Origin: Conyzicola lurida
Lineage (GTDB): Bacteria > Actinomycetota > Actinomycetes > Actinomycetales > Microbacteriaceae
Assembly (NCBI RefSeq): GCF_014204935.1
Contig: NZ_JACHMJ010000001.1
Coordinates: 2,976,001 to 3,040,000 of the forward strand
Direction of reading: 5' to 3'
Length of the DNA: 64,000 nt
The notes under the pieces are model-generated. The model was not told where the DNA came from, ran no database searches, and saw only the letters and a list, made by a program, of their open reading frames with translations. The translations under genes and the position numbers were made by a program. How positions within the stretch are numbered: the first letter of the stretch is position 1; each line of letters starts with the position of its first letter. Of this stretch, positions 1 through 64,000 are shown piece by piece.

Positions 1-708
1 GTGCTGGGCGACTTCTACAACGTGCTGGCCCAGGACCCCGAGTGGGCCGACGAGTACACGGCCAACGAGGCCAAATTCGTCGACGAGCCCGGACTCGCCG
101 GTTTCCAGAACCAGCAGGACGCCTTCGACGCCGGCTACTTCAACGAGGACTTCGCCTCGGCCACCTACGACGACGGCGTACGCATGCTCGTCGAGGGCAC
201 CGCGGCGCACTACCCGATGCTCACCGGCAACGTCGCGAGCGCGGTCGGGGCGAACTACCCCGACGCGGTCGGCGACATCGGCGTCTTCCCGATGCCGAGT
301 AACAACGTCGACGAGCCCGGCCTTACGGTGTGGATGCCGAACGGCCTCTACATCCCGAAGTCGACGGAGGGTGCGACCCTGGAGGCGGCGAAGGACTTCG
401 CCGCGTGGGTGGCCTCGCCCGCCGGTTGCGATGCCGCGGCCGCGTCATCCACTCTCGGCGGCCCCTTCGTCGTCGACGGCTGCGACCTGCCCGACGACGT
501 GCCGGCGATCGTCTCCGACATGCAGCCGTACTTCGACAACGGCCAGACCGGCCTCGCGCTGGAGTTCCTCTCCCCCATCAAGGGACCGGCACTCGAGCAG
601 ATCACGGTCGAGGTCGGATCGGGCATCCGCGACGCCGCGGACGGCGCCGCCCTCTACGACGAGGACGTGAAGAAGCAGGCCCAGCAGCTCGGCCTCGACG
701 GCTGGTGA
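1..708 (+). CDS. Sugar ABC transporter substrate-binding protein, family 1 (3' part only)
   Basis: Only the last 235 residues are present. The window opens inside the gene, so the GTG at base 1 is probably an internal valine and the lipoprotein signal lies upstream. The segment GTAAHYPMLTGN, the GVFPMPSNN stretch and the loop WMPNGLYIPKSTEG are typical of the C-terminal lobe of MalE/UgpB-type solute-binding proteins (family knowledge). Two MalF/MalG-type permease genes follow, so this is the extracellular binding protein of that importer. The adjacent rhamnosidase suggests a rhamnose-containing sugar or glycoside as ligand, which is inference. A strong hairpin separates it from the permeases, an arrangement that usually lets the binding protein be made in excess. 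Confidence 0.88.
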   Translation: MLGDFYNVLAQDPEWADEYTANEAKFVDEPGLAGFQNQQDAFDAGYFNEDFASATYDDGVRMLVEGTAAHYPMLTGNVASAVGANYPDAVGDIGVFPMPSNNVDEPGLTVWMPNGLYIPKSTEGATLEAAKDFAAWVASPAGCDAAAASSTLGGPFVVDGCDLPDDVPAIVSDMQPYFDNGQTGLALEFLSPIKGPALEQITVEVGSGIRDAADGAALYDEDVKKQAQQLGLDGW

Positions 709-726
709 TCCTTTCCTAAAAAAGTC

Positions 727-764
727 CGACCGGTGGGCGGGCGCGATTACCCGCCCGCCGGTCG
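727..764 (+). terminator. Intercistronic hairpin between binding-protein and permease genes
   Basis: CGACCGGTGGGCGGG (727-741) pairs with CCCGCCCGCCGGTCG (750-764), 15 bp with one G-U pair and an 8-nt loop. There is no T-run after it, so it is more likely an mRNA-stabilising or attenuating hairpin than a full terminator. This lowers permease output relative to the binding protein (inference). Confidence 0.7.
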
Positions 765-782
765 CCTAACCGTCAGGTCGTT

Positions 783-1697
783 ATGACTCTCGTAACCGAA
801 CTCGCCCAGAGCGAGACACCGAAAACCGAACGCCGCCGCCGCATCAGAAGCCCGTATCCCACCTGGTTCTACATCCCGGCCGGTGTCTTCTACGTCGCCC
901 TGTTCCTCATCCCCACCGGAGCCTCGTTCTACTTCGCGCTCACCCGGTGGAGCATCTTCGACGTCGAGTTCATCGGCTTCGACAACTTCGTGCAGTTCTT
1001 CCAGGAGCCGGCCCTGATCCAGGGCTTCGTCAACACCTTCTTCTACGCCTTCATCACCTCGGGCCTCAAGGTCGTGCTCGGCCTGCTGCTCGGCGTGCTG
1101 CTCACCTCGCAGATCATCGCCCGCGGATTCCTGCGCTCGGTGCTGTTCTTCCCGGTGCTCGTGAGCACGATCGGCGTCGGGGTCACCTTCAAGGTGTTGA
1201 TGGACCCGTTCGACGGCCTCATCAACCAGGCCCTCGCCACGATCGGCGTCGACGGCCCCGGCTGGCTCACCGACCCGGCCTGGGCGCTGTTCTCGGTCGC
1301 GCTCGTCGACGTCTGGAAGGGTGTCGGCCTCGCAACGCTCATCTACATCGCGGGCATCGTCGCGATTCCGCAGGAGTACTTCGAGGCGGCCCGCGTCGAC
1401 GGCGCGACCGGCTGGCAGAACTTCCGCTACCTGATCCTGCCGCTCGCGCGTCCGGCGACCGTCACGGTCGTCATCCTGTCTCTCATCGGCGGTCTGCGCT
1501 CGTTCGACCTGATCTGGACCATGACGAGGGGCGGCCCCGGTTTCACCAGCGACGTCATCGCGTCGGTCATCTACAAGCAGTACCAGGCCGGGTTCTACGG
1601 GCTCTCCACGGCGGGCAACGTCGTGCTGTTCCTCGTGATCGCCGCCATCGTCGTGCCGCTGTCGGCCTGGCTCAACCGCAAGGGGGCAGAATCGTGA
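783..1697 (+). CDS. Sugar ABC transporter permease, MalF/UgpA type
   Basis: This 304-residue inner-membrane protein has a cytoplasmic basic N-terminus, a first hydrophobic segment near residue 30 (YIPAGVFYVALFLIPTGASF) and about six membrane helices. The EAA loop near residue 200 reads EYFEAARVDGATGWQNFRYLILP, split here as EYFEAARVDGA and GWQNFRYLILP, and is the docking site for the ABC ATPase. It would form the membrane channel with the next gene product. The start ATG lies 19 bases after the intercistronic hairpin. It overlaps the next gene by 4 bp (GTGA), so the two are translationally coupled. No ATPase gene follows; actinobacterial sugar importers often share one MsiK-type ATPase encoded elsewhere. 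Confidence 0.92.
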   Translation: MTLVTELAQSETPKTERRRRIRSPYPTWFYIPAGVFYVALFLIPTGASFYFALTRWSIFDVEFIGFDNFVQFFQEPALIQGFVNTFFYAFITSGLKVVLGLLLGVLLTSQIIARGFLRSVLFFPVLVSTIGVGVTFKVLMDPFDGLINQALATIGVDGPGWLTDPAWALFSVALVDVWKGVGLATLIYIAGIVAIPQEYFEAARVDGATGWQNFRYLILPLARPATVTVVILSLIGGLRSFDLIWTMTRGGPGFTSDVIASVIYKQYQAGFYGLSTAGNVVLFLVIAAIVVPLSAWLNRKGAES

Positions 1698-2536
1698 GCC
1701 GCGCCGACCGCATCAAGCCGCGGGGCATCTGGACGGGCGCCATCGCGTTGGTGCTCGCCGCCGTCGTGTTCCTCGTCCCGTTCGCGTTCATCCTGGTCAC
1801 GGCGGCGAAGACCCAGCAGGAGGCATCGCTCCTGCAGTTCAGCCTCCCGACCGAGTGGGCGCTCTGGCAGAACATCCAGACGGTGATCGAGACCCGGGAC
1901 GGCATCCTGATCCGCGCCTTCGTCAACAGCGCCGTGCTCACCGTGGCGAGCGTCGCCGTCATGGTGGTGCTGGCCGCGATGGTCGGCTACGTTCTGCAGC
2001 GCCGCCAGTCGAAGTGGAACCCGCTGGTGAACATGCTCGTACTCGCGGGACTCATCATCCCGCCCGCGGTCGTGCCCACCATCTGGGTGCTGCAGGGACT
2101 CGGGCTGTTCAAGTCGCTCGTCGGCCTGATCGCGGTGCACATCGCGTTCGGCCTCTCGTTCTGCATCCTGTTGTTCAAGGCGTTCGTCGCGACGATCCCG
2201 CGCGAGCTCGACGAGGCGGCCCTCATCGACGGCGCGAGCCCGATCCGCCTGTTCTTTTCGGTGGTGTTCCCGCTGCTGCGCTCGGTGATCGTGACGGTGA
2301 TCGTCGTGCAGGCGGTGACGGTATTCAACGACTTCACCTACGCCCTCTACTTCCTGCCCGGGGAAGAGAACTCGACGGTGCAGCTCACGCTGTACAACTT
2401 CCAGTCGCAGGGGCTCAACCAGTGGAACCTGCTCTTCACCGATGTGCTGCTCATCACGATCCCGCCGCTGATCATGTACATCTTCTTCAACCGCCAGATC
2501 GTCGCGGGAATGACCTCAGGGGCCGTCAAGGGATGA
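1694..2536 (+). CDS. Sugar ABC transporter permease, MalG/UgpE type
   Basis: This is a 280-residue permease, the second half of the membrane channel. The start is the GTG inside the GTGA overlap with the upstream permease stop; a longer open frame extends upstream in the same frame but is only a shadow of the first permease. The EAA motif ELDEAALIDGASPIRLFF is near residue 180 and six hydrophobic helices are visible. The protein ends MTSGAVKG, the usual C-terminus of this family. The next gene begins 47 bases downstream, so the rhamnosidase is likely co-transcribed with the importer. Confidence 0.92.
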   Translation: MSRADRIKPRGIWTGAIALVLAAVVFLVPFAFILVTAAKTQQEASLLQFSLPTEWALWQNIQTVIETRDGILIRAFVNSAVLTVASVAVMVVLAAMVGYVLQRRQSKWNPLVNMLVLAGLIIPPAVVPTIWVLQGLGLFKSLVGLIAVHIAFGLSFCILLFKAFVATIPRELDEAALIDGASPIRLFFSVVFPLLRSVIVTVIVVQAVTVFNDFTYALYFLPGEENSTVQLTLYNFQSQGLNQWNLLFTDVLLITIPPLIMYIFFNRQIVAGMTSGAVKG

Positions 2537-2583
2537 CCCTCGCCCCGACCCATCGACCCACCCAGCACCACAAGGAGAACCCC

Positions 2584-5355
2584 GTGACCTCAGTAACTTC
2601 GCTGCGCGCCGAATACCGCGACGACACCGGATTCGTAGCCGTCGCCGCCCCGCGGCTGAGCTGGAAGACCAGCACCGATTCCGCCGACTGGACCCAGGTC
2701 TCGGCCGAGATCGAGGGCGGCGCCGACGCCGTCACGGTCGAGGGCCGCGACTCGGTGCTCGTCGACTGGCCGTTCGCCCCGTTGGCCGCGGGCGAGTCCC
2801 GCGCCGTGCGGGTTCGCGTCACCGGCTCGGACGGCGAGACCAGCGACTGGAGCGAGCCGCTCGTGGTCGAGGCCGGCTTCGTCGACGAGTGGACCGCCCC
2901 GCTCGTGCGCGCCGCCGCCCCGACCGGTATCGGCCGGCCGCTGCTCGTGCGCGGCACCGTCGACCTGCCACCCTTCACCCGGGCCGTGCTCTTCGCCACC
3001 GCGCAGGGCGTCTACCAGGCCGAGATCAACGGCACCGAGGTCGACGACCAGATCCTCAAGCCGGGCTGGACCGCCTACCAGCACCGCCTCACCCACGAGA
3101 CCACCGACGTCACCGACCTGCTGCACAAGGGCGAGAACATCGTCGGCGTGCGGCTGGCCGGCGGCTGGTTCACCGAGAGCTTCGGCTTCAACGGCAACGA
3201 CAGCCCCTTCTACGGCGACCACCCGGCCGTGAGCGTGCAGCTGCGGGTCACCCTCGCCGACGGTTCCGTAGAGATTTTCAGGTCGGATGCCGCGTGGCAG
3301 ACCTTCGACGACGGCCCGGTCATCAGCAGCAGCATCTACGACGGCGAGACGTTCGACGCCCGCAAAGAACCGGCCGGCTGGTCGACCGTCGGCTTCGACG
3401 CGAGCGGCTGGGCGGCCGCCGCCGAGGTCGCCGAGTTCCCGACACCGAGCGCCCGGTACTCCCCCGCCGTACGCATCACCGACGAGTTGCAGGTGCGCGA
3501 GGTGATCACCTCGCCGAGCGGCCGCACCATTCTCGACTTCGGGCAGAACGTCGTGGGCCGCCTGCGCATCACGGTGACGGGCGAGGCCGGCCACACGGTG
3601 ACACTGCGTCACGCCGAGGTGCTCGAACACGGCGAGCTCGGACTCCGCCCGCTGCGCCGGGCCAAGGCGACCGACCACTACACGCTCGCCGGCGACGGGC
3701 CGGAGACCTGGGAACCGTCGTTCACCTTCCACGGCTTCCGCTACGCCGAGGTGGAGAACTGGCCGGGCGAGTTCGACCCGGCCGACGTCACCGCCGTCGT
3801 CTTCCACAGCGACATGGTGCGCACCGGCTGGTTCGACAGCTCGCACGAGCTCGTCAACAAGCTGCACGAGAACGTCGTGTGGGGCATGCGCGGCAACTTC
3901 CTCTACCTGCCGACCGACTGCCCGCAGCGCGACGAGCGCCTCGGCTGGACCGGCGACATCCAGGTGTTCAGCCCGACCGCGAGCTACCTCTACGAGGCCG
4001 ACGGCTTCCTCGCCAGCTGGCTCGAAGACCTCGCGCTCGAGCAGAAGCAGCGCGACGGGGTCGTGCCGTTCATCGTGCCCGACGTGCTGCGCGGCTTCGC
4101 GGCCCCCGCGGCCGCCTGGGGCGACGCGGCCACGGTCGTGCCGTCCGTGCTGCTCGAGCGCTTCGCCGACCGGCGCGTGCTCGAGACCCAGTACCCGAGC
4201 ATGCGCGACTGGGCCGACACGATCGTGAAGCTGTCGGGCGAACGGCATCTCTGGGAGGGCAACTTCCAGTTCGGCGACTGGCTCGACCCCGACGCCCCGG
4301 CCGACTTCCCCGCCGACGCCAAGACCGACGCCGACATCGTCGCCACCGCACACGTGTTCCTCTCGGTCGATCTGGTCGCCAAGGCCGCGGCCGTGCTCGG
4401 CTACGACGAGGACGCGCGCTCGTACCGGTCGCTCGCCGACACGGTGCGCACCGCGTTCCGCCGCGAATACGTCACCGCCTCGGGCCGCATGGTCTCCGAC
4501 GCCCAGACCGCGTACGGTATGGCGATCCAGTTCGGGCTCACCGAGAGCGACGACGAGAAGCAGCGCATGGGCGACCGGCTCGCCGCCCTCGTGCGCGCCG
4601 CGGGGTACCGCATCGGCACCGGCTTCGTCGGCACCCCGCTCGTCGCCGACGCGCTCACCGCGACCGGCCACCTCGAGGTCGCCGGCCGCCTGCTCACCCA
4701 GACCGAGAACCCGTCGTGGCTGTACCCCGTGACGATGGGCGCCACCACCATCTGGGAACGCTGGGACTCGATGCTCGAGGACGGCTCGATCAACCCGGGC
4801 GAGATGACCTCGTTCAACCACTACGCCCTCGGCGCGATCGCCGACTGGATGCACCGCTCGCTCGCCGGCCTCGCCCCCGCGCAGCCCGGCTACCGGGTGA
4901 TCCGCATCGAGCCGCGGCCCCTGCCCGAGTTCGACTACGCCACGACGTCGCACGAGACTCCCTACGGGCTCGCGAGCGCGGGCTGGAAGCGCGTCGGCTC
5001 GCAGTACGTCGTCGACGCCGTGGTGCCGCCGAACACGACCGCGGAGGTCGTGCTGCCCGGGGCGGCCGAGACGCTGACGGTCGGCTCGGGCACGCACAGC
5101 TGGACGGTCGATGCGGCGCCGGCAGCGGCATCCACCGCCCCTCTCTCGCTCGACAGCGACCTCACGGCCATCATCGACGACCGGGAGGCGTACGAGTCGG
5201 TGCTGGCCGCGATCGGCGAGGTCGACGCCGACGCGGCGCGCGCGCTGCGCAAGAACACCAAGTGGGTCGCCGGCCGCAGCCTGCACGAGGAGTTGATGAT
5301 CATGAGCGGCACCGTCGCCGAGGCCGCGAAGACGGCGCTGGCGGGGCGGCGATAA
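2584..5355 (+). CDS. Alpha-L-rhamnosidase, glycoside hydrolase family 78
   Basis: This 923-residue protein hydrolyses terminal alpha-L-rhamnose from glycosides by inversion. No signal peptide is visible, so it probably acts in the cytoplasm on imported material. The start is GTG 2584 with SD AAGGAG at 2572-2577. The order fits GH78: N-terminal beta domains (to about residue 330), then an (alpha/alpha)6 barrel and a C-terminal beta domain. The barrel carries TDCPQRDERLGWTGD (D445, E451 as general acid) and TIWERWDSM (E725 as general base), the spacing expected from characterised GH78 enzymes. After the beta domain there is an extra helical tail of about 75 residues containing ADAARALRKNTKWVAG, whose role I do not recognise. 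It follows the importer genes and is probably in their operon. Confidence 0.95.
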   Translation: MTSVTSLRAEYRDDTGFVAVAAPRLSWKTSTDSADWTQVSAEIEGGADAVTVEGRDSVLVDWPFAPLAAGESRAVRVRVTGSDGETSDWSEPLVVEAGFVDEWTAPLVRAAAPTGIGRPLLVRGTVDLPPFTRAVLFATAQGVYQAEINGTEVDDQILKPGWTAYQHRLTHETTDVTDLLHKGENIVGVRLAGGWFTESFGFNGNDSPFYGDHPAVSVQLRVTLADGSVEIFRSDAAWQTFDDGPVISSSIYDGETFDARKEPAGWSTVGFDASGWAAAAEVAEFPTPSARYSPAVRITDELQVREVITSPSGRTILDFGQNVVGRLRITVTGEAGHTVTLRHAEVLEHGELGLRPLRRAKATDHYTLAGDGPETWEPSFTFHGFRYAEVENWPGEFDPADVTAVVFHSDMVRTGWFDSSHELVNKLHENVVWGMRGNFLYLPTDCPQRDERLGWTGDIQVFSPTASYLYEADGFLASWLEDLALEQKQRDGVVPFIVPDVLRGFAAPAAAWGDAATVVPSVLLERFADRRVLETQYPSMRDWADTIVKLSGERHLWEGNFQFGDWLDPDAPADFPADAKTDADIVATAHVFLSVDLVAKAAAVLGYDEDARSYRSLADTVRTAFRREYVTASGRMVSDAQTAYGMAIQFGLTESDDEKQRMGDRLAALVRAAGYRIGTGFVGTPLVADALTATGHLEVAGRLLTQTENPSWLYPVTMGATTIWERWDSMLEDGSINPGEMTSFNHYALGAIADWMHRSLAGLAPAQPGYRVIRIEPRPLPEFDYATTSHETPYGLASAGWKRVGSQYVVDAVVPPNTTAEVVLPGAAETLTVGSGTHSWTVDAAPAAASTAPLSLDSDLTAIIDDREAYESVLAAIGEVDADAARALRKNTKWVAGRSLHEELMIMSGTVAEAAKTALAGRR

Positions 5356-5368
5356 CCCTCAGAACGAC

Positions 5369-5407
5369 GGATGCCGCGGCCGACCCGACCGGTCGGCCGC
5401 GGCATCC
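5369..5407. terminator. Bidirectional hairpin terminator between rhamnosidase and dehydrogenase
   Basis: A perfect 17-bp stem (5369-5385 with 5391-5407) has a 5-nt loop and sits between convergent stop codons. The arms are GGATGCCGCGGCCGACC and its complement, so both arms carry the 9-mer GGATGCCGC that is over-represented in the window. No T-run is present. Confidence 0.8.
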
Positions 5408-5427
5408 CCGTCTGAACAGGGCCGACG

Positions 5428-6486
5428 CTACCGGCGTGGGTCGACGAGCACCTTCGCGTCGGCGCTCGTGCCGGTGTCGAGTTCGTCGAGCACGGACTGC
5501 AGCTCGTCGAGACCGACGGTGCGGGTGTGCAGCGAGGCGACGTCGACCGCACCGCTCGCGATGGCGAGCATGGCCCCGGTGAAGTCCTCGTGGTTGTAGG
5601 CGAGCGAGCCGACGACGGTGAGTTCGCGGCTCTGCCAATCGGGGTAGCTGACGACGCTGGTGGTCCCGGGGTAGCCGAGCAGTGCGAGGGTGCCGCCGCG
5701 TCGCACGAGTTCCGCCGACGCCTGCATCAGCTGGGCGACTCCTGTGCACTCGTAGAGCACGTCGGCGCCGAGCCCGTTGCTCGAGGCGAAGACGTACGCG
5801 GAGAACTCGGCGCCGGGTGCGAACACCTCGGTGAAACCGAGCGCCGTGGCGGCGGCGCGGCGCGCCTCATTCGGTTCGACGATGACCACCCGGCCAGCAC
5901 CGGCGTGACGCGCGTGCTGCGCGGTGAGCAGGCCGATCGGTCCGGCGCCCTGTACGACGACGAAGGCACCGAGTCTCTGGTTCACGCGCTTGACGGCGTG
6001 GAAGGTCACGGCGGTGGGTTCGACCAGCGCGGCCTGCTCGTCGGAGAGCTGCTCGAGGACCGGAAGCACGCGTCGGGCGTTGACCGCGATCTCGTTCGCA
6101 AATCCGCCGTGGGCGGGCGAGTCGGCGGTGACGCCGTTGGCCTCCGCGAACGAGGTGTCGCAGTTCTCGGTGAAGCCGGCGAGGCACTGCGGGCAGGTTC
6201 CGCAGGCGGGTCCTACGCAGGCCACGACCCGCTGGCCCACGCTGAGGCCGACCACGTCGGACCCGACGGCCGCGATGGTCCCGGCCCACTCGTGGCCGAA
6301 GACGGACGGCGGGATGAGACCGCCCGAGGTGTACCCATGGGTATCGGTCGCGCACACTCCGCAGTAGCTGATGGCGACGATCACGCCGTCCGTGGCCGGC
6401 TCGGCCGTACCCGCCTCCGTCCGTAGTTCGAGCGATCGCGGTGCGTCGACGGTGGCATAACGGGCGGGAGACGTCGGTGTATTCAC
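5428..6486 (-). CDS. Zinc-dependent medium-chain alcohol dehydrogenase
   Basis: This 352-residue MDR-superfamily oxidoreductase would oxidise an alcohol or polyol with NAD(P). The catalytic zinc ligands are visible as CGVCATD and GHEWAG with a glutamate in LVEPTAVTFHAV. The structural zinc site is the full CGTCPQCLAGFTENC (C-x2-C-x2-C-x7-C). The Rossmann motif is QGAGPIGLLTAQHA. The start is GTG 6486, with a TAGCCT box nine bases upstream. It is convergent with the rhamnosidase and not obviously part of that operon. The substrate cannot be read from sequence; sorbitol, threonine or sugar dehydrogenase roles are all possible. Confidence 0.9.
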   Translation of the reverse strand: MNTPTSPARYATVDAPRSLELRTEAGTAEPATDGVIVAISYCGVCATDTHGYTSGGLIPPSVFGHEWAGTIAAVGSDVVGLSVGQRVVACVGPACGTCPQCLAGFTENCDTSFAEANGVTADSPAHGGFANEIAVNARRVLPVLEQLSDEQAALVEPTAVTFHAVKRVNQRLGAFVVVQGAGPIGLLTAQHARHAGAGRVVIVEPNEARRAAATALGFTEVFAPGAEFSAYVFASSNGLGADVLYECTGVAQLMQASAELVRRGGTLALLGYPGTTSVVSYPDWQSRELTVVGSLAYNHEDFTGAMLAIASGAVDVASLHTRTVGLDELQSVLDELDTGTSADAKVLVDPRR

Positions 6487-6557
6487 CCGAAATAGGCTAC
6501 ACCCGTCGCTTAGTCGGGCCGGAGGAATACGCAGGTTGGTGCCCTAGGCTCGGCCGC

Positions 6558-7073
6558 TTGCCCGTTACACACAGAACTCCCGTCAACGCCGGTCCGCCGA
6601 CGATCATCCTGCTGCCGTTCACCGAAGAGGGTGCGACCCGCGTGCTCGCCGGTCTCAAGCGGCCGGGCGAGGAGTGGGCGAGGGACTACCCGCTCTTCCA
6701 CGAGCTCGACTTCCTGCGCGCCTTGCTGCTCGACCGCGCGGCGGGCACGGACCCCGGGGTTTTCGGCATGTACCAGGTCCGCCTCTCCGACAGCACTCTC
6801 GTCATCGGCGGCGCGTCCTTCTTCGGGCCGCCCGACGAGTTCGGCGCGGTGGAGATACTGGTCGGCATCGTGCCCGACTACGCCGACGGGAGCTACGCCG
6901 CCCACGCTGTCGCACAGCTGGTGCGGATCGCGGCCGACAACGGTGCCCGCTACGTCATCGGCAGCGCCGACGTCGTCGACACCGCGGCCATCGACGGGTT
7001 GCTCCAGGGCGGGCTCGACGAGGTCGTCCGCGACGACACGATCGCGCACTTCGCCCGGGAACTCACGGCCTGA
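6558..7073 (+). CDS. GNAT-like N-acetyltransferase
   Basis: This is a 171-residue protein if TTG 6558 is the start. I chose it because a TAGGCT box (6545-6550) lies seven bases before it, the leaderless arrangement common here; a longer frame overlaps the neighbouring dehydrogenase promoter and is unlikely. The central GGASFFGPPDEFGAVEILVG followed by a helix (AAHAVAQLVRIAADNGARYVIG) resembles the acetyl-CoA binding core of RimJ/GNAT enzymes, but the canonical R/Q-x-x-G-x-G/A loop is poorly kept. Acceptor unknown. It is followed by the BLUF gene on the same strand. Confidence 0.7.
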   Translation: MPVTHRTPVNAGPPTIILLPFTEEGATRVLAGLKRPGEEWARDYPLFHELDFLRALLLDRAAGTDPGVFGMYQVRLSDSTLVIGGASFFGPPDEFGAVEILVGIVPDYADGSYAAHAVAQLVRIAADNGARYVIGSADVVDTAAIDGLLQGGLDEVVRDDTIAHFARELTA

Positions 7074-7130
7074 ATGTGTGACGATGGACTGAGTCGCCCG
7101 CGGAACCGGGACTGAATCGGGGGGAACCAC

Positions 7131-7556
7131 GTGCTTTCAATCGCCTACGTCAGCGTCGCGACGAGTCCGATGAGCGACGAGGACATCGCGCAGATCCTCA
7201 CCCGGTCGCGCGCCAACAACGCGCGCGACGGCATTACCGGGATGCTGCTCTATCACGGCGGCCGGTTCGTCCAGATCGTGGAGGGTGACGACGAGGTCGT
7301 GCTCGCCCGGTACGAGACGATCGCGACCGACCCGCGGCACCGCAACGTGCAGAAGATGCGCGAGAAGACGATCGGGGTGCGCCAGTTCCCGCAGTGGACG
7401 ATGGGCTTCCGCGAGAGGACCGACGACTCGGTGAAGCAGCTCGACGGGTTCGAGGACTTCTTCGCGCGCACCGGGCGGGCGCGGCTCGAGCACGCCGACA
7501 ACGAGGCGCAGCAGTTCCTCGAGTGGCTCGGCGAGTACTGGTTGCCCCGGTCCTGA
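7131..7556 (+). CDS. Stand-alone BLUF blue-light sensor protein
   Basis: This 141-residue protein consists of one FAD-binding BLUF domain plus a short helical tail. All residues known to form the photoactive flavin pocket are present at the spacing of AppA: Y6, N30, Q48, W89 and M91 (motifs SRANNARDGITG, FVQIVEGD, QWTMGF). The start is GTG 7131 behind a GGGGGGA Shine-Dalgarno. There is no output domain, so the signal would pass by protein contact, as in other short BLUF proteins. Neighbours are a GNAT-like gene, an unknown 112-residue protein and a ferritin-like gene; none is an obvious partner. Confidence 0.93.
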   Translation: MLSIAYVSVATSPMSDEDIAQILTRSRANNARDGITGMLLYHGGRFVQIVEGDDEVVLARYETIATDPRHRNVQKMREKTIGVRQFPQWTMGFRERTDDSVKQLDGFEDFFARTGRARLEHADNEAQQFLEWLGEYWLPRS

Positions 7557-7650
7557 CGTCGGCAGAAGTTCCGCCCCGGCCGACCTCGCGCACCCGTCGG
7601 GCCTTGTCAATGGGTACGCACGCATTTCGGACCGTGCCTAGGTTGGGCAG

Positions 7651-7989
7651 ATGAAACACCTCACATACGCAGACCGGTCTGTGCTCACGGGCGACGAAGC
7701 GGCCGACATTCTCGTGGAGCTCTCGGCGATTCTCGCCGAGACGGGTCACGCGGACTCCGTGACCCTCAACGCGCTCGGGGACGACGGGGATGCGATCGTG
7801 GCGAAGTTCGTGCTGGGCACCGGCACCAACCTGATGTCGGCGAGCACGACGTCGCAGTTGCCCGAACCGGAAAACCGCGAAGCGGTCGCGTATATGAACG
7901 AGCAGATCGCTCGCCTCACGATCCCGGCCGCCGCGGTTCCCAGCGACGACGAATGGCATAGCGCAGAGCCGTTCGAGGCGAACCTCTAG
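7651..7989 (+). CDS. Conserved-looking hypothetical protein, 112 aa
   Basis: I do not recognise this protein. It is acidic and soluble with no signal or membrane segment. It has an N-terminal helix (VLTGDEAADILVELSAILAET), a beta-rich centre and a C-terminal helix with a W-containing tail. The start ATG 7651 has TAGGTT (7639-7644) six bases upstream, a leaderless promoter, which supports a real gene. Its stop overlaps the stop of the convergent ferritin-like gene. Confidence 0.7.
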   Translation: MKHLTYADRSVLTGDEAADILVELSAILAETGHADSVTLNALGDDGDAIVAKFVLGTGTNLMSASTTSQLPEPENREAVAYMNEQIARLTIPAAAVPSDDEWHSAEPFEANL

Positions 7990-8735
7990 TCGCGTCGCGC
8001 GGGGCCGAGCAGGGGCGACTCGGGGTGCGCGAGCACTGACCGGGCCGCAGCCCGGAAACTGCGCATCGCCCGTCCCCAGTACTCGACCGGCGAGACACCG
8101 CACGCTCGCAGCGCCGCCCCGTGGTCGACGACGATCACGGTCGCCGCGCCGGCCGCGACCACTCCCCAGGCGAGGCCGACCAGCGCGCGGGCAGGCGCGG
8201 GCGTCGCGCGGAATCCGATGCGCAGCCGGTCGATCTGGAAGCGGATGTGGTCGCGCTCGTCCTCGGCGATGCGTCGACCGATGCCGCGCAGCACCGCGTC
8301 GGGTGCGTGCCCGGCGAGCGCGACGAAGTATCCCATCGCGACGCTCTCGGCGATGAGGAACAGCCCGATCTCCGTGCGCAGCCCGAGCAGGCGGCGCAGC
8401 CGGGTGAACGCGGCATCCGTCCAGTGCTCGTCGAGGGAGGGCGCCGCCAGATGCCGCAGCCCCCGCCCGAACAGCGCGGAGTGCTTCTGCTCCTCCGCGA
8501 CGAGCCGGCGCAGGGCGTCGGTGTAGACGGGATCGCCCGCCTCCGCCGCCATCCGCAGCAGTCGCACGCCGTCGCCGCTCTCGCCGAGCTCGAAGCGCTG
8601 GAACGAGCGCACAAAAGCCCTCCGCTCGCGGTTCGCGAGTTCCGCCGGAGCGGACCAGTCGATGGTCGCCTCCGTCGCGCGCTGGCGCTCGGGGTTGGTC
8701 TGAAAGTGCACGACCCAGTCGTCAAAGGTGTCCAT
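7986..8735 (-). CDS. Ferritin-like di-iron protein
   Basis: A 249-residue four-helix-bundle protein with the ligand pattern of ferritin-like di-iron carboxylate proteins: a Glu in FELGES, E-E-x-x-H in VAEEQKHSAL, a Glu in LIAESVAMGYF and E-x-x-x-H in IAEDERDHIRF. The C-terminal hydrophobic stretch ALVGLAWGVVAAGAATVIVV could be a membrane anchor. ATG 8735 is preferred over GTG 8759 because GGGAGA lies just upstream of it and the GTG falls inside a TAGTGT promoter-like box. It could be an oxygenase or an iron or peroxide-handling protein; the reaction is unknown. Confidence 0.8.
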   Translation of the reverse strand: MDTFDDWVVHFQTNPERQRATEATIDWSAPAELANRERRAFVRSFQRFELGESGDGVRLLRMAAEAGDPVYTDALRRLVAEEQKHSALFGRGLRHLAAPSLDEHWTDAAFTRLRRLLGLRTEIGLFLIAESVAMGYFVALAGHAPDAVLRGIGRRIAEDERDHIRFQIDRLRIGFRATPAPARALVGLAWGVVAAGAATVIVVDHGAALRACGVSPVEYWGRAMRSFRAAARSVLAHPESPLLGPARRD

Positions 8736-8857
8736 ATCGTCTCCCGTCGAGACCGACACTAGGTCGAGGGTGCGGGATGGCGCGTCGGCACCGAGGGCGA
8801 CCGTGGGTGGTCCGCAGGGATGCAGTGCGTCATCCGGCAGGCGGGGTTAACCAGAAA

Positions 8858-8877
8858 ATCCCCGAATAATCGGGGAT
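8858..8877 (-). terminator. Intrinsic terminator after tRNA-Met
   Basis: Read on the minus strand: ATCCCCGA, loop TTAT, TCGGGGAT, then TTTCTG. It lies eight bases beyond the 3' end of tRNA-Met and fits an intrinsic terminator of the two-tRNA transcript. Confidence 0.75.
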
Positions 8878-8884
8878 CTTGCGG

Positions 8885-8958
8885 TAGCTGAGGGGAGGCT
8901 CGATCTCCCGACCTCACGATTATGAGTCGTGCGCTCTAACCAACTGAGCTACTCAGCC
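8885..8958 (-). tRNA. tRNA-Met (CAT, elongator type)
   Basis: The cloverleaf is complete: acceptor GGCTGAG/CTCAGCT, D stem GCTC/GAGC, anticodon stem CACGA/TCGTG with loop CTCATAA, and T stem GGGAG/CTCCC. It has two oddities: the first acceptor pair is G-U, and the T loop reads ATCGAGC with A where T54 is expected. The 3' CCA is only partly encoded (ACC then G). Confidence 0.93.
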
Positions 8959-8982
8959 ATATAGCCGCCGAGGCAACTAACG

Positions 8983-9054
<72 letters not shown>

Positions 9055-9179
9055 ACAAAGCGATTTTCATCGTTTTGGCACCGTAAGAGACTAGCACCCG
9101 CCGGAGCCTTCTCTTGCACACCTCGGGGGCGGAACCCGGGCGTCGCGGCATCCCGCACAAAAATTCGGTAGTCCGGGGG

Positions 9180-9238
9180 CCAGCCGGCCAGTTCGGGCGG
9201 ATATGAGGGGTGCGTGCGGGCACGAATTGGCCAGCTGG
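9180..9238. repeat. Long imperfect inverted repeat between tRNA-Thr and GH13 gene
   Basis: CCAGCCGGCCAGTTCG (9180-9195) pairs with CGAATTGGCCAGCTGG (9223-9238), 16 bp with two wobble pairs and a 27-nt loop. It lies just past the stop of the GH13 gene on the same strand, so it may end that transcript. Nothing else was seen in 9060-9254. Confidence 0.5.
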
Positions 9239-9254
9239 ATGACGCGGGCGGCCG

Positions 9255-11078
9255 TTACCCGGCGGGGAGCACGATTCCCGGCAGCTTCCAGACGCCGAAC
9301 GTCGGGCCGGTGCCCGAGAGGTGTCCCTCGGTCAGCTTGGCGTCGCCGAACAGCCGCTGGGCCGAGGCGAGGCCGGCGAGAACGTCGGACTCGAACAGCA
9401 CGTCGAAGTCGTCGCGTGCGGCGAGGACGAGCAGCGACTCCTGCGGGTGCTCGCGCACGTAGACGAGCACGTCGTCGCCCACGTGGATCCAGCGGATGCC
9501 GCCCTCGTTGAGCGCGACGTGCGAGGTGCGCAGGTGGATCAGCTCGGTGTAGAGATCGATCGTCGCGCGCGAGTCGGCGATCGAGTCCCACGGCAGCGGC
9601 GAGCGCGAGTGCTCGCCGTCGTCGCCGACCAGGCCGAACTCGTCGCCGGCGAAGATCACCGGGATGCCGGGCAGCGTCACCGAGAGGCCGAACGCCACCG
9701 GCACGCTTCCGGGGACCGCGTGGGTGAGGAACCGCGGGGTGTCGTGCGTGTCGAGCGCGTTCATGGTGTGCAGCCGCACCCGCCACGGGAAACCGGCCGT
9801 GAACTGGTTGTGGGCGGCGAAGACCTCGCGGCCCGTGTACGACGGGATCGTGCCGAAGGGCAGCCCGAAGTACGAGCTCTCGCGCTCGCGCTCGGAGAGC
9901 CAGCCCCAGATCGGCCGCGTGAAGTTCGAGTACGTCATCGCGCCGTGCCACGCGTCGCCCTGGAAGTCGCCGGTGGCGTCGTTCGTCGACTCCCCCAGCA
10001 GGATCGTGTCGGGGTTCACGTCGATCATCGTCTGGCGGATGATGCGGCGCACGTCGGCGTTCAGATCGGTGTCGAGGTACCGGCCGGTCATGTTCGCGAC
10101 GTCGATGCGCCAGCCGTCGAGGTTGTACGGCTCGCCGAGCCACTTCGCCACGACGGAGTCGGGACCCTCGATGAACCGGTCGCGCAGCTCCTGTGACGCC
10201 CAGTTGAACTTCGGCAGGCTCGGTACGCCCAGCCACGAGGCGTAGTGCTCCTGATTCTCGTCGAGCCAGTAGTAGAACTCGCTCTCCGGGGCGCCGGGCT
10301 TGAGGTGCGACGCCTGGAACCACTCGTGCGCGTCGCCGGAGTGATTGCTCGTGAGGTCGCCGATCACCGTGAAGCCGCGGTCGTGGGCCACGCGCACGAG
10401 GTCGACGAGCGCCTGGTCGCCACCGAGCAGCGGGTCGACCTCGGCGAACGAGAGCGCGTCGTAGCGGTGGTTGCTGCGGGCGGGGAACACCGGCGTCAGG
10501 TAGATCATCGTGATGCCGAGGTGCTCGAGATGGTCGAGGTGCTCGACGATTCCCTCGAGGTCTCCCCCGTAGAACTGGCGCGCGGTCGACGGGCCGATGT
10601 GGATCGGCTCGTCGGTCCACTCGGCCGGTTCGGCCCACTCGGGCAGTTCGCGGTCGTCGGCGGCACGTGACCGCGCGAACCGGTCGGGGAAGATCTGGTA
10701 CATCACGCTGGCCCTGCCCCACTCGGGCGGCGCCGGGTAGGTGAGCAGTTTGAAGTCCTCGGAATCGAGGGTCTCGATGCGGTGGTACCCCGACGCGTTG
10801 AGCCAGGTCTTCGATCCGTCGGCGAGCGCGATGAGGAACCGGTAGCCGTGGATCGGGTTCTCGACCTCGACCTCGGCCTCCCACCAGTCCCAGCCGTCGA
10901 GCGACACGATCTTGGTGGCGACGGTGAAACGCGGCTCGTGGTCGGGGTTCGACCGGGTGCGCACGTTCTCCACCGGACCGAGACTGTGCGGGATGCGCAC
11001 CCGCACCGTCACACGCTCGCCGAGCACGGGAGTCTGGGTCGAAACGTAGAGCGGTGAACCGTCGTGATGGGGATCCAT
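9255..11078 (-). CDS. GH13 alpha-glucan hydrolase (neopullulanase / cyclomaltodextrinase-like)
   Basis: This is a 607-residue cytoplasmic enzyme. Residues 1-120 form a beta domain as in neopullulanase-type enzymes, and the catalytic barrel begins near VMYQIFPDRFA. The four GH13 regions are DLTSNHSGDAHEW, GWRIDVANM (nucleophile D326), ILLGES (acid E363) and LDTHDTPR (D446). It would cleave alpha-1,4 or alpha-1,6 bonds in maltodextrins; exact specificity is not readable. The start ATG 11078 has TACGCT six bases upstream. A longer version starting at ATG 11108 is possible but less likely. It is divergent from an alpha-glucosidase. Confidence 0.92.
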   Translation of the reverse strand: MDPHHDGSPLYVSTQTPVLGERVTVRVRIPHSLGPVENVRTRSNPDHEPRFTVATKIVSLDGWDWWEAEVEVENPIHGYRFLIALADGSKTWLNASGYHRIETLDSEDFKLLTYPAPPEWGRASVMYQIFPDRFARSRAADDRELPEWAEPAEWTDEPIHIGPSTARQFYGGDLEGIVEHLDHLEHLGITMIYLTPVFPARSNHRYDALSFAEVDPLLGGDQALVDLVRVAHDRGFTVIGDLTSNHSGDAHEWFQASHLKPGAPESEFYYWLDENQEHYASWLGVPSLPKFNWASQELRDRFIEGPDSVVAKWLGEPYNLDGWRIDVANMTGRYLDTDLNADVRRIIRQTMIDVNPDTILLGESTNDATGDFQGDAWHGAMTYSNFTRPIWGWLSERERESSYFGLPFGTIPSYTGREVFAAHNQFTAGFPWRVRLHTMNALDTHDTPRFLTHAVPGSVPVAFGLSVTLPGIPVIFAGDEFGLVGDDGEHSRSPLPWDSIADSRATIDLYTELIHLRTSHVALNEGGIRWIHVGDDVLVYVREHPQESLLVLAARDDFDVLFESDVLAGLASAQRLFGDAKLTEGHLSGTGPTFGVWKLPGIVLPAG

Positions 11079-11084
11079 GCGATC

Positions 11085-11141
11085 AGCGTAGCGATCGCGA
11101 GGTTTCATTCCCGTTACGGTTTCGCCTTCCGCCGTTAGGCT
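11085..11141. promoter_or_regulatory. Divergent leaderless promoters of the two GH13 genes
   Basis: The minus-strand -10 box TACGCT occupies 11085-11090 and the plus-strand box TAGGCT occupies 11136-11141. Each is exactly six bases from the start codon it serves (11078 and 11148). The 69 bases between the start codons must hold any shared operator; I see no clear palindrome. Confidence 0.65.
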
Positions 11142-11147
11142 TGGCGG

Positions 11148-12875
11148 ATGACTATCGCTAGCGAGACCTCTGCTGTGCCCGTCACTACGAGAACACTCGG
11201 TTCCGAGTGGTGGCGCAGCGCGGTCATCTACCAGATCTACCCGCGTTCGTTCGCCGACCTCGACGGCGACGGCATCGGCGACCTGCCCGGGATCACGGCC
11301 CGCCTCGACTCGCTCGCCGCCCTCGGCGTCGACGCCGTCTGGCTCTCTCCCTTCTTCACTTCTCCACAGAAAGACGCCGGCTACGACGTAGCCGACTACT
11401 GCGACATCGACCCGCTCTTCGGCACCCTCGCCGACTTCGACGCCATGCAGAACCGCGCGCACGAGCTCGGCCTCCGGGTGATCGTCGACCTCGTCCCCAA
11501 CCACACCTCCGACGCCCACCGCTGGTTCCAGGAAGCGATCGCGACCCCGGCCGGGTCTGCCGAGCGCGCGCGCTACATCTTCCGCGACGGCAAGGGCGCA
11601 TCCGGGGAACTGCCGCCCAACAACTGGGAATCGGTCTTCGGCGGCCCGGCCTGGACCCGCCTCACCGAGCCCGACGGCACGGCCGGCCAGTGGTACCTGC
11701 ACCTGTTCGACTCGTCGCAGCCCGACCTCGACTGGCAGAACCCGTGGGTGCGCGAGCAGTTCCGCGACATCCTGCGCTTCTGGCTCGACCGCGGCGTCGA
11801 CGGCTTCCGCGTCGACGTGGCGCACGGCATGATCAAGGCCGAGGGTCTGCCCGACTTCACCCCGAAGCCCGGCGGCAGCATGGGCGGCAGCGGCAGCAGT
11901 GTCGACGGCGTCTCGCTCGAGCCGGGAATCAGCGACCACGAAGACACCGCGCCTTTCTGGGCTCAGGATGGCGTGCACGAGATCTACCGCGACTGGCACG
12001 AGCTGCTCGCCGAGTACGAGGGCGACCGCGTGCTCTGCGCCGAGGCCTGGGTCGAGCCGCTCACCAAGCTCGCCAACTGGGTACGCCCCGACGAGATGCA
12101 CCAGGCGTTCAACTTCTCCTACCTCGAGACGCCGTGGGCCGGACCCGCGCTGCGTCGCATCATCGACAACTCGATCTCCGCGTTCGCGGGCGTCGGCGCC
12201 CCGAGCACGTGGGTGCTGAGCAACCACGACGTGGTGCGCCACGCCAGCCGACTGGCCCTCACCGCGGAGAACCCGCAGGGCGCCGGCATCGGCCCGAAGT
12301 CGCTCGGCCTGCCCGACGCCGACCTCGGCCTGCACCGCGCGCGTGCCGCGACCGCCCTGATGCTCGCGCTACCCGGCAGCGCCTACGTCTACCAGGGCGA
12401 AGAGCTCGGACTGCCCGAGGCGATCCACCTGCCCGACGCCGCCCGTCAGGACCCGACGTGGTTCCGCACCGACGGAGAACGCTACGGGCGAGACGGATGC
12501 CGCGTGCCGATCCCGTGGGAGGCGTCGAGCCCCGCGTTCGGATTCAACGCCACCGGCGAGAGCTGGCTGCCGCAGCCCGAGGAATGGGCGTCCTACGCCC
12601 GCGACGCGCAGCTGGGCGTGGAGGGATCGACGCTCGAGCTGTACACGCGCCTGCTCGCACTGCGTCACGAGCACGACCTCGGCATGGGCACGCTGAAGTG
12701 GATCACCGGCCACGGCGAGGCCGTCGTCGCGTTCAGCAATGGCGACGTGACGGTGTTCGCGAACACCGGGGACGTCCCCGTGGAGCTCCCGCTCGGCGAG
12801 GTGCTCGCCGCGAGCGGCCCCGTCACGGGCGGATCGCTGCCCGCCGACACGACCGTCTGGCTGCGCACCGCGTAA
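11148..12875 (+). CDS. Alpha-glucosidase, GH13 (oligo-1,6-glucosidase-like)
   Basis: This 575-residue protein starts its barrel at WWRSAVIYQIYPRSFADLDG. The conserved regions are DLVPNHTSDAHRWF, GFRVDVAHGM (nucleophile D223), LCAEAWVE (acid E299) and LSNHDVVRH (D361). The DGDGIGDLPGI calcium-type loop near residue 40 is typical of GH13 alpha-glucosidases. It releases glucose from short malto- or isomalto-oligosaccharides in the cytoplasm, downstream of the divergent glucan hydrolase. The start is leaderless (TAGGCT six bases upstream). A family A repeat hairpin follows the stop. Confidence 0.94.
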   Translation: MTIASETSAVPVTTRTLGSEWWRSAVIYQIYPRSFADLDGDGIGDLPGITARLDSLAALGVDAVWLSPFFTSPQKDAGYDVADYCDIDPLFGTLADFDAMQNRAHELGLRVIVDLVPNHTSDAHRWFQEAIATPAGSAERARYIFRDGKGASGELPPNNWESVFGGPAWTRLTEPDGTAGQWYLHLFDSSQPDLDWQNPWVREQFRDILRFWLDRGVDGFRVDVAHGMIKAEGLPDFTPKPGGSMGGSGSSVDGVSLEPGISDHEDTAPFWAQDGVHEIYRDWHELLAEYEGDRVLCAEAWVEPLTKLANWVRPDEMHQAFNFSYLETPWAGPALRRIIDNSISAFAGVGAPSTWVLSNHDVVRHASRLALTAENPQGAGIGPKSLGLPDADLGLHRARAATALMLALPGSAYVYQGEELGLPEAIHLPDAARQDPTWFRTDGERYGRDGCRVPIPWEASSPAFGFNATGESWLPQPEEWASYARDAQLGVEGSTLELYTRLLALRHEHDLGMGTLKWITGHGEAVVAFSNGDVTVFANTGDVPVELPLGEVLAASGPVTGGSLPADTTVWLRTA

Positions 12876-12879
12876 CCGG

Positions 12880-12915
12880 TTTCGACGGGCTCACCCGCGG
12901 GTTGAGCCCGTCGAC
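12880..12915 (+). terminator. Repeat-A hairpin terminator after alpha-glucosidase
   Basis: TCGACGGGCTCA (12881-12892) pairs perfectly with TGAGCCCGTCGA (12903-12914). It lies six bases past the stop and is made of two inverted copies of the family A repeat. No T-run. Confidence 0.65.
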
Positions 12916-12934
12916 ACCCCAACCGCAGCCGCGC

Positions 12935-13136
12935 GCTGCCCTTTGTCGCGTACGCGCCCGTCCGTACCGGCGCGCGCGCCACAAACCTCAGCGCGCCCGG
13001 GACAAACCTCCGCGATCGAAACGTCGCTCAGCGCCGCACACTCGCTCACGCGGATTGAGCCCGTCGGGATCCCGGCGGTCGAGTTGGCCGCCCGCGGCCG
13101 TGTCGAAACCCAGCCACGCGGATCGAGCCCGTGGCG
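12935..13136. repeat. Mixed intergenic repeats (families C and A)
   Basis: Between the alpha-glucosidase and the M23 gene there is no credible ORF. 12940-13040 is a family C element containing CGACAAAC-type and CGTCGCTCAGCGCCGCACA-type segments that recur near 34260. Around 13050-13067 and 13118-13136 are family A copies (GCGGATTGAGCCCGTCG and a degenerate one). Confidence 0.6.
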
Positions 13137-13140
13137 ATGG

Positions 13141-14364
13141 CTAGCGGGCGTTCGCCTGCAGCCAGGCGAACGGGTCGACGGCCACGCCGTCGAGGTGCAC
13201 CTCGAGATGCAGGTGGGCGCCGGTGGACGCTCCGGTCGAGCCGACCAATCCGAGGAAGTCGCCGACCTTGACGGTCTGACCCTCCACGACCGGGCTCGAG
13301 CCCTGGATCATGTGGCCGTAGATGCTGTCGACCTGCTTGCCGTCGATCACGTGCGACATGTAGACGTGCTGGCCGAAGCTGCCGCCGAACTTGGACTCGG
13401 TGATGACGCCGTCGGCGATCGCGTAGATCGGCGTGCCGGAACCCGGGGTGAAGTCGACACCGTTGTGATGGCTGGAACAGCCGCGGCACGGTGCGACACG
13501 GTCGCCGTAGCCCGAGCTGATCGGCGTGGCGTACGGGAACGGCCAGCGGATGTCTCCGGCTGTCGGCGTGAAGCTGTAGATGCGCGTGCCGTACTTGGCC
13601 GTGAGCACCTCGGCGTAGCTGGTGACCTCGAAGGCGTCGCGGGCCAGTGAGCCGATCGACGTGTCCGCGGAGACGGCGACCTTCTGCGCCTCGCCCGCGT
13701 CGGCCATGATGACGGTCGTGCCGTTCACGTCTTCGGCGGCGAACGTCATAAACGCATTGGCCGGAACGGTCGTACCGACGAGCAGTGCGCCCGAGAAGAG
13801 CATGGCGCCGATCGACAGAAGAGTGGATGCCGGTCGGGATTTGCGTCGGACCTTGGCCGCGACATCCGCCCTCGACTTGGAACTGCGTTTCTTGACCCGC
13901 ACGACGGCGGGGCGCTCGGCCTTCGCTCGACGGAGCTTGGGGCGCTTCACCCAGCTGCTGCCGCGCACGGGGCCGTCGACCATCGGGATGGCCTCGGGGT
14001 GCACGGTCTGCTCGGGCGCCGCGAACAGCGAGGCGAGGAACGGGTCGTCGACGGGGGCGGGTGCCACGGCGTCGTCGTCGACCGATGCCTCGACGTGCAG
14101 GGTCGGAGCGGCCAGATCGTCCGCGGAGGTTTTCTCGACGGGGAGTTCGGTGATCGACGCCTCGACCGCGAGCGGGAGTGCGGCGAATAAGTTGGCTTCG
14201 GTCGGCTTCGACGGTTCGACGGGAACGGCGGCTTCGGAGGCGATGGGAACGGCGGGTGCGGAAACGGACGGCGCGGGGGTGGGAACCGGCGGCGCGAACC
14301 GGCCGTTCGCTTCCATTTCGCGCAACTGGCGCCGCGTCAGGGGAGCGGATGTTTCATTCGTCAC
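13141..14364 (-). CDS. M23-family peptidoglycan endopeptidase, membrane-anchored
   Basis: This is a 407-residue cell-wall hydrolase. Residues 1-165 are a low-complexity, Pro/Ala/Val-rich cytoplasmic region beginning with LTRRQLREMEA and ending in a basic cluster. A single membrane segment (LLSIGAMLFSGALLVGTTV) follows near residue 175. The C-terminal LytM/M23 domain has the zinc motif H-x3-D in HHNGVDFTPG and the H-x-H in GAHLHLEVHLDG. It likely cuts peptide cross-links at the cell surface. The start is GTG 14364 with GGAGG ten bases upstream. The start overlaps the stop of a 22-codon upstream ORF, so translation may be coupled to it. Confidence 0.9.
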   Translation of the reverse strand: MTNETSAPLTRRQLREMEANGRFAPPVPTPAPSVSAPAVPIASEAAVPVEPSKPTEANLFAALPLAVEASITELPVEKTSADDLAAPTLHVEASVDDDAVAPAPVDDPFLASLFAAPEQTVHPEAIPMVDGPVRGSSWVKRPKLRRAKAERPAVVRVKKRSSKSRADVAAKVRRKSRPASTLLSIGAMLFSGALLVGTTVPANAFMTFAAEDVNGTTVIMADAGEAQKVAVSADTSIGSLARDAFEVTSYAEVLTAKYGTRIYSFTPTAGDIRWPFPYATPISSGYGDRVAPCRGCSSHHNGVDFTPGSGTPIYAIADGVITESKFGGSFGQHVYMSHVIDGKQVDSIYGHMIQGSSPVVEGQTVKVGDFLGLVGSTGASTGAHLHLEVHLDGVAVDPFAWLQANAR

Positions 14365-14429
14365 GAGGCGAATGCCTCCGAGCGACGAGTGGGTACAGCG
14401 CGCACAACAACGTCTACACGTAGAGTCAT
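14361..14429 (-). CDS. Upstream ORF (22 codons) overlapping the M23 start
   Basis: ATG 14429 begins a peptide MTLRVDVV... of 22 residues with a strong Shine-Dalgarno AGAGGAGA nine bases or fewer upstream. Its TGA overlaps the GTG start of the M23 gene as GTGA. The SD here is better placed than the one for M23, so ribosomes may reach M23 by termination-reinitiation. Whether the peptide itself matters is unknown. Confidence 0.5.
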   Translation of the reverse strand: MTLRVDVVVRAVPTRRSEAFAS

Positions 14430-14444
14430 GCGGGTTTCTCCTCT

Positions 14445-14473
14445 AAAAAGCTGCCATCCGGGGTGAGGACGGC
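14445..14473 (-). terminator. Terminator-like hairpin in the M23 leader
   Basis: Read on the minus strand: GCCGTCC, loop TCACCCC, GGATGGC, AGC and then TTTTT. It lies between the IMPase stop (14573) and the M23 leader ORF, directly before the AGAGGAGA Shine-Dalgarno. It may end the IMPase transcript or act as an attenuator for the M23 gene. The AT-rich stretch 14475-14560 before it probably holds the promoter. Confidence 0.55.
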
Positions 14474-14572
14474 GATATTTCTCGGGCTGGTTACACGGCA
14501 GGCGCGAGGCCTAAAAGGTAACGGATAGATAAACATTAGCTGCAAACGCATGAATCGGCCACCTGTACCACG

Positions 14573-15373
14573 TCAGACCCGCAGTTCTCGGAGGACGCGC
14601 TGGAGCGGATCGGCGAGTCCCGGTGCCGCGGCGAGCGCGAAATCGGCGCTCGCGGGGGCGCCGTCGAGACCGGTCACGACGGCTCCGGCCTCGCGGGCGA
14701 CGAGCGCCGCGGCGGCGTGATCCCACGGCTTGAGGCCGCGCTCGAAATACCCGTTCAGACGGCCCGTTGCCACGGCACAGAGGTCGAGAGAGGCCGCCCC
14801 GAACCGGCGGATGTCGCGCACCAACGGGAGCAGTCCGGCGACCACCTCGCCCTGCCTCGCACGCTCCGCGGAGTCGTACGAGAAACCGGTGCCGACGAGG
14901 GCCTGCTCGAGTGAGTGAAAATCGGGAACTTTAAGCTGCTGATTTGCCGAGAACGCACCCCCGGCCTCCGTCGCTGTATAGATCTCGCCGGTCACCGGAT
15001 TGGTGACGCAGCCGGCGAGCGCGCGCCAGGTGAGCGGGTCGGGATCGCCCTCCACCACCGCGATGCTGACGGCCCAGTGCGGGATTCCGTACAGGTAGTT
15101 GACGGTGCCGTCGATCGGGTCGACGACCCAGGTGAGGCCGCTCGCGCCCCGTCCCGCGCCGCCCTCCTCGCCGAGGAACCCGTCGTCGGGTCGCACGTCG
15201 GCGATCAGGGACCGGATCAGCAGTTCGGTCTCGCGGTCGGCCATCGTGACGACGTCGACCGGGCTCGACTTGTGGTCGGCGATCTCGACGCCCTCGATGC
15301 GACGGCGGTGCGCGAGCTCGCCGGCGGTCACTGCGGTGGCGCGGGCGAGCGCGAGGAGTTCGTCGTGGGCCAT
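14573..15373 (-). CDS. Inositol monophosphatase family protein
   Basis: This 266-residue Mg-dependent phosphatase has the family's metal-binding motifs: GFLGEEGG, DPIDGTVNYLYG and LKPWDHAAAALVAREAGA. Substrates in this family include inositol-1-phosphate, histidinol phosphate, PAP and fructose-1,6-bisphosphate; the sequence alone does not decide. The start ATG 15373 has TACCGT six bases upstream (leaderless). It stands alone between an M23 gene and an IclR regulator on the same strand. Confidence 0.9.
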   Translation of the reverse strand: MAHDELLALARATAVTAGELAHRRRIEGVEIADHKSSPVDVVTMADRETELLIRSLIADVRPDDGFLGEEGGAGRGASGLTWVVDPIDGTVNYLYGIPHWAVSIAVVEGDPDPLTWRALAGCVTNPVTGEIYTATEAGGAFSANQQLKVPDFHSLEQALVGTGFSYDSAERARQGEVVAGLLPLVRDIRRFGAASLDLCAVATGRLNGYFERGLKPWDHAAAALVAREAGAVVTGLDGAPASADFALAAAPGLADPLQRVLRELRV

Positions 15374-15406
15374 GACTCCACGGTACCCGGGTAGCAGGGG
15401 CCGCCG

Positions 15407-16183
15407 TCAGCCGCGCTGCAGCGCCCGCAGCGCCGTCGACGCCTGCTTGCCGGCCTGCACCACGAGCTGCGCGAGCTGCTCGTCGGTGCCGACCTCGCGC
15501 GAGGCCAGCACGGCGACGCTCAGCGCCCCGGCCGGTTCGGGGTCGAGCCCGAACACCGGCACGGCGATGCTCCGCGACAGCGGCACCCGCTCCCCCGACG
15601 TCGTCGCCCAGCCGCGCTCGCGCACGAGCGCCAGCCGCTCGCGGATCTCCCCGGGGTCGACGACGGTCGTCGAGGTGTACTGCAGCAGGGGCACCGTGAG
15701 GGCGAGGTCGATGTCCTTCTCCGGCATAAAGGCGAGGATGGCGTTGCCGCTCGCACCGCCCGTGAGCGGGTGACTGTCGCCGACGCCGATGGTCACGCGG
15801 ATCGGCTGCGCGCTCTCCACCTGGGCGACGTAGACGCGCCGGTAGCCGACGCGCGAGCAGAGGATGCTCGTCTCGCCGGTGACGCTGGCCAGCCAGGAGA
15901 GCGCGGGCATCGCCGCCGTGCGCACATCGCTGTTCGCGGTGGCCCGGCGGCCGAGCGCGATCGCGGCGGGGCCCAGGCCGTAGGTGCGCTTGTCGGGCTG
16001 GTAGACGAGCATCGCCGTTTCGACGAGCGTCTGCAGGATGCGGTGCACGACCGCTTTGCCCAGCCCTAGCTCCCGGGAGATCTCGCTCACCCCGAGCCAG
16101 GGCGCATCGCCGGTGAAGCACAGCAGCACCCGTGCGACCCGCTCGGTGGTCGAGGCAGGCGTGGGGGTGGCGAGAGCGTTCAC
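15407..16183 (-). CDS. IclR-family transcriptional regulator
   Basis: This 258-residue regulator has an N-terminal winged helix (VSEISRELGLGKAVVHRILQTL) and a C-terminal effector-binding domain (LTGGASGNAILAF, GVPLSRSIAVPVF-like region). GTG 16183 is chosen because AGGAG lies six bases upstream. An upstream frame to GTG 16237 would run through the operator-like palindrome at 16231-16247 and is less likely. It is divergent from the ten-gene catabolic operon at 16392 and two identical-spacing palindromes lie between. It probably controls that operon and itself, with an aromatic or organic acid intermediate as effector (inference). Confidence 0.9.
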   Translation of the reverse strand: MNALATPTPASTTERVARVLLCFTGDAPWLGVSEISRELGLGKAVVHRILQTLVETAMLVYQPDKRTYGLGPAAIALGRRATANSDVRTAAMPALSWLASVTGETSILCSRVGYRRVYVAQVESAQPIRVTIGVGDSHPLTGGASGNAILAFMPEKDIDLALTVPLLQYTSTTVVDPGEIRERLALVRERGWATTSGERVPLSRSIAVPVFGLDPEPAGALSVAVLASREVGTDEQLAQLVVQAGKQASTALRALQRG

Positions 16184-16230
16184 GGGCAACTCCTGAGTCG
16201 CAATCATCGATCGGCTGAATTGCTCAAATT

Positions 16231-16247
16231 GTTCCACTCTTCGGAAC
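16231..16247. promoter_or_regulatory. Operator-like palindrome 1 (IclR side)
   Basis: GTTCC-N7-GGAAC (GTTCCACTCTTCGGAAC), 17 bp. It lies 48 bases upstream of the chosen IclR start. It is identical in arms and spacing to palindrome 2. Confidence 0.65.
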
Positions 16248-16357
16248 GATTTGTCCAGCTTGCCAATTTTTGAAACACGGAGTTAACACTGGGGCAACGG
16301 TGGGCGCGTTTTCGGTGGCTACTTTCGTCTGTAAGCCAAGAAGGCACCAGGAGAACC

Positions 16358-16374
16358 GTTCCATTCAGCGGAAC
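16358..16374. promoter_or_regulatory. Operator-like palindrome 2 (operon side)
   Basis: GTTCC-N7-GGAAC (GTTCCATTCAGCGGAAC), 17 bp. It ends 17 bases before the TTG start of the binding-protein gene, overlapping the likely transcript start or leader, so a bound IclR protein would block the operon. Confidence 0.65.
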
Positions 16375-16391
16375 ACATCAGAGGAGCAGCG

Positions 16392-17645
16392 TTGATAAGA
16401 GGCACCAGGTACGCAGCAATCGCGGGACTCGCGATCGCGTCTATTTCCCTCACCGCGTGTGCGGGTTCAGCCATGAGCACGTCGACCGAGTCCACCGAGG
16501 CGGGCGTCACCGTCGACGAGGTCGTCATCGGTTCGCTTCACCCCGAGAGCGGCTCCAGCGCCGCCGACGGCCAGCAGATGGCGCGCGGCGCACAGTACGC
16601 CGTCGACGCGATCAACGAGGCGGGCGGCATCGAGTCGCTCGGCGGCGCGAAGCTCGTGCTCTCCTCCGCCGACACCCAGGGCAAGCCCGAAGTCGGCCAG
16701 AGCGAGGCGACCCGCCTCATCCAGGAGGGTGCCGTCGCACTCATCGGCACCTACCAGAGCGCTACCAGCGCCAACGTCGCCGCCGTCGCCGAGCGCAGCA
16801 AGGTGCCGTTCGTGATGGACATCTCCAGCCTCGACGAGATCCTCGACCAGGGCTACACCTACTCCTTCCGCCTGCAGCCCAACGCGACCCTCATGGGTAC
16901 GCAGGGCGCCGAGGCGCTCATCGCCATGGGCGAGGCGTCCGACGAGCCCGTCGAGAAGGTGGCCTTCCTCTACGAGCAGGGCAACTTCGGCCAGGCGACG
17001 CTCAAGTCGTTCCAGGCCGCCGCCGAGGAGGCCGGCGTGACCGTCGACCCCGTCATCAGCTACGACGCCGCGAGCGTCAGCGACATGACGACGCAGGTGC
17101 AGCAGGTCGCGGCGTCCGGTGCCGACGTGCTCGCCGTCGCCGGCTACTACCGCGACAGCCTGCTCGTGTCGCAGGCGGTCGACACGATCAAGCCCGACCT
17201 CGACGCCGTCTTCGGTGTCGCCAACGGCGCCTACGACCAGCCGCAGTTCGTCACCGACGCCCCGAACGGCGGCGAGGGCTACTTCGACGCCAACTACCAC
17301 TGGGACGTCACCAACGACGCCGCCGTCGAGCTGGCCGACAAGTACGAGGCCGAGTTCGGCGAGCCGATCCGCACCGGCGCCGTGCTCTCCTACGACGCGG
17401 TCATGGTGATCGCCGCGGCCCTCGAGGAGTCGGGAACCGTCGACACCACCGACCTGCGCGACGCGATCGCCGACAGCAGCTACGAGCCGCTCGTCGTGAG
17501 CAACGGCCCCGTGTCCTTCGACGAGGACGGCGAGAACACCAACGCCTCGATCGTGGTCATGCAGGTCCAGGATGGCGCGATCAAGCAGGTCTACCCGGAC
17601 GACCGCGCGGAGAGCGACTTCCTCTACCCCGCGCCCGTCAACTAG
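16392..17645 (+). CDS. ABC transporter substrate-binding lipoprotein, branched-chain amino acid type
   Basis: This 417-residue protein has a lipoprotein signal: basic start, hydrophobic core (YAAIAGLAIASISL) and lipobox LTAC with Cys near residue 23. The mature part is a periplasmic-binding-protein type I fold (Peripla_BP_6), recognised by IGSLHPESGSSAADGQQMARGAQYAVDAIN in pieces such as VIGSLHPESG and ARGAQYAVDAIN. The start is TTG 16392 with GAGGAG five bases upstream. It is the first gene of the IclR-flanked operon and captures the substrate. In this family ligands range from Leu/Ile/Val to urea, amides and aromatic acids, so the ligand is open. Confidence 0.93.
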   Translation: MIRGTRYAAIAGLAIASISLTACAGSAMSTSTESTEAGVTVDEVVIGSLHPESGSSAADGQQMARGAQYAVDAINEAGGIESLGGAKLVLSSADTQGKPEVGQSEATRLIQEGAVALIGTYQSATSANVAAVAERSKVPFVMDISSLDEILDQGYTYSFRLQPNATLMGTQGAEALIAMGEASDEPVEKVAFLYEQGNFGQATLKSFQAAAEEAGVTVDPVISYDAASVSDMTTQVQQVAASGADVLAVAGYYRDSLLVSQAVDTIKPDLDAVFGVANGAYDQPQFVTDAPNGGEGYFDANYHWDVTNDAAVELADKYEAEFGEPIRTGAVLSYDAVMVIAAALEESGTVDTTDLRDAIADSSYEPLVVSNGPVSFDEDGENTNASIVVMQVQDGAIKQVYPDDRAESDFLYPAPVN

Positions 17646-17691
17646 CCAGCGCAACCAGCAGTACCGAACACCGACAGATCAGGAGAGGCCC

Positions 17692-18705
17692 ATGACGACG
17701 AACACGCAACCACGGGCGGAGCTCGAAGCTCCCCCCGTCGCGCGCCGCCGCATCCGCTTGAGCAGGGAGATGACCAAGACGCTCGTCGTCACCGTCGTGA
17801 TCCTCACGATCGTCGCCGTCGCGGCGGGCATCGTCTCGGGGAGCACGACAGTGCTCACCCAGGCCCTCGTCACCGGCGTGCTCACCGGCGGGATCTACAG
17901 CCTCATCGCCATGGGCCTCACCCTGATCTACGGTGTTCTGCACATCATCAACTTCGCCAATGGCGCGATGGTGGCGCTCTCGCTCTACCTCACCTACGAG
18001 GTCGTGTCGATCTTCGGAGTGCACCCGTACCTCGCGCTCGTCATCACCATCCCGGTGATGATGGGCCTCGGGGCGCTCGTGCAGGCCGTGCTGCTCAACC
18101 CCGTCATGCGGGCGCCGATCCACACGCAGCTGCTCATCACGATCGGCCTCGCCCTGGCCATCGAGAACCTGCTGCTGCTGGTCTTCGGCCCCAACCCGCT
18201 GTCGGTGCAGCTGCCGGGCAACACCGGAGTGCCGGTCCTCGGCGCCACGGTCGAGTTGTCGCGCATCTACGCGTTCATCGGATCGCTCGTGCTCGTCGCG
18301 GCCCTCTGGCTTCTGCTCAAGCGCACGGCGATCGGAACCGCCATCCGCGCCGTCGCCGCCAATCCGGAGGGCGCGCGCCTCGTCGGCATCAACATCAAGG
18401 GCATCTACATCCTCACCTTCGCGATCGGCGCGGCGGCGGCGGGAGCGGCGGGCACCCTGATCGCCCCGTTCTCCACGATCCAGCCCACGGCCGGCGCGAT
18501 CTTCAACCTCACCGCCTTCGTCGTGGTCGTGCTCGGCGGCATGGGCAACGTGCCCGGCGCGCTCGTGGGCGGCCTCGTCGTCGGGCTCACCGAGCAGCTC
18601 GGCGCCCTCATATTCCCCGGCCAGTCACCGCTCCTCGCGGTGTTCGTGGTCTTCCTCATCGTTCTGTTCGTCAAGCCCAAGGGCGTATTCGGGAGGGCAT
18701 CGTGA
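17692..18705 (+). CDS. ABC transporter permease, LivH type
   Basis: This 337-residue membrane protein has the LivH hallmarks GGIYSLIAMGLTLIYGVLHIINFANGA and NPEGARLVGIN in the cytoplasmic loop, and a glycine-rich segment VVVLGGMGNVPGALVGGLVVG. The start ATG 17692 follows an AGGAGAGG Shine-Dalgarno. A 4-bp overlap links it to the LivM-type gene. With it, it forms the translocation channel for the operon's substrate. Confidence 0.93.
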   Translation: MTTNTQPRAELEAPPVARRRIRLSREMTKTLVVTVVILTIVAVAAGIVSGSTTVLTQALVTGVLTGGIYSLIAMGLTLIYGVLHIINFANGAMVALSLYLTYEVVSIFGVHPYLALVITIPVMMGLGALVQAVLLNPVMRAPIHTQLLITIGLALAIENLLLLVFGPNPLSVQLPGNTGVPVLGATVELSRIYAFIGSLVLVAALWLLLKRTAIGTAIRAVAANPEGARLVGINIKGIYILTFAIGAAAAGAAGTLIAPFSTIQPTAGAIFNLTAFVVVVLGGMGNVPGALVGGLVVGLTEQLGALIFPGQSPLLAVFVVFLIVLFVKPKGVFGRAS

Positions 18706-19775
18706 GCGTCACCACCCCCACAAGGACCAGCAAGCAGGCCCCGGACGCGGACCTCGCCACCCCCTTCCTCACGCTCGCCCCGCGGCGGCCGTTCCCCTAC
18801 GAGTACGTCATCCTCACCGTCATCCTGATCGCCGGTGCCGCGCTCCCGTTCATCCTGCCCGCGGCCGAGATGGCGATCGCCGTCCGCGTCCTGGTGTTCG
18901 CCCTCATGGGCATCGGCTGGAACATCATGAGCGGCTTCGGCGGCATGTTCAGCTTCGGTCACGCCGCCTACTTCGGCATCGGCTCCTACACGGCGGGCTT
19001 CATGCTCGTCGAGTTCGGCGTCAGCCCGTGGATCGGCCTCGTCGTCGGCATGGTGGTCGCGGTCATCGCGGCAGTCGGCATCAGCTACCTCGCCTTCCGC
19101 TACAAGCTCGAGGGCGCGTACTACGCGATGTCGACCTTTGCCTTCGCCGAGATGCTGCGGCTGTTCGTCAGCGGCAACGACGCGCTTCACCGCACCGTCG
19201 GCTTCACCGTGCCGGTACTGCCCGAGTCGTCCTTCGCGATGTTCCAGTTCGACGCCGGTTCGCCGCTGTACTTCTGGATCGGCCTCGTCATGGTCGGTAT
19301 CGCGCTGCTCACGAGCATCGTCTTCTTGCGCAGCCGCACCGGCCGCTTCACGCTGGCGGCGCGCGACAACGAGATGGCGGCATCCGCTCTCGGTATCAAC
19401 GTCCTTCGCTACAAGCTCACCGCCGTCGCGATCTCGGCCGCGATCACCGCCTCGGCCGGCGTGCTGTACCTGCAGTTCTACATGTTCATCGACCCCGACC
19501 TGGCCTTCGGAGCCCATGTCTCGAACAACGCGATCATCACCACGGTCGTCGGCGGCGCCGGCACCATCTGGGGCCCGCTCGTCGGCGCGATCATCATGGC
19601 GCCCCTCTCCGACGTCGTCGCCGGGTTCCTGCGCAACCCGCCCGAGCAGCTGTCGTTCCTCGCCGGGCACGGCGGGCTCGACCTGCTCCTCTACGCGGTG
19701 ATCCTGATCGCGTTCGTCATCCTGCTGCCCAAGGGCATCTACGGCACCATCTGGAACAAGGTGAAGAAGAAATGA
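18702..19775 (+). CDS. ABC transporter permease, LivM type
   Basis: A 357-residue permease with about nine hydrophobic helices. Family motifs are NIMSGFGGMFSFGHAAYFGIGSYT (in pieces: GGMFSFGHAAYFG), AARDNEMAASALGINVLRYKL and VVGGAGTIWGPLVGA. The GTG start overlaps the LivH-type stop and its TGA overlaps the ATG of the next ATPase gene, so all four transport genes are translationally coupled. Confidence 0.93.
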   Translation: MSVTTPTRTSKQAPDADLATPFLTLAPRRPFPYEYVILTVILIAGAALPFILPAAEMAIAVRVLVFALMGIGWNIMSGFGGMFSFGHAAYFGIGSYTAGFMLVEFGVSPWIGLVVGMVVAVIAAVGISYLAFRYKLEGAYYAMSTFAFAEMLRLFVSGNDALHRTVGFTVPVLPESSFAMFQFDAGSPLYFWIGLVMVGIALLTSIVFLRSRTGRFTLAARDNEMAASALGINVLRYKLTAVAISAAITASAGVLYLQFYMFIDPDLAFGAHVSNNAIITTVVGGAGTIWGPLVGAIIMAPLSDVVAGFLRNPPEQLSFLAGHGGLDLLLYAVILIAFVILLPKGIYGTIWNKVKKK

Positions 19776-20503
19776 GCCTTCTCGAGGTACGCAACTTCAG
19801 CAAGTCCTTCCGCGGGCTCAAGGCCCTGCGCGAGGTCGACATCAGCGTCGACGAGGGCACGATCCTCGGCATCATCGGAGCCAACGGCGCGGGCAAGACC
19901 ACGCTGTTCAACTGCATCATGGGTGCCTTCCCGCCCGACTCCGGAACCGTCACCCTCGACGGTAAGGACGTCACCGGCGTCGCCAGCCACAAACTGGCCA
20001 AGCTCGGGATGGTGCGTACCTTCCAGTTGATGCGCCCGTTCCACACCATGACGGTCTTCGAGAACGTCACGATCGCCGCCCTCAGCCACGGCGCGAAGAG
20101 CGACCGGGCGGCGCGAGCCGAAGCGGCCGTCGCGATCGGCAAGACCGGGCTCGCCGAGTGGGCCGAGAGCGAGTCCGGCCAGCTGCCCGCCGCGGTGCAG
20201 AAGCGTCTCGAGCTCGCACGCGCCCTCGCGATGCGGCCGCGCGTGCTGCTGCTCGACGAGGTGCTGGCCGGGCTCGTGCCCGCCGAGCGCCTGCCCGTGC
20301 TGGAGCTGCTCGAGACGCTGCGCGCCGACGAGGGCGTGACGATGATCTTCATCGAGCACATCATGGCGGCCGTGCGCCGCCTCAGCGACAGCGTCGTGAT
20401 GATGGACCAGGGTGCCGTGCTGGCCAGCGGCCAGGTCGACACGGTGCTCGCCGACCCCCTCGTGATCGAGGCCTACCTGGGCAAGGAGTACACCAATGCT
20501 TGA
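19772..20503 (+). CDS. ABC transporter ATPase, LivG type
   Basis: This 243-residue nucleotide-binding subunit starts at ATG 19772 inside an ATGA overlap. Walker A is GANGAGKTT and Walker B is LLLDEVLAGL with the switch His in IFIEHIM. The signature segment reads QLPAAVQKRLELARAL instead of LSGGQ; weakened signatures occur in the LivG branch, but this one keeps none of the glycines. The partner LivF has an intact signature, so the dimer would have one canonical ATP site. Confidence 0.92.
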   Translation: MSLLEVRNFSKSFRGLKALREVDISVDEGTILGIIGANGAGKTTLFNCIMGAFPPDSGTVTLDGKDVTGVASHKLAKLGMVRTFQLMRPFHTMTVFENVTIAALSHGAKSDRAARAEAAVAIGKTGLAEWAESESGQLPAAVQKRLELARALAMRPRVLLLDEVLAGLVPAERLPVLELLETLRADEGVTMIFIEHIMAAVRRLSDSVVMMDQGAVLASGQVDTVLADPLVIEAYLGKEYTNA

Positions 20504-21194
20504 AGTCACCGATGTGCGCAGCGGCTACCACGGTCTCGAGATCGTGCACGAGCTCTCGCTCACCGTCGCCCCCGGCGAGATCGTCGCCATCGTGGGTGCC
20601 AACGGCGCCGGCAAGTCGACGACCCTCAAGACCATCGTCGGCGAGGTGAAGCGCTTCGGCGGTTCGGTCGTGTTCGACGGCAAGCCGGTCGTCACGGGGC
20701 GCTCGTTCGACCTCGCCCGCGCCGGCCTCATGCTGGTGCCCGAGCACCGCGCGCTCTTCGGCTCGCTCACCGTCGAAGAGAACCTGCAGATGGGTACCTG
20801 GGGCAAGCGCGACCGCGTCGGCTTCAGCGAAGAGGAGATCCTCGACCTGTTCCCGATCCTGCGCGAACGCCGCAGCCAGCTCGCCGAGACGATGTCGGGC
20901 GGCCAGCAGCAGATGCTCGCCATCGCCCGCGCGCTCATGGGTGCCCCGCGCCTGCTGATGCTCGACGAGCCGTCGACCGGTCTTTCGCCGAAGCTCACCT
21001 GGGAGGTGTTCCACGCGATCAACGCCATCCGCGAGCGCGGGGTCAGCATCCTCCTCGTCGAGCAGAACGCCGGCCAGGTACTCGAGCTCGCCGACCGCGC
21101 CTACGTCATGGAATCCGGCTCCGTCGTTCTCGAGGGCACCGGCACCGAGCTCGCCGCCGACGAGCGCGTGCAGTCGGCGTACCTCGGAGTCTGA
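20496..21194 (+). CDS. ABC transporter ATPase, LivF type
   Basis: A 232-residue ATPase with Walker A GANGAGKST, signature MSGGQQQMLAIARALM, Walker B LLMLDEPSTGLSPKL and switch His-equivalent in LLVEQNAGQ, the Gln-Asn form usual for LivF. It overlaps the LivG gene by 8 bp. It powers import with LivG. The next gene begins 3 bp after its stop, so the enzymes are in the same transcript. Confidence 0.93.
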   Translation: MLEVTDVRSGYHGLEIVHELSLTVAPGEIVAIVGANGAGKSTTLKTIVGEVKRFGGSVVFDGKPVVTGRSFDLARAGLMLVPEHRALFGSLTVEENLQMGTWGKRDRVGFSEEEILDLFPILRERRSQLAETMSGGQQQMLAIARALMGAPRLLMLDEPSTGLSPKLTWEVFHAINAIRERGVSILLVEQNAGQVLELADRAYVMESGSVVLEGTGTELAADERVQSAYLGV

Positions 21195-21197
21195 CCG

Positions 21198-22571
21198 GTG
21201 TTCGTCGATCCCATCTCCGAGAGCGACGCTCTCGAGCACGCCGCCGCTCTGGCCGGACTCGGCCGCTGGGCACACGCGTTCGAGCTGTCCGAGCTCGGCG
21301 AGAGCGCCCGCACCGCACTGGACGACGTGCTGGCGAACCTGCTCGCCGTCGCGGCCGGAGGTGCGGCGACCGAGGAGCACGCCGCACTCGTCGCCGCGTG
21401 GGATCCGGAACCGGGATCGGCGACCCTCCTCGGCGGCGGAACGGCCACCGTCGAGACGGCCGCGTGGCTCAACGGCGTGGCCTCCGTCGCGATGGAACGC
21501 GACGAGGGCAACCGGCTGACCAAGGGCCACCCCGCCTCGCAGAGCTTCTTCGCCGTGCTGGCCCTGGCCGAACGCCTCGGCAGCTCCGGCCCCGACACCC
21601 TCGCCGCACTGGCCGTCGCCTACGAGGTCGCGGCCCGGTTCGGCCGCGCCACCGACTTCGCCACCGGCGTGCACACGCACGGCACCTTCGGCGTTCCCGG
21701 GGCCGCCGCGGGCTGCGCCCGGCTTCTGGGGTTGGATGCCGCGGGCATCTCCTCCGCGATCGACGCGGCCTGCGCCATGCCGCCGTCGACCAGCTGGGGA
21801 CCGGTGCTCGTGGGCAGCAGTGTCCGCGACCAGTGGGTCGGAGCCGGCAACGTCGCGGGAATCGCCGCCGCGCGCTTCGCCGCCGCCCGTCCCGGCGAGA
21901 CAGTACGGGGAACCCTCCCCGGCTTCGGCGGCTCGCTCGGTACCGTCGACCCGCGACTCCTCGTCGCCGGCCTCGGCACCGAGACTCTGATCGAGCACGG
22001 CTACTTCAAGCGCCACTCCTCCTGTGCCTACACGCACGCCCCGGCAGACGCCGCGCTGCTCGCCCGCGAGCGCATCGCCGCCGCCGGCGCGACCCCCGCC
22101 GACATCGTCGCGGTCGAGGTCTCGACGACCGCCGCGGGTGCCGCCCTCGACGCGACCGACTGGACGACCCGCCACGGCGCCTACTTCTCCGTGCCGTTCG
22201 CCGTCGCCAGCGCACTGGTGCACGGCGACGTGGCACACTCCCGTTCCGCACCGTCGGCCCGCGGCATCCTGCTCGACACGGCAGCCATGATCACTGTCAC
22301 CGACGGCGGTATCGCCCCGGCGAGCGCCACCCACCGGCCGGCCCGCGTCACCGTGACGCTCCGTGACGGCAGCTCGGTCGTCACCGAGGTGCCGCACCCC
22401 GCCGGCGATGCCGACTTCACCCCGTTCGACCGTGCCGCCCACGCGGCGCTGCTCGACGACGCCCTCGTCGGCGTCACCTCCCCCGCCGCTTCCACCGTCG
22501 TCGCCGTCGTCGCGGCGCTGCCCCACGCCGGGCGGGCGGGCGACCAGTTCGCCCTGCTCCGCTCGCACTGA
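21198..22571 (+). CDS. MmgE/PrpD family protein
   Basis: This 457-residue protein belongs to the family of 2-methylcitrate dehydratase, cis-aconitate decarboxylase and related enzymes. The N-terminal helical domain has ATVETAAWLNGVASVAMERDEGN and GTFGVPGAAAGCARLLGLD. The C-terminal part has YFKRHSSCAYTHAPADAALLA, matching the family's YK-x4-C-x3-H pattern. It starts at GTG 21198 directly after LivF. No propionate genes are nearby, so a dedicated dehydratase, hydratase or isomerase role in this operon's pathway is more likely than the methylcitrate cycle (inference). Confidence 0.88.
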   Translation: MFVDPISESDALEHAAALAGLGRWAHAFELSELGESARTALDDVLANLLAVAAGGAATEEHAALVAAWDPEPGSATLLGGGTATVETAAWLNGVASVAMERDEGNRLTKGHPASQSFFAVLALAERLGSSGPDTLAALAVAYEVAARFGRATDFATGVHTHGTFGVPGAAAGCARLLGLDAAGISSAIDAACAMPPSTSWGPVLVGSSVRDQWVGAGNVAGIAAARFAAARPGETVRGTLPGFGGSLGTVDPRLLVAGLGTETLIEHGYFKRHSSCAYTHAPADAALLARERIAAAGATPADIVAVEVSTTAAGAALDATDWTTRHGAYFSVPFAVASALVHGDVAHSRSAPSARGILLDTAAMITVTDGGIAPASATHRPARVTVTLRDGSSVVTEVPHPAGDADFTPFDRAAHAALLDDALVGVTSPAASTVVAVVAALPHAGRAGDQFALLRSH

Positions 22572-22598
22572 ACACCCACCATGAAGGAGAACACCCGC

Positions 22599-23273
22599 AT
22601 GAGCATCGACTGGAACACCGAAGTCGCCAAGATCCGCGAGCTACGTGCGGCCCGCACCAAGGTCGGGCCCGGTACGACTCCGGCCGTCGTCGTCGTCGAC
22701 TTCCAGCGGGCGTTCACCGAGCACGAGAACATCGGCCCGTCGACCGCGATCGCGCTCGAGCACACCAACGAGCTGCTCGTCGCGGCCCGCGCCGCCGGTG
22801 TGCCCGTGATCTACCTCGTGATGATCCTCGACTCGCTCGACGACCGCATGCTCGCGCAGCGCGTGCGCTCGAGCCTCACCGAGCGCTGCGGCCGCGGCAA
22901 CCCGTGGACAGAGATCTCCAGCGCCGTGCCCGCGCAGCCCGGCGACCACATCGTCGAGAAGACGGTGGCGAGCGGTTTCTACAAGACGCGCCTCGAAGAC
23001 CTGCTGCACGAGCTCGGCGTCGACGAGGTCGTGATGACCGGCACGTCGACGAGCGGCTGCGTGCGCGCCACCGTCGTCGACGCGGCGTACCGCAACTTCC
23101 GCATCAGCGTCGTCGAGGAGTGCAGCGACGACTTCCGCACCCTCTCGGGCGAGGTCTCGCTCTGGGACATGCAGGACCGCTTCGGCGACGTCGTCTCCAA
23201 GTCGTGGATGCTCGACCGCTTCGCCGCCCTCCAGACCGAACGCGCCCTGGACGGTGCCGGAGTCTCCCTGTGA
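22599..23273 (+). CDS. Isochorismatase-like cysteine hydrolase (amidohydrolase)
   Basis: This 224-residue protein has the complete catalytic triad of the cysteine hydrolase family: D34 in VVVVDFQRAF, K121 in IVEKTVASGFYKT and C154 in TSTSGCVRAT. Members cleave amides or ureides (N-carbamoylsarcosine amidase, nicotinamidase, maleamate and biuret hydrolases). ATG 22599 is preferred over ATG 22581 because AAGGAGA lies eight bases before it. It overlaps the next gene by 4 bp. Its place beside ring-hydrolase-like proteins suggests it cleaves an open-chain half-amide or carbamoyl intermediate and releases ammonia (inference). Confidence 0.9.
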   Translation: MSIDWNTEVAKIRELRAARTKVGPGTTPAVVVVDFQRAFTEHENIGPSTAIALEHTNELLVAARAAGVPVIYLVMILDSLDDRMLAQRVRSSLTERCGRGNPWTEISSAVPAQPGDHIVEKTVASGFYKTRLEDLLHELGVDEVVMTGTSTSGCVRATVVDAAYRNFRISVVEECSDDFRTLSGEVSLWDMQDRFGDVVSKSWMLDRFAALQTERALDGAGVSL

Positions 23274-24208
23274 CGATCCAGAACAACGACCGCCTGGTCT
23301 ACGAGGCGATGCCCACGCGCCCCCTCGTCACCTGGCCCGAGGGCAAGACGGTCGCGGTCTGGCACGCGCCGAACGTCGAGCACTACGACTACGTCGCCCC
23401 GGGCGGCGGCAGCCCGCAGGGCCGCACGCGCTATCCCGACCCCCAGCACTACATGCACCGCGACAACGGCAACCGCACCGCCTTCTGGCGCCTGCTGCGC
23501 GCCGTCGACAAGTACGAGATCCCGTCGACGGTGTCGCTCAGCCTCTCGGTGCTCGAGGAGATCCCCGAGGTACGCGACGCCATGGCCGAGCGCGACTGGG
23601 AGATCATGAGCCACGGCATCTCCAACCTGCGCCCGCTCTACGACATGCCCTACGACGACGAAGACCGCTTCTACGAGCTCTCGCAAAAACTGTCGGAGAC
23701 CTACTACGGGGGAAAGCGCATCAAGGGCATGCTCGGCCCGAAGATCTCCGGCACCGACAACACGAGCGACCTCATGGTCAAGCACGGCATGACCTACCAC
23801 GCGGACTGGATCCACGACGAGCAGCCGCGGCCGATCCGCACTGAGGGCGCGGGCAAGCTCGTCTCGATCCCCTACTCGTACATGCTCAACGACGTGCCGC
23901 TGCTGCTCGCCAAGCACTACCCCGGCAGCTACTTCGTCGCCATGGCGAAGGCGCAGATCGACCGGCTGCTGCGCGACGCCGACGAGGACGGCCAAGGCCG
24001 GGTGGCGTGCATCGCCACACACCCGTTCGTCACCGGCCAGCCCTACATGCAGCGCTACATCGAGGAGATCTTCGACTACCTGCGCAGCGACGACCGTCTC
24101 TGGGTCACCACCGCCGGAGACATCTCAGACCACTACCTCGAGAACAGCTACGACGAGCAGTTGGCGCACGCCGAGGTCATCGCCGCGGCACGGGAGGCTT
24201 CCGCATGA
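23270..24208 (+). CDS. Polysaccharide-deacetylase-fold hydrolase, PuuE (allantoinase)-like
   Basis: This 312-residue protein has the (beta/alpha)-barrel fold of the NodB/PuuE superfamily. The first motif is WHAPNVEHYDY with N35 and E37, resembling metal-independent allantoinase PuuE rather than the TFDDG of chitin deacetylases. Other likely pocket residues are H115 (IMSHGISN), the YHADWIHDEQP segment and H251 (THPFVTGQP). PuuE-like enzymes open cyclic amides such as allantoin; imidases have been placed in the same superfamily. I infer it hydrolyses a cyclic amide, imide or ureide. It is coupled by GTGA and ATGA overlaps to the genes on both sides, the second being a degenerate paralogue. Confidence 0.82.
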   Translation: MTIQNNDRLVYEAMPTRPLVTWPEGKTVAVWHAPNVEHYDYVAPGGGSPQGRTRYPDPQHYMHRDNGNRTAFWRLLRAVDKYEIPSTVSLSLSVLEEIPEVRDAMAERDWEIMSHGISNLRPLYDMPYDDEDRFYELSQKLSETYYGGKRIKGMLGPKISGTDNTSDLMVKHGMTYHADWIHDEQPRPIRTEGAGKLVSIPYSYMLNDVPLLLAKHYPGSYFVAMAKAQIDRLLRDADEDGQGRVACIATHPFVTGQPYMQRYIEEIFDYLRSDDRLWVTTAGDISDHYLENSYDEQLAHAEVIAAAREASA

Positions 24209-25122
24209 CCCTCATCCAGCACCCCGACGACGCCACCGTCTTCGCTCCCGGCCTGCCGCGCACGTTCGACACGCATCGCGCTCCGTGGGCCCTGCCCGAC
24301 GGCAAGAAGCTCGCGGTGAGCGTGCTGCTGCACGCCCCGAGCTATCAGGACGTGCCACCCGCGGGATCGTTCAAGCCGATCACGATGCAGGGCGGCGTCG
24401 GCCGCGACACCTCCGAGCCGAAGCACGGGCAGCTCGCCCGTCTCTCGCAGTGGGACTTCGGACTCACCGTCGGCATCTGGCGCCTGCTCGGCATCGCCGA
24501 GAAGGCCGGGGTTCCGGTCGCCGTCGCGCTCGACTCGTTCGGCGTGCGCACCATGCCGGGGCTCGCCGACCTCGTCGCCGAGCGCGCGCAGGAGATCGTG
24601 GTGCGCGGCAGCGCGGCGAACATCGTCATCGACGAGGCCATGACCGCGGAGCAGGAACGCGAGTACATCACCGAGGCCCGCTCCTCCGTCGAAGCCGCGA
24701 CCGGCCGCACCGCCACGGGCTGGTTCTCGCCCGAGCGCGCGAACAGCCTGCGCACGCCGGAGCTGCTGCGCGGGGCCGGCTTCGACTGGTTCGGCGACTG
24801 GCCCGTCGACGAGCGCCCCGTCGCCCTCGACGGCGCGGCCACCGGTCTCACCGCCGTGCCCTTCGGCCTCGAGACGGAGGACATGTTCTCGCTCTACACC
24901 CGCAGCCTTGCCTTCCCCGACTACGAGCGCCTGCTCGACGAGACGATCGAGCAGCTGGTCGCCGACGCGGATATCGTCGGCGCACGCTTCCTCGGACTCA
25001 GCTGGTTCGGCTGGGTGCTCGGCCAGGCCTGCTTCGCGGATGTCGCGGAACGCACCCTGCAGAAGCTGGCGGCCCACCCCGACGTGATCCTCGTGACCCC
25101 GGGACAGGTCGCGGCACTGTAG
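24205..25122 (+). CDS. Polysaccharide-deacetylase-fold protein, probable inactive paralogue
   Basis: This 305-residue protein aligns by eye along its length with the preceding gene product but has lost the polar pocket residues. LLHAPSYQD replaces WHAPNVEHY, so N35 becomes S46 and E37 becomes Q48. VVRGSAAN replaces MSHGISN, so H115 becomes R134. SWFGWVLGQ replaces THPFVTGQ, so H251 is lost. The WFGDWPVDERP segment (YHADWIHDEQP in the partner) is kept. It may be a non-catalytic subunit of a heteromer, or bind a different ligand. The ATGA overlap with its partner suggests matched synthesis. Confidence 0.8.
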   Translation: MTLIQHPDDATVFAPGLPRTFDTHRAPWALPDGKKLAVSVLLHAPSYQDVPPAGSFKPITMQGGVGRDTSEPKHGQLARLSQWDFGLTVGIWRLLGIAEKAGVPVAVALDSFGVRTMPGLADLVAERAQEIVVRGSAANIVIDEAMTAEQEREYITEARSSVEAATGRTATGWFSPERANSLRTPELLRGAGFDWFGDWPVDERPVALDGAATGLTAVPFGLETEDMFSLYTRSLAFPDYERLLDETIEQLVADADIVGARFLGLSWFGWVLGQACFADVAERTLQKLAAHPDVILVTPGQVAAL

Positions 25123-25124
25123 CG

Positions 25125-26540
25125 ATGACCACCCGCAATCCCCCGGCCGCCGACACCCCGGCCCGCCTCCCCCTGCCCGCGCGCTTCAGTCTGGCGCTCG
25201 GCACCGGCACCATCCTGCAGGGCCTGAACTCGGCGATCGTCGCCGTCGCGCTCATCCCGATCGCCCTGCACTTCGGCACCTCGGCCGCGATCCCGTGGAT
25301 CGTCAGCGGCCTGTACATCGCCTCCGCGGTCGGCTCCCCGGCCGCCGGGCGCCTGTCGGACCTGTTCGGCCCCCGCCGCATCTACCTGATCGGGCTCGCG
25401 GTCGTGCTGCTCGCCTCCGTCGCCGGCCCGTTCGTGCCGAGCGTCGAGTGGCTCGTGGTCGACCGCATCGTGCTCGGTCTCGGCGCGTCGATGCACTTCC
25501 CGGCGGCGATGGCGATCATCCGCCAGCAGGCCGCGAAACGCGAGCAGACGGCCACGGGCGCCATCGGCATCATCGCGATCTGCGGCCAGACCAGCGCCGC
25601 CCTCGGCCCGACGATCGGCGGCCTCGTGGTCGTCATCTGGGGCTGGGAGGGCATCTTCTGGGTCAACGTGCCGCTCGTGATCGCGTCGGCGATCTGGGTG
25701 CTCACCCAGGTGCCCGCCGACGAGGCGCGCAAGCGCTCCGGCGTCCTCGCCGGCATCCGCTCGATCGACCCGCTCGGCATGGGGCTCTTCGTCGCCACCG
25801 TCGTGCTGCTCATGCTCGGGCTGCTCTCGCTCGAGGGCGACCCGCAGTGGCTGCTGTTCGCCGCGTTCGTTCCCGTCGCCGCCCTGTTCGTGCTGCGCGA
25901 GCTGCGCACCCCGAGCCCATTCATCGACGTGCGGCTGATGCTGACCCACCGCCAGTTCGCGCTGACCTGCGCCCGCGCCATCCTGACCTTCATTTCTTTC
26001 TACTGCATCTTCTACGGACTGCCCCAGTGGCTCGAAGCCTCGAGAGGGCTGGATGCCGCGGCCACGGGCCTGCTGATGCTGCCGGTCTTCGGAGTCGGGG
26101 TCGCGTCGACCATCCTGGCCACCCGGCTCGGCAGGCGGCTCAAACCGCGCCTGCTGCTCGTGTTCGGCACGACCGCGATGGTGGTGGCCGGCGCGCTGCT
26201 CGCGCTGGTGACGAGCACCGATTCGCCGATCTGGCTGCTCGTGGTGATCAGCGTCCTGCTCGGCATCCCGAACGGCTTCAACAACCTCGGCAACCAGCTC
26301 ATCCTGCACTCGAGCGTCCCCGGCGCCAACGCCGGCAGCGCGAGCGGCATCTACCGCACCTCGCAGTACTTCGGCGCCGTGCTCTCCGCGGTGATCGTCG
26401 CGCACGTCGTCGGCGTCGGCGAGGCGGAGGGCGGCATCCGCACCCTCGGCGTCGTCATCGGCGGGCTCGGCGGCCTCATGCTCGTGACCAACCTCGTCGC
26501 CCTCTACCGGGGGCGCGGAAAATCGATGGTGGAACTGTGA
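25125..26540 (+). CDS. MFS transporter, DHA2 (EmrB/QacA-like) type
   Basis: A 471-residue transporter with about 14 hydrophobic helices. Motif A-like GRLSDLFGPRRIYLIG follows helix 2, and motif C-like ALGPTIGGLVVVIWGWEGIFWVNVP (in pieces: ALGPTIGG, WEGIFWVNVP) is typical of proton-coupled drug exporters. It starts two bases after the paralogue's stop and overlaps the next gene by 4 bp. In a catabolic operon it may export a toxic intermediate or product, or be a second route of uptake. Confidence 0.9.
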   Translation: MTTRNPPAADTPARLPLPARFSLALGTGTILQGLNSAIVAVALIPIALHFGTSAAIPWIVSGLYIASAVGSPAAGRLSDLFGPRRIYLIGLAVVLLASVAGPFVPSVEWLVVDRIVLGLGASMHFPAAMAIIRQQAAKREQTATGAIGIIAICGQTSAALGPTIGGLVVVIWGWEGIFWVNVPLVIASAIWVLTQVPADEARKRSGVLAGIRSIDPLGMGLFVATVVLLMLGLLSLEGDPQWLLFAAFVPVAALFVLRELRTPSPFIDVRLMLTHRQFALTCARAILTFISFYCIFYGLPQWLEASRGLDAAATGLLMLPVFGVGVASTILATRLGRRLKPRLLLVFGTTAMVVAGALLALVTSTDSPIWLLVVISVLLGIPNGFNNLGNQLILHSSVPGANAGSASGIYRTSQYFGAVLSAVIVAHVVGVGEAEGGIRTLGVVIGGLGGLMLVTNLVALYRGRGKSMVEL

Positions 26541-27604
26541 CCTCTCTCTTCGACTCCCTCCGGCTGCGCGACCTCACCGTCGCCAACCGCGTCTGGGTAT
26601 CACCGATGTGCATGTACGCCTGCGAGGGCGAACCGGGCGTCGTCGGCGCCTGGCACGTCGCGCACTACGGCCAGTTCGCGCTCGGCGGCGCGGGGCTCAT
26701 CGTGACCGAAGCCACCGCGGTGCTACCCGAGGGGCGCGTCACGCCCGAGGATGCCGGACTCTGGGGCGACGACCACGTCGCGCCGTGGAAGACGGTGACG
26801 GATGCCGTTCATCTGGCGGGTTCCGCGATCGCGGTCCAGCTGGCCCACGCCGGTCGCAAGGGCGGCAAGTTCCGCGGCCTGCCGGGCGACGAATTCGCGA
26901 ACTCGTCGGTGCCCGCGGACCTCGGTGGCTGGACCACGGTCGGCGCTACCGGCGAGGCGTTCGGACGCTACGACGCCCCCGCGAAGGCCACCGCCGACGA
27001 CCTCGCCGCCACGGTCGCGGCCTTCGGTGCCGCCGCCCGCCGCGCGGACGAGGCCGGCTTCGACGCGATCGAGTTGCACGGCGCGCACGGGTACCTGCTG
27101 CACGAACTGCTCTCGCCGGTCACCAACACCCGCGACGACGACTGGGCCTCGCGCGAGCGGCTGCTGCTCGAGACCGTCGCCGCGGTGCGCGCCAATTGGC
27201 CGCAGGGCAAGCCGCTCATCGTGCGACTCTCGGTGGACGACGTGGCGCCCGGCGGGCTGACCGCCGAGGACTCCGCGTCCCTCGCCACCCGCCTCGGCGA
27301 GCTCGGCGTTGACCTGATCGACTGCTCCTCGGGCGGCCTCGTGGCCGGTGCCGAGTACGCGGCGACCCCCGGCTACCAGGTACCCGGCGCGGCGACCGTG
27401 CGCCGGCTGTCGGGGCTCCCCACCTCGGCGGTCGGCCTCATCACGAGCCCCGAGCACGCGGCGTCGATCGTCGCCGAGGGCTCCGCCGACGCGGTGATGC
27501 TGGGGCGCGAGATGCTCCGCAATCCGTACTGGGCCAGGCACGCGGCATCCGCCCTGGGCGTTTCGCTGCCGGGGGTGTCGCGGTACCACCGCGCGCACGC
27601 GTAG
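26537..27604 (+). CDS. Old Yellow Enzyme-family NADPH-dependent ene-reductase (YqjM type)
   Basis: A 355-residue FMN barrel enzyme of the thermophilic-like class. SPMCMYAC carries the flavin-tuning C25 and Y27 characteristic of YqjM. LAHAGRKGG, ELHGAHGYLLHELLSPVTN (substrate-binding H181 and H184) and VMLGREMLRNPYW (phosphate loop) complete the fold. It reduces activated C=C bonds conjugated to carbonyls, such as maleimides or enones. It is the last gene of the operon, with a GTGA overlap from the MFS gene. An ene-reductase beside a ring hydrolase fits breakdown of an unsaturated cyclic imide or lactam (inference). Confidence 0.93.
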   Translation: MTSLFDSLRLRDLTVANRVWVSPMCMYACEGEPGVVGAWHVAHYGQFALGGAGLIVTEATAVLPEGRVTPEDAGLWGDDHVAPWKTVTDAVHLAGSAIAVQLAHAGRKGGKFRGLPGDEFANSSVPADLGGWTTVGATGEAFGRYDAPAKATADDLAATVAAFGAAARRADEAGFDAIELHGAHGYLLHELLSPVTNTRDDDWASRERLLLETVAAVRANWPQGKPLIVRLSVDDVAPGGLTAEDSASLATRLGELGVDLIDCSSGGLVAGAEYAATPGYQVPGAATVRRLSGLPTSAVGLITSPEHAASIVAEGSADAVMLGREMLRNPYWARHAASALGVSLPGVSRYHRAHA

Positions 27605-27689
27605 CCGCGCGCCGTGCGCTCGCGCCCGCCGCGGCCCCCTCGCCGCGCTAGAAAGGCCCCGGGCCCGGCCTGCGCGCCCGAGGCCCCCT

Positions 27690-27780
27690 GCGACGCTCAG
27701 CGTTGTCGCGCGCGCTGCGCTTCGTCGCGCACGCGGCGGCACGAACAGGCGCGTGCGCGACAAATCTCATCGCGCACCCC
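27690..27780. repeat. Family C GC-rich hairpin element
   Basis: GTCGCGCACGCG near 27724 pairs perfectly with CGCGTGCGCGAC near 27750 around a loop containing GGCACGAACAG. The flank CGACGCTCAGCG recurs at about 13025 and 34265. It lies between the OYE gene and tRNA-Tyr; no ORF is credible in 27605-27820. Confidence 0.6.
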
Positions 27781-27821
27781 CGGCGTGCACAGCCCGCCGC
27801 GCGAAACCCCGGCGCACGAAA

Positions 27822-27844
27822 AAGCCCCGCACGAGGCGGGGCTT
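27822..27844. terminator. Bidirectional intrinsic terminator
   Basis: AAGCCCCGC (27822-27830), loop ACGAG, GCGGGGCTT (27836-27844), with A-run before and T-rich TCTCT after. It can end the catabolic operon on the plus strand and tRNA-Tyr on the minus strand. Confidence 0.88.
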
Positions 27845-27865
27845 CTCTGTTCCAGTCCGACTTCC

Positions 27866-27950
27866 TGGTGGCGAGTGAGGGATTCGAACCCCCGAATGCG
27901 ATGCAGTCTGATTTACAGTCAGATCCCTTTGGCCGCTTGGGTAACTCGCC
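27866..27950 (-). tRNA. tRNA-Tyr (GTA)
   Basis: Class II tRNA with acceptor GGCGAGT/ACTCGCC, anticodon arm TCTGA-CTGTAAA-TCAGA, a long variable arm and T arm GGGGG-TTCGAAT-CCCTC. The 3' CCA is encoded (27866-27868 complement), unlike the other two tRNAs here. Confidence 0.95.
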
Positions 27951-28097
27951 AGGGCGCTTCGTCCACATGTAATCATCTGACCGAAGGCGCTGAACAAGAA
28001 TAGCGTTACTTTTGCCTCGTCAAAATCACACCGCCCAAAACCACGGATCCCGGGCACGCGCCCCGATAGTATCGCTGTGCCAAAGGAGGTGCCGCGA

Positions 28098-29126
28098 GTG
28101 ACGGGAATCAACGAAGTCGCCGTGCTCGCGGGCGTCTCCACGGCCACGGTTTCCCGGGCTCTCAGCGGTAACGGCCACGTTTCGCTCGCCACCCAGTCCC
28201 GCGTCAAAGCCGCGGCACTCGAACTGGGGTACGTCGTTTCCTCCAACGCCTCGGGCCTCGCCACCGGCAGAACGAAAAACGTCGGCGTCGTCATCCCGTT
28301 CCTCACCCGCTGGTACTACAGCTCGGTGATCGAGGGCGCCGAGCAGGCCCTGCTCAGCCACGGCTACGACCTCACCCTGTACAACCTCAGCGGCGGGGGC
28401 GACGAGCGGCGCAGCGTCTTCGAGCACTTCCTGCTGCGCAAACGGGTGGACGCCGTCATCGCCATCTCCCTCGAACTCACCGCGAGCGAGCTGGCCAGCC
28501 TGTTCGAGATGAACAAGCCGATCGTCGGCATCGGCGGCCCGCTGCCCGGCGTGCGCACCCTCAGCATCGACGACGTGAAGGTCGCACGGCTCGCCACCGA
28601 ACACCTGCTGTCGCTCGGCCACACCTCGATCGCGCACATCGGCGGCGACACCTCGGTCGAACTCGACTTCCACCTGCCCACCAACCGCCGCGTCGGCTAC
28701 GAGGCGGCGCTCGAGGCAGTGGGCATCCCTATCGACCCGGAACTCTTCGCCGCCGCCGACTTCAGCGTGCCCGGCGGCTACCGCGCCGCGAAACAGCTGC
28801 TGGGCAACCCGCGCAAGCGCCCGACGGCGGTCTTCGCGGCATCCGACGAAATGGCCATCGGCACCATTCTGGCGGCGCGCGATCTCGGCTTGGCCGTACC
28901 CGGCGACGTCTCGGTGATGGGCATCGACGACCACGAACTGGCCGGCTTCTTCGGCCTGAGCACGGTCGCGCAGTTCCCGGCGGCCCAGGGCCGGATGGCG
29001 GTGGAGCTCTTGATGGAGGAACTGCACCCCGGCCGCCACGTCGCGGCGGCGAACACGCCGCTGCACTTCGAGCTCATCGTGCGGTCGAGTACCGCCCGCC
29101 CGCGCTACTCGGCTTCGGAGCGGTAG
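28098..29126 (+). CDS. LacI-family transcriptional regulator
   Basis: A 342-residue repressor-type protein. The N-terminal HTH is INEVAVLAGVSTATVSRALSGNGHVS with the hinge RVKAAALELGYVVSSNASGLATG, followed by a periplasmic-binding-protein-like sensor domain ending LIVRSSTARPRYSASER (pieces shown). GTG 28098 is chosen over GTG 28077 because AAAGGAGGT lies seven bases upstream of it. A TAGTAT box at 28067-28072 may be its -10. No sugar genes are adjacent, so the target is probably distant. Its 3' end overlaps the convergent transglycosylase gene by 22 bp. Confidence 0.92.
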   Translation: MTGINEVAVLAGVSTATVSRALSGNGHVSLATQSRVKAAALELGYVVSSNASGLATGRTKNVGVVIPFLTRWYYSSVIEGAEQALLSHGYDLTLYNLSGGGDERRSVFEHFLLRKRVDAVIAISLELTASELASLFEMNKPIVGIGGPLPGVRTLSIDDVKVARLATEHLLSLGHTSIAHIGGDTSVELDFHLPTNRRVGYEAALEAVGIPIDPELFAAADFSVPGGYRAAKQLLGNPRKRPTAVFAASDEMAIGTILAARDLGLAVPGDVSVMGIDDHELAGFFGLSTVAQFPAAQGRMAVELLMEELHPGRHVAAANTPLHFELIVRSSTARPRYSASER

Positions 29127-29860
29127 CGGCTGCCCGCCTCTGCGATCGTCACGATGTAGTCGGGGTCGGAGTTGTACGCGGTGATGCCCGCCGACCAGCC
29201 GTCCTCGCTCGCCATGTCGCCGCTCGCCCGGCACAGGTAGTTCGCGCTCGCCATCGTCGCGTCGTCGATGTTCTGCGGGTCCCCCGCACCGTCGGCGTTG
29301 GCGTCGACGTGCCAGTTGTTCCACGTCTGCGGGATCAGCTGCATCGGCCCGACCGCGCGGTCGTACTCCGCGTCGCCGTCGATCGCTCCCTGGTCGCTGT
29401 CGGGGATGTGCGCCGTCGACGCCCCGTCGAGCGCGATGCCGAAGATGCCGGGGCTCACGGTGCCGTCGGCCTGCACCGACGAGCCCGCGTGGGTGCCGTG
29501 GCGGCTCTCCGCGTAGCCGATCGCGGCCAGCGTGTTCCAACTGAGCCCGCAGGTCGGCATCTGCAGCGCCTTGTCGATCGCGACACCGGCGTAGGCGGCG
29601 AGCGCGCGCTCCGGGATGCCCGTGCTCTCCGCGGTCTGGGACAGCCAGACGGGGTCGGCCAGAGAGGCGATACCCGGGGCGGATGGCGCGGCCGCCGTCA
29701 CGGGAGGTGCGGCCGGCGCGGCCCACGTCGGCGCGGGCAGGGCCTCCTCGGTGGTGACGGCGGGGACGAGCGGCGAGAGAGCGAGCCAGGCGGCGGCGGC
29801 CACGGCGAGTACAGCGACGGAGGCCCCCGCGATGATCCAGGGACGGCGTCGATCGGGCAT
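29105..29860 (-). CDS. Lytic murein transglycosylase, MltB/SLT_2-like
   Basis: This 251-residue exported protein has a basic N-terminus (PDRRRP), a hydrophobic segment (WIIAGASVAVLAVAAAAWLAL) acting as signal or anchor and an Ala/Pro linker. The catalytic domain has IGYAESRHGTHAG with the putative catalytic Glu, VGPMQLIPQTWNNW and ITAYNSD, as in MltB-type enzymes that cleave peptidoglycan glycan strands. ATG 29860 places the signal sequence at the N-terminus; the frame stays open further upstream but adds unlikely sequence toward the yajQ promoter. Confidence 0.88.
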   Translation of the reverse strand: MPDRRRPWIIAGASVAVLAVAAAAWLALSPLVPAVTTEEALPAPTWAAPAAPPVTAAAPSAPGIASLADPVWLSQTAESTGIPERALAAYAGVAIDKALQMPTCGLSWNTLAAIGYAESRHGTHAGSSVQADGTVSPGIFGIALDGASTAHIPDSDQGAIDGDAEYDRAVGPMQLIPQTWNNWHVDANADGAGDPQNIDDATMASANYLCRASGDMASEDGWSAGITAYNSDPDYIVTIAEAGSRYRSEAE

Positions 29861-29939
29861 GCCCCGTTTTACCACGCGGGTATGGGAGCCCTCCGACATC
29901 CGCAATTCAGAAAAAACCGCGACCGCGTAGAATTGCCGC

Positions 29940-30428
29940 ATGGCAGACCCCACATTCGACATCGTCAGCAAGGTCGACAAAATGGAGGCGGACAACGCCG
30001 TCAACCAGGCCCAGAAAGAAGTAGCCCAGCGCTACGACTTCAAGGGCGTCGGCGCGTCCATCGACTGGAGCGGCGAGAAACTGCTGCTCAAGGCCAGCGC
30101 CGAAGACCGCGTGAAGGCGGTACTCGAGGTACTCGAGGCCAAGTTCATCAAGCGCGGCATCCCCCTGCGCAGCCTCGACACCGGCGAGCCCTACGCGAGC
30201 GGCAAGGAGTACCGCATCGAGGTGTCGCTCAAGAACGGCATCTCCTCCGAAGACGCGAAGAAGGTCTCGAAGATCATCCGCGACGAGGGGCCCAAGGGCG
30301 TCAAATCGCAGATCCAGGGCGACGAGCTGCGCGTCACCTCCAAGAGCCGCGACGACCTGCAGGCCGTCATGGCGCTGCTCAAGGGCAAGGACCTCGACGT
30401 CGCCCTGCAGTTCGTCAACTTCCGCTAG
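29940..30428 (+). CDS. yajQ: YajQ family nucleotide-binding protein
   Basis: A 162-residue cytoplasmic protein that matches YajQ along its full length: [23 protein letters not shown] at the start, [36 protein letters not shown] and the final ALQFVNFR. YajQ proteins bind cyclic di-GMP or other nucleotides and tRNA in some species (family knowledge). TAGAAT (29928-29933) lies six bases before the ATG, a leaderless start. A long-stem hairpin follows the gene. Confidence 0.97.
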
Positions 30429-30460
30429 AACCGCCCGCGACAGGTTCGCGCCCCCCGTGT

Positions 30461-30494
30461 GACGATCGCGCCCGAATGTTCGGGCGCGATCGTC
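30461..30494 (+). terminator. Hairpin terminator after yajQ
   Basis: GACGATCGCGCCCGA (30461-30475) pairs perfectly with TCGGGCGCGATCGTC (30480-30494), loop ATGT. ATTTAA follows. A 15-bp stem 33 bases after the yajQ stop. Confidence 0.82.
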
Positions 30495-30565
30495 ATTTAA
30501 CGGCGCGAAAACCTCCCGGACGGGCGTGTGCCGAGCACCCCCGCGATCGATAGACTTCGAGAGAA

Positions 30566-32023
30566 ATGGATGTAGCTTCCTGGGGCCCGACGCTCGTCAT
30601 CGTCGCGGCGGTCGTCGACTTTCTCATTCGGCTGACGTGCCTCATCTACGTGCCCCGCAACCGTCGCCCGCAGACCGCGACGGCGTGGCTGCTCGCCATC
30701 TTCTTCCTCCCTCCGTACATCGGCGTGACGCTGTTCCTGCTGCTCGGCAGCCGTCGCCTGCCGAAGTCCCGCCGGGCGAAGCAGGCCGAGGTCAACTCGT
30801 TCATCACGGAGACCACCGAGGGCATCGAAGAGGTCAAGCACGACCACCCGTGGCTCGACCCGGTCGTCGAGCTCAACCGCCACCTCGGCGCGATGCCCCT
30901 CGTCGGCGGCAACCAGGCGAAGCTCTACGGCACCTACGACGAGACCCTCGTCGCGATGACCGAGGCGATCAACAACGCGACCAAGTGGGTGCACGCGGAG
31001 TTCTACATCCTCGCGCTCGACAAGACCACCGCGCCGTTCTTCGACGCCCTCGAGGCGGCAGTGAAGCGCGGCGTGACCGTGCGCGTGCTGCTCGACCACG
31101 TCGCCGGGGTGCGCGCCGTCGGCTACCGCCGCACCAAGCGCCGTCTGCGCAAAGCCGGGGTGCAGTGGTCACTGATGCTGCCCGTGCAGCCGTGGCGCGG
31201 CAAGTGGCAGCGTCCCGACCTGCGCAACCACCGCAAGATCCTCGTGCTCGACGGCAACGTCGCGTTCACCGGGTCGCAGAACGTCGTCGACTCGAGCTAC
31301 AACAAGAAGGGCAACCTGCGGCGGGGCCTGCACTGGAAAGACCTCATGGTGCGTTTCGAGGGCCCCATCGTCGCCGGCGTCAACGCGCTGTTCATCACGG
31401 ACTGGTACACCGAGACCAACGAGCTGCTCATGCGCGAGGCCAGCACGGTGCCGCGCCCGCGCGTGCAGAACTCGCTCGACGCGCAGGTCGTGCCCAGCGG
31501 TCCGGGCTTCGACGGCGAGAACAACCTGCGCCTGTTCAACTCCCTGCTCTACCTGGCGCAGGAACGCATCATCATCACCTCCCCGTACTTCGTGCCCGAC
31601 GAGTCGATGCTCTATGCCATCACCACCGCGGCGCAGAGCGGCATCGACGTGCAGCTCTTCGTCTCCGAGATCGGCGACCAGCCCGTGGTCTACCACGCCC
31701 AGCGCAGCTACTACGAGGAGCTGCTGCGCGCCGGCGTTCGCATCTGGCTCTACAAGGCGCCGACCGTGCTGCACTCGAAGTTCTTCACGATCGACGACGA
31801 GGTCGCGGTGATCGGCTCGAGCAACATGGACATGCGCTCGTTCAGCCTCAACCTCGAGATCTCGGTCATGGTGCACGGAAAGACATTCGTCGACGACCTG
31901 CGCAAGGTCGAGCAGGAATACCGCGACACCAGCCGCGAGCTCTTCCTCGACGACTGGACGGAGCGGCCGAGGGCTGCGGCAGTGCTCGACAACGTCGCGC
32001 GGCTCACGGCGGCCGTGCAGTAA
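30566..32023 (+). CDS. cls: Cardiolipin synthase-like phospholipase D family protein
   Basis: A 485-residue membrane enzyme. Two N-terminal helices (LVIVAAVVDFLIRLTCLIYV and TATAWLLAIFFLPPYIGVTLF) anchor it, followed by two PLD half-sites: HRKILVLDGNVAFTGSQN and HSKFFTIDDEVAVIGSSNMD. It would transfer phosphatidyl groups to make cardiolipin. TAGACT (30551-30556) lies nine bases before ATG 30566. Its last 36 bases recur downstream of the AAA gene, so the gene's 3' end marks a recombination or integration boundary. Confidence 0.93.
   Translation: MDVASWGPTLVIVAAVVDFLIRLTCLIYVPRNRRPQTATAWLLAIFFLPPYIGVTLFLLLGSRRLPKSRRAKQAEVNSFITETTEGIEEVKHDHPWLDPVVELNRHLGAMPLVGGNQAKLYGTYDETLVAMTEAINNATKWVHAEFYILALDKTTAPFFDALEAAVKRGVTVRVLLDHVAGVRAVGYRRTKRRLRKAGVQWSLMLPVQPWRGKWQRPDLRNHRKILVLDGNVAFTGSQNVVDSSYNKKGNLRRGLHWKDLMVRFEGPIVAGVNALFITDWYTETNELLMREASTVPRPRVQNSLDAQVVPSGPGFDGENNLRLFNSLLYLAQERIIITSPYFVPDESMLYAITTAAQSGIDVQLFVSEIGDQPVVYHAQRSYYEELLRAGVRIWLYKAPTVLHSKFFTIDDEVAVIGSSNMDMRSFSLNLEISVMVHGKTFVDDLRKVEQEYRDTSRELFLDDWTERPRAAAVLDNVARLTAAVQ
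31987..32022. repeat. 36-bp direct repeat, left copy (3' end of cls)
   Basis: Begins CGACAACGTCGCG and ends GTGCAGTA. It encodes the last residues DNVARLTAAVQ and two bases of the stop of cls. It is identical over 36 bases to 33541-33576. Confidence 0.92.
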
Positions 32024-32084
32024 GTTTCCCGACGATTCGTCGACTCGAACGGCTAGCGTGGAAGACGAGCCGGAGGAGACCACC

Positions 32085-33536
32085 GTGGACGAACGCACGA
32101 CAGAATTCATCGACACGTTCCAGACGTTCTTGCGGGACATGCTCAACGAGAGGCCGTCCGGGACCGACAGGCTGACCCCGTTCGGCGAGTTCGTCGAGGA
32201 GTTCCTCGGTGCCAGCGTGCGCGAACTCCCCGTCATCAGCCACTCCGTCGCCGCGCATCGGCTCGTCGACGCTGACGTGGCACTCGCCGACCTTGCGGCG
32301 GAATCGCATGCGGAGCCTCACGGCATCACGGGCGGACAGCAGCGGGACCACAACCAGCTCGCCGAGCTGATCAGCAACCCGTATGTGCGGTTTGCGCCCG
32401 GACCAGTCGAATACATCTCGATCCCCGACGGTCCCGAATCCACCCGCCGGGTGATGGCGTTCGGGTTCTACGCGCTCGTCTTCGAAGGCCACCCGATCGT
32501 GGTGCTGCAGCGCCGAGCCCGCCCCGACCACGGTGTCAATGTCGCGAGCCTCGAGGTCATCACACCCTCGCCCGACGCGGCGACCGCTTTCCTCGCCGAG
32601 TTCGGCGAGCGAATGCTGCGGCTCAGCGTGCTGCGCGGACAGGTCCTGTCGTTCAGCGGCAACGAGTACGGCCAGCTGGGCGCGGGGGCGACATTCCTGC
32701 CACGGCCGACCGTTGTCGCCGACGACGTCATCCTTCCTCCCGGCGTGCTGGAGAGCGTCGTGCGCCACGTCGTCGGCATAGGCGACCACCGGGACCGGCT
32801 CGTCGCTGCGGGCCAGCATCTGAAACGAGGCGTGCTGCTCTACGGGCCTCCCGGCACGGGCAAGACGCTGACCGTGCGGCACCTGCTCGCGCTCACGCCC
32901 GGGACGACAGCCGTGCTGCTGACCGGTTCGAGCATCCAGTTCGTCACCCAGGCCGCGGAGCTCGCCCGCGCGATGCAACCCGCCATTGTCGTGCTCGAGG
33001 ACGTCGACCTCGTTGCCGCCGAGCGCGGTATGCACGGATCGCCGGACCCCCTGCTGTTCTCGATTTTGGACGCGCTCGACGGACTGGACGGCGACGCCGA
33101 CGTGACCTTCCTGCTCACGACGAACCGCGTGGACGTGCTCGAACGTGCCCTCGCCGAGCGGCCGGGCCGGATCGACCTCGCCGTCGAAGTTCCGTTGCCC
33201 GACGACGAATCGCGCAGACGGCTTTTCGCCCGGTACGCGAGCGGGCTCCCCCTGTCGGCACCCGCCCTCGACGCCGCCGCCGACCGGTCGCCCGGCACGA
33301 CCGGTTCATTCGCCAAAGAGCTCGTGCGTCGCGCGGTGCTCAGCGCTGCCGAGCAGGGCCGCGAGGTCACGGACGCCGACCTTGCCTCTTCGCTCGACAG
33401 TCTCTTGGACTCCGGAGCCCAGCTCGCGCGCAATCTGCTCGGCGGAGGTCAGAGCGACGAAGAAGCCACCTCGGTCTCGACGACCTTCGGCAGTTTCGCC
33501 CCGTCCGTCGTGGTGACGCGCCACAACCTGACCTGA
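32085..33536 (+). CDS. AAA+ family ATPase of unknown function
   Basis: This 483-residue protein has an N-terminal region of about 230 residues that I do not recognise. The AAA+ module that follows has Walker A GPPGTGKT (254-261), Walker B VVLEDVD (302-308), sensor 1 LLTTNRVDVLE and RPGRID (from R359) carrying arginine-finger residues. The module resembles FtsH and proteasomal ATPases but no protease or membrane domain is present. The start is GTG 32085 with GGAGGAG six bases upstream; the upstream GTG 32058 falls inside a TAGCGT promoter-like box. The gene lies between two 36-bp direct repeats, suggesting it arrived or was rearranged as a unit. Confidence 0.85.
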   Translation: MDERTTEFIDTFQTFLRDMLNERPSGTDRLTPFGEFVEEFLGASVRELPVISHSVAAHRLVDADVALADLAAESHAEPHGITGGQQRDHNQLAELISNPYVRFAPGPVEYISIPDGPESTRRVMAFGFYALVFEGHPIVVLQRRARPDHGVNVASLEVITPSPDAATAFLAEFGERMLRLSVLRGQVLSFSGNEYGQLGAGATFLPRPTVVADDVILPPGVLESVVRHVVGIGDHRDRLVAAGQHLKRGVLLYGPPGTGKTLTVRHLLALTPGTTAVLLTGSSIQFVTQAAELARAMQPAIVVLEDVDLVAAERGMHGSPDPLLFSILDALDGLDGDADVTFLLTTNRVDVLERALAERPGRIDLAVEVPLPDDESRRRLFARYASGLPLSAPALDAAADRSPGTTGSFAKELVRRAVLSAAEQGREVTDADLASSLDSLLDSGAQLARNLLGGGQSDEEATSVSTTFGSFAPSVVVTRHNLT

Positions 33537-33540
33537 TCCG

Positions 33541-33576
33541 CGACAACGTCGCGCGGCTCACGGCGGCCGTGCAGTA
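33541..33576. repeat. 36-bp direct repeat, right copy
   Basis: An exact copy of 31987-32022 in the same orientation, starting five bases after the AAA stop. It is followed by G, so the cls reading frame here would end in TAG. It looks like the original 3' end of cls displaced by 1554 bp. Confidence 0.92.
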
Positions 33577-33620
33577 GCCGTCCAGCCTCACGACGGCGCG
33601 CCCCGCATCCATTGCGCAGC

Positions 33621-33732
33621 GGAGAAAACGAATGTTATTCTCCATGCAATTCCCGGCGTGCAATCCCCGGATCGTGCGCCCTGAACTTACCGTCAGCTCG
33701 GCGGCCGGTCCGGACCTTGCTGGCCGCCGAGC
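33621..33732. repeat. Two hairpins in a gene-poor stretch
   Basis: GGAGAAAAC and GTTATTCTCC (33621-33643) form an AT-rich hairpin. GCTCGGCGGCC (33696-33706) pairs with GGCCGCCGAGC (33722-33732), with an inner palindrome GGTCCGGACC. A further small stem GCCACGG/CCGTGGC follows at about 33734-33751. Either of the first two could end transcription of the AAA gene. Confidence 0.5.
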
Positions 33733-33774
33733 GCCACGGAACGCCGTGGCAACTCGAACACGCAGGGGCTCACC

Positions 33775-33996
33775 GTGATCATCAGCACCGCCGCCGTCGC
33801 CGTCCATTCGAGCGCGGCCGCGGCCGCCATGAGCGGGGCGGTGATCACCTGGTGGGCGGTGAGCGGGTGCCTCGTGGTGTGTCTGATCGCGAGCGCGGGC
33901 GCCGTCGTCCTCGCGGCGCGTGCACGCCACCAGAACGAGCCGCGCTACCGCCGGCATTCCCCGACGGGGCCTCCCGGCGCGCACGGGCCGGAGTAG
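33775..33996 (+). CDS. Possible small membrane protein, 73 aa
   Basis: GTG 33775 with AGGGG six bases upstream opens a frame with one clear membrane helix (WAVSGCLVVCLIASAGAVVLAA) and a basic, Pro/Gly-rich tail (RARHQNEPRYRRH). I do not recognise it. It lies alone in the region between the AAA gene and fprA, so it may be chance, but SD and topology (positive-inside tail) are reasonable. Confidence 0.42.
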   Translation: MIISTAAVAVHSSAAAAAMSGAVITWWAVSGCLVVCLIASAGAVVLAARARHQNEPRYRRHSPTGPPGAHGPE

Positions 33997-34009
33997 CGGC
34001 GAGACGTCC

Positions 34010-34340
34010 GCGAACACGGCGTCGCTCAGCGCCCCACGCATCGGCCGCGCGGCGTTTTTTCGCTTGCGCGCGCGAATATTCGACCGCGGCGGCGAAAATT
34101 GACCGCGCGACCGGGCGGTGCGCCGCACCGGGGCCGCGCCGACGCCCGTAGCCGCACAGTGGCCGGCGAGGGGCCGCGCTGCGTTTTATCGCGCACGCGC
34201 CCGCACGAACACCCGCGCCCGGCACAAAACGCCGCGCGCCCACACCAAACCTCCGCGACCGCGACGTCGCTCAGCGCCGCACAAGCACCGCGCCGCACAC
34301 GCACCGAACCCGCGCCACGACTTCGCGGCGCTACGTGCCC
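34010..34340. repeat. Family C GC-rich repeat block
   Basis: This block has no credible gene. It holds at least two partial copies of the family C element: one around 34020-34110 and one around 34180-34290 with TATCGCGCACGCGCCCGCACG and CGACGTCGCTCAGCGCCGC, close to the copy at 12940-13040. The bases differ from coding DNA by runs of CGCG and short A/T runs. Confidence 0.6.
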
Positions 34341-34353
34341 CGGGCAGGAGCGG

Positions 34354-35700
34354 CTACGCGTTGGAGGCGCGCACCATCTCTTCGCGGTCGACGACCTTGA
34401 TGCGCGTGCGGCCGACGGCCTCGCCGAGGGCGAGCTCGTGCTGGTCCAGGTTGTGCCAGCCGTCGAGGTTGGTGAACTCGACGCCGCGGCTCTCGAGCAG
34501 TTCGACGACCGCTGACTCCTCGGGGTGCGCGGGCGCCCACCAGTTGGCCTGGTCGTTCATGACGTGCTTGATCGTCTCCATGGCGTCGCTCTTGGTGTGG
34601 CCGATGAGTCCGACGGGGCCGCGCTTGATCCAGCCGGTCGCGTAGACGCCGTGCACCTGCTCGTCGTTGTCGTCGATGACCTGGCCCTCGCGGTTCGGGA
34701 TCACGCCGCGCTTCTCGTCGAACGGGATTCCCTCGAGCGGCGAGCCGAAGTAGCCCACCGCGCGGTAGAGCGCCTGGATCGGGATCTCGCGGATCTCGCC
34801 CGTGCCACGCGTGCCACCCTCGCCGTCGGGCTCGGTGCGCTCGAACTTGATCGACTCGACGTGCGAGGTGCCGGTGATCTCGAGCGGCTTCGCGTGGAAG
34901 TGCAGGTGCAGGCGACGCGACGCGCTGCCGGTCTCGCGGGCGCGCCACTGGTTCAGCACCTTGTCGATCACGAAGACCTGCTTGTTGCTCGCGATCGCGG
35001 CCTTCGACGCCTCGTCGTACTCGAAGTCCTCGTCGTAGACGATCATGTCGACGTCCTCGAGCTCGCCGAGTTCGCGCAGCTCGAGCGGGGAGAACTTCAC
35101 CTGGGCCGGTCCGCGGCGCCCGAACACGTGCACGTCGGTCACCGGCGACGCCTTGAGGCCCTGGTACACGTTCTCGGGGATCTCGGTCGACAGCAGGTCG
35201 TCGGCGTGCTTCGCGAGCATGCGCGCAACGTCGAGTGCCACGTTGCCGTTACCGATGACGGCGACGGATGACGCGTCGAGCGGCCACTCGCGGGGGAAGT
35301 CGGGGTGTCCGTCGTACCAGGAGACGAAATCGGCGGCGCCGTAGCTGCCCGGCAGGTCGATGCCGGGAACCACGAGGGGGGCATCCTTGATCGAGCCGGT
35401 GGAGAAGATCACGGCGTTGTAGTGCTTCTTCAGATCGTCGAGGGTGATGTCGCGGCCGAACAGCACATTGCCGAAGAGACGGATTTGGCCCGAGTCGAGC
35501 ACGTCGCGCAGCGCGTTGATGATGCCCTTGATGCGCGGGTGGTCTGGGGCGACGCCGTAGCGCACGAGTCCGTAGGGCGCGGGCAGCTGCTCGAAGAGGT
35601 CGATCGAGACGTCGAAGCTCTTCTCCGCCTTGAGAAGGATGTCAGCCGCGTAGATGCCGGCGGGTCCGGCTCCGACGATGGCCAATCGCAGTTTGGTCAT
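34354..35700 (-). CDS. fprA: NADPH-ferredoxin reductase, FprA type
   Basis: A 448-residue FAD/NADP enzyme of the adrenodoxin-reductase class, as in mycobacterial FprA. It has the FAD motif IVGAGPAGIYAADIL, PYGLVRYGVAPDHPRIK, the NADP-site GNGNVALDVARML, GRRGPAQVKFSPLELREL and ATGWIKRGPVGLIGHTKSDA. It passes electrons between NADPH and a ferredoxin. The start is ATG 35700 with AAAGAGACG upstream. A family B repeat lies between it and the upstream polyprenyl synthase gene on the same strand. Confidence 0.96.
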   Translation of the reverse strand: MTKLRLAIVGAGPAGIYAADILLKAEKSFDVSIDLFEQLPAPYGLVRYGVAPDHPRIKGIINALRDVLDSGQIRLFGNVLFGRDITLDDLKKHYNAVIFSTGSIKDAPLVVPGIDLPGSYGAADFVSWYDGHPDFPREWPLDASSVAVIGNGNVALDVARMLAKHADDLLSTEIPENVYQGLKASPVTDVHVFGRRGPAQVKFSPLELRELGELEDVDMIVYDEDFEYDEASKAAIASNKQVFVIDKVLNQWRARETGSASRRLHLHFHAKPLEITGTSHVESIKFERTEPDGEGGTRGTGEIREIPIQALYRAVGYFGSPLEGIPFDEKRGVIPNREGQVIDDNDEQVHGVYATGWIKRGPVGLIGHTKSDAMETIKHVMNDQANWWAPAHPEESAVVELLESRGVEFTNLDGWHNLDQHELALGEAVGRTRIKVVDREEMVRASNA

Positions 35701-35720
35701 GTTCGTCTCTTTCGATTGTG

Positions 35721-35760
35721 GGGTTTCGCTACGGCCGTGGACGGCCTACTCAACCACCGG
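35721..35760. repeat. Family B palindromic repeat
   Basis: GGTTTCGCTACGGCC, a short centre, then GGCCTACTCAACCACCGG. Inner arms (GGCC-type) form a hairpin. It sits between polyprenyl synthase and fprA. Confidence 0.75.
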
Positions 35761-35769
35761 AGTTACGTG

Positions 35770-36855
35770 TTAGTTGGAGCGCTCGACCACGGAGTCGGCG
35801 AAGCGCGTCAGGGACTTCTTCACGGGGCCCGCGGGCAGCGGGGCGAGCGCGGCGACGGCCTCGCGCGCCCAGCGGTGGGCCTCGGCGAGCGTACGGGCGG
35901 TGACCTCGTGCGCTCGCAGTTCGGCGATCGCGGCTGTGAGGTCCGCGTCATCCGCCTCGGTCATTTCGCCCTCGGAGATCGCCGTCACGTCGCGCTCGAT
36001 GCGCGCGAGCAGGGCGGCGGCATCTGCGTCGGTCTCGGCGAGCTCGCGCAGGTAGAGCAGGGGCAGCGTGGAGACGCCGGCGCGCAGGTCGGTGCCGGGC
36101 ACCTTGCCGGTCTCGCTGCCGTCGCCCGCGAGGTCGATGATGTCGTCGATGAGCTGGAAGGCGACCCCGATCTTCTCGCCGAAGGTGACGACGGGGATGC
36201 GGTACTCCTCGGGAGCGCCGGCGACGATCACGCCGATCTCGGCGGCGGCGGAGATGAGCGAGCCGGTCTTGTCCGCGAGCACCTGCAGGTAGTGCGCGAT
36301 GACGTCTTCGCCCTCTCGCGGGCCGATCGTCTCGTGCAGCTGGCCGAGGCAGAGTCGTTCGAAGGTGTCGGCCTGCAGCTGGATGACGCGTTCCCCGAGT
36401 GACGCGACGAGCTTGCTCGCGCGCGCGAAGAGCAGGTCGCCGGTGAGGATCGCGACCGAGTTGCCCCAGACCGCCTGGGCGGAGGGGACGCCGCGGCGCA
36501 TCTGCGACTCGTCCATCACATCGTCGTGGTACAGCGAGGCGAGGTGGGTGATCTCGATCGCCTTCGCGGCAGAGTAGACCCGGTCGTCGTTGCCGCCGCC
36601 GAGCTGGGCGGAGAGCAAAGTCAGCAGCGGCCGGACGCGCTTGCCGCCGGCTTCGAGCAGATAGCGGCTCGTGACATCCGCCATGTCGTCGGCGAAGGAC
36701 ATCTCGACCAGGAGGCCTTCCTCGACGACGTCGAGTCCCTCTTCGATCTCCCTGACGAATCGTCGCTCGTCGCTCGACGCGAAAAGCTTCTCGCCCAGGC
36801 CGAGCGAAGAGCTCAGGGTGTTCCTGCGACGAGCCAAAGGAACGCTCGCGTTCAC
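35770..36855 (-). CDS. Polyprenyl diphosphate synthase
   Basis: A 361-residue trans-prenyltransferase. It has GGKRVRP, the first aspartate-rich motif LYHDDVMDESQMRRG, the second motif QLIDDIIDLAGD and KTGSLISAA. It makes the long isoprenoid chain, most likely for menaquinone given the menG and menA neighbours. GTG 36855 is the start. It lies 36 bases after menG on the same strand, probably one operon. Confidence 0.94.
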   Translation of the reverse strand: MNASVPLARRRNTLSSSLGLGEKLFASSDERRFVREIEEGLDVVEEGLLVEMSFADDMADVTSRYLLEAGGKRVRPLLTLLSAQLGGGNDDRVYSAAKAIEITHLASLYHDDVMDESQMRRGVPSAQAVWGNSVAILTGDLLFARASKLVASLGERVIQLQADTFERLCLGQLHETIGPREGEDVIAHYLQVLADKTGSLISAAAEIGVIVAGAPEEYRIPVVTFGEKIGVAFQLIDDIIDLAGDGSETGKVPGTDLRAGVSTLPLLYLRELAETDADAAALLARIERDVTAISEGEMTEADDADLTAAIAELRAHEVTARTLAEAHRWAREAVAALAPLPAGPVKKSLTRFADSVVERSN

Positions 36856-36891
36856 TGCCTGCTCATTTCTAGAGTTGCCATGTCGGCGAAG

Positions 36892-37650
36892 TTACTGGGG
36901 CTGGACGGGGATCGAGCGGGTGGTGCGCTTGGCAATCGACGCGAGCACGGCCGCGTCTTCGGGCTTGCGGCCACGGTGCAGCGCCACGACGCCCGCCGTG
37001 AGGTTGCGCCAGGCCACGCGGGTGAAGCCGACGCCGCGGATCCACCGACTCAGCTCGCCCTGGTCGGGCCACGCGCGGATGGATTCCTCGAGGTAGTCGT
37101 AGGCCGCCGTGTTGGAGCTGGTGGCTCCCGCGACGACGGGCATCACGTACTTGAGGTACGCGTTGTAGCCGGCGCGCAGCAGAGCGCGCGGCGGCTTCGA
37201 GAATTCGCAGATGACGAGACGGCCGCCGGGCTTGAGCACGCGGTACATCTCGGCGAGCGCCGCCTTGGGATCGTTGATGTTGCGCAGGCCGAAGCTGATC
37301 GTGACGACGTCGAACTCGTCGTCGCCGAACGGCAGCTGTTCGGCGTTGCCCTGCACGAACTCGAGATCGGGGTGACGACGACGACCCTCGGCGATCATGC
37401 CGGGCGAGAAGTCGAACGCGACGACGGAGGCGCCGGTCTTGGTGAGAGCCACGGAACTCGTGCCGGTACCGGCCGCGATATCGAGGATGCGCTCCCCGGG
37501 TTGCGGGTCGATTGCTCGCACGGTCGCGAAGCGCCAGATCGGGGCATTGCCCGCCGACAGGACGTTGTTCGTCCGGTCGTAGTGCTTCGCGACGCCGTCG
37601 AACATGTCAGCTACCTCGTCGGGCTGCTTCTGCATGTCGGCTTTAGTCAC
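36892..37650 (-). CDS. menG: Demethylmenaquinone methyltransferase
   Basis: A 252-residue SAM-dependent enzyme (UbiE/MenG family) that performs the last step of menaquinone synthesis. It shows MFDGVAKHYDRTNNVLS, the SAM loop LDIAAGTGTSSVAL, FDFSPGMI, NAEQLPFGDDEFDVVTISFGLRN (in pieces NAEQLPFGDDEFD and ISFGLRN) and KPGGRLVICEFS. GTG 37650 lies exactly six bases after TAGACT, so it is preferred over the adjacent GTG 37653. It is divergent from menF. Confidence 0.96.
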   Translation of the reverse strand: MTKADMQKQPDEVADMFDGVAKHYDRTNNVLSAGNAPIWRFATVRAIDPQPGERILDIAAGTGTSSVALTKTGASVVAFDFSPGMIAEGRRRHPDLEFVQGNAEQLPFGDDEFDVVTISFGLRNINDPKAALAEMYRVLKPGGRLVICEFSKPPRALLRAGYNAYLKYVMPVVAGATSSNTAAYDYLEESIRAWPDQGELSRWIRGVGFTRVAWRNLTAGVVALHRGRKPEDAAVLASIAKRTTRSIPVQPQ

Positions 37651-37656
37651 CACACA

Positions 37657-37707
37657 AGTCTACTGAGATACGGGTTTCACTGTCTGAGGGTACGGCGGGG
37701 GTACTGT
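37657..37707. promoter_or_regulatory. Divergent leaderless promoters, menG / menF
   Basis: Minus-strand box TAGACT is at 37657-37662, serving menG at 37650. Plus-strand box TACTGT is at 37702-37707, serving menF at 37714. Both have a six-base spacer to the start codon. Confidence 0.65.
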
Positions 37708-37713
37708 GGGGAT

Positions 37714-38946
37714 GTGAGTACGCCTGCCGGATCCATTGCCCATCTGGCAGTCGAAACAGCGGTGATCGACGACATCGGTCCCCTGATTCCCCTCCTCGAC
37801 CCCCGCGATCCGCTGCTGTTCATCCGCCGCGGCCAGGGCATCGCCGGCATCGGCGAGGCGCTCCGTCTCGAGTTCACCGGCCCCACGCGCATGACCGACG
37901 CCGCCGCGGCCTGGCGCGAACTGCTCGCCGCCGCGTCGATCGTCGACCCGCTCGGCATCCCCGGCACCGGCCTCGTCGCACTCGGCAGCTTCGCATTCTC
38001 CGAACACTCGGCGGCGACCAGCGTGCTCATCGTTCCCTCGGTCATCGTCGGGCGCCGCAACGGCGTCAGTTGGATCACCCGGGTCAACACCGATGCACCC
38101 CGGCCGCAGCCCCGCGCGTTCGGCGCGGAATACCGCATCTCCCTCCTGCCGGGGTCGATGACAGCCGACAGCTTCCTCGCCGCGGTCGACACGGCTCTCG
38201 AGCGCATCCACGCGGGCGACGTACGCAAGGTCGTTCTGGCCCGCGACCTCGTCGGGCACCTCCCCGAGGGCGCCGACCTGCGGCTCGTGCTCGCGTCCCT
38301 CTCGCTCGGCTACCCCGACTGCTTCACCTTCGCGGTCAACGGCTTCATCGGCAGTTCGCCGGAGACCCTCGTGCGCGTGGATGCCGGAACCGTGAGCGCC
38401 CGCGTGCTGGCCGGCACGATCAGCCGTGGTGCCGACGCTCAGGCCGACCACGACGCGGCGGTGTCCCTCGCCACGAGCACCAAGGACCTCGACGAGCACC
38501 AGTACGCGCTCACCTCGGTGCTCACCGCGCTCGCTCCGCACAGCTCGACGCTCGCCACGAGCGACCAGCCGTTCACGCTCAAGCTCCCGAACCTCTGGCA
38601 CCTCGCCAGCGACGTCGCCGGCACCCTCAGCGACGGCTCCACGTCGCTCGACCTGATCGCCGCGCTGCACCCCACCGCCGCGGTCGCGGGAGCGCCCACG
38701 CAGGCCGCGCTCGACCTGATCCACGAACTCGAGCCCTTCGACCGCGGGCGCTACGCCGGACCGGTCGGCTGGGTGGGCGCGAACGGCGACGGCGAGTGGG
38801 CCGTGGCGCTGCGCTCGGCGCACGTGTCGGCCACCGGCCGCGTCACCGCGTACGCGGGCGGCGGCATCGTCGACGGCTCGGTCGCGGCGCGCGAACTGGC
38901 CGAGACGAAGATGAAGTTCCGGCCGATCGTCGAGGCGTTCAACTAG
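37714..38946 (+). CDS. menF: Isochorismate synthase
   Basis: This 410-residue chorismate-binding enzyme makes isochorismate, the first committed step of menaquinone synthesis. The chorismate-binding core shows RIHAGDVRKVVLARDL, FIGSSPETLVRV, LAGTISRG, STKDLDEHQYAL, LWHLASDVAGTL, HPTAAVAGAPT and AYAGGGIVDGS. Siderophore genes are absent and men genes surround it. The start is GTG 37714, leaderless. It is followed by a pair of family A repeats. Confidence 0.94.
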   Translation: MSTPAGSIAHLAVETAVIDDIGPLIPLLDPRDPLLFIRRGQGIAGIGEALRLEFTGPTRMTDAAAAWRELLAAASIVDPLGIPGTGLVALGSFAFSEHSAATSVLIVPSVIVGRRNGVSWITRVNTDAPRPQPRAFGAEYRISLLPGSMTADSFLAAVDTALERIHAGDVRKVVLARDLVGHLPEGADLRLVLASLSLGYPDCFTFAVNGFIGSSPETLVRVDAGTVSARVLAGTISRGADAQADHDAAVSLATSTKDLDEHQYALTSVLTALAPHSSTLATSDQPFTLKLPNLWHLASDVAGTLSDGSTSLDLIAALHPTAAVAGAPTQAALDLIHELEPFDRGRYAGPVGWVGANGDGEWAVALRSAHVSATGRVTAYAGGGIVDGSVAARELAETKMKFRPIVEAFN

Positions 38947-38954
38947 ACGCCAGG

Positions 38955-39020
38955 GCGGATTGAGCATGTCGACATCCTCCGACGCGCTCCGTCACTGGAT
39001 TTCGACAGGCTCAATCCGCT
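38955..39020. terminator. Inverted pair of family A repeats between convergent menF and ppk2
   Basis: GCGGATTGAGCATGTCGACA (38955-38974) and TTTCGACAGGCTCAATCCGC (39000-39019) form a stem of about 18 bp with mismatches. The right copy overlaps the TAG stop of ppk2. The position fits a bidirectional terminator. Confidence 0.7.
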
Positions 39021-39843
39021 AGCTCGCGGCCAACCGCGCCTTCTCCGCCTCCACGTCGTAGTCCGCGGCGGGCCAGCCGAGATCGAGTCCGCGCAGCGCG
39101 TCGAGCAGGAGGCGCTGCACGGCCAGTCGGGCGAACCACTTGTGGTCGGCGGGAACGACACTCCACGCGGCATCCGGGGTCGACGTCCTCTCGAGGGCGA
39201 TCTGATACGCCTCCTGGTACGCGGGCCAGAGCAGGCGTTCGTCGACGTCGCCGGGGTTGTACTTCCAGTGCTTCTCGGGGCGCTCGAGCCGTTCGGTGAG
39301 GCGCTTCTTCTGTTCCTCGCGGCTGATGTGCAGCATGACCTTGACCAGCGTGGTGCCGTTCGCCACCAGCTCGGACTCGAAGTCGTTGATAAGCCCGTAG
39401 CGTTCCTCGATCTGGGACGGCGTCGAAAAGCCGCGTACCCGGTGGATCAGCACGTCTTCGTAGTGCGACCGGTCGAAAACCCCGATGTAGCCGGGCGGCG
39501 GCAGCTGCTTGCGCACCCGCCAGAGGAAGTCGTGCCGCTTCTCCTCGTCGGTCGGCGATTTGAACCCGAACGCGCGCACGCCCTGAGGGTTGACCGCTCC
39601 GACGACGTGCCGCACGATCCCGCCCTTGCCCGCGGTGTCCATGGCCTGGAGCACGAGCAGCACCGACCGCCTGCCGCCGAACAGGCTGTCGGCGAAGAGC
39701 CGTTCCTGCAGGTCGGAGAGCTCGTCGGCGCCCGCGGCGAGCGCGCGTGCCCCGGCCTTCTTGCCGCCGTCGAAGCCGGGGGTGGACGCCGGATCGACGT
39801 CGGCGAGCGAGAAGCCCGGGCCGACGCGCAGTGAATCGCTCAT
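39019..39843 (-). CDS. ppk2: Polyphosphate kinase 2 family protein
   Basis: A 274-residue single-domain PPK2. It has the P-loop LQAMDTAGKGGIVRHV, GFKSPTDEEKRHDFLWRV, the lid DRSHYEDVLIHRV and KHWKYNPGDVDER. It phosphorylates nucleotides using polyphosphate. ATG 39843 has TACCCT seven bases upstream. It is isolated between repeats and breaks the run of menaquinone genes. Confidence 0.95.
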   Translation of the reverse strand: MSDSLRVGPGFSLADVDPASTPGFDGGKKAGARALAAGADELSDLQERLFADSLFGGRRSVLLVLQAMDTAGKGGIVRHVVGAVNPQGVRAFGFKSPTDEEKRHDFLWRVRKQLPPPGYIGVFDRSHYEDVLIHRVRGFSTPSQIEERYGLINDFESELVANGTTLVKVMLHISREEQKKRLTERLERPEKHWKYNPGDVDERLLWPAYQEAYQIALERTSTPDAAWSVVPADHKWFARLAVQRLLLDALRGLDLGWPAADYDVEAEKARLAAS

Positions 39844-39868
39844 GGGGGCAAGGGTAGCCCTCGAGTTC

Positions 39869-39988
39869 GGTGGTTGAGTAGCGCGGTGGACCTGCGGCAA
39901 GCGCGCCAGCGTTTGCGCGATCCCAGCGCCGAGGGAGCCTGCGACCGAGGTCGACGCGGCGCCGGGATTTCGACAGGCTCAATCCGCG
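39869..39988. repeat. Partial family B copy and family A copy upstream of ppk2
   Basis: 39869-39890 begins CGGTGGTTGAGTAG, a half family B unit. 39968-39988 is TTTCGACAGGCTCAATCCGC (family A), five bases before the menD stop. The 75 bases between show no ORF. Confidence 0.65.
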
Positions 39989-39993
39989 GGTGG

Positions 39994-41691
39994 TCAGCGG
40001 GCGAGCGGCACCTCGATGATCGTCGGCGCATCCGACGCGGTCAGTCCCGCGTCGAGTTCTCCGCGGTTCGCGATGCGGCGGTACTCCCAGCCGTAGGCCG
40101 CGGCGAGGCTCTCGATCGACACGTTCTGCGCCGTGAGCATCACCCGGTCGAGCGGGCCGGATGGCGCGGACGCAGCCACCTCGAGGGAGTCGAAGATCGT
40201 TCCGCCGCCGTCGTTGCCGACGATCACCTGCAGGCGGGGACGCGGTTCCCCGACCCCGAACAGCAGAGAGCCGGCGTCGTGCAGCAGAGTGAGGTCGCCG
40301 AGAAGCACGCGGGTGATCCCGGCCGCCGCCTGGCCCTCGAGCGCCTGGCTCGCGAGGGCGATGCCGGTCGCGGTCGCGATGGTGCCGTCGATGCCGGCGA
40401 GGCCGCGGTTGGCGTGCACGCTGATCTTCTTGCCCGGCACGACGCGGTCCGCCTCGCGGATCAGCCGGGACGCGCCGAGCACGAGCCGGTCGTGCGGCCA
40501 GGTCATGCGCCACACGGCCTCGACGAGGGAACGCCGGGTGACGGGGGCGCGCAGGCCGGCCATCACCTGCCGGGAGAACGCGGCCTGGTCGGCGGGTGTG
40601 GAGGAGATGGCGAGCTCGACGGCGGGGGCGTCGTGCTGCTCGAGCAGCGCGCGGGAGGTGGTGACCCACCGCCCGAGCCAGGCACGTCCGGCACTCGAGT
40701 TGTCGGGCTCGCCCGTGACGCGGATGGCGTCCGCGAAGGTCGCGACGGCGTGGCCCGGGTTGTAGTCGTCGGCGGTGGTCGACCGCACGACGACGGTCGC
40801 GACATCCGGTCTCTGGATCAGTGCCGGGATCTCACGGCTGAGCGTGGGGTGACCGAAGACGATGACGCGTTCGACCCGGTCGCCGAAGTCGATCGCCGAG
40901 AGCAGCTCGCGGTAGGCGACGACGAGGTTGGGTCCGAAGTGGGCTCCGCTCGACACCTCCGCGAGCAGCGGGGCGCCGAGGGCACGGGCCGTCGACTCGG
41001 CGACAGGGCCGGCACCGTGGCCGGCGACGACGACGGTTCCCGGCATCTGGAAGACGGGGAGCGGGTCGCCCGTGAGGCCGGGGGCCGCGTACGTCACGGC
41101 TTCGCGGGCATCGGGAACCGGGACGATGGCCGAGAGCGGCTCGCTGAAGGCGATGTTGAGGTGCACGGGGCCGGGGGTGAGCACCGACGTTCCGGCGGCG
41201 GTCATCGCGTCGCCGGCGATGGTGGCCGCGACCGCGAGCTCGCCGGGCGCTCCGGTGGGCGCCATCACGTCGAGCGTGGCCCGCACGGCGTCCCCGAAGA
41301 TGCCGGGCTGCTCGGTGGTCTGGTTCGAGCCGATGCCGCGCAGCGCGACCGGGCGGTCGGCGGTGACGACGATGAGCGGCACACCGGAGTGGTGCGCCTC
41401 CAGCACGGCGGGGTGCAGGTTCGCGACCGCGGTGCCCGACGTCGTGATGACCAGCACGGGGGCCGACGTCTCGACCGCGAGGCCGAGGGCGAGGAAGCCG
41501 GCTCCGCGCTCGTCGATGCGTACGCGCAGACGGATGCGGCCGGCCTCTTCGAACTCCGCCGCCGCGAGGGCGAGCGCCTGCGAGCGGGAGCCGGGACTCA
41601 ATACGACATCGCGCACCCCCAGTCGCACGAACTCGTCGAGCAGGGCGACGGCGAACAGGGAGGCGGGCGAGCTACTCCTTGGGTGGGTCAT
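39994..41691 (-). CDS. menD: SEPHCHC synthase (2-succinyl-5-enolpyruvyl-6-hydroxy-3-cyclohexene-1-carboxylate synthase)
   Basis: A 565-residue thiamine-diphosphate enzyme. It has [31 protein letters not shown] with the catalytic Glu, [35 protein letters not shown] and the ThDP/Mg region [15 protein letters not shown] with [14 protein letters not shown]. It adds 2-oxoglutarate to isochorismate. The start is ATG 41691, 20 bases inside the preceding PLDc_N gene, so it is probably translated by coupling. Confidence 0.96.
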
Positions 41692-42004
41692 CGTCGAGTT
41701 CGGCGAGTTCCTGTTCGAGGCGGCGGATGCGCTCGTCCTGCTCTTCGTCGCGGCGGATGTTCTTCAAGAAGTTGGGGTCGTCGTCGGGCGCGAGGGTGCG
41801 GCGCTGCCCCTCGGAATCGGGACGGTCCTTGCCGAGGAAGAACCAGAGGGCCGGGCCGACGACGGGGATGATCACGACGAAGAACCAGGCGGTCTTGTTG
41901 AGGGCGCGAATGCGGCGACGGTCGGTGAGAATGACATCGACCATGGTGAAGATCATGAGCGCGATGACCACCACGCCGAAGATAAGTAACAACCGTGGAC
42001 CCAT
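41672..42004 (-). CDS. Membrane protein with phospholipase D N-terminal (PLDc_N) domain
   Basis: A 110-residue protein with two membrane helices ([20 protein letters not shown] and [20 protein letters not shown]) in the PLDc_N pattern, then an acidic coiled-coil-like tail ([21 protein letters not shown]). The nuclease domain is absent. Function is unknown. TAAGAT lies seven bases before ATG 42004. It overlaps menD by 20 bp. Confidence 0.85.
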
Positions 42005-42011
42005 GCAGTCA

Positions 42012-42037
42012 ATCTTATGCTTCGCGCTGCCTACACT
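42012..42037. promoter_or_regulatory. Compact divergent leaderless promoters
   Basis: Minus-strand box TAAGAT (42012-42017) serves 42004; plus-strand box TACACT (42032-42037) serves 42044. Only 39 bases separate the two start codons. Confidence 0.65.
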
Positions 42038-42043
42038 TGTCAG

Positions 42044-42328
42044 GTGAAGCCATGGTTGTTATATAGCGTGATCCGTCTGGCCCTGTTCGCCGCGGTTCTG
42101 ACGGTGCTCTTGCTCGTCGGAATCGAGGGATGGCTGGCCGCGATCATCGCCGCCGTGGTCGGGCTGTGTGTTTCCTACCTATTCCTCGGCCGGCTGCGCA
42201 CGCAGGTGGCGAAGGGCGTGGAAGACCGCCGCACGGGCAAGACCCGCGCCGCCACCGACGACGAGGACGCCGAAGACACCCTCGAGAACAACGACTTCCT
42301 AAAAGGCGATCGCCCAGCTCAGGATTAG
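42044..42328 (+). CDS. DUF4229-like small membrane protein
   Basis: A 94-residue protein with two hydrophobic helices (LYSVIRLALFAAVLTVLLLV and WLAAIIAAVVGLCVSYLFLG) and an acidic C-terminal tail, matching the layout of actinobacterial DUF4229 proteins that sit near menaquinone genes. GTG 42044 has TACACT six bases upstream. Its last 30 bases overlap the 3' end of the convergent menA. Confidence 0.82.
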   Translation: MKPWLLYSVIRLALFAAVLTVLLLVGIEGWLAAIIAAVVGLCVSYLFLGRLRTQVAKGVEDRRTGKTRAATDDEDAEDTLENNDFLKGDRPAQD

Positions 42329-43267
42329 CCCGTAGGCGAGGCCGGCGAAGCTGGTCAGCTGCAGCACGAGGATCAGCTCCTTCGCGGTCTTCGCGGTCAG
42401 CGCGATGATCACCGCGGGCAGCGCGATCAGCAGCGTCGCGTAGGCGAAGTAGGCGTTGACGAACTCGAGCGTGAACACCACGAGGATGCCGTACGGCGCG
42501 AGCAGCAGCACGGCGAAGAGAATGCGTGACGCGCGGTTGCCGATCAGCACGCTCAGCGTGCGCTTGCCGGCGAGCTTGTCTTGCTGGATGTCGCGGGTGT
42601 TGTTGATCACGAGCACGGCGACCGAGATCAAGCCGATGGCGGTGCCGGCCAGCCAGTTCTCGAAGCTGACCTCTCCCACCTGCACGTACATGGTTCCGGC
42701 GGTGGCGACGAGGCCGAAGAACACGAACACGGCGACCTCGCCGAGCGCGTTGTAGCCGTACGGCTTCTTGCCGCCGGTGTAGAACCAGGCGGCGACGATG
42801 CAGACGGCGCCGACGGCGAGCAGCCAGTAGAAGCCCGTGAGAACCACGAGGGCGATACCGGCGAGCGCGGCGAGGCCGAAGAACGCGAGCGCGACGCCGA
42901 GCACGGCGCGAGGGCTGGCGGCTCCCGATCCGGTGAGGCGCGAGGGGCCGACGCGGTTCTTGTCGGTGCCGCGCACGCCGTCGGAGTAGTCGTTGGCGTA
43001 GTTGACGGCGATCTGCAGGCCGAGCGCGACGGCGAGGCAGAGCAGCGCGCGCACCCAGTGCCAGCCGTCGTCGGTGACGATGTAGGCGGTCGCGGTGCCG
43101 AGCGCGACGGGGGCGACGGCCAGCGGGAGCGTGCGCAGGCGGGCGCCGCCGATCCATTCGCGGGGCCCGGCCTTCTTCACCTTCGCGACACCGGGCGGGC
43201 GTCCGCCGGGGCGGCCGCTCTTTCCTCGGGCGGCGGGGGCTACGGTCTTCTTCTTCGCATCAGGCAC
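42299..43267 (-). CDS. menA: 1,4-dihydroxy-2-naphthoate polyprenyltransferase
   Basis: A 322-residue membrane prenyltransferase with about eight helices. The aspartate motifs are NYANDYSDGVRGTD and NNTRDIQQDKLAGKRTLS, and GYNALGEVAVFVFFG is typical of MenA. It joins the polyprenyl chain to DHNA. A basic N-terminal extension of about 35 residues precedes the domain. GTG 43267 has TACAAT six bases upstream, so it has its own leaderless promoter. Confidence 0.96.
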   Translation of the reverse strand: MPDAKKKTVAPAARGKSGRPGGRPPGVAKVKKAGPREWIGGARLRTLPLAVAPVALGTATAYIVTDDGWHWVRALLCLAVALGLQIAVNYANDYSDGVRGTDKNRVGPSRLTGSGAASPRAVLGVALAFFGLAALAGIALVVLTGFYWLLAVGAVCIVAAWFYTGGKKPYGYNALGEVAVFVFFGLVATAGTMYVQVGEVSFENWLAGTAIGLISVAVLVINNTRDIQQDKLAGKRTLSVLIGNRASRILFAVLLLAPYGILVVFTLEFVNAYFAYATLLIALPAVIIALTAKTAKELILVLQLTSFAGLAYGLILSWAIAF

Positions 43268-43297
43268 GACCCGATTGTATCCAGCGACGGCCGTGGT

Positions 43298-44395
43298 CTA
43301 CTCCGCGATGGCAGCGCGCACGGCGACGCGGTCCGGCTTGCCGGAGGACAGCAGCGGCATGCTGTCGAGCCGCACGACGCGGGCCGGCACCGCCGCCCGC
43401 CCGAGCCGCTCGGTGACGAGCGCCTTCAGGTCGTCGATCCGGTAGTCGACGGTCGCTACGAGCACGGGCACCTCGCCCCACCGCTCGCTCGTCTCGCGCA
43501 CGATCACGGCGTCCCCGAGCCCGGGAAGGTCGCGCACCAGCCGCTCGAGCGCCCCGAGCGACACCTTCAGCCCGCCCGAGATGATCACGTCGTCGAGTCG
43601 CCCTGTCACGCTCAGCACGCCGTCGACGATCTCGCCCTGGTCGCCGGTGCGGTACCAGCGCTGACCCTGCTCGCTGTGGAACGCCCGGTCGGTACGCTCG
43701 GGGTCGCCGAGATAGCCCTCCGCGAGCACCGCGCCCGAGAGCTCGATCTGCCCGTCGACGACGCGCGCCCGGGTCGCTCCGATCGGGACCCCGTCGTACA
43801 CGCACCCGCCGCTGGTCTCGCTCGACCCGTAGGTGCGCGTCACGTTGAGGCCGAGTTCGAGGGCCGCGGCGATGAGGGGCAGCGGCGTGGCCTGGCCCCC
43901 GACGAGGATCCGGTCGAACCTGCGCAGGGCCCCGAGTGCGGCATCCGTCTCGATCAATCTCGACAGCTGGGCCGGCACGAGCGAGGTGTAGCGCTGCGGG
44001 TGATCCATGACGCCGGCCGCGGCGATGAAGGCGTCGGCGCTGAAGTGCCCGGGCGCCAGCTCGACCGGGGCGGTCTCGGCGCTGAGCGAGCGCACGAGCA
44101 CGTTGATGCCGGCGATGTAGGTGGTCGGCAGGGCGAGCAGCCACTGCCCGGGGCCGCCGAGGGCGGTGTCGGATGCCGCGGCCGACGCCAACAGCGCATC
44201 GCTCGAGAGCGCGACCCGTTTCGGGGTCCCCGTGGATCCGCTCGACTCCACGACGAGTGCGACGCGCGTCGGCACGGACTCGGGCAGCGGCGACGACGAC
44301 TCCCCCGCGAACACGGCCGGACCGTCGCCGCCCAGGGCGTGGCGCAGGGCGTCGAGCATCTGCTCGCCGCCGAACTGGCGCAACGCCCGGGTCAT
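43298..44395 (-). CDS. menE: O-succinylbenzoate-CoA ligase
   Basis: A 365-residue acyl-adenylating enzyme. It has the AMP motif VVESSGSTGTPKRVAL, TYGSSETSGGCVYDG, RWYRTGDQGEI, RLDDVIISGGLKVSL and the catalytic Lys in LSSGKPDRVAV. At 365 residues it is shorter than typical 450-500 residue MenE, as in other actinobacteria. Its ATG overlaps the menB stop, so the two are coupled. Confidence 0.94.
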   Translation of the reverse strand: MTRALRQFGGEQMLDALRHALGGDGPAVFAGESSSPLPESVPTRVALVVESSGSTGTPKRVALSSDALLASAAASDTALGGPGQWLLALPTTYIAGINVLVRSLSAETAPVELAPGHFSADAFIAAAGVMDHPQRYTSLVPAQLSRLIETDAALGALRRFDRILVGGQATPLPLIAAALELGLNVTRTYGSSETSGGCVYDGVPIGATRARVVDGQIELSGAVLAEGYLGDPERTDRAFHSEQGQRWYRTGDQGEIVDGVLSVTGRLDDVIISGGLKVSLGALERLVRDLPGLGDAVIVRETSERWGEVPVLVATVDYRIDDLKALVTERLGRAAVPARVVRLDSMPLLSSGKPDRVAVRAAIAE

Positions 44396-45315
44396 CAGTA
44401 CTGCCAGGGGTAGGGCGACCAGTCGGGCGCGCGCTTCTCGAGGAACGCGTCGCGGCCCTCGACCGCCTCGTCGGTGCCGTAGGCGAGACGGGTGGCCTCG
44501 CCGGCGAAGACCTGCTGGCCGACCATGCCGTCGTCGACGGCGTTGAACGCGAACTTGAGCATGCGGATCGCGGTCGGGCTCTTGCCCAGGATCGTGTTGG
44601 CCCAGCGGTACGCCTCGACCTCGAGCTCGGCGTGCGGCACGACGGCGTTGACCGCGCCGATCTCGAGCGCGCGCTGTGCGTCGTACTCCTCGGCGAGGAA
44701 GAAGATCTCGCGGGCGAACTTCTGGCCGACCTGGCGGGCGAAGTAGGCGCTGCCGTAGCCGCCGTCGAACGATCCGACGTCGGCGTCGGTCTGCTTGAAC
44801 TTGCCGTGCTCGGCGCTCGCGATGGTGAGGTCGCAGACGACGTGCAGCGAGTGCCCGCCGCCGGCCGCCCAGCCGGGGACGACCGCTATGACGACCTTGG
44901 GCATAAACCGGATCAGGCGCTGCACCTCGAGGATGTGCAGGCGGCCCGTGCTCGCGGCGGAGTGGGTTGACCCTGTCGAGACCTCCCCGTCGTTCACCTC
45001 GTACAGGTACCCGTCGCGCCCGCGGATCCGCTGGTCGCCGCCCGAGCAGAACGCCCAGCCGCCGTCCTTGGCGCTCGGCCCGTTGCCGGTGAGCAGCACG
45101 ACGCCGATGCGCGAGTTCTGTCGCGCGTCGTCGAGCACGGTGTACAGCTCGTCGACCGTGTGCGGCCTGAAGGCGTTGCGAACCTCGGGGCGGTTGAACG
45201 CGATGCGGGCCACCCGGCCCTCCGTGTCGTGGTGGTACGTGATATCGGTGAGCGAATCGAAGCCGGCTACCGGCATCCAGACGTTCGCATCAAAAAGTTC
45301 TGAGACCTCGGGCAT
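44395..45315 (-). CDS. menB: 1,4-dihydroxy-2-naphthoyl-CoA synthase
   Basis: A 306-residue crotonase-fold enzyme that closes the naphthoate ring. MenB-specific segments are CSGGDQRIRGRDGYLY, VPGWAAGGGHSLHVVCDLT and TDADVGSFDGGYGSAYFAR. ATG 45315 has TAGGCT six bases upstream (45322-45327), overlapping the stop of the upstream small gene, so menBE starts its own leaderless transcript. Confidence 0.97.
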   Translation of the reverse strand: MPEVSELFDANVWMPVAGFDSLTDITYHHDTEGRVARIAFNRPEVRNAFRPHTVDELYTVLDDARQNSRIGVVLLTGNGPSAKDGGWAFCSGGDQRIRGRDGYLYEVNDGEVSTGSTHSAASTGRLHILEVQRLIRFMPKVVIAVVPGWAAGGGHSLHVVCDLTIASAEHGKFKQTDADVGSFDGGYGSAYFARQVGQKFAREIFFLAEEYDAQRALEIGAVNAVVPHAELEVEAYRWANTILGKSPTAIRMLKFAFNAVDDGMVGQQVFAGEATRLAYGTDEAVEGRDAFLEKRAPDWSPYPWQY

Positions 45316-45324
45316 GCACCCAGC

Positions 45325-45537
45325 CTACGAGCCTGTGGCGACCGCCACGACGAGGGCCGCGAAGAGCAGGAGCCCGACGCCGGCGATCGCCGCCAAGACG
45401 AGCAGCATCACCGCCACGGTGCTGCGCCGCTTGCGCGGGGCGGTGTCGAGCGTCTGCATCATCGGGGCGGTCGTGACCCCGCCCAGCGCGAGCCGCTTCT
45501 GCGTTTCGTCGAGTGTCTCGGGGCGTTGCTCGTCCAT
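45325..45537 (-). CDS. Small single-helix membrane protein, 70 aa
   Basis: I do not recognise this protein. It starts MDEQRPETLDETQKRLALGG, has a basic RKRR cluster and one C-terminal helix (VMLLVLAAIAGVGLLLFAAL). ATG 45537 has GGAAGG six bases upstream. It follows another small membrane gene by 14 bases, likely one transcript. Confidence 0.65.
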   Translation of the reverse strand: MDEQRPETLDETQKRLALGGVTTAPMMQTLDTAPRKRRSTVAVMLLVLAAIAGVGLLLFAALVVAVATGS

Positions 45538-45551
45538 GGGGTGCCTTCCGG

Positions 45552-45920
45552 CTAGGTGCTGCTCGCGACGGTGCCGAAGAAATCGAGGATCTGCATGAGG
45601 GTGAACGGGTTGACGAGCACGCTGAGCACGGCGGCGGCGAGCCCCCACCAGCGACCGCGGCCCGCGACGACCGCGAGCACACCGAGCAGGAACGTGCAGA
45701 CGGTGCCGACGATGACGACCCAGGCGAGGGTCGTGGCACGGGGGTAGTCGCCGGTGGCGCCCGCGCCGACGGCGATACCCTCGATCACGGCGAGCAGCAG
45801 GACGGCGACGAAGACGACGGGGCCGAGCAGGCGGCGGCCGCGGCGCGGGCCGGGCTGGGCGGCGTCTCCCGTGTCTCCGCTATAGATGACGCTGGTGCGT
45901 GCCGGGTTCTGGTCGGTCAT
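45552..45920 (-). CDS. Small membrane protein, 122 aa
   Basis: Unrecognised. It has an N-terminal soluble part (MTDQNPARTSVIYSGD) with a basic RRGRR patch, then three hydrophobic helices and the sequence VLVNPFTLMQILDFFG. The start is ATG 45920 with GAGGAA upstream. It is divergent from menC and upstream of the 70-residue gene. Confidence 0.68.
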   Translation of the reverse strand: MTDQNPARTSVIYSGDTGDAAQPGPRRGRRLLGPVVFVAVLLLAVIEGIAVGAGATGDYPRATTLAWVVIVGTVCTFLLGVLAVVAGRGRWWGLAAAVLSVLVNPFTLMQILDFFGTVASST

Positions 45921-45990
45921 CGGTCTCGCTTCCTCGTCGCGTTTCACCCTAGCCCACCCGTTCGCGGTCGAACCTTGCGAGACTGGGGGC

Positions 45991-46971
45991 ATGCTGGCAT
46001 CGCTGACTGACATTCTGGCCACCGCTCGCGTCGTCTCGATCCCGCTGCGGCAACGCTTCCGGGGCATCGAGACCCGCGAGGTCATGCTCTTCGAGGGGCC
46101 GGAAGGCTGGACGGAGTTCTCGCCGTTCGTCGAGTACGACGACGAAGAGGCCGCGGCCTGGCTGGCCGCCGCGCTCGATTTCGGCTGGGTGCCCACTCCC
46201 CCGCTGCTGCGCGACTCGGTCGCCGTGAACGCCACGCTGCCGGCCGTCGAGGCGGCCCGGGTCGCCGACGTGCTCGACCGTTTTTCGGGATGCCGCACCG
46301 TCAAAGTCAAAGTCGCCGAGACGGGGCAGACGCTCGCCGACGACGTCGCCCGGGTGGCCGCCGCGCGCGCGTACCTCGGCGCCGAGGGCCGCATCCGCAT
46401 CGACGCGAACGGCGGCTGGAACGTCGACGAGGCCGAGCACGCCATCCACTCCCTCGCCGAGTACGACCTCGAGTACGTCGAACAGCCCTGTGCGAGCGTC
46501 GACGAGCTCTGGCAGATCCGGCAGCGGGTCAAATACATGGGCCTGCCGATCGCCGCGGACGAGAGCGTGCGCAAAGCCGCCGACCCGTTGCTCGTGGCGC
46601 GGCAGGAGGCCGCGGACCTGCTGGTGATCAAGGCGCAGCCGCTCGGCGGCATCCACGCCGCGCTCGACATCGCCGATCAGGCCGGGCTGCCGCTCGTCGT
46701 CTCCAGCGCGCTGGAAACGTCGGTCGGCATCTCGATGGGCCTGCACCTGGCGGCCGCGCTTCCCGAGCTCCCGTACGACTGCGGGTTGGCCACGGTGAGC
46801 CTGCTGTCGCTGGATGTCGCCGTCGATCCACTCATCCCGGTCGAGGGGAGCATCGCGGTGCGCCGCGTCGTGCCGAACGGCCGCGTCTTCGACGACTACG
46901 CGGCGCCGGCCGAGCGCGATGCCTGGTGGCGCGAGCGCCTGACCCGCTGCTACGCCCTTTTGGACGTGTGA
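45991..46971 (+). CDS. menC: O-succinylbenzoate synthase
   Basis: A 326-residue enolase-superfamily enzyme. It has TVKVKVAETGQ with the catalytic Lys pair, RIDANGGWNVDEAE, YVEQPC, IAADESVRK and VIKAQPLGG. It dehydrates SHCHC to succinylbenzoate. ATG 45991 lies six bases after GAGACT, a near match to the leaderless box. It is transcribed away from menB/menE. Confidence 0.95.
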   Translation: MLASLTDILATARVVSIPLRQRFRGIETREVMLFEGPEGWTEFSPFVEYDDEEAAAWLAAALDFGWVPTPPLLRDSVAVNATLPAVEAARVADVLDRFSGCRTVKVKVAETGQTLADDVARVAAARAYLGAEGRIRIDANGGWNVDEAEHAIHSLAEYDLEYVEQPCASVDELWQIRQRVKYMGLPIAADESVRKAADPLLVARQEAADLLVIKAQPLGGIHAALDIADQAGLPLVVSSALETSVGISMGLHLAAALPELPYDCGLATVSLLSLDVAVDPLIPVEGSIAVRRVVPNGRVFDDYAAPAERDAWWRERLTRCYALLDV

Positions 46972-47036
46972 GCCCCGCCATCGCACGTCCGACAGGATGG
47001 CGCGGGCGACGCGCCGCGATCGGTCCTGCCGAGCGT

Positions 47037-47054
47037 GCGAATCGCGCGATTCGC
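47037..47054. repeat. Perfect 18-bp palindrome
   Basis: GCGAATCGCGCGATTCGC lies in the 119 bases between convergent menC and ccsB. Symmetric without a loop, so it is more like a protein-binding site or cruciform than a terminator. Confidence 0.55.
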
Positions 47055-47090
47055 CCTGTCGACGAGCGCCGCGGGCGGGCGCCGGGCGAT

Positions 47091-48062
47091 CTACAGGCCG
47101 CTGTAGGCGTGCAGACCCTTGAAGAAGAGGTTGACCACGGTGAAGTTGAACATGACCGCGGCGAATCCGATGATCGCGAGCCAGGCGGAGCGTGAGCCAC
47201 GCCATCCACGGGTCGCCCTGGCGTGGATATAGCCGGCGAAGATCGTCCAGATGATGAACGTCCAGACCTCCTTCGTGTCCCAGCCCCAGTAGCGTCCCCA
47301 CGCGCGCTCGGCCCAGACGGCGCCGGCGATGAGGGTGAAGGTCCAGAAGACGAAGCCGACGAGGATCAGCCGGTAGGCCAGGTTCTCGAGCTTCTCGGCG
47401 TTCGGCAGCGTCGCGAGGAACTTGAACCCCTCGCCGCCGCGCGCCTCACGACGCGCCTGCAACAGCTGCACGAGGGAGAGCCCGCCGCCGAGCGCGAAGA
47501 ACGAGGTGCCCAGGATCGCCACGAAGACGTGGATGACCAGCCAGGTCGACTGCAGAGCCGGCGGCTGCGGTGCCACGGCGACGTAGAGGTTGACGGTCGC
47601 GAGCCCCATAAACGCGAGGCAGAAGCCCACGATGTAGGCGCCGAGGAACCGCAGGTCCTGCCAGAACTGCACGGCGAGGAACACGCCCACGATGATCGCC
47701 GTGGCGGTGATCGCGAAGCCGTACATGTTCGACCACGGCACGTACCCGGCGGCGAGACCGCGCAGCACGACGCCGACGACGTGCAGCACCCAGCCGACGA
47801 GCGCGAACGCCATCGCGAGGCGCAGCGAGCGCGAGCCCTTGTCGCGGCCCGGAGTCGTGTCGTTCGTGGTCTTTTCCAGCAAAGCCGTCGAGCCGGATGC
47901 CGCGGCGAGCTGCCCGACCGGACGGGACTCCTGCGCGACCGCAACGGGCACCACGGACGACCGACGGGCGAGGTCTACCGTGAACGCGATGAACGCGAGC
48001 GTGTAGATCGCCATCGCCGAGTACACGGCGAGGAGGGAGTACGTCTCAAAATCCATGGTCAC
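47091..48062 (-). CDS. ccsB: Cytochrome c biogenesis protein CcsB/ResC
   Basis: A 323-residue membrane protein with about eight helices. The haem-handling WWD-type segment is GRYWGWDTKEVWTFIIW, and YVPWSNMYGFAITA and WLVIHVFVAILGTSFF contain conserved His and aromatic residues. With ResB it forms the system II cytochrome c synthase that attaches haem outside the membrane. GTG 48062 overlaps the resB stop by GTGA. Confidence 0.95.
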   Translation of the reverse strand: MTMDFETYSLLAVYSAMAIYTLAFIAFTVDLARRSSVVPVAVAQESRPVGQLAAASGSTALLEKTTNDTTPGRDKGSRSLRLAMAFALVGWVLHVVGVVLRGLAAGYVPWSNMYGFAITATAIIVGVFLAVQFWQDLRFLGAYIVGFCLAFMGLATVNLYVAVAPQPPALQSTWLVIHVFVAILGTSFFALGGGLSLVQLLQARREARGGEGFKFLATLPNAEKLENLAYRLILVGFVFWTFTLIAGAVWAERAWGRYWGWDTKEVWTFIIWTIFAGYIHARATRGWRGSRSAWLAIIGFAAVMFNFTVVNLFFKGLHAYSGL

Positions 48063-49681
48063 GGTTCCACCTTAAGCCCGAGTTGTTTGCTGTGCGCAGC
48101 GGCGATTCCCGCGACGGCCTCTTCGAGCCGGGGGTCCTCGCCGCGGGCGAGTCCCGCGTATTCGAGGGTGACGGCGCCGTCGGCCGTCTCGGTCGCCTTG
48201 ACCCAGACACGGCGGCGCGGGATGAAGAGCCCGGTGAAGAGCCCGGCGAGCACGAGGATCGCGAACAGCAGCACCCAGAACTGGGACGGGTCGTTGTGGA
48301 TGTCGAACGAGGCGAACCGCTTGACGTCGGTGAGCTCGATCGTGCCGAGTCCGTTCGGCAGGTCGACCGTGTCGCCCACGCCGAGCTGCAACGCGTCGAC
48401 GTCGGCACCGCCGCCCGCGATGGGGGTGAGGTCGTCGAGATCGAGCTCGTAGACCGACCGCGGCACACCCGCGTCGAGGCCGAGGTCGCCCGTGTAGACG
48501 CGCAGCGACAGCACGGGGTTGAGCAGGTCAGGGTAGCCCGAGGCGAGCGCGCCGGACGGCAGCTCGGCCTGGGTCGGGTAGAAGAAGCCGATCATGCCGA
48601 CCTGTTCGGCGAGGCCGTCGGGGATCTTGATCGTGCCGAGCGAGGTCAGGTTGGTGTCCTGGGGCAGGAACGGCGTGGAGTCGGTCCAGACGACGTTGCC
48701 CTCGGGGTCGCGCACCACGATCGTGGGGGCGTAGCCGTTGCCGAGCAGGAACACCTGCGTGCCGCCGATGTCGAGCGGCTCGTTCACCTTGATGTTGGCC
48801 TGGCTCTCGTCGCCGTCGGGCGTCGTGGTGGTCACGTACGCCGAGTAGTCGGTGGCCTGGCCGATGGCCGCGGTGTTCTCGAGCTCGTAGGTGGCGCTGA
48901 ACTCGTCGAGGCTGATGCGGTACGGGGCGAGCACGTCGCTTTCGAAGAACCGGCCCGGGTTGAACGAGTCGTAGTCGCCGAGCACGTTGACGAACTTCTG
49001 GCCCTCGACCACGACGCGCTGGCCGCTGTAGCCGTAGCTGCCGCCGATGGCGACCGAGACTAGGATTCCGACGAGCGCCGTGTGGAACACGAGGTTGCCC
49101 GTTTCGCGCAGGTAGCCGCGTTCCGCGCTGACGCTGAAGGAGGCCAGTCCCGCCCGCGTCTTCGACGGGTAGAGCTCGGTGCGGTACCCCAGCCGCTTCA
49201 ACTGCGACTTCGCGAGATCGATCGCGCCCGCGGCATCCGTCTCGACTGTCTGGGAGGTGTACCCGGCCAACCGGGTCAACCGGGCCGGCGTCTTCGGCGG
49301 CCGCGCGCGCAGGGCCTTGAAGTGGTGGATCGACCGCGGGATGATGCAGCCGATGAGCGAGACGAACAGCAGAAGGTAGATCGACGAGAACCAGACCGAG
49401 GTGTAGGTGTCGAAGACCTGCAGCTTGTCGAGGATCGGGTACAGGTCGGGGTGGTCGACCCGGTACTGGATGACGCCGTTGGGGTCGGAGCTGCGCTGGG
49501 CGACGAGGGAGCCGGGGATCGCGGCGAACGCGAGCAACAGCAGCAGGAACAGCGCCGTGCGCATGCTCGTCAGCTGGCGCCAGAAGAACCGCAGGTAGCC
49601 GACGACGCCGAGCGCGGGCTGGGTGACCGACTTATCGGGCTCCGGGGAGTCGAAGTGGTCAGAGGGGCGTGACGAAGACAT
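48059..49681 (-). CDS. resB: Cytochrome c biogenesis protein ResB
   Basis: A 540-residue ResB-domain protein. It has N-terminal helices (TALFLLLLLAFAAIPGSLV), a second near SSIYLLLFVSLIGCIIPRS, LRETGNLVFHTALVGILVSVA, a large extracytoplasmic domain of about 270 residues and a last helix (FWVLLFAILVLAGLFTGLFI). It partners CcsB. Its 5' end overlaps the ccdA gene by 23 bp. Confidence 0.95.
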   Translation of the reverse strand: MSSSRPSDHFDSPEPDKSVTQPALGVVGYLRFFWRQLTSMRTALFLLLLLAFAAIPGSLVAQRSSDPNGVIQYRVDHPDLYPILDKLQVFDTYTSVWFSSIYLLLFVSLIGCIIPRSIHHFKALRARPPKTPARLTRLAGYTSQTVETDAAGAIDLAKSQLKRLGYRTELYPSKTRAGLASFSVSAERGYLRETGNLVFHTALVGILVSVAIGGSYGYSGQRVVVEGQKFVNVLGDYDSFNPGRFFESDVLAPYRISLDEFSATYELENTAAIGQATDYSAYVTTTTPDGDESQANIKVNEPLDIGGTQVFLLGNGYAPTIVVRDPEGNVVWTDSTPFLPQDTNLTSLGTIKIPDGLAEQVGMIGFFYPTQAELPSGALASGYPDLLNPVLSLRVYTGDLGLDAGVPRSVYELDLDDLTPIAGGGADVDALQLGVGDTVDLPNGLGTIELTDVKRFASFDIHNDPSQFWVLLFAILVLAGLFTGLFIPRRRVWVKATETADGAVTLEYAGLARGEDPRLEEAVAGIAAAHSKQLGLKVEP

Positions 49682-50399
49682 TGATCACCGCTCCCAACTG
49701 ACTCATCCAGATCGACCACAAGCCTGTCACCATCAGCACACCGATGATGACCAGCATCGAGCCGCCCACGATGTTGACGAGGCGAATGTGCTTTTTCACC
49801 CAGCTGACGGATGTCGCGACCCAGCCGAAGCCGAAGGCGACGAGCAGGAACGGGATTCCGAGGCCGAGCGAATAGACGAGCCCGAGAATGACACCCTGCC
49901 ATGCCGAACCACTGGTCAAGCTGATAGTGGTGATCGCGGCGAGCGTCGGCCCGAGGCACGGGGTCCAGCCGAGACCGAACAGGATGCCGAGCAGCGGGGC
50001 TCCCGCGAGGCCGGTGGCCGGCATCCACTTCGGCTTGACCGTGCGCTGCATAAAGGTGAACTGGCCGATAAAAACGAGACCGAGCAGGATGACGAGAACG
50101 CCGGCGAACCGCGTGATGGTGTCGCCGTAGATGTAGAGCCAGGTGCCGAGTGCCCCGAACGCGGCGTTCGTCGCGACGAAGACGAGCGTGAAGCCGAGGA
50201 TGAACAGACTGACGCCGAGAACGAGCCGCGAGCGGTCGCGCTTGCCACCGGTGCCGCTCAGCCCGCCGACGTAGCCGAGGTAGCCGGGGACGAGCGGGAG
50301 GATGCAGGGCGAGAGGAACGACAGCAGGCCGGCGAGCAGCGCGATCGGCAGCGCGACGAGGAGTTGCCCGTCGCCGACGAGCTGGCCGACATCGGGCAC
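49659..50399 (-). CDS. ccdA: Thiol-disulfide interchange membrane protein CcdA
   Basis: A 246-residue protein with six helices and the two CcdA cysteines in FLSPCILPLVPGYLGYVGG and GWTPCLGPTLAAI. It moves reducing power across the membrane to the ResA-like thioredoxin and apocytochrome. GTG 50399 starts two bases after the tlpA-type gene's stop. Confidence 0.95.
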   Translation of the reverse strand: MPDVGQLVGDGQLLVALPIALLAGLLSFLSPCILPLVPGYLGYVGGLSGTGGKRDRSRLVLGVSLFILGFTLVFVATNAAFGALGTWLYIYGDTITRFAGVLVILLGLVFIGQFTFMQRTVKPKWMPATGLAGAPLLGILFGLGWTPCLGPTLAAITTISLTSGSAWQGVILGLVYSLGLGIPFLLVAFGFGWVATSVSWVKKHIRLVNIVGGSMLVIIGVLMVTGLWSIWMSQLGAVINVFVTPL

Positions 50400-50401
50400 A
50401 G

Positions 50402-50995
50402 CTAGCCGTCCTCGGCGAGGATCTCGCTGACGATCGTCTCGAGGCTGGACGCGGCACCGATGGCACCGAGGAACCGTGCGGCGACGCGCCCCTGCTTGTC
50501 GATGACCAGGGTCGTGGGTACGGCGTTGGGCGCGACGGCGCCGGAGTAGGCGAGCAGCATGTTGCCGTCGTCCGCGTCCATGACCGACGGGTAGGTGACG
50601 CCGAGCTCCTCGGCGAAGGCGAGGGACTGCGGGATCTGGTCGCGCACGTTCACGCCGAGGAAGCTGACACTGTCGTCGGCGAACGTCGTGGCGACTTCTT
50701 CGAGCTGCGGGGCCTCGACGCGGCACGGCGGGCAGCCGGCGTACCAGAAGTTGAGCACCAGCACCTCGCCGGCGTAGTCCTCGGAGGTCACTGTCGTCCC
50801 GGCGTCGGTCTCGCCCTCGAACGAGATGGCCTCGCCGCGGTCGGCGGCGGCGATCTCGGTGACGGTTCCCTCGCCCGAGATGTAGTTCTTGGTAGTGCCG
50901 GCCGCGTACTGCTCGGCCAGCGGATCGCTACTGCAACCGGCTAGGAGGGTTACGGCGACCACCGCTGCTGCGGTGAGGGAAAGGGCGCGCTTCAC
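50402..50995 (-). CDS. ResA/TlpA-like thioredoxin lipoprotein
   Basis: A 197-residue lipoprotein with signal LSLTAAAVVAVTLLAGC and lipobox LLAGC. The thioredoxin fold has active site WYAGCPPCRVEAPQ and the cis-Pro segment NAVPTTLVIDKQG. It keeps apocytochrome c cysteines reduced for haem attachment. GTG 50995 overlaps the stop of the upstream phosphatase gene (GTGA). Confidence 0.93.
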   Translation of the reverse strand: MKRALSLTAAAVVAVTLLAGCSSDPLAEQYAAGTTKNYISGEGTVTEIAAADRGEAISFEGETDAGTTVTSEDYAGEVLVLNFWYAGCPPCRVEAPQLEEVATTFADDSVSFLGVNVRDQIPQSLAFAEELGVTYPSVMDADDGNMLLAYSGAVAPNAVPTTLVIDKQGRVAARFLGAIGAASSLETIVSEILAEDG

Positions 50996-51630
50996 ACTGC
51001 TCCAAAGTCGACGGATGCTGCGAGCAAGTCTTTCGCAGGTTCCTGATAGTTGACCTCGACGAAACGGTCGCCCTCGCGCTTGAGGGTCGTGATGCTCGAG
51101 AGCGCGCAGCGGCGCTTGCGCGGGTCGTGGTGCAACTTCATGTTCTTGACGGAGCGCGCGACCATCACGATCGGCATCTGGTGGCTGACCATGACGACTT
51201 CGCCGTCGGGAGCTTTCTCCCACGCGTCGCCGACCGCGGCGAGCATGCGCTCTTCGACGCTCACGAAGGGCTCGCCCCAGCTCGGCTTGAGCGGGTTCAT
51301 GACCCAGGGCCAGACGCGCGGACGCAGCAGTACGCCCGGGCCGAACTCGAACTTCTTGCCCTCGAACTTGTTGTACGGCTCGATGATGCGGTCCTCGGTG
51401 ACCACGGGCAGGCCGAACAGCTTCGCCCACGGCTGGGCCGACTCCTGCGCGCGCTGCAGCGGGCTGGCGTAGACGGCGGTGATCGGATTGCCGACGAGAC
51501 TCGCGGCCGCGGAGGCCGCCATCTTGTGACCGAGCTCGGAGAGGTGGTACCCGGGGATCCGTCCGTAGAGGATGCCGTCGGGGTTGAAAACCTCGCCATG
51601 ACGCACGAGATGGATGAGAGAGGCGGGCAT
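50992..51630 (-). CDS. Histidine phosphatase family protein (phosphoglycerate mutase-like)
   Basis: A 212-residue protein with the phosphohistidine motif LVRHGEVFNP, ASPLQRAQESA and the second His in VVMVSHQMPI. Substrate unknown. ATG 51630 has TAGAAT six bases upstream, so this gene opens the cytochrome c biogenesis operon from a leaderless promoter; the link in function is unclear. Confidence 0.92.
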   Translation of the reverse strand: MPASLIHLVRHGEVFNPDGILYGRIPGYHLSELGHKMAASAAASLVGNPITAVYASPLQRAQESAQPWAKLFGLPVVTEDRIIEPYNKFEGKKFEFGPGVLLRPRVWPWVMNPLKPSWGEPFVSVEERMLAAVGDAWEKAPDGEVVMVSHQMPIVMVARSVKNMKLHHDPRKRRCALSSITTLKREGDRFVEVNYQEPAKDLLAASVDFGAV

Positions 51631-51650
51631 GCTGCAATTCTACGTTTGCC

Positions 51651-51740
51651 GGGTGGTTGGGTTAGGCCGCCTGCGGCCTGTATCGAAACCCGTCGCCCGT
51701 GGTTTCGATACGGTGCCCGGGCGACCTACTCAACCACCGG
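51651..51740. repeat. Head-to-head pair of family B repeats
   Basis: Left copy 51651-51690 (GGTGGTTGGGTTAGGCCGCC...TATCGAAACC) and right copy 51701-51740 (GGTTTCGATACGG...CCTACTCAACCACCGG) are inverted to each other with a 10-base centre. Together they can form one long stem or two small ones. They lie between divergent genes, close to the aspS promoter. Confidence 0.75.
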
Positions 51741-51758
51741 TGACGGTAAACTCCTCGG

Positions 51759-53087
51759 GTGACTGAACGCACCCTCATCAAGAACCTGGCCGCGGCATCC
51801 GACGGCCCCATTTCCGTATCCGGCTGGGTCGAGACGGTGCGTGATCAAAAGAAGGTGCAGTTCGTCGTGCTCCGCGACGAGTCCGGCGCCGTGCAGCTCG
51901 TGCACCCGCGCGTCTTCAACGACGACGGCACCCCCGCCGAGGACGCCATCGCCGAGACCATCTCCGGTCTCGCGCAGGGCACCTTCCTCACCGCCGGCGG
52001 CGAGCTCAAGCACGACGAGCGCGTCAAGCTCGGCGGCGTCGAGATCAAGCTGGACGCGATCGACATCGCAGCCGCCGCAATCCCCGAGACCCCCATCGCC
52101 GAGGACTCGAGCGGCGACAAGCGCATGGACTGGCGCTTCCTCGACCTGCGCGTGCCCAAGAACGCCCTCGTCTTCAAGATCCAGACCACGTTCCTGCACG
52201 CGCTGCGCACCTACTGGGTCGACAACGACTTCATCGAGATCCACACCCCGAAGCTCATGGCCTCCGCGAGCGAGTCCAAGGCCGAGCTGTTCGAGGTCGA
52301 CTACTTCGAGGGCAAGGCGTACCTGGCGCAGAGCCCCCAGTTCTTCAAGCAGATGGCACAGCCCGCGGGCTTCGGCAAGATCTTCGAGGTGGGCCCGGCA
52401 TTCCGCGCCGACCCCTCCTTCACCAGCCGTCACGCCACCGAGTTCACCTCGGTCGACACCGAGTTCAGCTGGATCGAGAGCCACGAAGACGTCATGAAGG
52501 TGCACGAGGAACTCCTCGTCGCCGGCTTCCAGGCAGTCAAGGACAAGCACGGCGACGAGATCAAGGCGCTGTGGGACATCGACATCACCGTGCCGACCAC
52601 GCCGTTCCCTCGCGTGCCGCTCGCCGAGGCGAAGCGCATCGTCGCCGAGCGCGGCTACGAGGTGCCCCGCACCGACGACGACATGGACCCCGAGGGCGAG
52701 CGCCAGATCTCGGCATGGGCGCAGGAGACCTACGGCCACGAATTCGTGTTCCTCACCGACTATGCGTCGAGCATCCGGCCGTTCTACCACATGCGTCACG
52801 AGGGCGACCCGTCGCTCACCAACAGCTACGACCTCATCTTCAACGGCGTCGAGATCTCCACGGGCGCGCAGCGCGAGCACCGCGTCGACGTGCTGATCGA
52901 GCAGGCCGCGCAGAAGGGCCTCGACCCCGAAGAACTGGACTTCTACCTCGACTTCTTCCGTTACGGAGTGCCGCCGCACGGCGGATTCGGCATGGGTCTC
53001 AGCCGCGTGCTGATGCTGATGCTGCACCTGCCGAACATCCGCGAGGCGACGTACCTGTTCCGCGGACCGACACGCCTCACGCCGTAG
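51759..53087 (+). CDS. aspS: Aspartyl-tRNA synthetase, archaeal/nondiscriminating type
   Basis: This 442-residue class II synthetase has an N-terminal anticodon-binding OB domain (SVSGWVETVRDQKKVQFVVLRD in pieces), motif 2 FEVGPAFRADPSFTSRHATEF and motif 3 GFGMGLSRVLMLMLHLPNIRE. It lacks the GAD insertion of the roughly 590-residue bacterial AspRS and matches the archaeal-type form, which in many organisms also charges tRNA-Asn for GatCAB. GTG 51759 has TAAACT six bases upstream. Confidence 0.94.
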   Translation: MTERTLIKNLAAASDGPISVSGWVETVRDQKKVQFVVLRDESGAVQLVHPRVFNDDGTPAEDAIAETISGLAQGTFLTAGGELKHDERVKLGGVEIKLDAIDIAAAAIPETPIAEDSSGDKRMDWRFLDLRVPKNALVFKIQTTFLHALRTYWVDNDFIEIHTPKLMASASESKAELFEVDYFEGKAYLAQSPQFFKQMAQPAGFGKIFEVGPAFRADPSFTSRHATEFTSVDTEFSWIESHEDVMKVHEELLVAGFQAVKDKHGDEIKALWDIDITVPTTPFPRVPLAEAKRIVAERGYEVPRTDDDMDPEGERQISAWAQETYGHEFVFLTDYASSIRPFYHMRHEGDPSLTNSYDLIFNGVEISTGAQREHRVDVLIEQAAQKGLDPEELDFYLDFFRYGVPPHGGFGMGLSRVLMLMLHLPNIREATYLFRGPTRLTP

Positions 53088-53102
53088 TCGCAGTCCACCG
53101 AT

Positions 53103-53138
53103 CGACGGGCCGTTCCAGCACGCTGGGGCGGCCCGTCG
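53103..53138 (+). terminator. Hairpin after aspS
   Basis: CGACGGGCCG (53103-53112) pairs with CGGCCCGTCG (53129-53138), 16-base loop, 15 bases after the aspS stop. No T-run. Confidence 0.65.
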
Positions 53139-53237
53139 TGGTTAACCCGGGGGCCTCGGATCACGGAACAGTTTCACCTTCGACCGCTCACCGACCGCGG
53201 TCCGATTCGTTCACTTCGATAGGGCAAGATACGTCCT

Positions 53238-53510
53238 ATGTCCAAGAAAATTGACTCAGCGCGTAAGGACCTCACCAAGGCCCTCAAGAAGCATGCCGCC
53301 GTCGTCGGCGCCACCGCCGTCTCTCTGAAGAAGGCGCAACGCGCCGCTTCCGAGGTGCACATCGCGGCGATCGCCTACGCGGCCGCCGTCGAAGCCAAGA
53401 CGGGGCTCACGAGCCCTTTCGGCGACGCCCTGCAGCCGGGACTCGACACCTCGACGATGGACTCGCTCACCGCCGAGCGGGACGCGATCTCGAAGAAGTC
53501 GAAGAAGTAG
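53238..53510 (+). CDS. Lys/Ala-rich hypothetical protein, 90 aa
   Basis: Unrecognised. It is strongly basic at both ends (MSKKIDSARKDLTKALKK and SKKSKK), with Ala-rich helical centre. The composition suggests nucleic acid binding or a surface helix, without proof. ATG 53238 has CAAGAT seven bases upstream, a weak match to the leaderless box. Confidence 0.6.
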   Translation: MSKKIDSARKDLTKALKKHAAVVGATAVSLKKAQRAASEVHIAAIAYAAAVEAKTGLTSPFGDALQPGLDTSTMDSLTAERDAISKKSKK

Positions 53511-53517
53511 GTCTCTA

Positions 53518-53570
53518 GCGGATTGAGCCTGTCGAAATCGTCCTTCGGGTTTCGACAGGCTTCACCCGCC
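53518..53570. terminator. Inverted family A repeats between convergent genes
   Basis: GCGGATTGAGCCTGTCGAAA (53519-53538) and GTTTCGACAGGCTTCACCCGC (from 53549) form a stem of about 18 bp with one bulge. The right copy abuts the TAG stop of the Dabb gene. A bidirectional terminator is likely. Confidence 0.7.
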
Positions 53571-53869
53571 TAGGCCTCGAAGTCGACGGCCGAGCGCAGC
53601 TCGACCAGCGGGCGGATCACGTGAGTCGCCGCGACGTGGTCGGGGTGCACCTGGTACGCCTCGAGGTCCTCGAGCGACTCGTAGTCCGCGACCAGCACGA
53701 CGTCCCAGTTGTTCTCGGGGTACGCCACGTTCGTGCCGACCTGCAACGACAGGATCTGCGGGATGACCGCCGGCAGCGCGGCGAGTGTTGCCGAGATGGT
53801 CGCGGCCTGCTCGGCCCGAGCCGCGGCATCCGCCCCATTCAGCTTCCAGCTGACGATGTGCCTGATCAT
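53570..53869 (-). CDS. Dabb-domain (stress-responsive alpha/beta barrel) protein
   Basis: A 99-residue protein beginning MIRHIVSWKLNG, with VADYESLEDLEAYQVHPDHVAA, the ferredoxin-like fold of Dabb proteins. The role is not defined. ATG 53869 overlaps the stop of the glutaredoxin-like gene (ATGA), so the two are coupled. Confidence 0.88.
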   Translation of the reverse strand: MIRHIVSWKLNGADAAARAEQAATISATLAALPAVIPQILSLQVGTNVAYPENNWDVVLVADYESLEDLEAYQVHPDHVAATHVIRPLVELRSAVDFEA

Positions 53870-54129
53870 TCCGCGACCTCCAGGATTGCTGCCTTGAGAC
53901 GCACAGGATCGATGCGCCAGATGTTGTGGACCTTGCCGTTGAGGAGCACGACCGGGATCTCTTCGACGTACTTCTCGTAGAGGTCGGGGTGCTCGAGAAT
54001 CGACAGCTCTTCGACGGTGACGGATGCCGCGTCGCCGAGTTCCGCGACGACGCCGTCGACCACGTCCCGAGCGGTTTCGCAGAGGTGGCAGTCGGGCTTA
54101 CTGACGAAGGTGAGCTGGATATCGGGCAC
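53866..54129 (-). CDS. Glutaredoxin-like protein
   Basis: An 87-residue thioredoxin-fold protein with C-x2-C in KPDCHLCETAR and the cis-Pro segment EEIPVVLLNGK. It is a thiol-disulfide reductase of the DUF836/glutaredoxin-2 type. GTG 54129 has TAGACT (54136-54141 complement) six bases upstream. Confidence 0.9.
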   Translation of the reverse strand: MPDIQLTFVSKPDCHLCETARDVVDGVVAELGDAASVTVEELSILEHPDLYEKYVEEIPVVLLNGKVHNIWRIDPVRLKAAILEVAE

Positions 54130-54155
54130 CAGCCCAGTCTAGTTAAGACGCAAAA

Positions 54156-54181
54156 AGCGCCAGACCCGAAGGTCTGACGCT
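54156..54181 (-). terminator. Intrinsic terminator after bS22 gene
   Basis: On the minus strand: AGCGTCAGACC, loop TTCG, GGTCTGGCGCT, TTTTG. An 11-bp stem with one wobble, 17 bases after the bS22 stop. It is the most canonical terminator of the window. Confidence 0.92.
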
Positions 54182-54198
54182 AGTGCTGAGAAGTATCT

Positions 54199-54297
54199 CT
54201 ACTTCTTGTTGCGACGCTGGTGGCGCGTCTTACGAAGCAGCTTGCGGTGCTTCTTCTTCGCCATACGCTTGCGGCGCTTCTTGATGACTGAACCCAT
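54199..54297 (-). CDS. Small basic ribosomal protein bS22 / AURKAIP1-COX24 type, 32 aa
   Basis: The 32-residue peptide starts [19 protein letters not shown] and is almost all Lys, Arg and His. It matches the short actinobacterial protein found in mycobacterial ribosomes as bS22 (family knowledge). The Shine-Dalgarno-like GTGAGG lies five bases before ATG 54297. A strong intrinsic terminator follows, fitting a highly expressed monocistronic gene. Confidence 0.93.
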
Positions 54298-54392
54298 GGG
54301 TACCTCACTGGTTACTGAATTAGACCGACCCGGTCCGATTCGGAACCGCGGAAAAATGTACTGCGTAAGTCTAGCGCATCACGGCTGGGTGA

Positions 54393-54587
54393 CTAACCGG
54401 TGTGTGAAATCGGCGTCTGGATGACGGCGACGACGGCCGATTCGGGGATGCGGAACGAGCGGCCGAAACGGATGGCGGGCATTTCGCCGGCGTGCACCAT
54501 GCGGTACACGGTCATCGTCGAGACCCTCATCATGTCGGCCACTTCCTGGACCGTGAGAAAACGCACATCGGAGAGATCCCCTGACAT
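54393..54587 (-). CDS. BldC-like MerR-type small HTH protein
   Basis: A 64-residue protein made of one winged HTH: FLTVQEVADMMRVSTMTVYRMVHAGEMPAIRFGRSFRIPESAV (in pieces TVQEVADMMRVSTMTVYR and AIRFGRSFRIPE). This is the BldC/excisionase-like family that controls development or stress genes in actinobacteria. ATG 54587 has AAAGGGG upstream. Confidence 0.92.
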   Translation of the reverse strand: MSGDLSDVRFLTVQEVADMMRVSTMTVYRMVHAGEMPAIRFGRSFRIPESAVVAVIQTPISHTG

Positions 54588-54675
54588 GTCTGTGCCCCTT
54601 TAGCTGCTGGAGCACTCGTTACGGGTGTGACTGGAGTGCTGAAACGTAACACTAGGGGCTGGAGTGAGTCGCTGT

Positions 54676-55167
54676 CTATGCTTTGTTGCCCCAGCGGCGG
54701 GTGACCGAATCGGGCAGCGCGTGCGCGACCTTCTCTGAAGCGCCGTGGAAAGCGGTGCGGGCCTGGTACGAGCGGTCGGCGATGGTGCGGCCGATCGTGG
54801 CGCCCACGTCGGTGCCCGCCCAGGCCGCGAAAACCGCGGTGTCGTCGACGGCGGATGCCGCGAGCTCGTCGCCGCCCGCAGCGTCAGACTCCGCGAACCC
54901 GTCGCCGACGAAGGGTGCGAGCCAGGCCTGCAGGGCGTCGAACGGGGCGAGTTCGAGGTGGAAGTAGCGCAGGCGCCCCTCCTCGCGCGCGGACACGAAT
55001 CCGAGCTCGCGCAGCACCCCGAGGTGCTTCGACGCGGTGGGCGTGGTGACGCCGACCAGCTCGGCGAGATCGGCCGCCGTGATCTCGCCGGCACCGCCCC
55101 GCTCGAGCAGTGCGGTCAGGATTTCACGCCGCGTGGAGTCGGCAATCGCGTCAAAGTTGTCGGCCAT
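54676..55167 (-). CDS. ArsR-family winged-helix regulator
   Basis: A 163-residue protein. The N-terminal HTH is ADSTRREILTALLERGGAGEITAADLAELVGVTTPTASKHLGVLRELGFV (in pieces TRREILTALLE, VTTPTASKHLGVLRELGFV). No metal-binding cysteine cluster is present. Its C-terminal 70 residues are Ala/Asp-rich and unusual for the family. ATG 55167 has TAGCCT six bases upstream. It is divergent from the potassium transporter pair and might regulate it. Confidence 0.87.
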   Translation of the reverse strand: MADNFDAIADSTRREILTALLERGGAGEITAADLAELVGVTTPTASKHLGVLRELGFVSAREEGRLRYFHLELAPFDALQAWLAPFVGDGFAESDAAGGDELAASAVDDTAVFAAWAGTDVGATIGRTIADRSYQARTAFHGASEKVAHALPDSVTRRWGNKA

Positions 55168-55252
55168 CCCGACAGGCTAGCGAATCCGTGGTCGGAGTAG
55201 CATGTCAAGCTGTTCCGAGCACCCGTTCGAAATCGGTAGGAAGAGGTCAGGA

Positions 55253-56677
55253 ATGCGCACTAGGCCCGTGCTGCGCAGCTCTTTCCTCGGCCGCGTCCAA
55301 GATGCCTTCGAGGGCTTCGCCGCCGCCACGCCCGCGCGCTTCGCGATCCTGATCTTCGCCGCGCTGGTGCTGGTCTTCACCCTGCTCTTCTCGCTGCCGG
55401 TCTCGACCGCGTCCGGCGAGGTCCCCCGTTTCGCCGACGCCTTCTTCACCGCCGTCTCGGTCATCTGCGTCACCGGCCTCTCGACCGTCGACATGGGGTC
55501 GTACTGGTCGCCGCTCGGCCACGTCTTCATCCTCATCGGCGTGGAGATCGGCGGTATCGGCGTGCTGACGCTCGCGTCGATCCTCGGCCTGATCATCTCC
55601 CGCAAACTCGGTCTGCGGCAGCGCCTGCTCGCCGCCGGCGACGTCAACCCGCTGCGCATGCACAAGGGTTCGATGGCCGAGAGCCAGGCCGTGCGCCTCG
55701 GCGAGGTCGGTTCGCTGCTCGTCACGGTGGCGGTGAGCGTCTTGGTGATCGAGATCGGCGTCGCCCTGCTGCTGTTTCCCCGACTGCTGCTGGCCGGGCA
55801 CCCGCCGCTGACCGCCGCGTGGGAGTCTTTCTACTACTCGACGATGGCGTTCACCAACACGGGATTCCAGCCCACGAGCAACGGTCTCGTGCCGTTCGCG
55901 ACCGACTACTGGTTCCTCAGCGTGCTGATGATCGGCGTCTTCCTCGGCGCCGTGGGCTTCCCGGTGATCTACGTGCTGATGCGCAACCTCAAGCGCCCGA
56001 AGAAGTGGTCGCTGCACGTCAAACTGACGCTGACCACGACCATCCTGCTGTTCGTCCTCGGCGGCCTCGCGTTCGTCGTGCTCGAGTGGAGCAACACCAA
56101 GACCTTCGCGTCGCTCGACCTCGGGCAGCGGTTCTTCCAACCGTTCTTCCTGTCGATGATGACCCGGTCGGGCGGCTTCAACACCATCGACATCGGCGAG
56201 TTGCACGGCTCCAGCCTGCTCGTCGCCGACATGCTCATGTTCATCGGCGGCGGCTCCGCGTCGACCGCCGGCGGCATCAAGGTCACGACCCTCGCCATCC
56301 TGTTCCTCGCCGCCTTCGCCGAGGCCCGCGGCAACGAGGGCATGGAGGCGTTCGACCGCCGCATCCCGGGCGACGTTCTCCGGCTCAGCGTCAGCGTCGT
56401 GCTCTGGGGTGCCACGACCGTGGCGACGGCGTCCATCATCCTGTTGCAGATCTCGGGGGCGAGTCTCGACTACGTGCTCTTCGAGGTGATCTCCGCCTTT
56501 GCGACATCCGGTCTCAGCACCGGTCTCACGGCGGAACTACCCGATTCCGGCGTGTACGTGCTCGCCGCGACCATGTTCCTCGGCCGAGTCGGTACGGTGA
56601 CACTGGCGGCCGCACTCGCGGCCAGCCAACGCCGCCAGCTGTTCCGGCGAGCAGAAGAAAGGCCCATCGTTGGTTGA
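55253..56677 (+). CDS. ktrB: Potassium uptake channel subunit, TrkH/KtrB family
   Basis: A 474-residue membrane protein with four M1-P-M2 repeats. Filter loops are visible as VICVTGLSTVDMG, AFTNTGFQPTSNG, MTRSGGFNTIDIG and AFATSGLSTGLT. The GGGSASTAGGIKVTT loop is the gating loop region. ATG 55253 has GAGG six bases upstream; the earlier ATG 55202 overlaps a TAGCAT box and is less likely. It overlaps the regulatory subunit gene by 8 bp. Confidence 0.94.
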   Translation: MRTRPVLRSSFLGRVQDAFEGFAAATPARFAILIFAALVLVFTLLFSLPVSTASGEVPRFADAFFTAVSVICVTGLSTVDMGSYWSPLGHVFILIGVEIGGIGVLTLASILGLIISRKLGLRQRLLAAGDVNPLRMHKGSMAESQAVRLGEVGSLLVTVAVSVLVIEIGVALLLFPRLLLAGHPPLTAAWESFYYSTMAFTNTGFQPTSNGLVPFATDYWFLSVLMIGVFLGAVGFPVIYVLMRNLKRPKKWSLHVKLTLTTTILLFVLGGLAFVVLEWSNTKTFASLDLGQRFFQPFFLSMMTRSGGFNTIDIGELHGSSLLVADMLMFIGGGSASTAGGIKVTTLAILFLAAFAEARGNEGMEAFDRRIPGDVLRLSVSVVLWGATTVATASIILLQISGASLDYVLFEVISAFATSGLSTGLTAELPDSGVYVLAATMFLGRVGTVTLAAALAASQRRQLFRRAEERPIVG

Positions 56678-57341
56678 CAGAATCGCGCACAACGCGCCCG
56701 TACTCGTGATCGGTCTCGGCCGGTTCGGCGCGGCCACGGCCGGCCAGCTCGACCGCCTCGACCGCGAGGTGCTCGCCGTCGACGCCGACGAGGGGCTCGT
56801 GCAGAAGTGGTCGGAACGCGTCACCCACGCCGTTCAGGCCGACGCCCGCTCGATCGACGCCCTGCGCCAGATCGGCGCGCAGGAGTTCTCCATCGCCGTC
56901 GTGGCGGTCGGCTCCTCGATCGAGGCGAGCGTGCTCATCACGGCCAACCTCGTCGACCTCAAGATCCCCCAGATCTGGACCAAGGCGATCAGCCAGTCGC
57001 ACGGCAAGATTCTCTCCCGCATCGGGGCCAACCACGTGATCTACCCCGAGGCCGAGGCCGGCGAACGCGTCGCGCACCTCGTCTCCGGACGCATGATCGA
57101 CTTCATCGAGTTCGACGACGACTTCGCCCTCGTCAAGATGTACCCGCCGAAGCCGATCCGCGGCATCCGTCTCGCCGAATCGCAGGTGCGCAAGAAATAC
57201 GGCGTCACGGTGGTCGGCGTCAAGGCGCCCGGCAAGGACTTCACCTATGCGACGCCCGAGACCGTGATCTCCAACCACGACCTCATCATCGTGAGCGGCA
57301 ACTCGGCCGACATCGAGCGGTTCGCGAGCCTCTCCAGCTGA
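56670..57341 (+). CDS. ktrA: Potassium uptake regulatory subunit, TrkA/KtrA (RCK) protein
   Basis: A 223-residue cytoplasmic ring protein. RCK_N begins VLVIGLGRFGAATAGQL with VDADEGLVQ as NAD/ATP-binding region; RCK_C is in the last 80 residues (IRGIRLAESQVRKKYGVTVVGVK in pieces). It gates KtrB in response to nucleotides. It starts at TTG 56670, with GAAAGG nine bases upstream, inside the ktrB 3' end. Confidence 0.94.
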   Translation: MVDRIAHNAPVLVIGLGRFGAATAGQLDRLDREVLAVDADEGLVQKWSERVTHAVQADARSIDALRQIGAQEFSIAVVAVGSSIEASVLITANLVDLKIPQIWTKAISQSHGKILSRIGANHVIYPEAEAGERVAHLVSGRMIDFIEFDDDFALVKMYPPKPIRGIRLAESQVRKKYGVTVVGVKAPGKDFTYATPETVISNHDLIIVSGNSADIERFASLSS

Positions 57342-57357
57342 CGATTACACTCTCTGG

Positions 57358-58017
57358 GTGGTAACTGTCATCATCCCCTGGCGCCCCCAGCCGTCGCGGC
57401 TCGCCGCCTTCGAAGCAACCTCCGGCTGGTATCGCGAGAACCTGCCGGGCGCCGTCGTCCGCACGGTCGACTCCGGCGAGGTTCCGTTCAACCTGGCGCG
57501 CTGCCGCAACGTGGGGATCGCCGAGATCGCGGACCCCGACGAGGTGGTGATCATCGGCGACGCGGACACCATCCCGAGCATCGAGCCGTTGCTCGCGGCG
57601 ATCGAGGCGGCCGCGACATCCGGCCTGGTGCACCTGCCGTACACGGCCTACCAGTGGCTCGGACGCGAGGGCACCGCCGCCTTCTTCGACGGTGCCCCGC
57701 TGCCGTCGATCGAGGCCACACTGGTGCGCGGCGCGTGCTCGGGCGTCTACGTGACGACCCCGCGTACCTGGGCGTCGCACGGCGGGCAGGACGAGCGCTT
57801 CCGGGGCTGGGGCTTCGAGGATTCCGCCTGGTTCGCCGCGCACACCACACTGCTCGGCTCGCAGCCGCAGCGGCACGAGGGCAACGTCTACGCGCTGCAC
57901 CACGAGACGCAGCTTCGCGAGGGCGAGCAGTACGACAAGAACGCCGCGCTGCGGGAGCGCTACCGCGAGGCCGAGTCGTCGCCCGAGGCGATGCGCGAGC
58001 TGGTGTTCGGGGCGTAG
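57358..58017 (+). CDS. Glycosyltransferase family 2-like protein
   Basis: A 219-residue GT-A fold protein without membrane helices. VTVIIPWRPQ opens the fold, IIGDADTIPS contains the DxD metal site and RFRGWGFEDSAWF is the ED-containing segment of Glyco_transf_7C-type enzymes. Acceptor and donor unknown. GTG 57358 has TACACT six bases upstream. Confidence 0.87.
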   Translation: MVTVIIPWRPQPSRLAAFEATSGWYRENLPGAVVRTVDSGEVPFNLARCRNVGIAEIADPDEVVIIGDADTIPSIEPLLAAIEAAATSGLVHLPYTAYQWLGREGTAAFFDGAPLPSIEATLVRGACSGVYVTTPRTWASHGGQDERFRGWGFEDSAWFAAHTTLLGSQPQRHEGNVYALHHETQLREGEQYDKNAALRERYREAESSPEAMRELVFGA

Positions 58018-58140
58018 TTCCCGGGGGTTCGCCGCGCACGCGCCCAAAGGTGGCATAGTGCTGTTCCCGAGCACGCCGGCGAGCATTACACACCCCTGAG
58101 AGCGTGGATGCCGCGGCGAGCACACCACGGCGGGCCCTAC

Positions 58141-58193
58141 ATCGGCGGCAAAACGCTCTTCGCCCGCCCCGGGAAGCGCACTTTGCCGCCGAT
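58141..58193. repeat. Large hairpin in intergenic region
   Basis: ATCGGCGGCAAA (58141-58152) pairs perfectly with TTTGCCGCCGAT (58182-58193). An inner CGCT-CTTC / GAAG-CG stem is partly complementary. It lies alone in 58018-58309, which has no credible ORF. Confidence 0.6.
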
Positions 58194-58281
58194 CAGCATC
58201 GTTTCGCCCACTTCGGCCCCGATTCGCGGCCGACACGGGGCGTTTTCGGGCACAACGACGAGCTCGCACCCGCGAGTGAGG

Positions 58282-58319
58282 AGTTTCGGTACGGCCGCAG
58301 GCGGCCTACTCAACCACCG
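58282..58319. repeat. Family B repeat overlapping the glycosyltransferase stop
   Basis: GTTTCGGTACGGCC and GGCCTACTCAACCACCG with inner arms GGCCGC/GCGGCC. Its TTGAGTAG strand supplies the TGA stop of the gene at 58310, whose last codons (Gly-Gly) lie in the repeat. Confidence 0.75.
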
Positions 58320-59602
58320 AGAAGCGCGCGGCGAGCGCGCTCGCGCCCGGGCGTCTCGCGCAGCGACGCGGAGAGCGCGTCCAGCGCCTCGGTCGGCAGC
58401 GCCAGCACCCGGGACATTCCGTCAGCCAGCTCGTCGACCGTCGCGGTGTTCGGCGCGAGGGCCACGCCGAAACCGGCGTCCTCGAGGGCGGCCGCGCCCG
58501 CGAACTGGTCGGTCGAGAACGGGAGCACGAGCAGGGGCACTCCCGCGGTCATCGCCTCGGTGACGCTGTTGTTGCCACCGTGCGTGACGGCGGCCGCGGC
58601 ATCCGACAGCAGTCGCACCTGCGGCAGGAACTCGCGCACCAGCCACGACTCGGGCAGCTCGCCGAGCTCGGCCCGGTCGGCCGACCCGATGGCGACCGCC
58701 ACCCGCAGTCCGAGCGCGTCGAGCGCGGCCAGCACGCGGGCCAGCACGTCGCCGCGCACCGAGAGGAAGCTGCCGAAGCTGACGTAGACGAAGGGGGCGT
58801 CGCTGGCCTGGAGCCAGTCCTCGACGGCGGGGTCGACGGGTTCGGAGCGCACGGAGGAACCGATGAACTCGTGCGGCGGCAGCAGCGCGCTGCGCGACGG
58901 CGCGTGCAGTTCGCGCGGGTAGTTGTAGAGCAGCAAGTCGCCGTGCTCTGCGAACGCGCTCGACGTGCGCAGGTGGGACGCGCCGAGACCGTCGAGGGCC
59001 GCGTTCCACTCGGCGGTGAACGAGTCGCTCACGTCCTGGCAGAGTTGCCAGAGGGCGGCGACGGCCGCGGCATCCGGGGTGAAAGCCGCAGGCCAGGCGG
59101 GCGGGAAGCCGTAGACCTCGCCCTCGAGCGGCAGCGCCGACGGGTGGCCGAGCACGACGTCGGCATACGGGGTGCCGTGCGCGAGCAGGGCGAGCCGCGC
59201 GCTGAACGCGAGGTGGTCGACGATCACCCGGTCGGGCTGCACCTCGTCGACGACGCGCTGCACGGCGCGAGCGGTCTCGACGGGGTTCCAGAGCAGGTCG
59301 TTCTTGCGGGCCGAGGCCTGGAATGCGAGCGTCTCGACCATGCCCTGGCGGGTCGCGTCGAAAAAGCCGCGCAGGGCGTCGTCCTCGCCCGTGGGCTGGT
59401 CCTCGGCCTTGATGATGCCGGGGTTCGAGCCGCGACCGAGCTGCAGGTGCACGCGCTCGAAGCCGAACGACTCGACGATCGACGCGGTGGCGGGGCCGGT
59501 CGCGACCACGACGCGCTCGCCCGCGTCACGCCAGGCGGTGCCGAGCGTCGCGAGCGGGAGGAGGTGGGAGGCGTAGTCGGGGCTGATGATGAGGAGCGTC
59601 AC
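58310..59602 (-). CDS. Glycosyltransferase, GT1 (UGT/MGT-like)
   Basis: A 430-residue GT-B fold enzyme. The C-terminal donor site shows YVSFGSFLSVRGD, FLPQVRLLSDAAAAVTHGGNNSVTEAMTAGVPLLVLPFSTDQFAGA (in pieces VTHGGNNSVTEAM and VLPFSTDQFAGA), as in macrolide and UDP-glucuronosyl-type enzymes. It probably glycosylates a small lipid or natural product. GTG 59602 overlaps the stop of the upstream GT4 gene by 4 bp. Its own stop lies in a family B repeat. Confidence 0.92.
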   Translation of the reverse strand: MTLLIISPDYASHLLPLATLGTAWRDAGERVVVATGPATASIVESFGFERVHLQLGRGSNPGIIKAEDQPTGEDDALRGFFDATRQGMVETLAFQASARKNDLLWNPVETARAVQRVVDEVQPDRVIVDHLAFSARLALLAHGTPYADVVLGHPSALPLEGEVYGFPPAWPAAFTPDAAAVAALWQLCQDVSDSFTAEWNAALDGLGASHLRTSSAFAEHGDLLLYNYPRELHAPSRSALLPPHEFIGSSVRSEPVDPAVEDWLQASDAPFVYVSFGSFLSVRGDVLARVLAALDALGLRVAVAIGSADRAELGELPESWLVREFLPQVRLLSDAAAAVTHGGNNSVTEAMTAGVPLLVLPFSTDQFAGAAALEDAGFGVALAPNTATVDELADGMSRVLALPTEALDALSASLRETPGRERARRALLGG

Positions 59603-61785
59603 CGGGCGGCCACGCTGTCCGCGTGCTGCTCGGGCGAGCTGACGCCGGTGTAGACCACGCCGAGCGCGCGGGCCATCGCCTGGATGGTGAACGTGCGGGC
59701 CACCGTGTCGCGCGACTTGTGCGGGCGCGCGTCGGTCGTCGCCGGTTCGAGCGCCTCGAGCGACATCGCGTCGAGCGCGTCGCTCATCGAGGCGGCGAGA
59801 AGCGCGGGGTCGGAGGTGCGGGTGAGGAAGCCGGTGACGCCCTCCTCGACGTAGGTCGCGGGTCCGCCGCCGGCGGGGGCGACCACGAGCAGGCCGGCGG
59901 CCATCGCCTCGAGGATCGCGATGCCGAACTCCTCCTTCAGGCTTCCGCAGACGTAGACGCCGCCGGGCGAGGCGAGGCCGGGAACGCCGAAGCGCGCTGC
60001 GGCGACCCAGCGGGCGACCTCGTCATTCGGGCGGTGTCCGGGCATGAGCAGGCCTTCGGACGCGGCCGTCGAACGGGACACGGTGCGGTCGATGCGGTCG
60101 AGCTGCTCGAGCTCGTCTGCCGAGGGGTTTTCGAGGTCGCCGCCGACCAGCAGCAGGTTGGCGCGCTCGCGCAGCGGACCGTTGGCCCACGCCGCGGCGA
60201 CGGTCGCCATGCCCTTGATGCGGTGGAAGCGGCCGACCGAGATGAGCAGCGGCAGGTCGCGGCGCTCCTCGGGCAGCTGCGACAGCAGGGTACGCAACGA
60301 GGCGAGCGCGGGTGTGGCCGGGGCGCCGGCGGCGTGTTCGGCGGCCTCCTCGACGGCGCGGTCGACGACCGCGAGGTCGATGCCCTCGGGAACGATCGAG
60401 TGGCGCTCGGGGTGCGCCGTGATGTCGATACCGACGAGCTCGCGCATGTCGGCCTCGAGGTTGGGCCGCGGGAACAGCACGGTGTGCGCCGCATCGCCGG
60501 CGAGACGCTGCACCAGACGGGCGCGGAACCAGAAGTGTTCCTTCTCGTCGGTCTCGCCGAAGTTGGCGCGGGTCAGATCGCCGGCCATGTCGAGGGTGCG
60601 GATGACGGCGTGCGGGTCGGGCGCGACGGTGAACACCACCGGGATACCGAGGTCGCGCGCCACGTTGGCCGCCGCGAGGCTGCCCACGTCGGCCATGCGC
60701 AGGTGCAGCACGTCGACGCTTCCGGCGGCACGAAGGACACGACGGATGCCGCGTTCCGCAGCCACCCGCAACTGCCACGCGTCCGACGAGGCGACGGGCT
60801 CGCTCAGCAGGGGCACCGACGCGTAGGCGTGTCCGCGCACGGTCGAGCCGACCGACGAGAGGCTGTCGAGGGCGTCGGTGGCGCTGCCGCGCGAGAGCGT
60901 GATGACCCGCTGGATCGCGGAGTCGTCGGCCGCGGCATCCGCCCCGCCCGACGCGGCGAGCGCGTCGCCCAGCCGCACCAGCAGGGTCGCGATACCGCCG
61001 TTGTCGCCGCTGCCCGCACGGGTGAGCTGCGGGTCGATGTCGGCGTGCAGAAAGAGCTGGGCGACCGTGAGTCCGGTCTGCCAGGGTGCGCGCACGACCT
61101 CGGCAGCCGTGAGGTCGACGAGGGCGAGACGGGCGGCCTCGGCCACGAAATCGTCGCCGGCGGCGAGACGGGTCACGATGTCGATGCTCGAGGTGTCGCC
61201 GGCACGGTCGCCGAGTCCCGCGACGGCGGCGACGCGCACGACGTCGGACTCGGACTCGTTGCGCGCGATACGGATGAGCGCGGCGGTGGCGATGCGGCCC
61301 CGGGAGACGCCGAGCGACTCGACGATGCGGCGGCGGGCCCGGCTCTCGGTCACGCCGATGAGCGCGCTCTCGAGACCGATCGCGATCTGGTCGGGCGCGG
61401 ACGACGCCCACGACTGCAGGGTGCGCTGGGCGAGCATGCCGCTGAACCCGCCCTCGACGACGAGGCCGATGAGCCGGGCGATCGTGGTGAAACGAGGCAG
61501 ACGGGCGGAGAACGCCCAGGCCGCGTGTTCGCGCAGGTAGCCGCGGTCGCTGGAGAGCAGCTTGGCCAGCACGTCGTCGGCTTCGTCCTCGAAGACCTGG
61601 GCGAGCGCGTGGGTGGAGGCGATAGCGGTCAACTGGTCGTCGCCGTCGAGCGTGGCGGCGAGGACACGCACGGTGCGGGCGCCGCCGTTACGGCTCGCGA
61701 CGAACGCGAGCTCGTCGGCGACCCGCATCGCATCGACGATGTGGGTCGTCTGGCGCAGCTCGTCGAGAGAGGTCTGAATACCCAC
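59599..61785 (-). CDS. GT4 glycosyltransferase with N-terminal helical-repeat domain
   Basis: A 728-residue fusion. Residues 1-240 form alpha-helical repeats of HEAT/PBS-lyase type (for example LLSSDRGYLREHAAWAFSAR and ESDVVRVAAVAGLGDRA). Residues from about 310 form a GT-B fold. DVLHLRMADVGSLAAANVARDLGIPVVFT is the first Rossmann half, VGRFHRIKGMATV begins the second, and EEFGIAILEAMAAGLLVVAPAGGGPATYV (in pieces EEFGIAILEAMAAGL and GGGPATY) holds the E-x7-E donor motif. The repeat part may bind a protein or scaffold. It starts at GTG 61785 and is coupled to the GT1 gene. Confidence 0.88.
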   Translation of the reverse strand: MGIQTSLDELRQTTHIVDAMRVADELAFVASRNGGARTVRVLAATLDGDDQLTAIASTHALAQVFEDEADDVLAKLLSSDRGYLREHAAWAFSARLPRFTTIARLIGLVVEGGFSGMLAQRTLQSWASSAPDQIAIGLESALIGVTESRARRRIVESLGVSRGRIATAALIRIARNESESDVVRVAAVAGLGDRAGDTSSIDIVTRLAAGDDFVAEAARLALVDLTAAEVVRAPWQTGLTVAQLFLHADIDPQLTRAGSGDNGGIATLLVRLGDALAASGGADAAADDSAIQRVITLSRGSATDALDSLSSVGSTVRGHAYASVPLLSEPVASSDAWQLRVAAERGIRRVLRAAGSVDVLHLRMADVGSLAAANVARDLGIPVVFTVAPDPHAVIRTLDMAGDLTRANFGETDEKEHFWFRARLVQRLAGDAAHTVLFPRPNLEADMRELVGIDITAHPERHSIVPEGIDLAVVDRAVEEAAEHAAGAPATPALASLRTLLSQLPEERRDLPLLISVGRFHRIKGMATVAAAWANGPLRERANLLLVGGDLENPSADELEQLDRIDRTVSRSTAASEGLLMPGHRPNDEVARWVAAARFGVPGLASPGGVYVCGSLKEEFGIAILEAMAAGLLVVAPAGGGPATYVEEGVTGFLTRTSDPALLAASMSDALDAMSLEALEPATTDARPHKSRDTVARTFTIQAMARALGVVYTGVSSPEQHADSVAAR

Positions 61786-61902
61786 TGTCGTACTTCCTTA
61801 TCTGTTGACCATCTTCATTATCAACGGGAAGCCTGACCTCACGCCGCCAAGCCCCCGAACCAGTGAGGGCTTGTCAGCGCGATGCACAGCGAGTAGGTCG
61901 GA

Positions 61903-62364
61903 TCAGCCTTCTTCGGCGTCGTCGTCCGATCCCGTGTCGTCGGAGTTCGGAGCGGTGGGGCGTTCCTGATTGGTGCCGCTGCCGGGCATGTCCGGGCGGG
62001 TTCCATCGCCGGATTCGCGGGTGCCGTTCGGCCCGCCTCCGGGGAAGCCGCCTTCGCTCATGCCGGGACCGCCGGTCACGGAGCCGCCGTTCGGCAGCGC
62101 CAGACCGAGGAGCACACCGCCGCCGAAGAACAGCCCGGCGACGAGCACGGCACCGACGGCGATTCCGGCGATGGCGAGACCGCCGAGCTTGCGCTTCGGC
62201 TTTGCCGGGGGAACGACGGGAGGAGCCGGCGGGACCTCGGATGACGGAGCCGCGGTCGGCGCGGAAGCCGCGACCTCCGCGGGGAGAGCCTCGGTGTGCG
62301 CGACGGCTGTGGGCGTGGGGTCCGAGCCCTCGGGCTCGGGAATGGCTGCGACGGTTTTTTCCAT
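61903..62364 (-). CDS. Membrane-anchored Pro/Gly-rich protein, 153 aa
   Basis: Unrecognised. An N-terminal cytoplasmic Pro/Ala/Glu-rich region (70 residues), KPKRK, one helix (LAIAGIAVGAVLVAGLFFGGGVLLGLAL) given here only as LAIAGIAVGAVLVAGLFF, then a Gly/Asn/Asp-rich outer tail (GGPGMSEGGFPGGGPNG). Low complexity both sides suggests a linker or cell-wall-facing role. ATG 62364. Confidence 0.65.
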   Translation of the reverse strand: MEKTVAAIPEPEGSDPTPTAVAHTEALPAEVAASAPTAAPSSEVPPAPPVVPPAKPKRKLGGLAIAGIAVGAVLVAGLFFGGGVLLGLALPNGGSVTGGPGMSEGGFPGGGPNGTRESGDGTRPDMPGSGTNQERPTAPNSDDTGSDDDAEEG

Positions 62365-62425
62365 ACAGGCACAGTGCCCGGCGGGGCTATGCGCACCCTA
62401 TGTGTGCCGTACGAGTGGGCTGGGA

Positions 62426-63250
62426 CTACGCGCCGAGCTCGACGGCCCGCGCCAGTGCGGCGGCGGTCGCCCGGTCGAACGTGGCCTTGAAGCCGGCCCG
62501 CTCCAGTTCGGCGACGGCACGCTCGGTCGTGCCCTTGGGGCTCGTCACATTGATGCGCAGCTGAGTGGGCGACAGATCGGATGCCGCAAGCAGCTGGGTC
62601 GCTCCGATAAAGGTCCCGTCCACCATGGTCTTCGCCTGTTCCGCGGTGAAACCGAGGTCGACGGCCGTGCGGGTCAGTTCCTCGATCAGGTAGAAGACGT
62701 AGGCCGGGCCGGAACCCGAGATCGTGCTCAGCGCGTTGATCTGGCTCTCGGGGATCTCGAGCACCTCTCCCACGGTCTCGAACAGCGCCCGCACGACGGC
62801 GAAGTCGTCGTCGCTCGAGCGGGTTCCCGCGGCCAGCCCCGTGACTCCGCGGCCGACGACCGCGGGGGTGTTCGGCATCGAGCGCAGCACGACGCCGGGA
62901 ACGAGCGCCTCCATCGTCGCGATCGTCACGCCCGCGGCGACGCTCACCACGATCGCGTCGGGCTCGAGGCTGTCGGCGATCTCGGCGAGCAGGTCGGGCA
63001 CCATGGCGGGCTTCACGCCGACGAGCACGATGCGCGCGCCCCTCACGGCCACCTTGTTCGCGTCGGGGTCGATGCTCGTGGCCAGCGAGGTGACGGTGTC
63101 CGAGGCCAGCGCCTCCGCCTTCTCCGTCGACCGGTTGGTGACCCGGATGCCGCCCTCCACGGTCACCCCCGGCTGCAACAGTCCGCTGAGAATCGCGCCG
63201 CCCATCGATCCGGTTCCGAGGATGGCAATGGAGGGCAAAGTGATCGTCAT
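62426..63250 (-). CDS. proC: Pyrroline-5-carboxylate reductase
   Basis: A 274-residue enzyme for the final step of proline synthesis. It has the NADPH motif AILGTGSMGGAILSGLL, MPNTPAVVGRGVTGLA and SGSGPAYVFYLIEEL, and VTSPKGTTERAV. ATG 63250 has TAGGAT six bases upstream. It is divergent from the cation transporter with only 23 bases between the start codons. Confidence 0.96.
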   Translation of the reverse strand: MTITLPSIAILGTGSMGGAILSGLLQPGVTVEGGIRVTNRSTEKAEALASDTVTSLATSIDPDANKVAVRGARIVLVGVKPAMVPDLLAEIADSLEPDAIVVSVAAGVTIATMEALVPGVVLRSMPNTPAVVGRGVTGLAAGTRSSDDDFAVVRALFETVGEVLEIPESQINALSTISGSGPAYVFYLIEELTRTAVDLGFTAEQAKTMVDGTFIGATQLLAASDLSPTQLRINVTSPKGTTERAVAELERAGFKATFDRATAAALARAVELGA

Positions 63251-63256
63251 GCGACC

Positions 63257-63266
63257 ATCCTAAGAT
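63257..63266. promoter_or_regulatory. Overlapping back-to-back -10 boxes
   Basis: Plus strand ATCCTAAGAT: its complement reads TAGGAT for proC (63257-63262) and its right part reads TAAGAT for the transporter (63261-63266). The two boxes share the TA at 63261-63262. Spacers to the start codons are six and seven bases. Confidence 0.65.
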
Positions 63267-63273
63267 TGGCCCT

Positions 63274-64000
63274 ATGAGCGCATCCGGTGGGAACAGGGCA
63301 ATAATCGCGGCACTCCTCGCAAACCTGGGAATCGCGGTCACGAAGTTCATCGCATTCGCCTTCTCCGGCTCGAGCTCGATGCTCGCCGAGGGTGTGCACT
63401 CGCTCGCCGACACCGGCAACCAGGGCCTCCTGCTGCTCGGCGGCCGCAAAGCGAAGAAGAAGGCCAACGCCGACCACCCGTTCGGGTTCGGACGCGAACG
63501 CTACGTCTACGCCTTCGTCGTGTCGATCATCCTGTTCTCCATCGGTGGAGTCTTCTCCATCTACGAGGGCATCGAGAAGCTGCAGCACCCGCACGAGCTC
63601 GAGAACGCCTGGCTGCCGATCCTCGTGCTCGTGATCGCGATGAGCCTCGAAGGATTCTCCTTCCGCACCGCGATCAAAGAGTCGAACCACGTGCGCGGCA
63701 AGCAGGGCTGGGTGGCGTTCATCCGTCACGCGAAGGCCCCCGAACTGCCCGTCGTGCTGCTCGAAGACTTCGCCGCGCTCATCGGCCTCGCGCTCGCGCT
63801 CCTCGGCGTCGGCCTCTCCGTCATCACCGGCGACGCCACCTTCGACGCCATCGGGACCCTCGCCATCGGCGTGCTGCTCGTTCTCGTCGCGATCGTGCTC
63901 GGCATCGAGACGAAGAGCCTGCTCGTCGGCGAGGGCGCATCCGTCGCCGACACCGAGGCGATCCGCGCCGCGATCAACTCGCAGCCGCAGGTCGAAGCGC
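63274..64000 (+). CDS. Cation diffusion facilitator transporter (5' part only)
   Basis: The first 242 residues of a CDF (ZitB/CzcD-type) transporter; the gene runs off the window. Membrane-site motifs are EGVHSLADTGNQ (H-x3-D) and ELPVVLLEDFAALIGL; DHPFGFGRERYVYAF is the family loop. A cytoplasmic domain begins near the end. It exports Zn, Co or similar ions in exchange for protons. ATG 63274 has TAAGAT seven bases upstream. Confidence 0.93.
   Translation, partial: MSASGGNRAIIAALLANLGIAVTKFIAFAFSGSSSMLAEGVHSLADTGNQGLLLLGGRKAKKKANADHPFGFGRERYVYAFVVSIILFSIGGVFSIYEGIEKLQHPHELENAWLPILVLVIAMSLEGFSFRTAIKESNHVRGKQGWVAFIRHAKAPELPVVLLEDFAALIGLALALLGVGLSVITGDATFDAIGTLAIGVLLVLVAIVLGIETKSLLVGEGASVADTEAIRAAINSQPQVEA

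Follow-up and report, generated by a model that had tools for sequence, protein, structure and literature searches.

A candidate cyclic-imide operon in Conyzicola lurida with an intact and a degenerate PuuE-like gene

Maleamate amidohydrolases, such as NicF and Ami, and N-carbamoylsarcosine amidohydrolase have a sequence family, a D-K-C triad and the motif TSGCVRAT in common with a cysteine hydrolase encoded in the window, by which we mean the whole 64,000-nucleotide stretch of Conyzicola lurida DNA that was analysed; in contrast to those systems, its operon has none of the further genes for nicotinate or creatinine, and its substrate role here is putative. PuuE allantoinase shares its fold and conserved His, Asn-Asp and His residues with a second product of the operon, PDA1 (PDA denoting the PuuE-like deacetylase fold), whereas the window has a two-gene arrangement, PDA1 and PDA2, scoring far under the equivalog cut-off; no purine genes were recognised among the twelve operon genes. 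The families that handle alkylmaleate and alkylmalate (PrpD, LeuCD, methylisocitrate/dimethylmalate lyase) adjoin the same module in some relatives, whereas the window has a PrpD-like protein only, whose closest PDB sequence is IDS-epimerase (2hp3).

The nearest described parallel, one that the initial annotation does not mention, is the lower part of the hxn nicotinate pathway of the fungus Aspergillus nidulans, with HxnT (an old yellow enzyme, OYE), HxnM (a cyclic imide hydrolase) and HxnN (an amidase). In the part of the source available (PMC9304392), the imide hydrolase is a relative of HpPgdA and PuuE; an amidase acts next, and the OYE acts two steps earlier. On that partial account, hxn and the window both have an ene-reductase, a PuuE/HpPgdA-related hydrolase, a half-amide amidase (predicted in the window), transporters and a dedicated regulator. 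The same part of the source describes one imide hydrolase and an amidase likened to FAAH1, whereas the window has the PDA1/PDA2 pair and a putative amidase of the isochorismatase fold; it names neither a Liv importer nor PrpD, both of which are in the window operon. The hxn-type Mo-hydroxylase, FAD monooxygenases and ketoreductase were absent from the twelve operon genes, and the full pathway is not encoded there. No description of this gene set or module was found in the parts of the open-licence full-text literature available, in agreement with the initial annotation, which had called the combination undescribed.

Layout, regulator and probable acquisition of the operon

The locus (15407-27604) comprises a divergent IclR gene on the minus strand and eleven genes on the plus strand, twelve in all (Table 1), where the initial annotation had counted ten same-strand genes from 16392 to 27604. 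Its gaps of 46 bases (17645/17692) and 27 bases (22571/22599) were correct, the remaining junctions overlapping by 4-8 bases or lying 2-3 bases apart, and its gene families and coordinates were borne out. The view of one coherent catabolic operon was also supported. The operon as observed was confirmed; the interpretation placed on it was partly supported.

Table 1. Features of the operon and its borders (window positions)
Feature	Position	Strand	Basis
Inserted segment, ~12.4 kb	15388..27809 (borders vs G332)		blastn
IclR-family regulator	15407..16237	-	PF01614 + PF09339
Palindrome GTTCCACTCTTCGGAAC, candidate IclR operator	16231..16247		conserved in intergenic region
Palindrome GTTCCATTCAGCGGAAC, candidate IclR operator	16358..16374		conserved in intergenic region
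Substrate-binding protein, Liv-type ABC importer	16392..17645	+	PF13458, 173 bits
LivH-like permease	17692..18705	+	PF02653
LivM-like permease	18702..19775	+	PF02653
LivG-like ATPase	19772..20503	+	PF00005 + PF12399
LivF-like ATPase	20496..21194	+	PF00005
MmgE/PrpD family protein	21198..22571	+	PF03972, 101.6 bits; PF19305, 55 bits (cut-off 32.1 each)
Isochorismatase-fold cysteine hydrolase	22599..23273 (alternative start 22581)	+	PF00857, 119.3 bits (cut-off 27); D-K-C triad
PDA1, PuuE-like cyclic amidohydrolase, putative catalytic subunit	23270..24208	+	PF01522, 26.9 bits (cut-off 23.1); TIGR03212
PDA2, degenerate PuuE-fold paralogue, putative partner subunit	24205..25122	+	PuuE-like predicted fold
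DHA2-type MFS transporter	25125..26540	+	PF07690, 174.3 bits
Old yellow enzyme (OYE), YqjM-like ene-reductase	26537..27604	+	PF00724, 215.2 bits
tRNA-Tyr, right border of insertion	27866..27950	-	ARAGORN; flank common to congeners

The IclR regulator, which likely starts at an ATG near 16207, 10 codons in, was 53-56% identical to its counterparts in three other loci (L015, L016 and L019). Two copies of the palindrome were present in the IclR intergenic region of all four loci with this IclR, the window included, and none was found in the 15 other loci scanned; the two copies, which flank the IclR promoter region, may be bound by IclR. Elsewhere in the 3.64-Mb genome the palindrome pattern occurred three times. 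Two of these sites are inside predicted genes (651994 and 3206906, the latter a perfect palindrome); the third, 3208506, matches imperfectly and on one strand only, and separates two predicted genes that diverge. As candidates for a second regulon site, all three were judged to be chance matches; 3208506 may be a real site.

Both flanks could be located in four congeners; the operon was absent from all of them, and blastn detected no matching DNA between those flanks; horizontal acquisition is the best explanation. A tRNA-site element was considered and rejected: the 3' end of tRNA-Tyr (its first 12 bases or more) did not recur in the window, the best repeat shared by the border regions, 13 bases long, lay away from the junctions, and no integrase was present among the operon genes.

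The MmgE/PrpD protein belongs to that superfamily (Table 1), and its 32.3 bits against an equivalog cut-off of 950 did not identify it as 2-methylcitrate dehydratase PrpD (NF042438); from its sequence, it may be a hydratase or epimerase acting on a dicarboxylate. Similarly, the OYE belongs to PF00724, scored 341.1 bits against a cut-off of 431 for NADPH dehydrogenase NamA (NF010047), and had 7o0t and 3gr7 as closest PDB sequences, with YqjM (1z41) also among those listed.

The conserved core and the PDA1/PDA2 pair

The cysteine hydrolase, PDA1, PDA2 and MFS genes formed a contiguous core in all seven other orthologous loci, and the triad of hydrolase, PDA1 and PDA2 recurred across Proteobacteria and Actinobacteria. 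The co-occurrence check proposed by the initial annotation succeeded for the core; IclR, the Liv importer and the OYE were in three of the seven loci and PrpD in two. The same IclR, palindromes, Liv genes, core genes and OYE were found together in L015, L016 and L019; PrpD was missing from both the locus and the genome (a MAG) of L016. PrpD, the OYE and the Liv importer are therefore not fixed parts of the set. The other four loci lacked all three and had a different module in their place, which speaks against the route proposed below in that no fixed link joins the core to OYE/PrpD chemistry. The distribution of the module was sporadic.

The full D-K-C triad claimed for the cysteine hydrolase was present in all 23 aligned sequences, the window included, and its gene lay directly upstream of the PDA1-group gene in 15 of 18 PDA1/PDA2-group loci besides the window. 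The closest PDB sequences were 4l07, 4l08, 26st, 3ot4 and 1nba; 4l07 and 3ot4 we take to be maleamate amidases, and 26st is named N-carbamoylsarcosine amidohydrolase. The enzyme is a putative half-amide amidase.

The two PDA proteins had been described as a pair with the PuuE/deacetylase fold; the fold stood, and the two look like an active and a degenerate partner rather than two ring hydrolases. Models of both had the distorted barrel of the PuuE/imidase-like fold (as in 3cl6, 1z7a and 3qbu), the best Foldseek match being 3cl6 PuuE for PDA1 (E 2.0e-15) and 3rxz, 1z7a and 3cl6 for PDA2 (E 4.8e-12 to 1.4e-10), the PDA2 model (mean pLDDT 69.5, from 7 sequences) being used for fold only. PDA1 kept the whole conserved motif of Glu, His, Asn-Asp and His, its PuuE-type residues being N35, E37, H115, N207, D208 and H251; whereas PDA2, which had no Pfam match, had four of them replaced (E to P45, H to R134, N to E225 and H to F268). 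Despite this loss, PDA2 orthologues were conserved, and the PDA1 relatives (group A) and PDA2 relatives (group B) co-diverged (Mantel r 0.93, n=19); for the window clade alone, the distance correlation was 0.40 (n=8, calculated without permutation). We propose that PDA2, instead of being another ordinary ring hydrolase, is an apparently inactive, ancient twin of PDA1, with which it would form one two-subunit enzyme. In the available part of the literature, only single-gene enzymes of the PuuE/imidase-like family were found.

It is also possible, if somewhat doubtful, that PDA2 is itself active, with a new catalytic site directed at another ring or bond, a reading compatible with the others. 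The invariants of its orthologues, including C276, W267-W270, E223-D226 and R134 (7 sequences), and the retention of some old residues in other group B members are consistent with it; against it, the Asn of the ND motif was kept in none of the 19 group B members and the last His in five, and the residues lost differed among members, as expected for relaxed catalysis.

A possible route and its alternatives

Ring opening followed by amide cleavage, as first suggested, is still the best reading. In the form to which we give even odds, this acquired, IclR-controlled operon would import and dismantle a small compound, either a cyclic imide or a closely related cyclic amide. We infer the following order of reactions, with an imide as substrate: the Liv-type importer would bring the compound in; the OYE would reduce an activated C=C where present; PDA1, complexed with the degenerate PDA2, would hydrolyse a ring C-N bond to give a half-amide; the cysteine hydrolase would release ammonia, leaving a dicarboxylate; and the MmgE/PrpD protein would hydrate or isomerise this diacid for host metabolism, with the MFS protein moving the substrate or a product. 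A C=C could be the target of either enzyme, the OYE or PrpD, and a single compound may therefore not pass through both. The product is most likely a maleate-, alkylmaleate- or succinate-type diacid. Some relatives carried LeuCD hydratases, a maleate-isomerase-like protein, PEP-mutase/CitE/HMG-lyase-type lyases and a CitE/RipC-like lyase near the core, and these, with PrpD, favour a path from cyclic imide through half-amide to an (alkyl)maleate-type diacid. Of the 18 PDA1/PDA2-group loci (18-21 kb), 4 contained PrpD and 4 a PEP-mutase lyase, against expected counts of 0.13 and 0.34, and 2 contained LeuC; the enrichment counts were made after the neighbours had been seen and on loci that are not independent. 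Against the route, the annotated stretch of L059-L062 had no hydratase or lyase of the diacid families, and L017, L020, G671 and G791 have additional amidases or esterases close to the core, which could point to a larger substrate.

A ureide route, in which PDA1/PDA2 would cleave a ring resembling hydantoin, dihydropyrimidine or allantoin, leaving a carbamoyl group for the cysteine hydrolase to remove, is unlikely. The likeness of the cysteine hydrolase to the N-carbamoylsarcosine amidohydrolases 26st and 1nba fits this route, as do its weak matches to models of RutB and of biuret hydrolase. On Microbacterium and Kocuria plasmids, moreover, PDA genes in single copy lie close to genes annotated N-carbamoylsarcosine amidohydrolase, and a Salipiger cluster includes hydantoinase/oxoprolinase genes. 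However, while the PuuE allantoinase model TIGR03212 was the only NCBIfam model matched by PDA1 and PDA2 among the matches listed, their scores were 86.7 and 48.6 bits against an equivalog cut-off of 424.6, and ureide breakdown offers no evident task for the lyases, diacid hydratases and isomerase-like protein that some relatives carry. Detoxification, with the core hydrolysing and exporting a toxic ring compound and DHA2-type efflux being essential, is improbable: the MFS gene was in the core of all eight orthologous loci, the window included, and sporadic distribution and insertion would fit; but dedicated Liv importers here, Dpp-type importers close to the core in two relatives, the ene-reductase and the diacid enzymes point to nutrition, and, although drug-efflux models gave the MFS protein its best scores among the matches listed, the best of them, TIGR00711, reached 139 bits against a cut-off of 230.2 (among the best 25 of 43 matches). 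Liv families throughout the importer and a binding protein closest to solved proteins named Leu/Ile/Val-binding (8wch, the nearest, being named a probable one) would suit an operon that simply takes up branched-chain amino acids and has its other genes as unrelated passengers; this reading is very improbable given that regulator, palindromes, importer, core and OYE travel jointly in the three loci named above.

The cyclic imide reading can be carried further, although we regard the extension, drawn from enzyme logic alone, as a long shot: PDA1/PDA2 would be an ancient, obligate two-subunit imide hydrolase, its dead paralogue required by the live one, spread horizontally over Actinobacteria and Proteobacteria and serving for alkylmaleimides, such as those from tetrapyrrole (chlorophyll, haem) oxidation. 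The imide would pass through alkylmaleamate and alkylmaleate to alkylmalate (by PrpD or LeuCD), which lyases of the PEP-mutase/CitE/HMG-lyase type would split into a keto acid and an acid. Among titles and abstract beginnings, no bacterial pathway for tetrapyrrole-derived maleimides was found.

Implications for loosely named genes

The locus points to a predicted, recurrent three-gene module that would open and deamidate nitrogen rings, and to a predicted enzyme/pseudoenzyme pair in a family for which the available part of the literature showed only single-gene enzymes. Module genes on plasmids are now annotated mostly 'polysaccharide deacetylase' and 'isochorismatase'. If the prediction is true, numerous catabolic-plasmid genes that now have only loose names would gain a testable function, and candidate genes would be at hand for the turnover of cyclic imides, including natural maleimides and imide pesticides.

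Operon structure and insertion beside tRNA-Tyr

The genome carrying the window is a single contig of 3.64 Mb. Its operon has eleven plus-strand genes rather than the ten counted in the initial annotation; the gaps of 46 and 27 bases recorded there were confirmed, and all other junctions overlap by 4-8 bases or stand 2-3 bases apart. We compared the flanks with five other genomes of the genus, using an inositol monophosphatase (IMPase) gene on the left and a phospholipase-D-like gene on the right as markers. Both genes were present in four congeners; the fifth (G553, 63% complete) had a match to neither. In the four, homology ended at window positions 15336-15387 and restarted at 27810-27868, at tRNA-Tyr, and the unmatched stretch between the flanks was about 340, 500, 620 and 2,900 bases, relative to 12.4 kb in the window. 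The operon segment is an insertion relative to the congeners. There was no integrase among the operon genes and no repeat of the tRNA-Tyr end within the window. Among 397 other genomes of the family, one carried an orthologue (64% identity) of PDA2, the second of the tandem deacetylase-fold proteins PDA1 and PDA2, and 24 others gave matches of 23-32% only; the five congeners, which were part of this set, gave no match. In the congener G460 the IMPase/tRNA-Tyr gap (L084:1049-3972) was filled by about 2.9 kb of different DNA, so this position may be a hot spot for insertions.

Coordinates of the operon, its palindromes and the monooxygenase-lyase fusion
Feature	Coordinates	Description
Operon block	15407-27604	Divergently transcribed IclR gene plus eleven genes on the + strand: Liv-type importer (five genes), MmgE/PrpD protein, isochorismatase-fold cysteine hydrolase, PDA1 and PDA2 (PuuE-like deacetylase-fold), DHA2-type MFS transporter, YqjM-like old yellow enzyme (OYE)
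Palindromes	16231 and 16358	GTTYCRNNNNNYGGAAC, two copies, IclR/SBP intergenic region
Fusion, Arthrobacter	L020:4511-6604	FAD monooxygenase-lyase
Fusion, Kineosporia	L017:4790-6757	FAD monooxygenase-lyase
Fusion, G671	L099:7018-9138	FAD monooxygenase-lyase
Fusion, G791	L100:12088-14184	FAD monooxygenase-lyase

The conserved core and its two settings

PDA2 as a query against the GTDB species genomes gave nine confirmed loci, of which six showed 60-73% identity and the other three 24-26%; a seventh orthologous locus, in G671, was added by the search of family genomes. The core order, cysteine hydrolase-PDA1-PDA2-MFS, was retained in all seven. Three of them, L015 (Microbacterium), L016 (a Cellulomonas MAG) and L019 (Isoptericola), also carry IclR, Liv genes and OYE, with PrpD in L015 and L019 and none in L016. 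The same three loci have two palindromes each at the same position as in the window; the palindrome was found in none of 15 other loci scanned. Within the window its pattern gave four strand matches versus 0.05 expected from shuffled sequence, an excess that is descriptive since the pattern was derived from these same sites; with two mismatches allowed there was no notable excess (43 versus 31).

No Liv, OYE or PrpD orthologue was found within the locus in L017 (Kineosporia), L020 (Arthrobacter), G671 or Rhodococcus (L018, genome G791). These four carry an alternative module of IclR, a double carbon-nitrogen hydrolase, an FAD monooxygenase/PEP-mutase-type lyase fusion, an Amdase/maleate-isomerase-like protein, a Dabb protein and a second isochorismatase. 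It adjoins the core in L017 and L020, and lies about 12.5 kb (G671) and 9.5 kb (G791) from it; the interval in the latter two holds a Dpp-type importer plus two methyltransferases. The fusion, of about 700 residues, joins a PnpA/HspB-like FAD monooxygenase to a methylisocitrate/dimethylmalate-lyase-like domain and is conserved in the four actinobacterial genomes; it was not found in the four Liv-type genomes searched (one a MAG), where the open frames containing PEP-mutase matches were no longer than 638 residues. G671 (L056 and L099) and G791 (L018 and L100), two distant actinobacteria, have in common a cluster of about 19-23 kb that combines the core with the fusion module and with the Dpp-type importer and its two accompanying SAM methyltransferases.

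PDA1, PDA2 and the wider module

Across relatives, at the positions conserved in the family, Glu, His, Asn-Asp and His were kept in all 19 PDA1-type (A) proteins and all eight single-copy proteins; the His, Asn-Asp and His are shared, by sequence alignment, with PDB entries 3s6o and 1z7a. The 19 PDA2-type (B) proteins all kept Asp, and nine kept Glu, six the first His, five the last His and none Asn; in the eight B proteins of the window clade Glu, both His and Asn were all replaced (P45, R134, E225 and F268 in PDA2). With 116 invariant columns among seven orthologues, PDA2 is, to judge from its residues, degenerate yet retained. By sequence spacing rather than structural alignment, Asn119 of PDA1 falls at the place of the second His among the HpPgdA metal ligands (as excerpted from PMC3084791); an extract of PMC10967932 describes PuuE as not metal-dependent.

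In the tree A formed one group (support 96/97), and B one side of a branch with support of 90/99, under the tree tool's star threshold; B is less sure as a single group because several long B branches were flagged by the tool. A and B distances correlated (Mantel r 0.93, 0/10000 permutations, n=19), also with a single window-clade member retained (r 0.90, 0/10000, n=12); within the window clade alone the correlation was 0.40 (n=8, a figure without permutation). Linked genes would show a correlation of this kind through common ancestry alone. Taken with the tandem overlap of the genes, it suggests that PDA1 and PDA2 are one two-subunit enzyme, contact not being proven by either.

Cysteine hydrolase-A-B triads occurred on plasmids of Acidiphilium, Burkholderia plantarii, Comamonas, Variovorax, Salipiger, Terrarubrum and Novosphingobium, and in G031; in G113, Agrobacterium and Arthrobacter crystallopoietes the hydrolase lay some kilobases from A-B or was not within the stretch. 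It was directly upstream in 15 of 18 A/B loci (window left out), loci chosen partly for carrying two matches. Among 396 genomes drawn from the phylum, six, the window's included, yielded a relative of PDA1 with an E-value of 1e-25 or lower. A second PDA gene adjoined it in the window's genome, G113 and G031, and no second copy was found within the 3.8-kb loci of G237, G727 and G278; single-copy relatives are therefore as common as pairs in this draw. In L011 (A. crystallopoietes pLDW-10) and L014 (Alicycliphilus pDP3), PuuE-like genes adjoin xanthine-dehydrogenase-type, CoA-ligase-type and quinone-oxidoreductase genes, sets that look like N-heterocycle clusters.

Diacid enzymes and likely chemistry

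Among proteins of solved structure, those nearest in sequence to the cysteine hydrolase are 4l07, 4l08, 26st, 3ot4 and 1nba, a set of half-amide and carbamoyl hydrolases in which 4l07 and 3ot4 have a maleamate role. PrpD occurred in four of 18 loci (17 matches in 46.6 Mb; expected 0.13, Poisson 1.1e-5), as did PEP-mutase (44 matches in 46.6 Mb; expected 0.34, 4e-4), in tests chosen after the neighbours were seen and with L015 and L019, and L017 and L020, likely representing one inheritance per pair. A fifth PrpD match lay 123 bases beyond the Novosphingobium stretch. The Acidiphilium and Burkholderia loci contain LeuC; L012 and L024 carry HMG-CoA-lyase-like genes, and L020 and L025 carry CitE-like ones. 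This enzyme set would make sense if a maleate-type diacid were hydrated and cleaved at a C-C bond, both being established reactions of PrpD, isopropylmaleate hydratase, and methylisocitrate and dimethylmalate lyases. Counting against such a diacid, no hydratases or lyases of these families were found within the annotated stretch of L059-L062, and hydantoinase/oxoprolinase genes adjoin the Salipiger triad. FAD_binding_2 (fumarate-reductase-like) proteins adjoin LeuCD at L012:12922-14310 and L057:3360-4715, and perhaps substitute there for the ene-reductase.

Nicotinate breakdown in A. nidulans, as described in PMC9304392, uses HxnT (an OYE), HxnM (a cyclic imide hydrolase, kin of HpPgdA and PuuE, assigned from substrate build-up in a deletion strain) and HxnN (an amidase); hxnM is EC 3.5.2.16 in an excerpt of PMC8478523. 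By analogy, the window operon may work like the lower half of this pathway. It is no member of it, however, because the hydroxylases and ketoreductase of hxn are missing and its amidase is from a different family than HxnN. We concluded that the operon is real and laterally acquired, with conserved candidate operators, and that it is a variant assembled from known families, with a likely class of chemistry.
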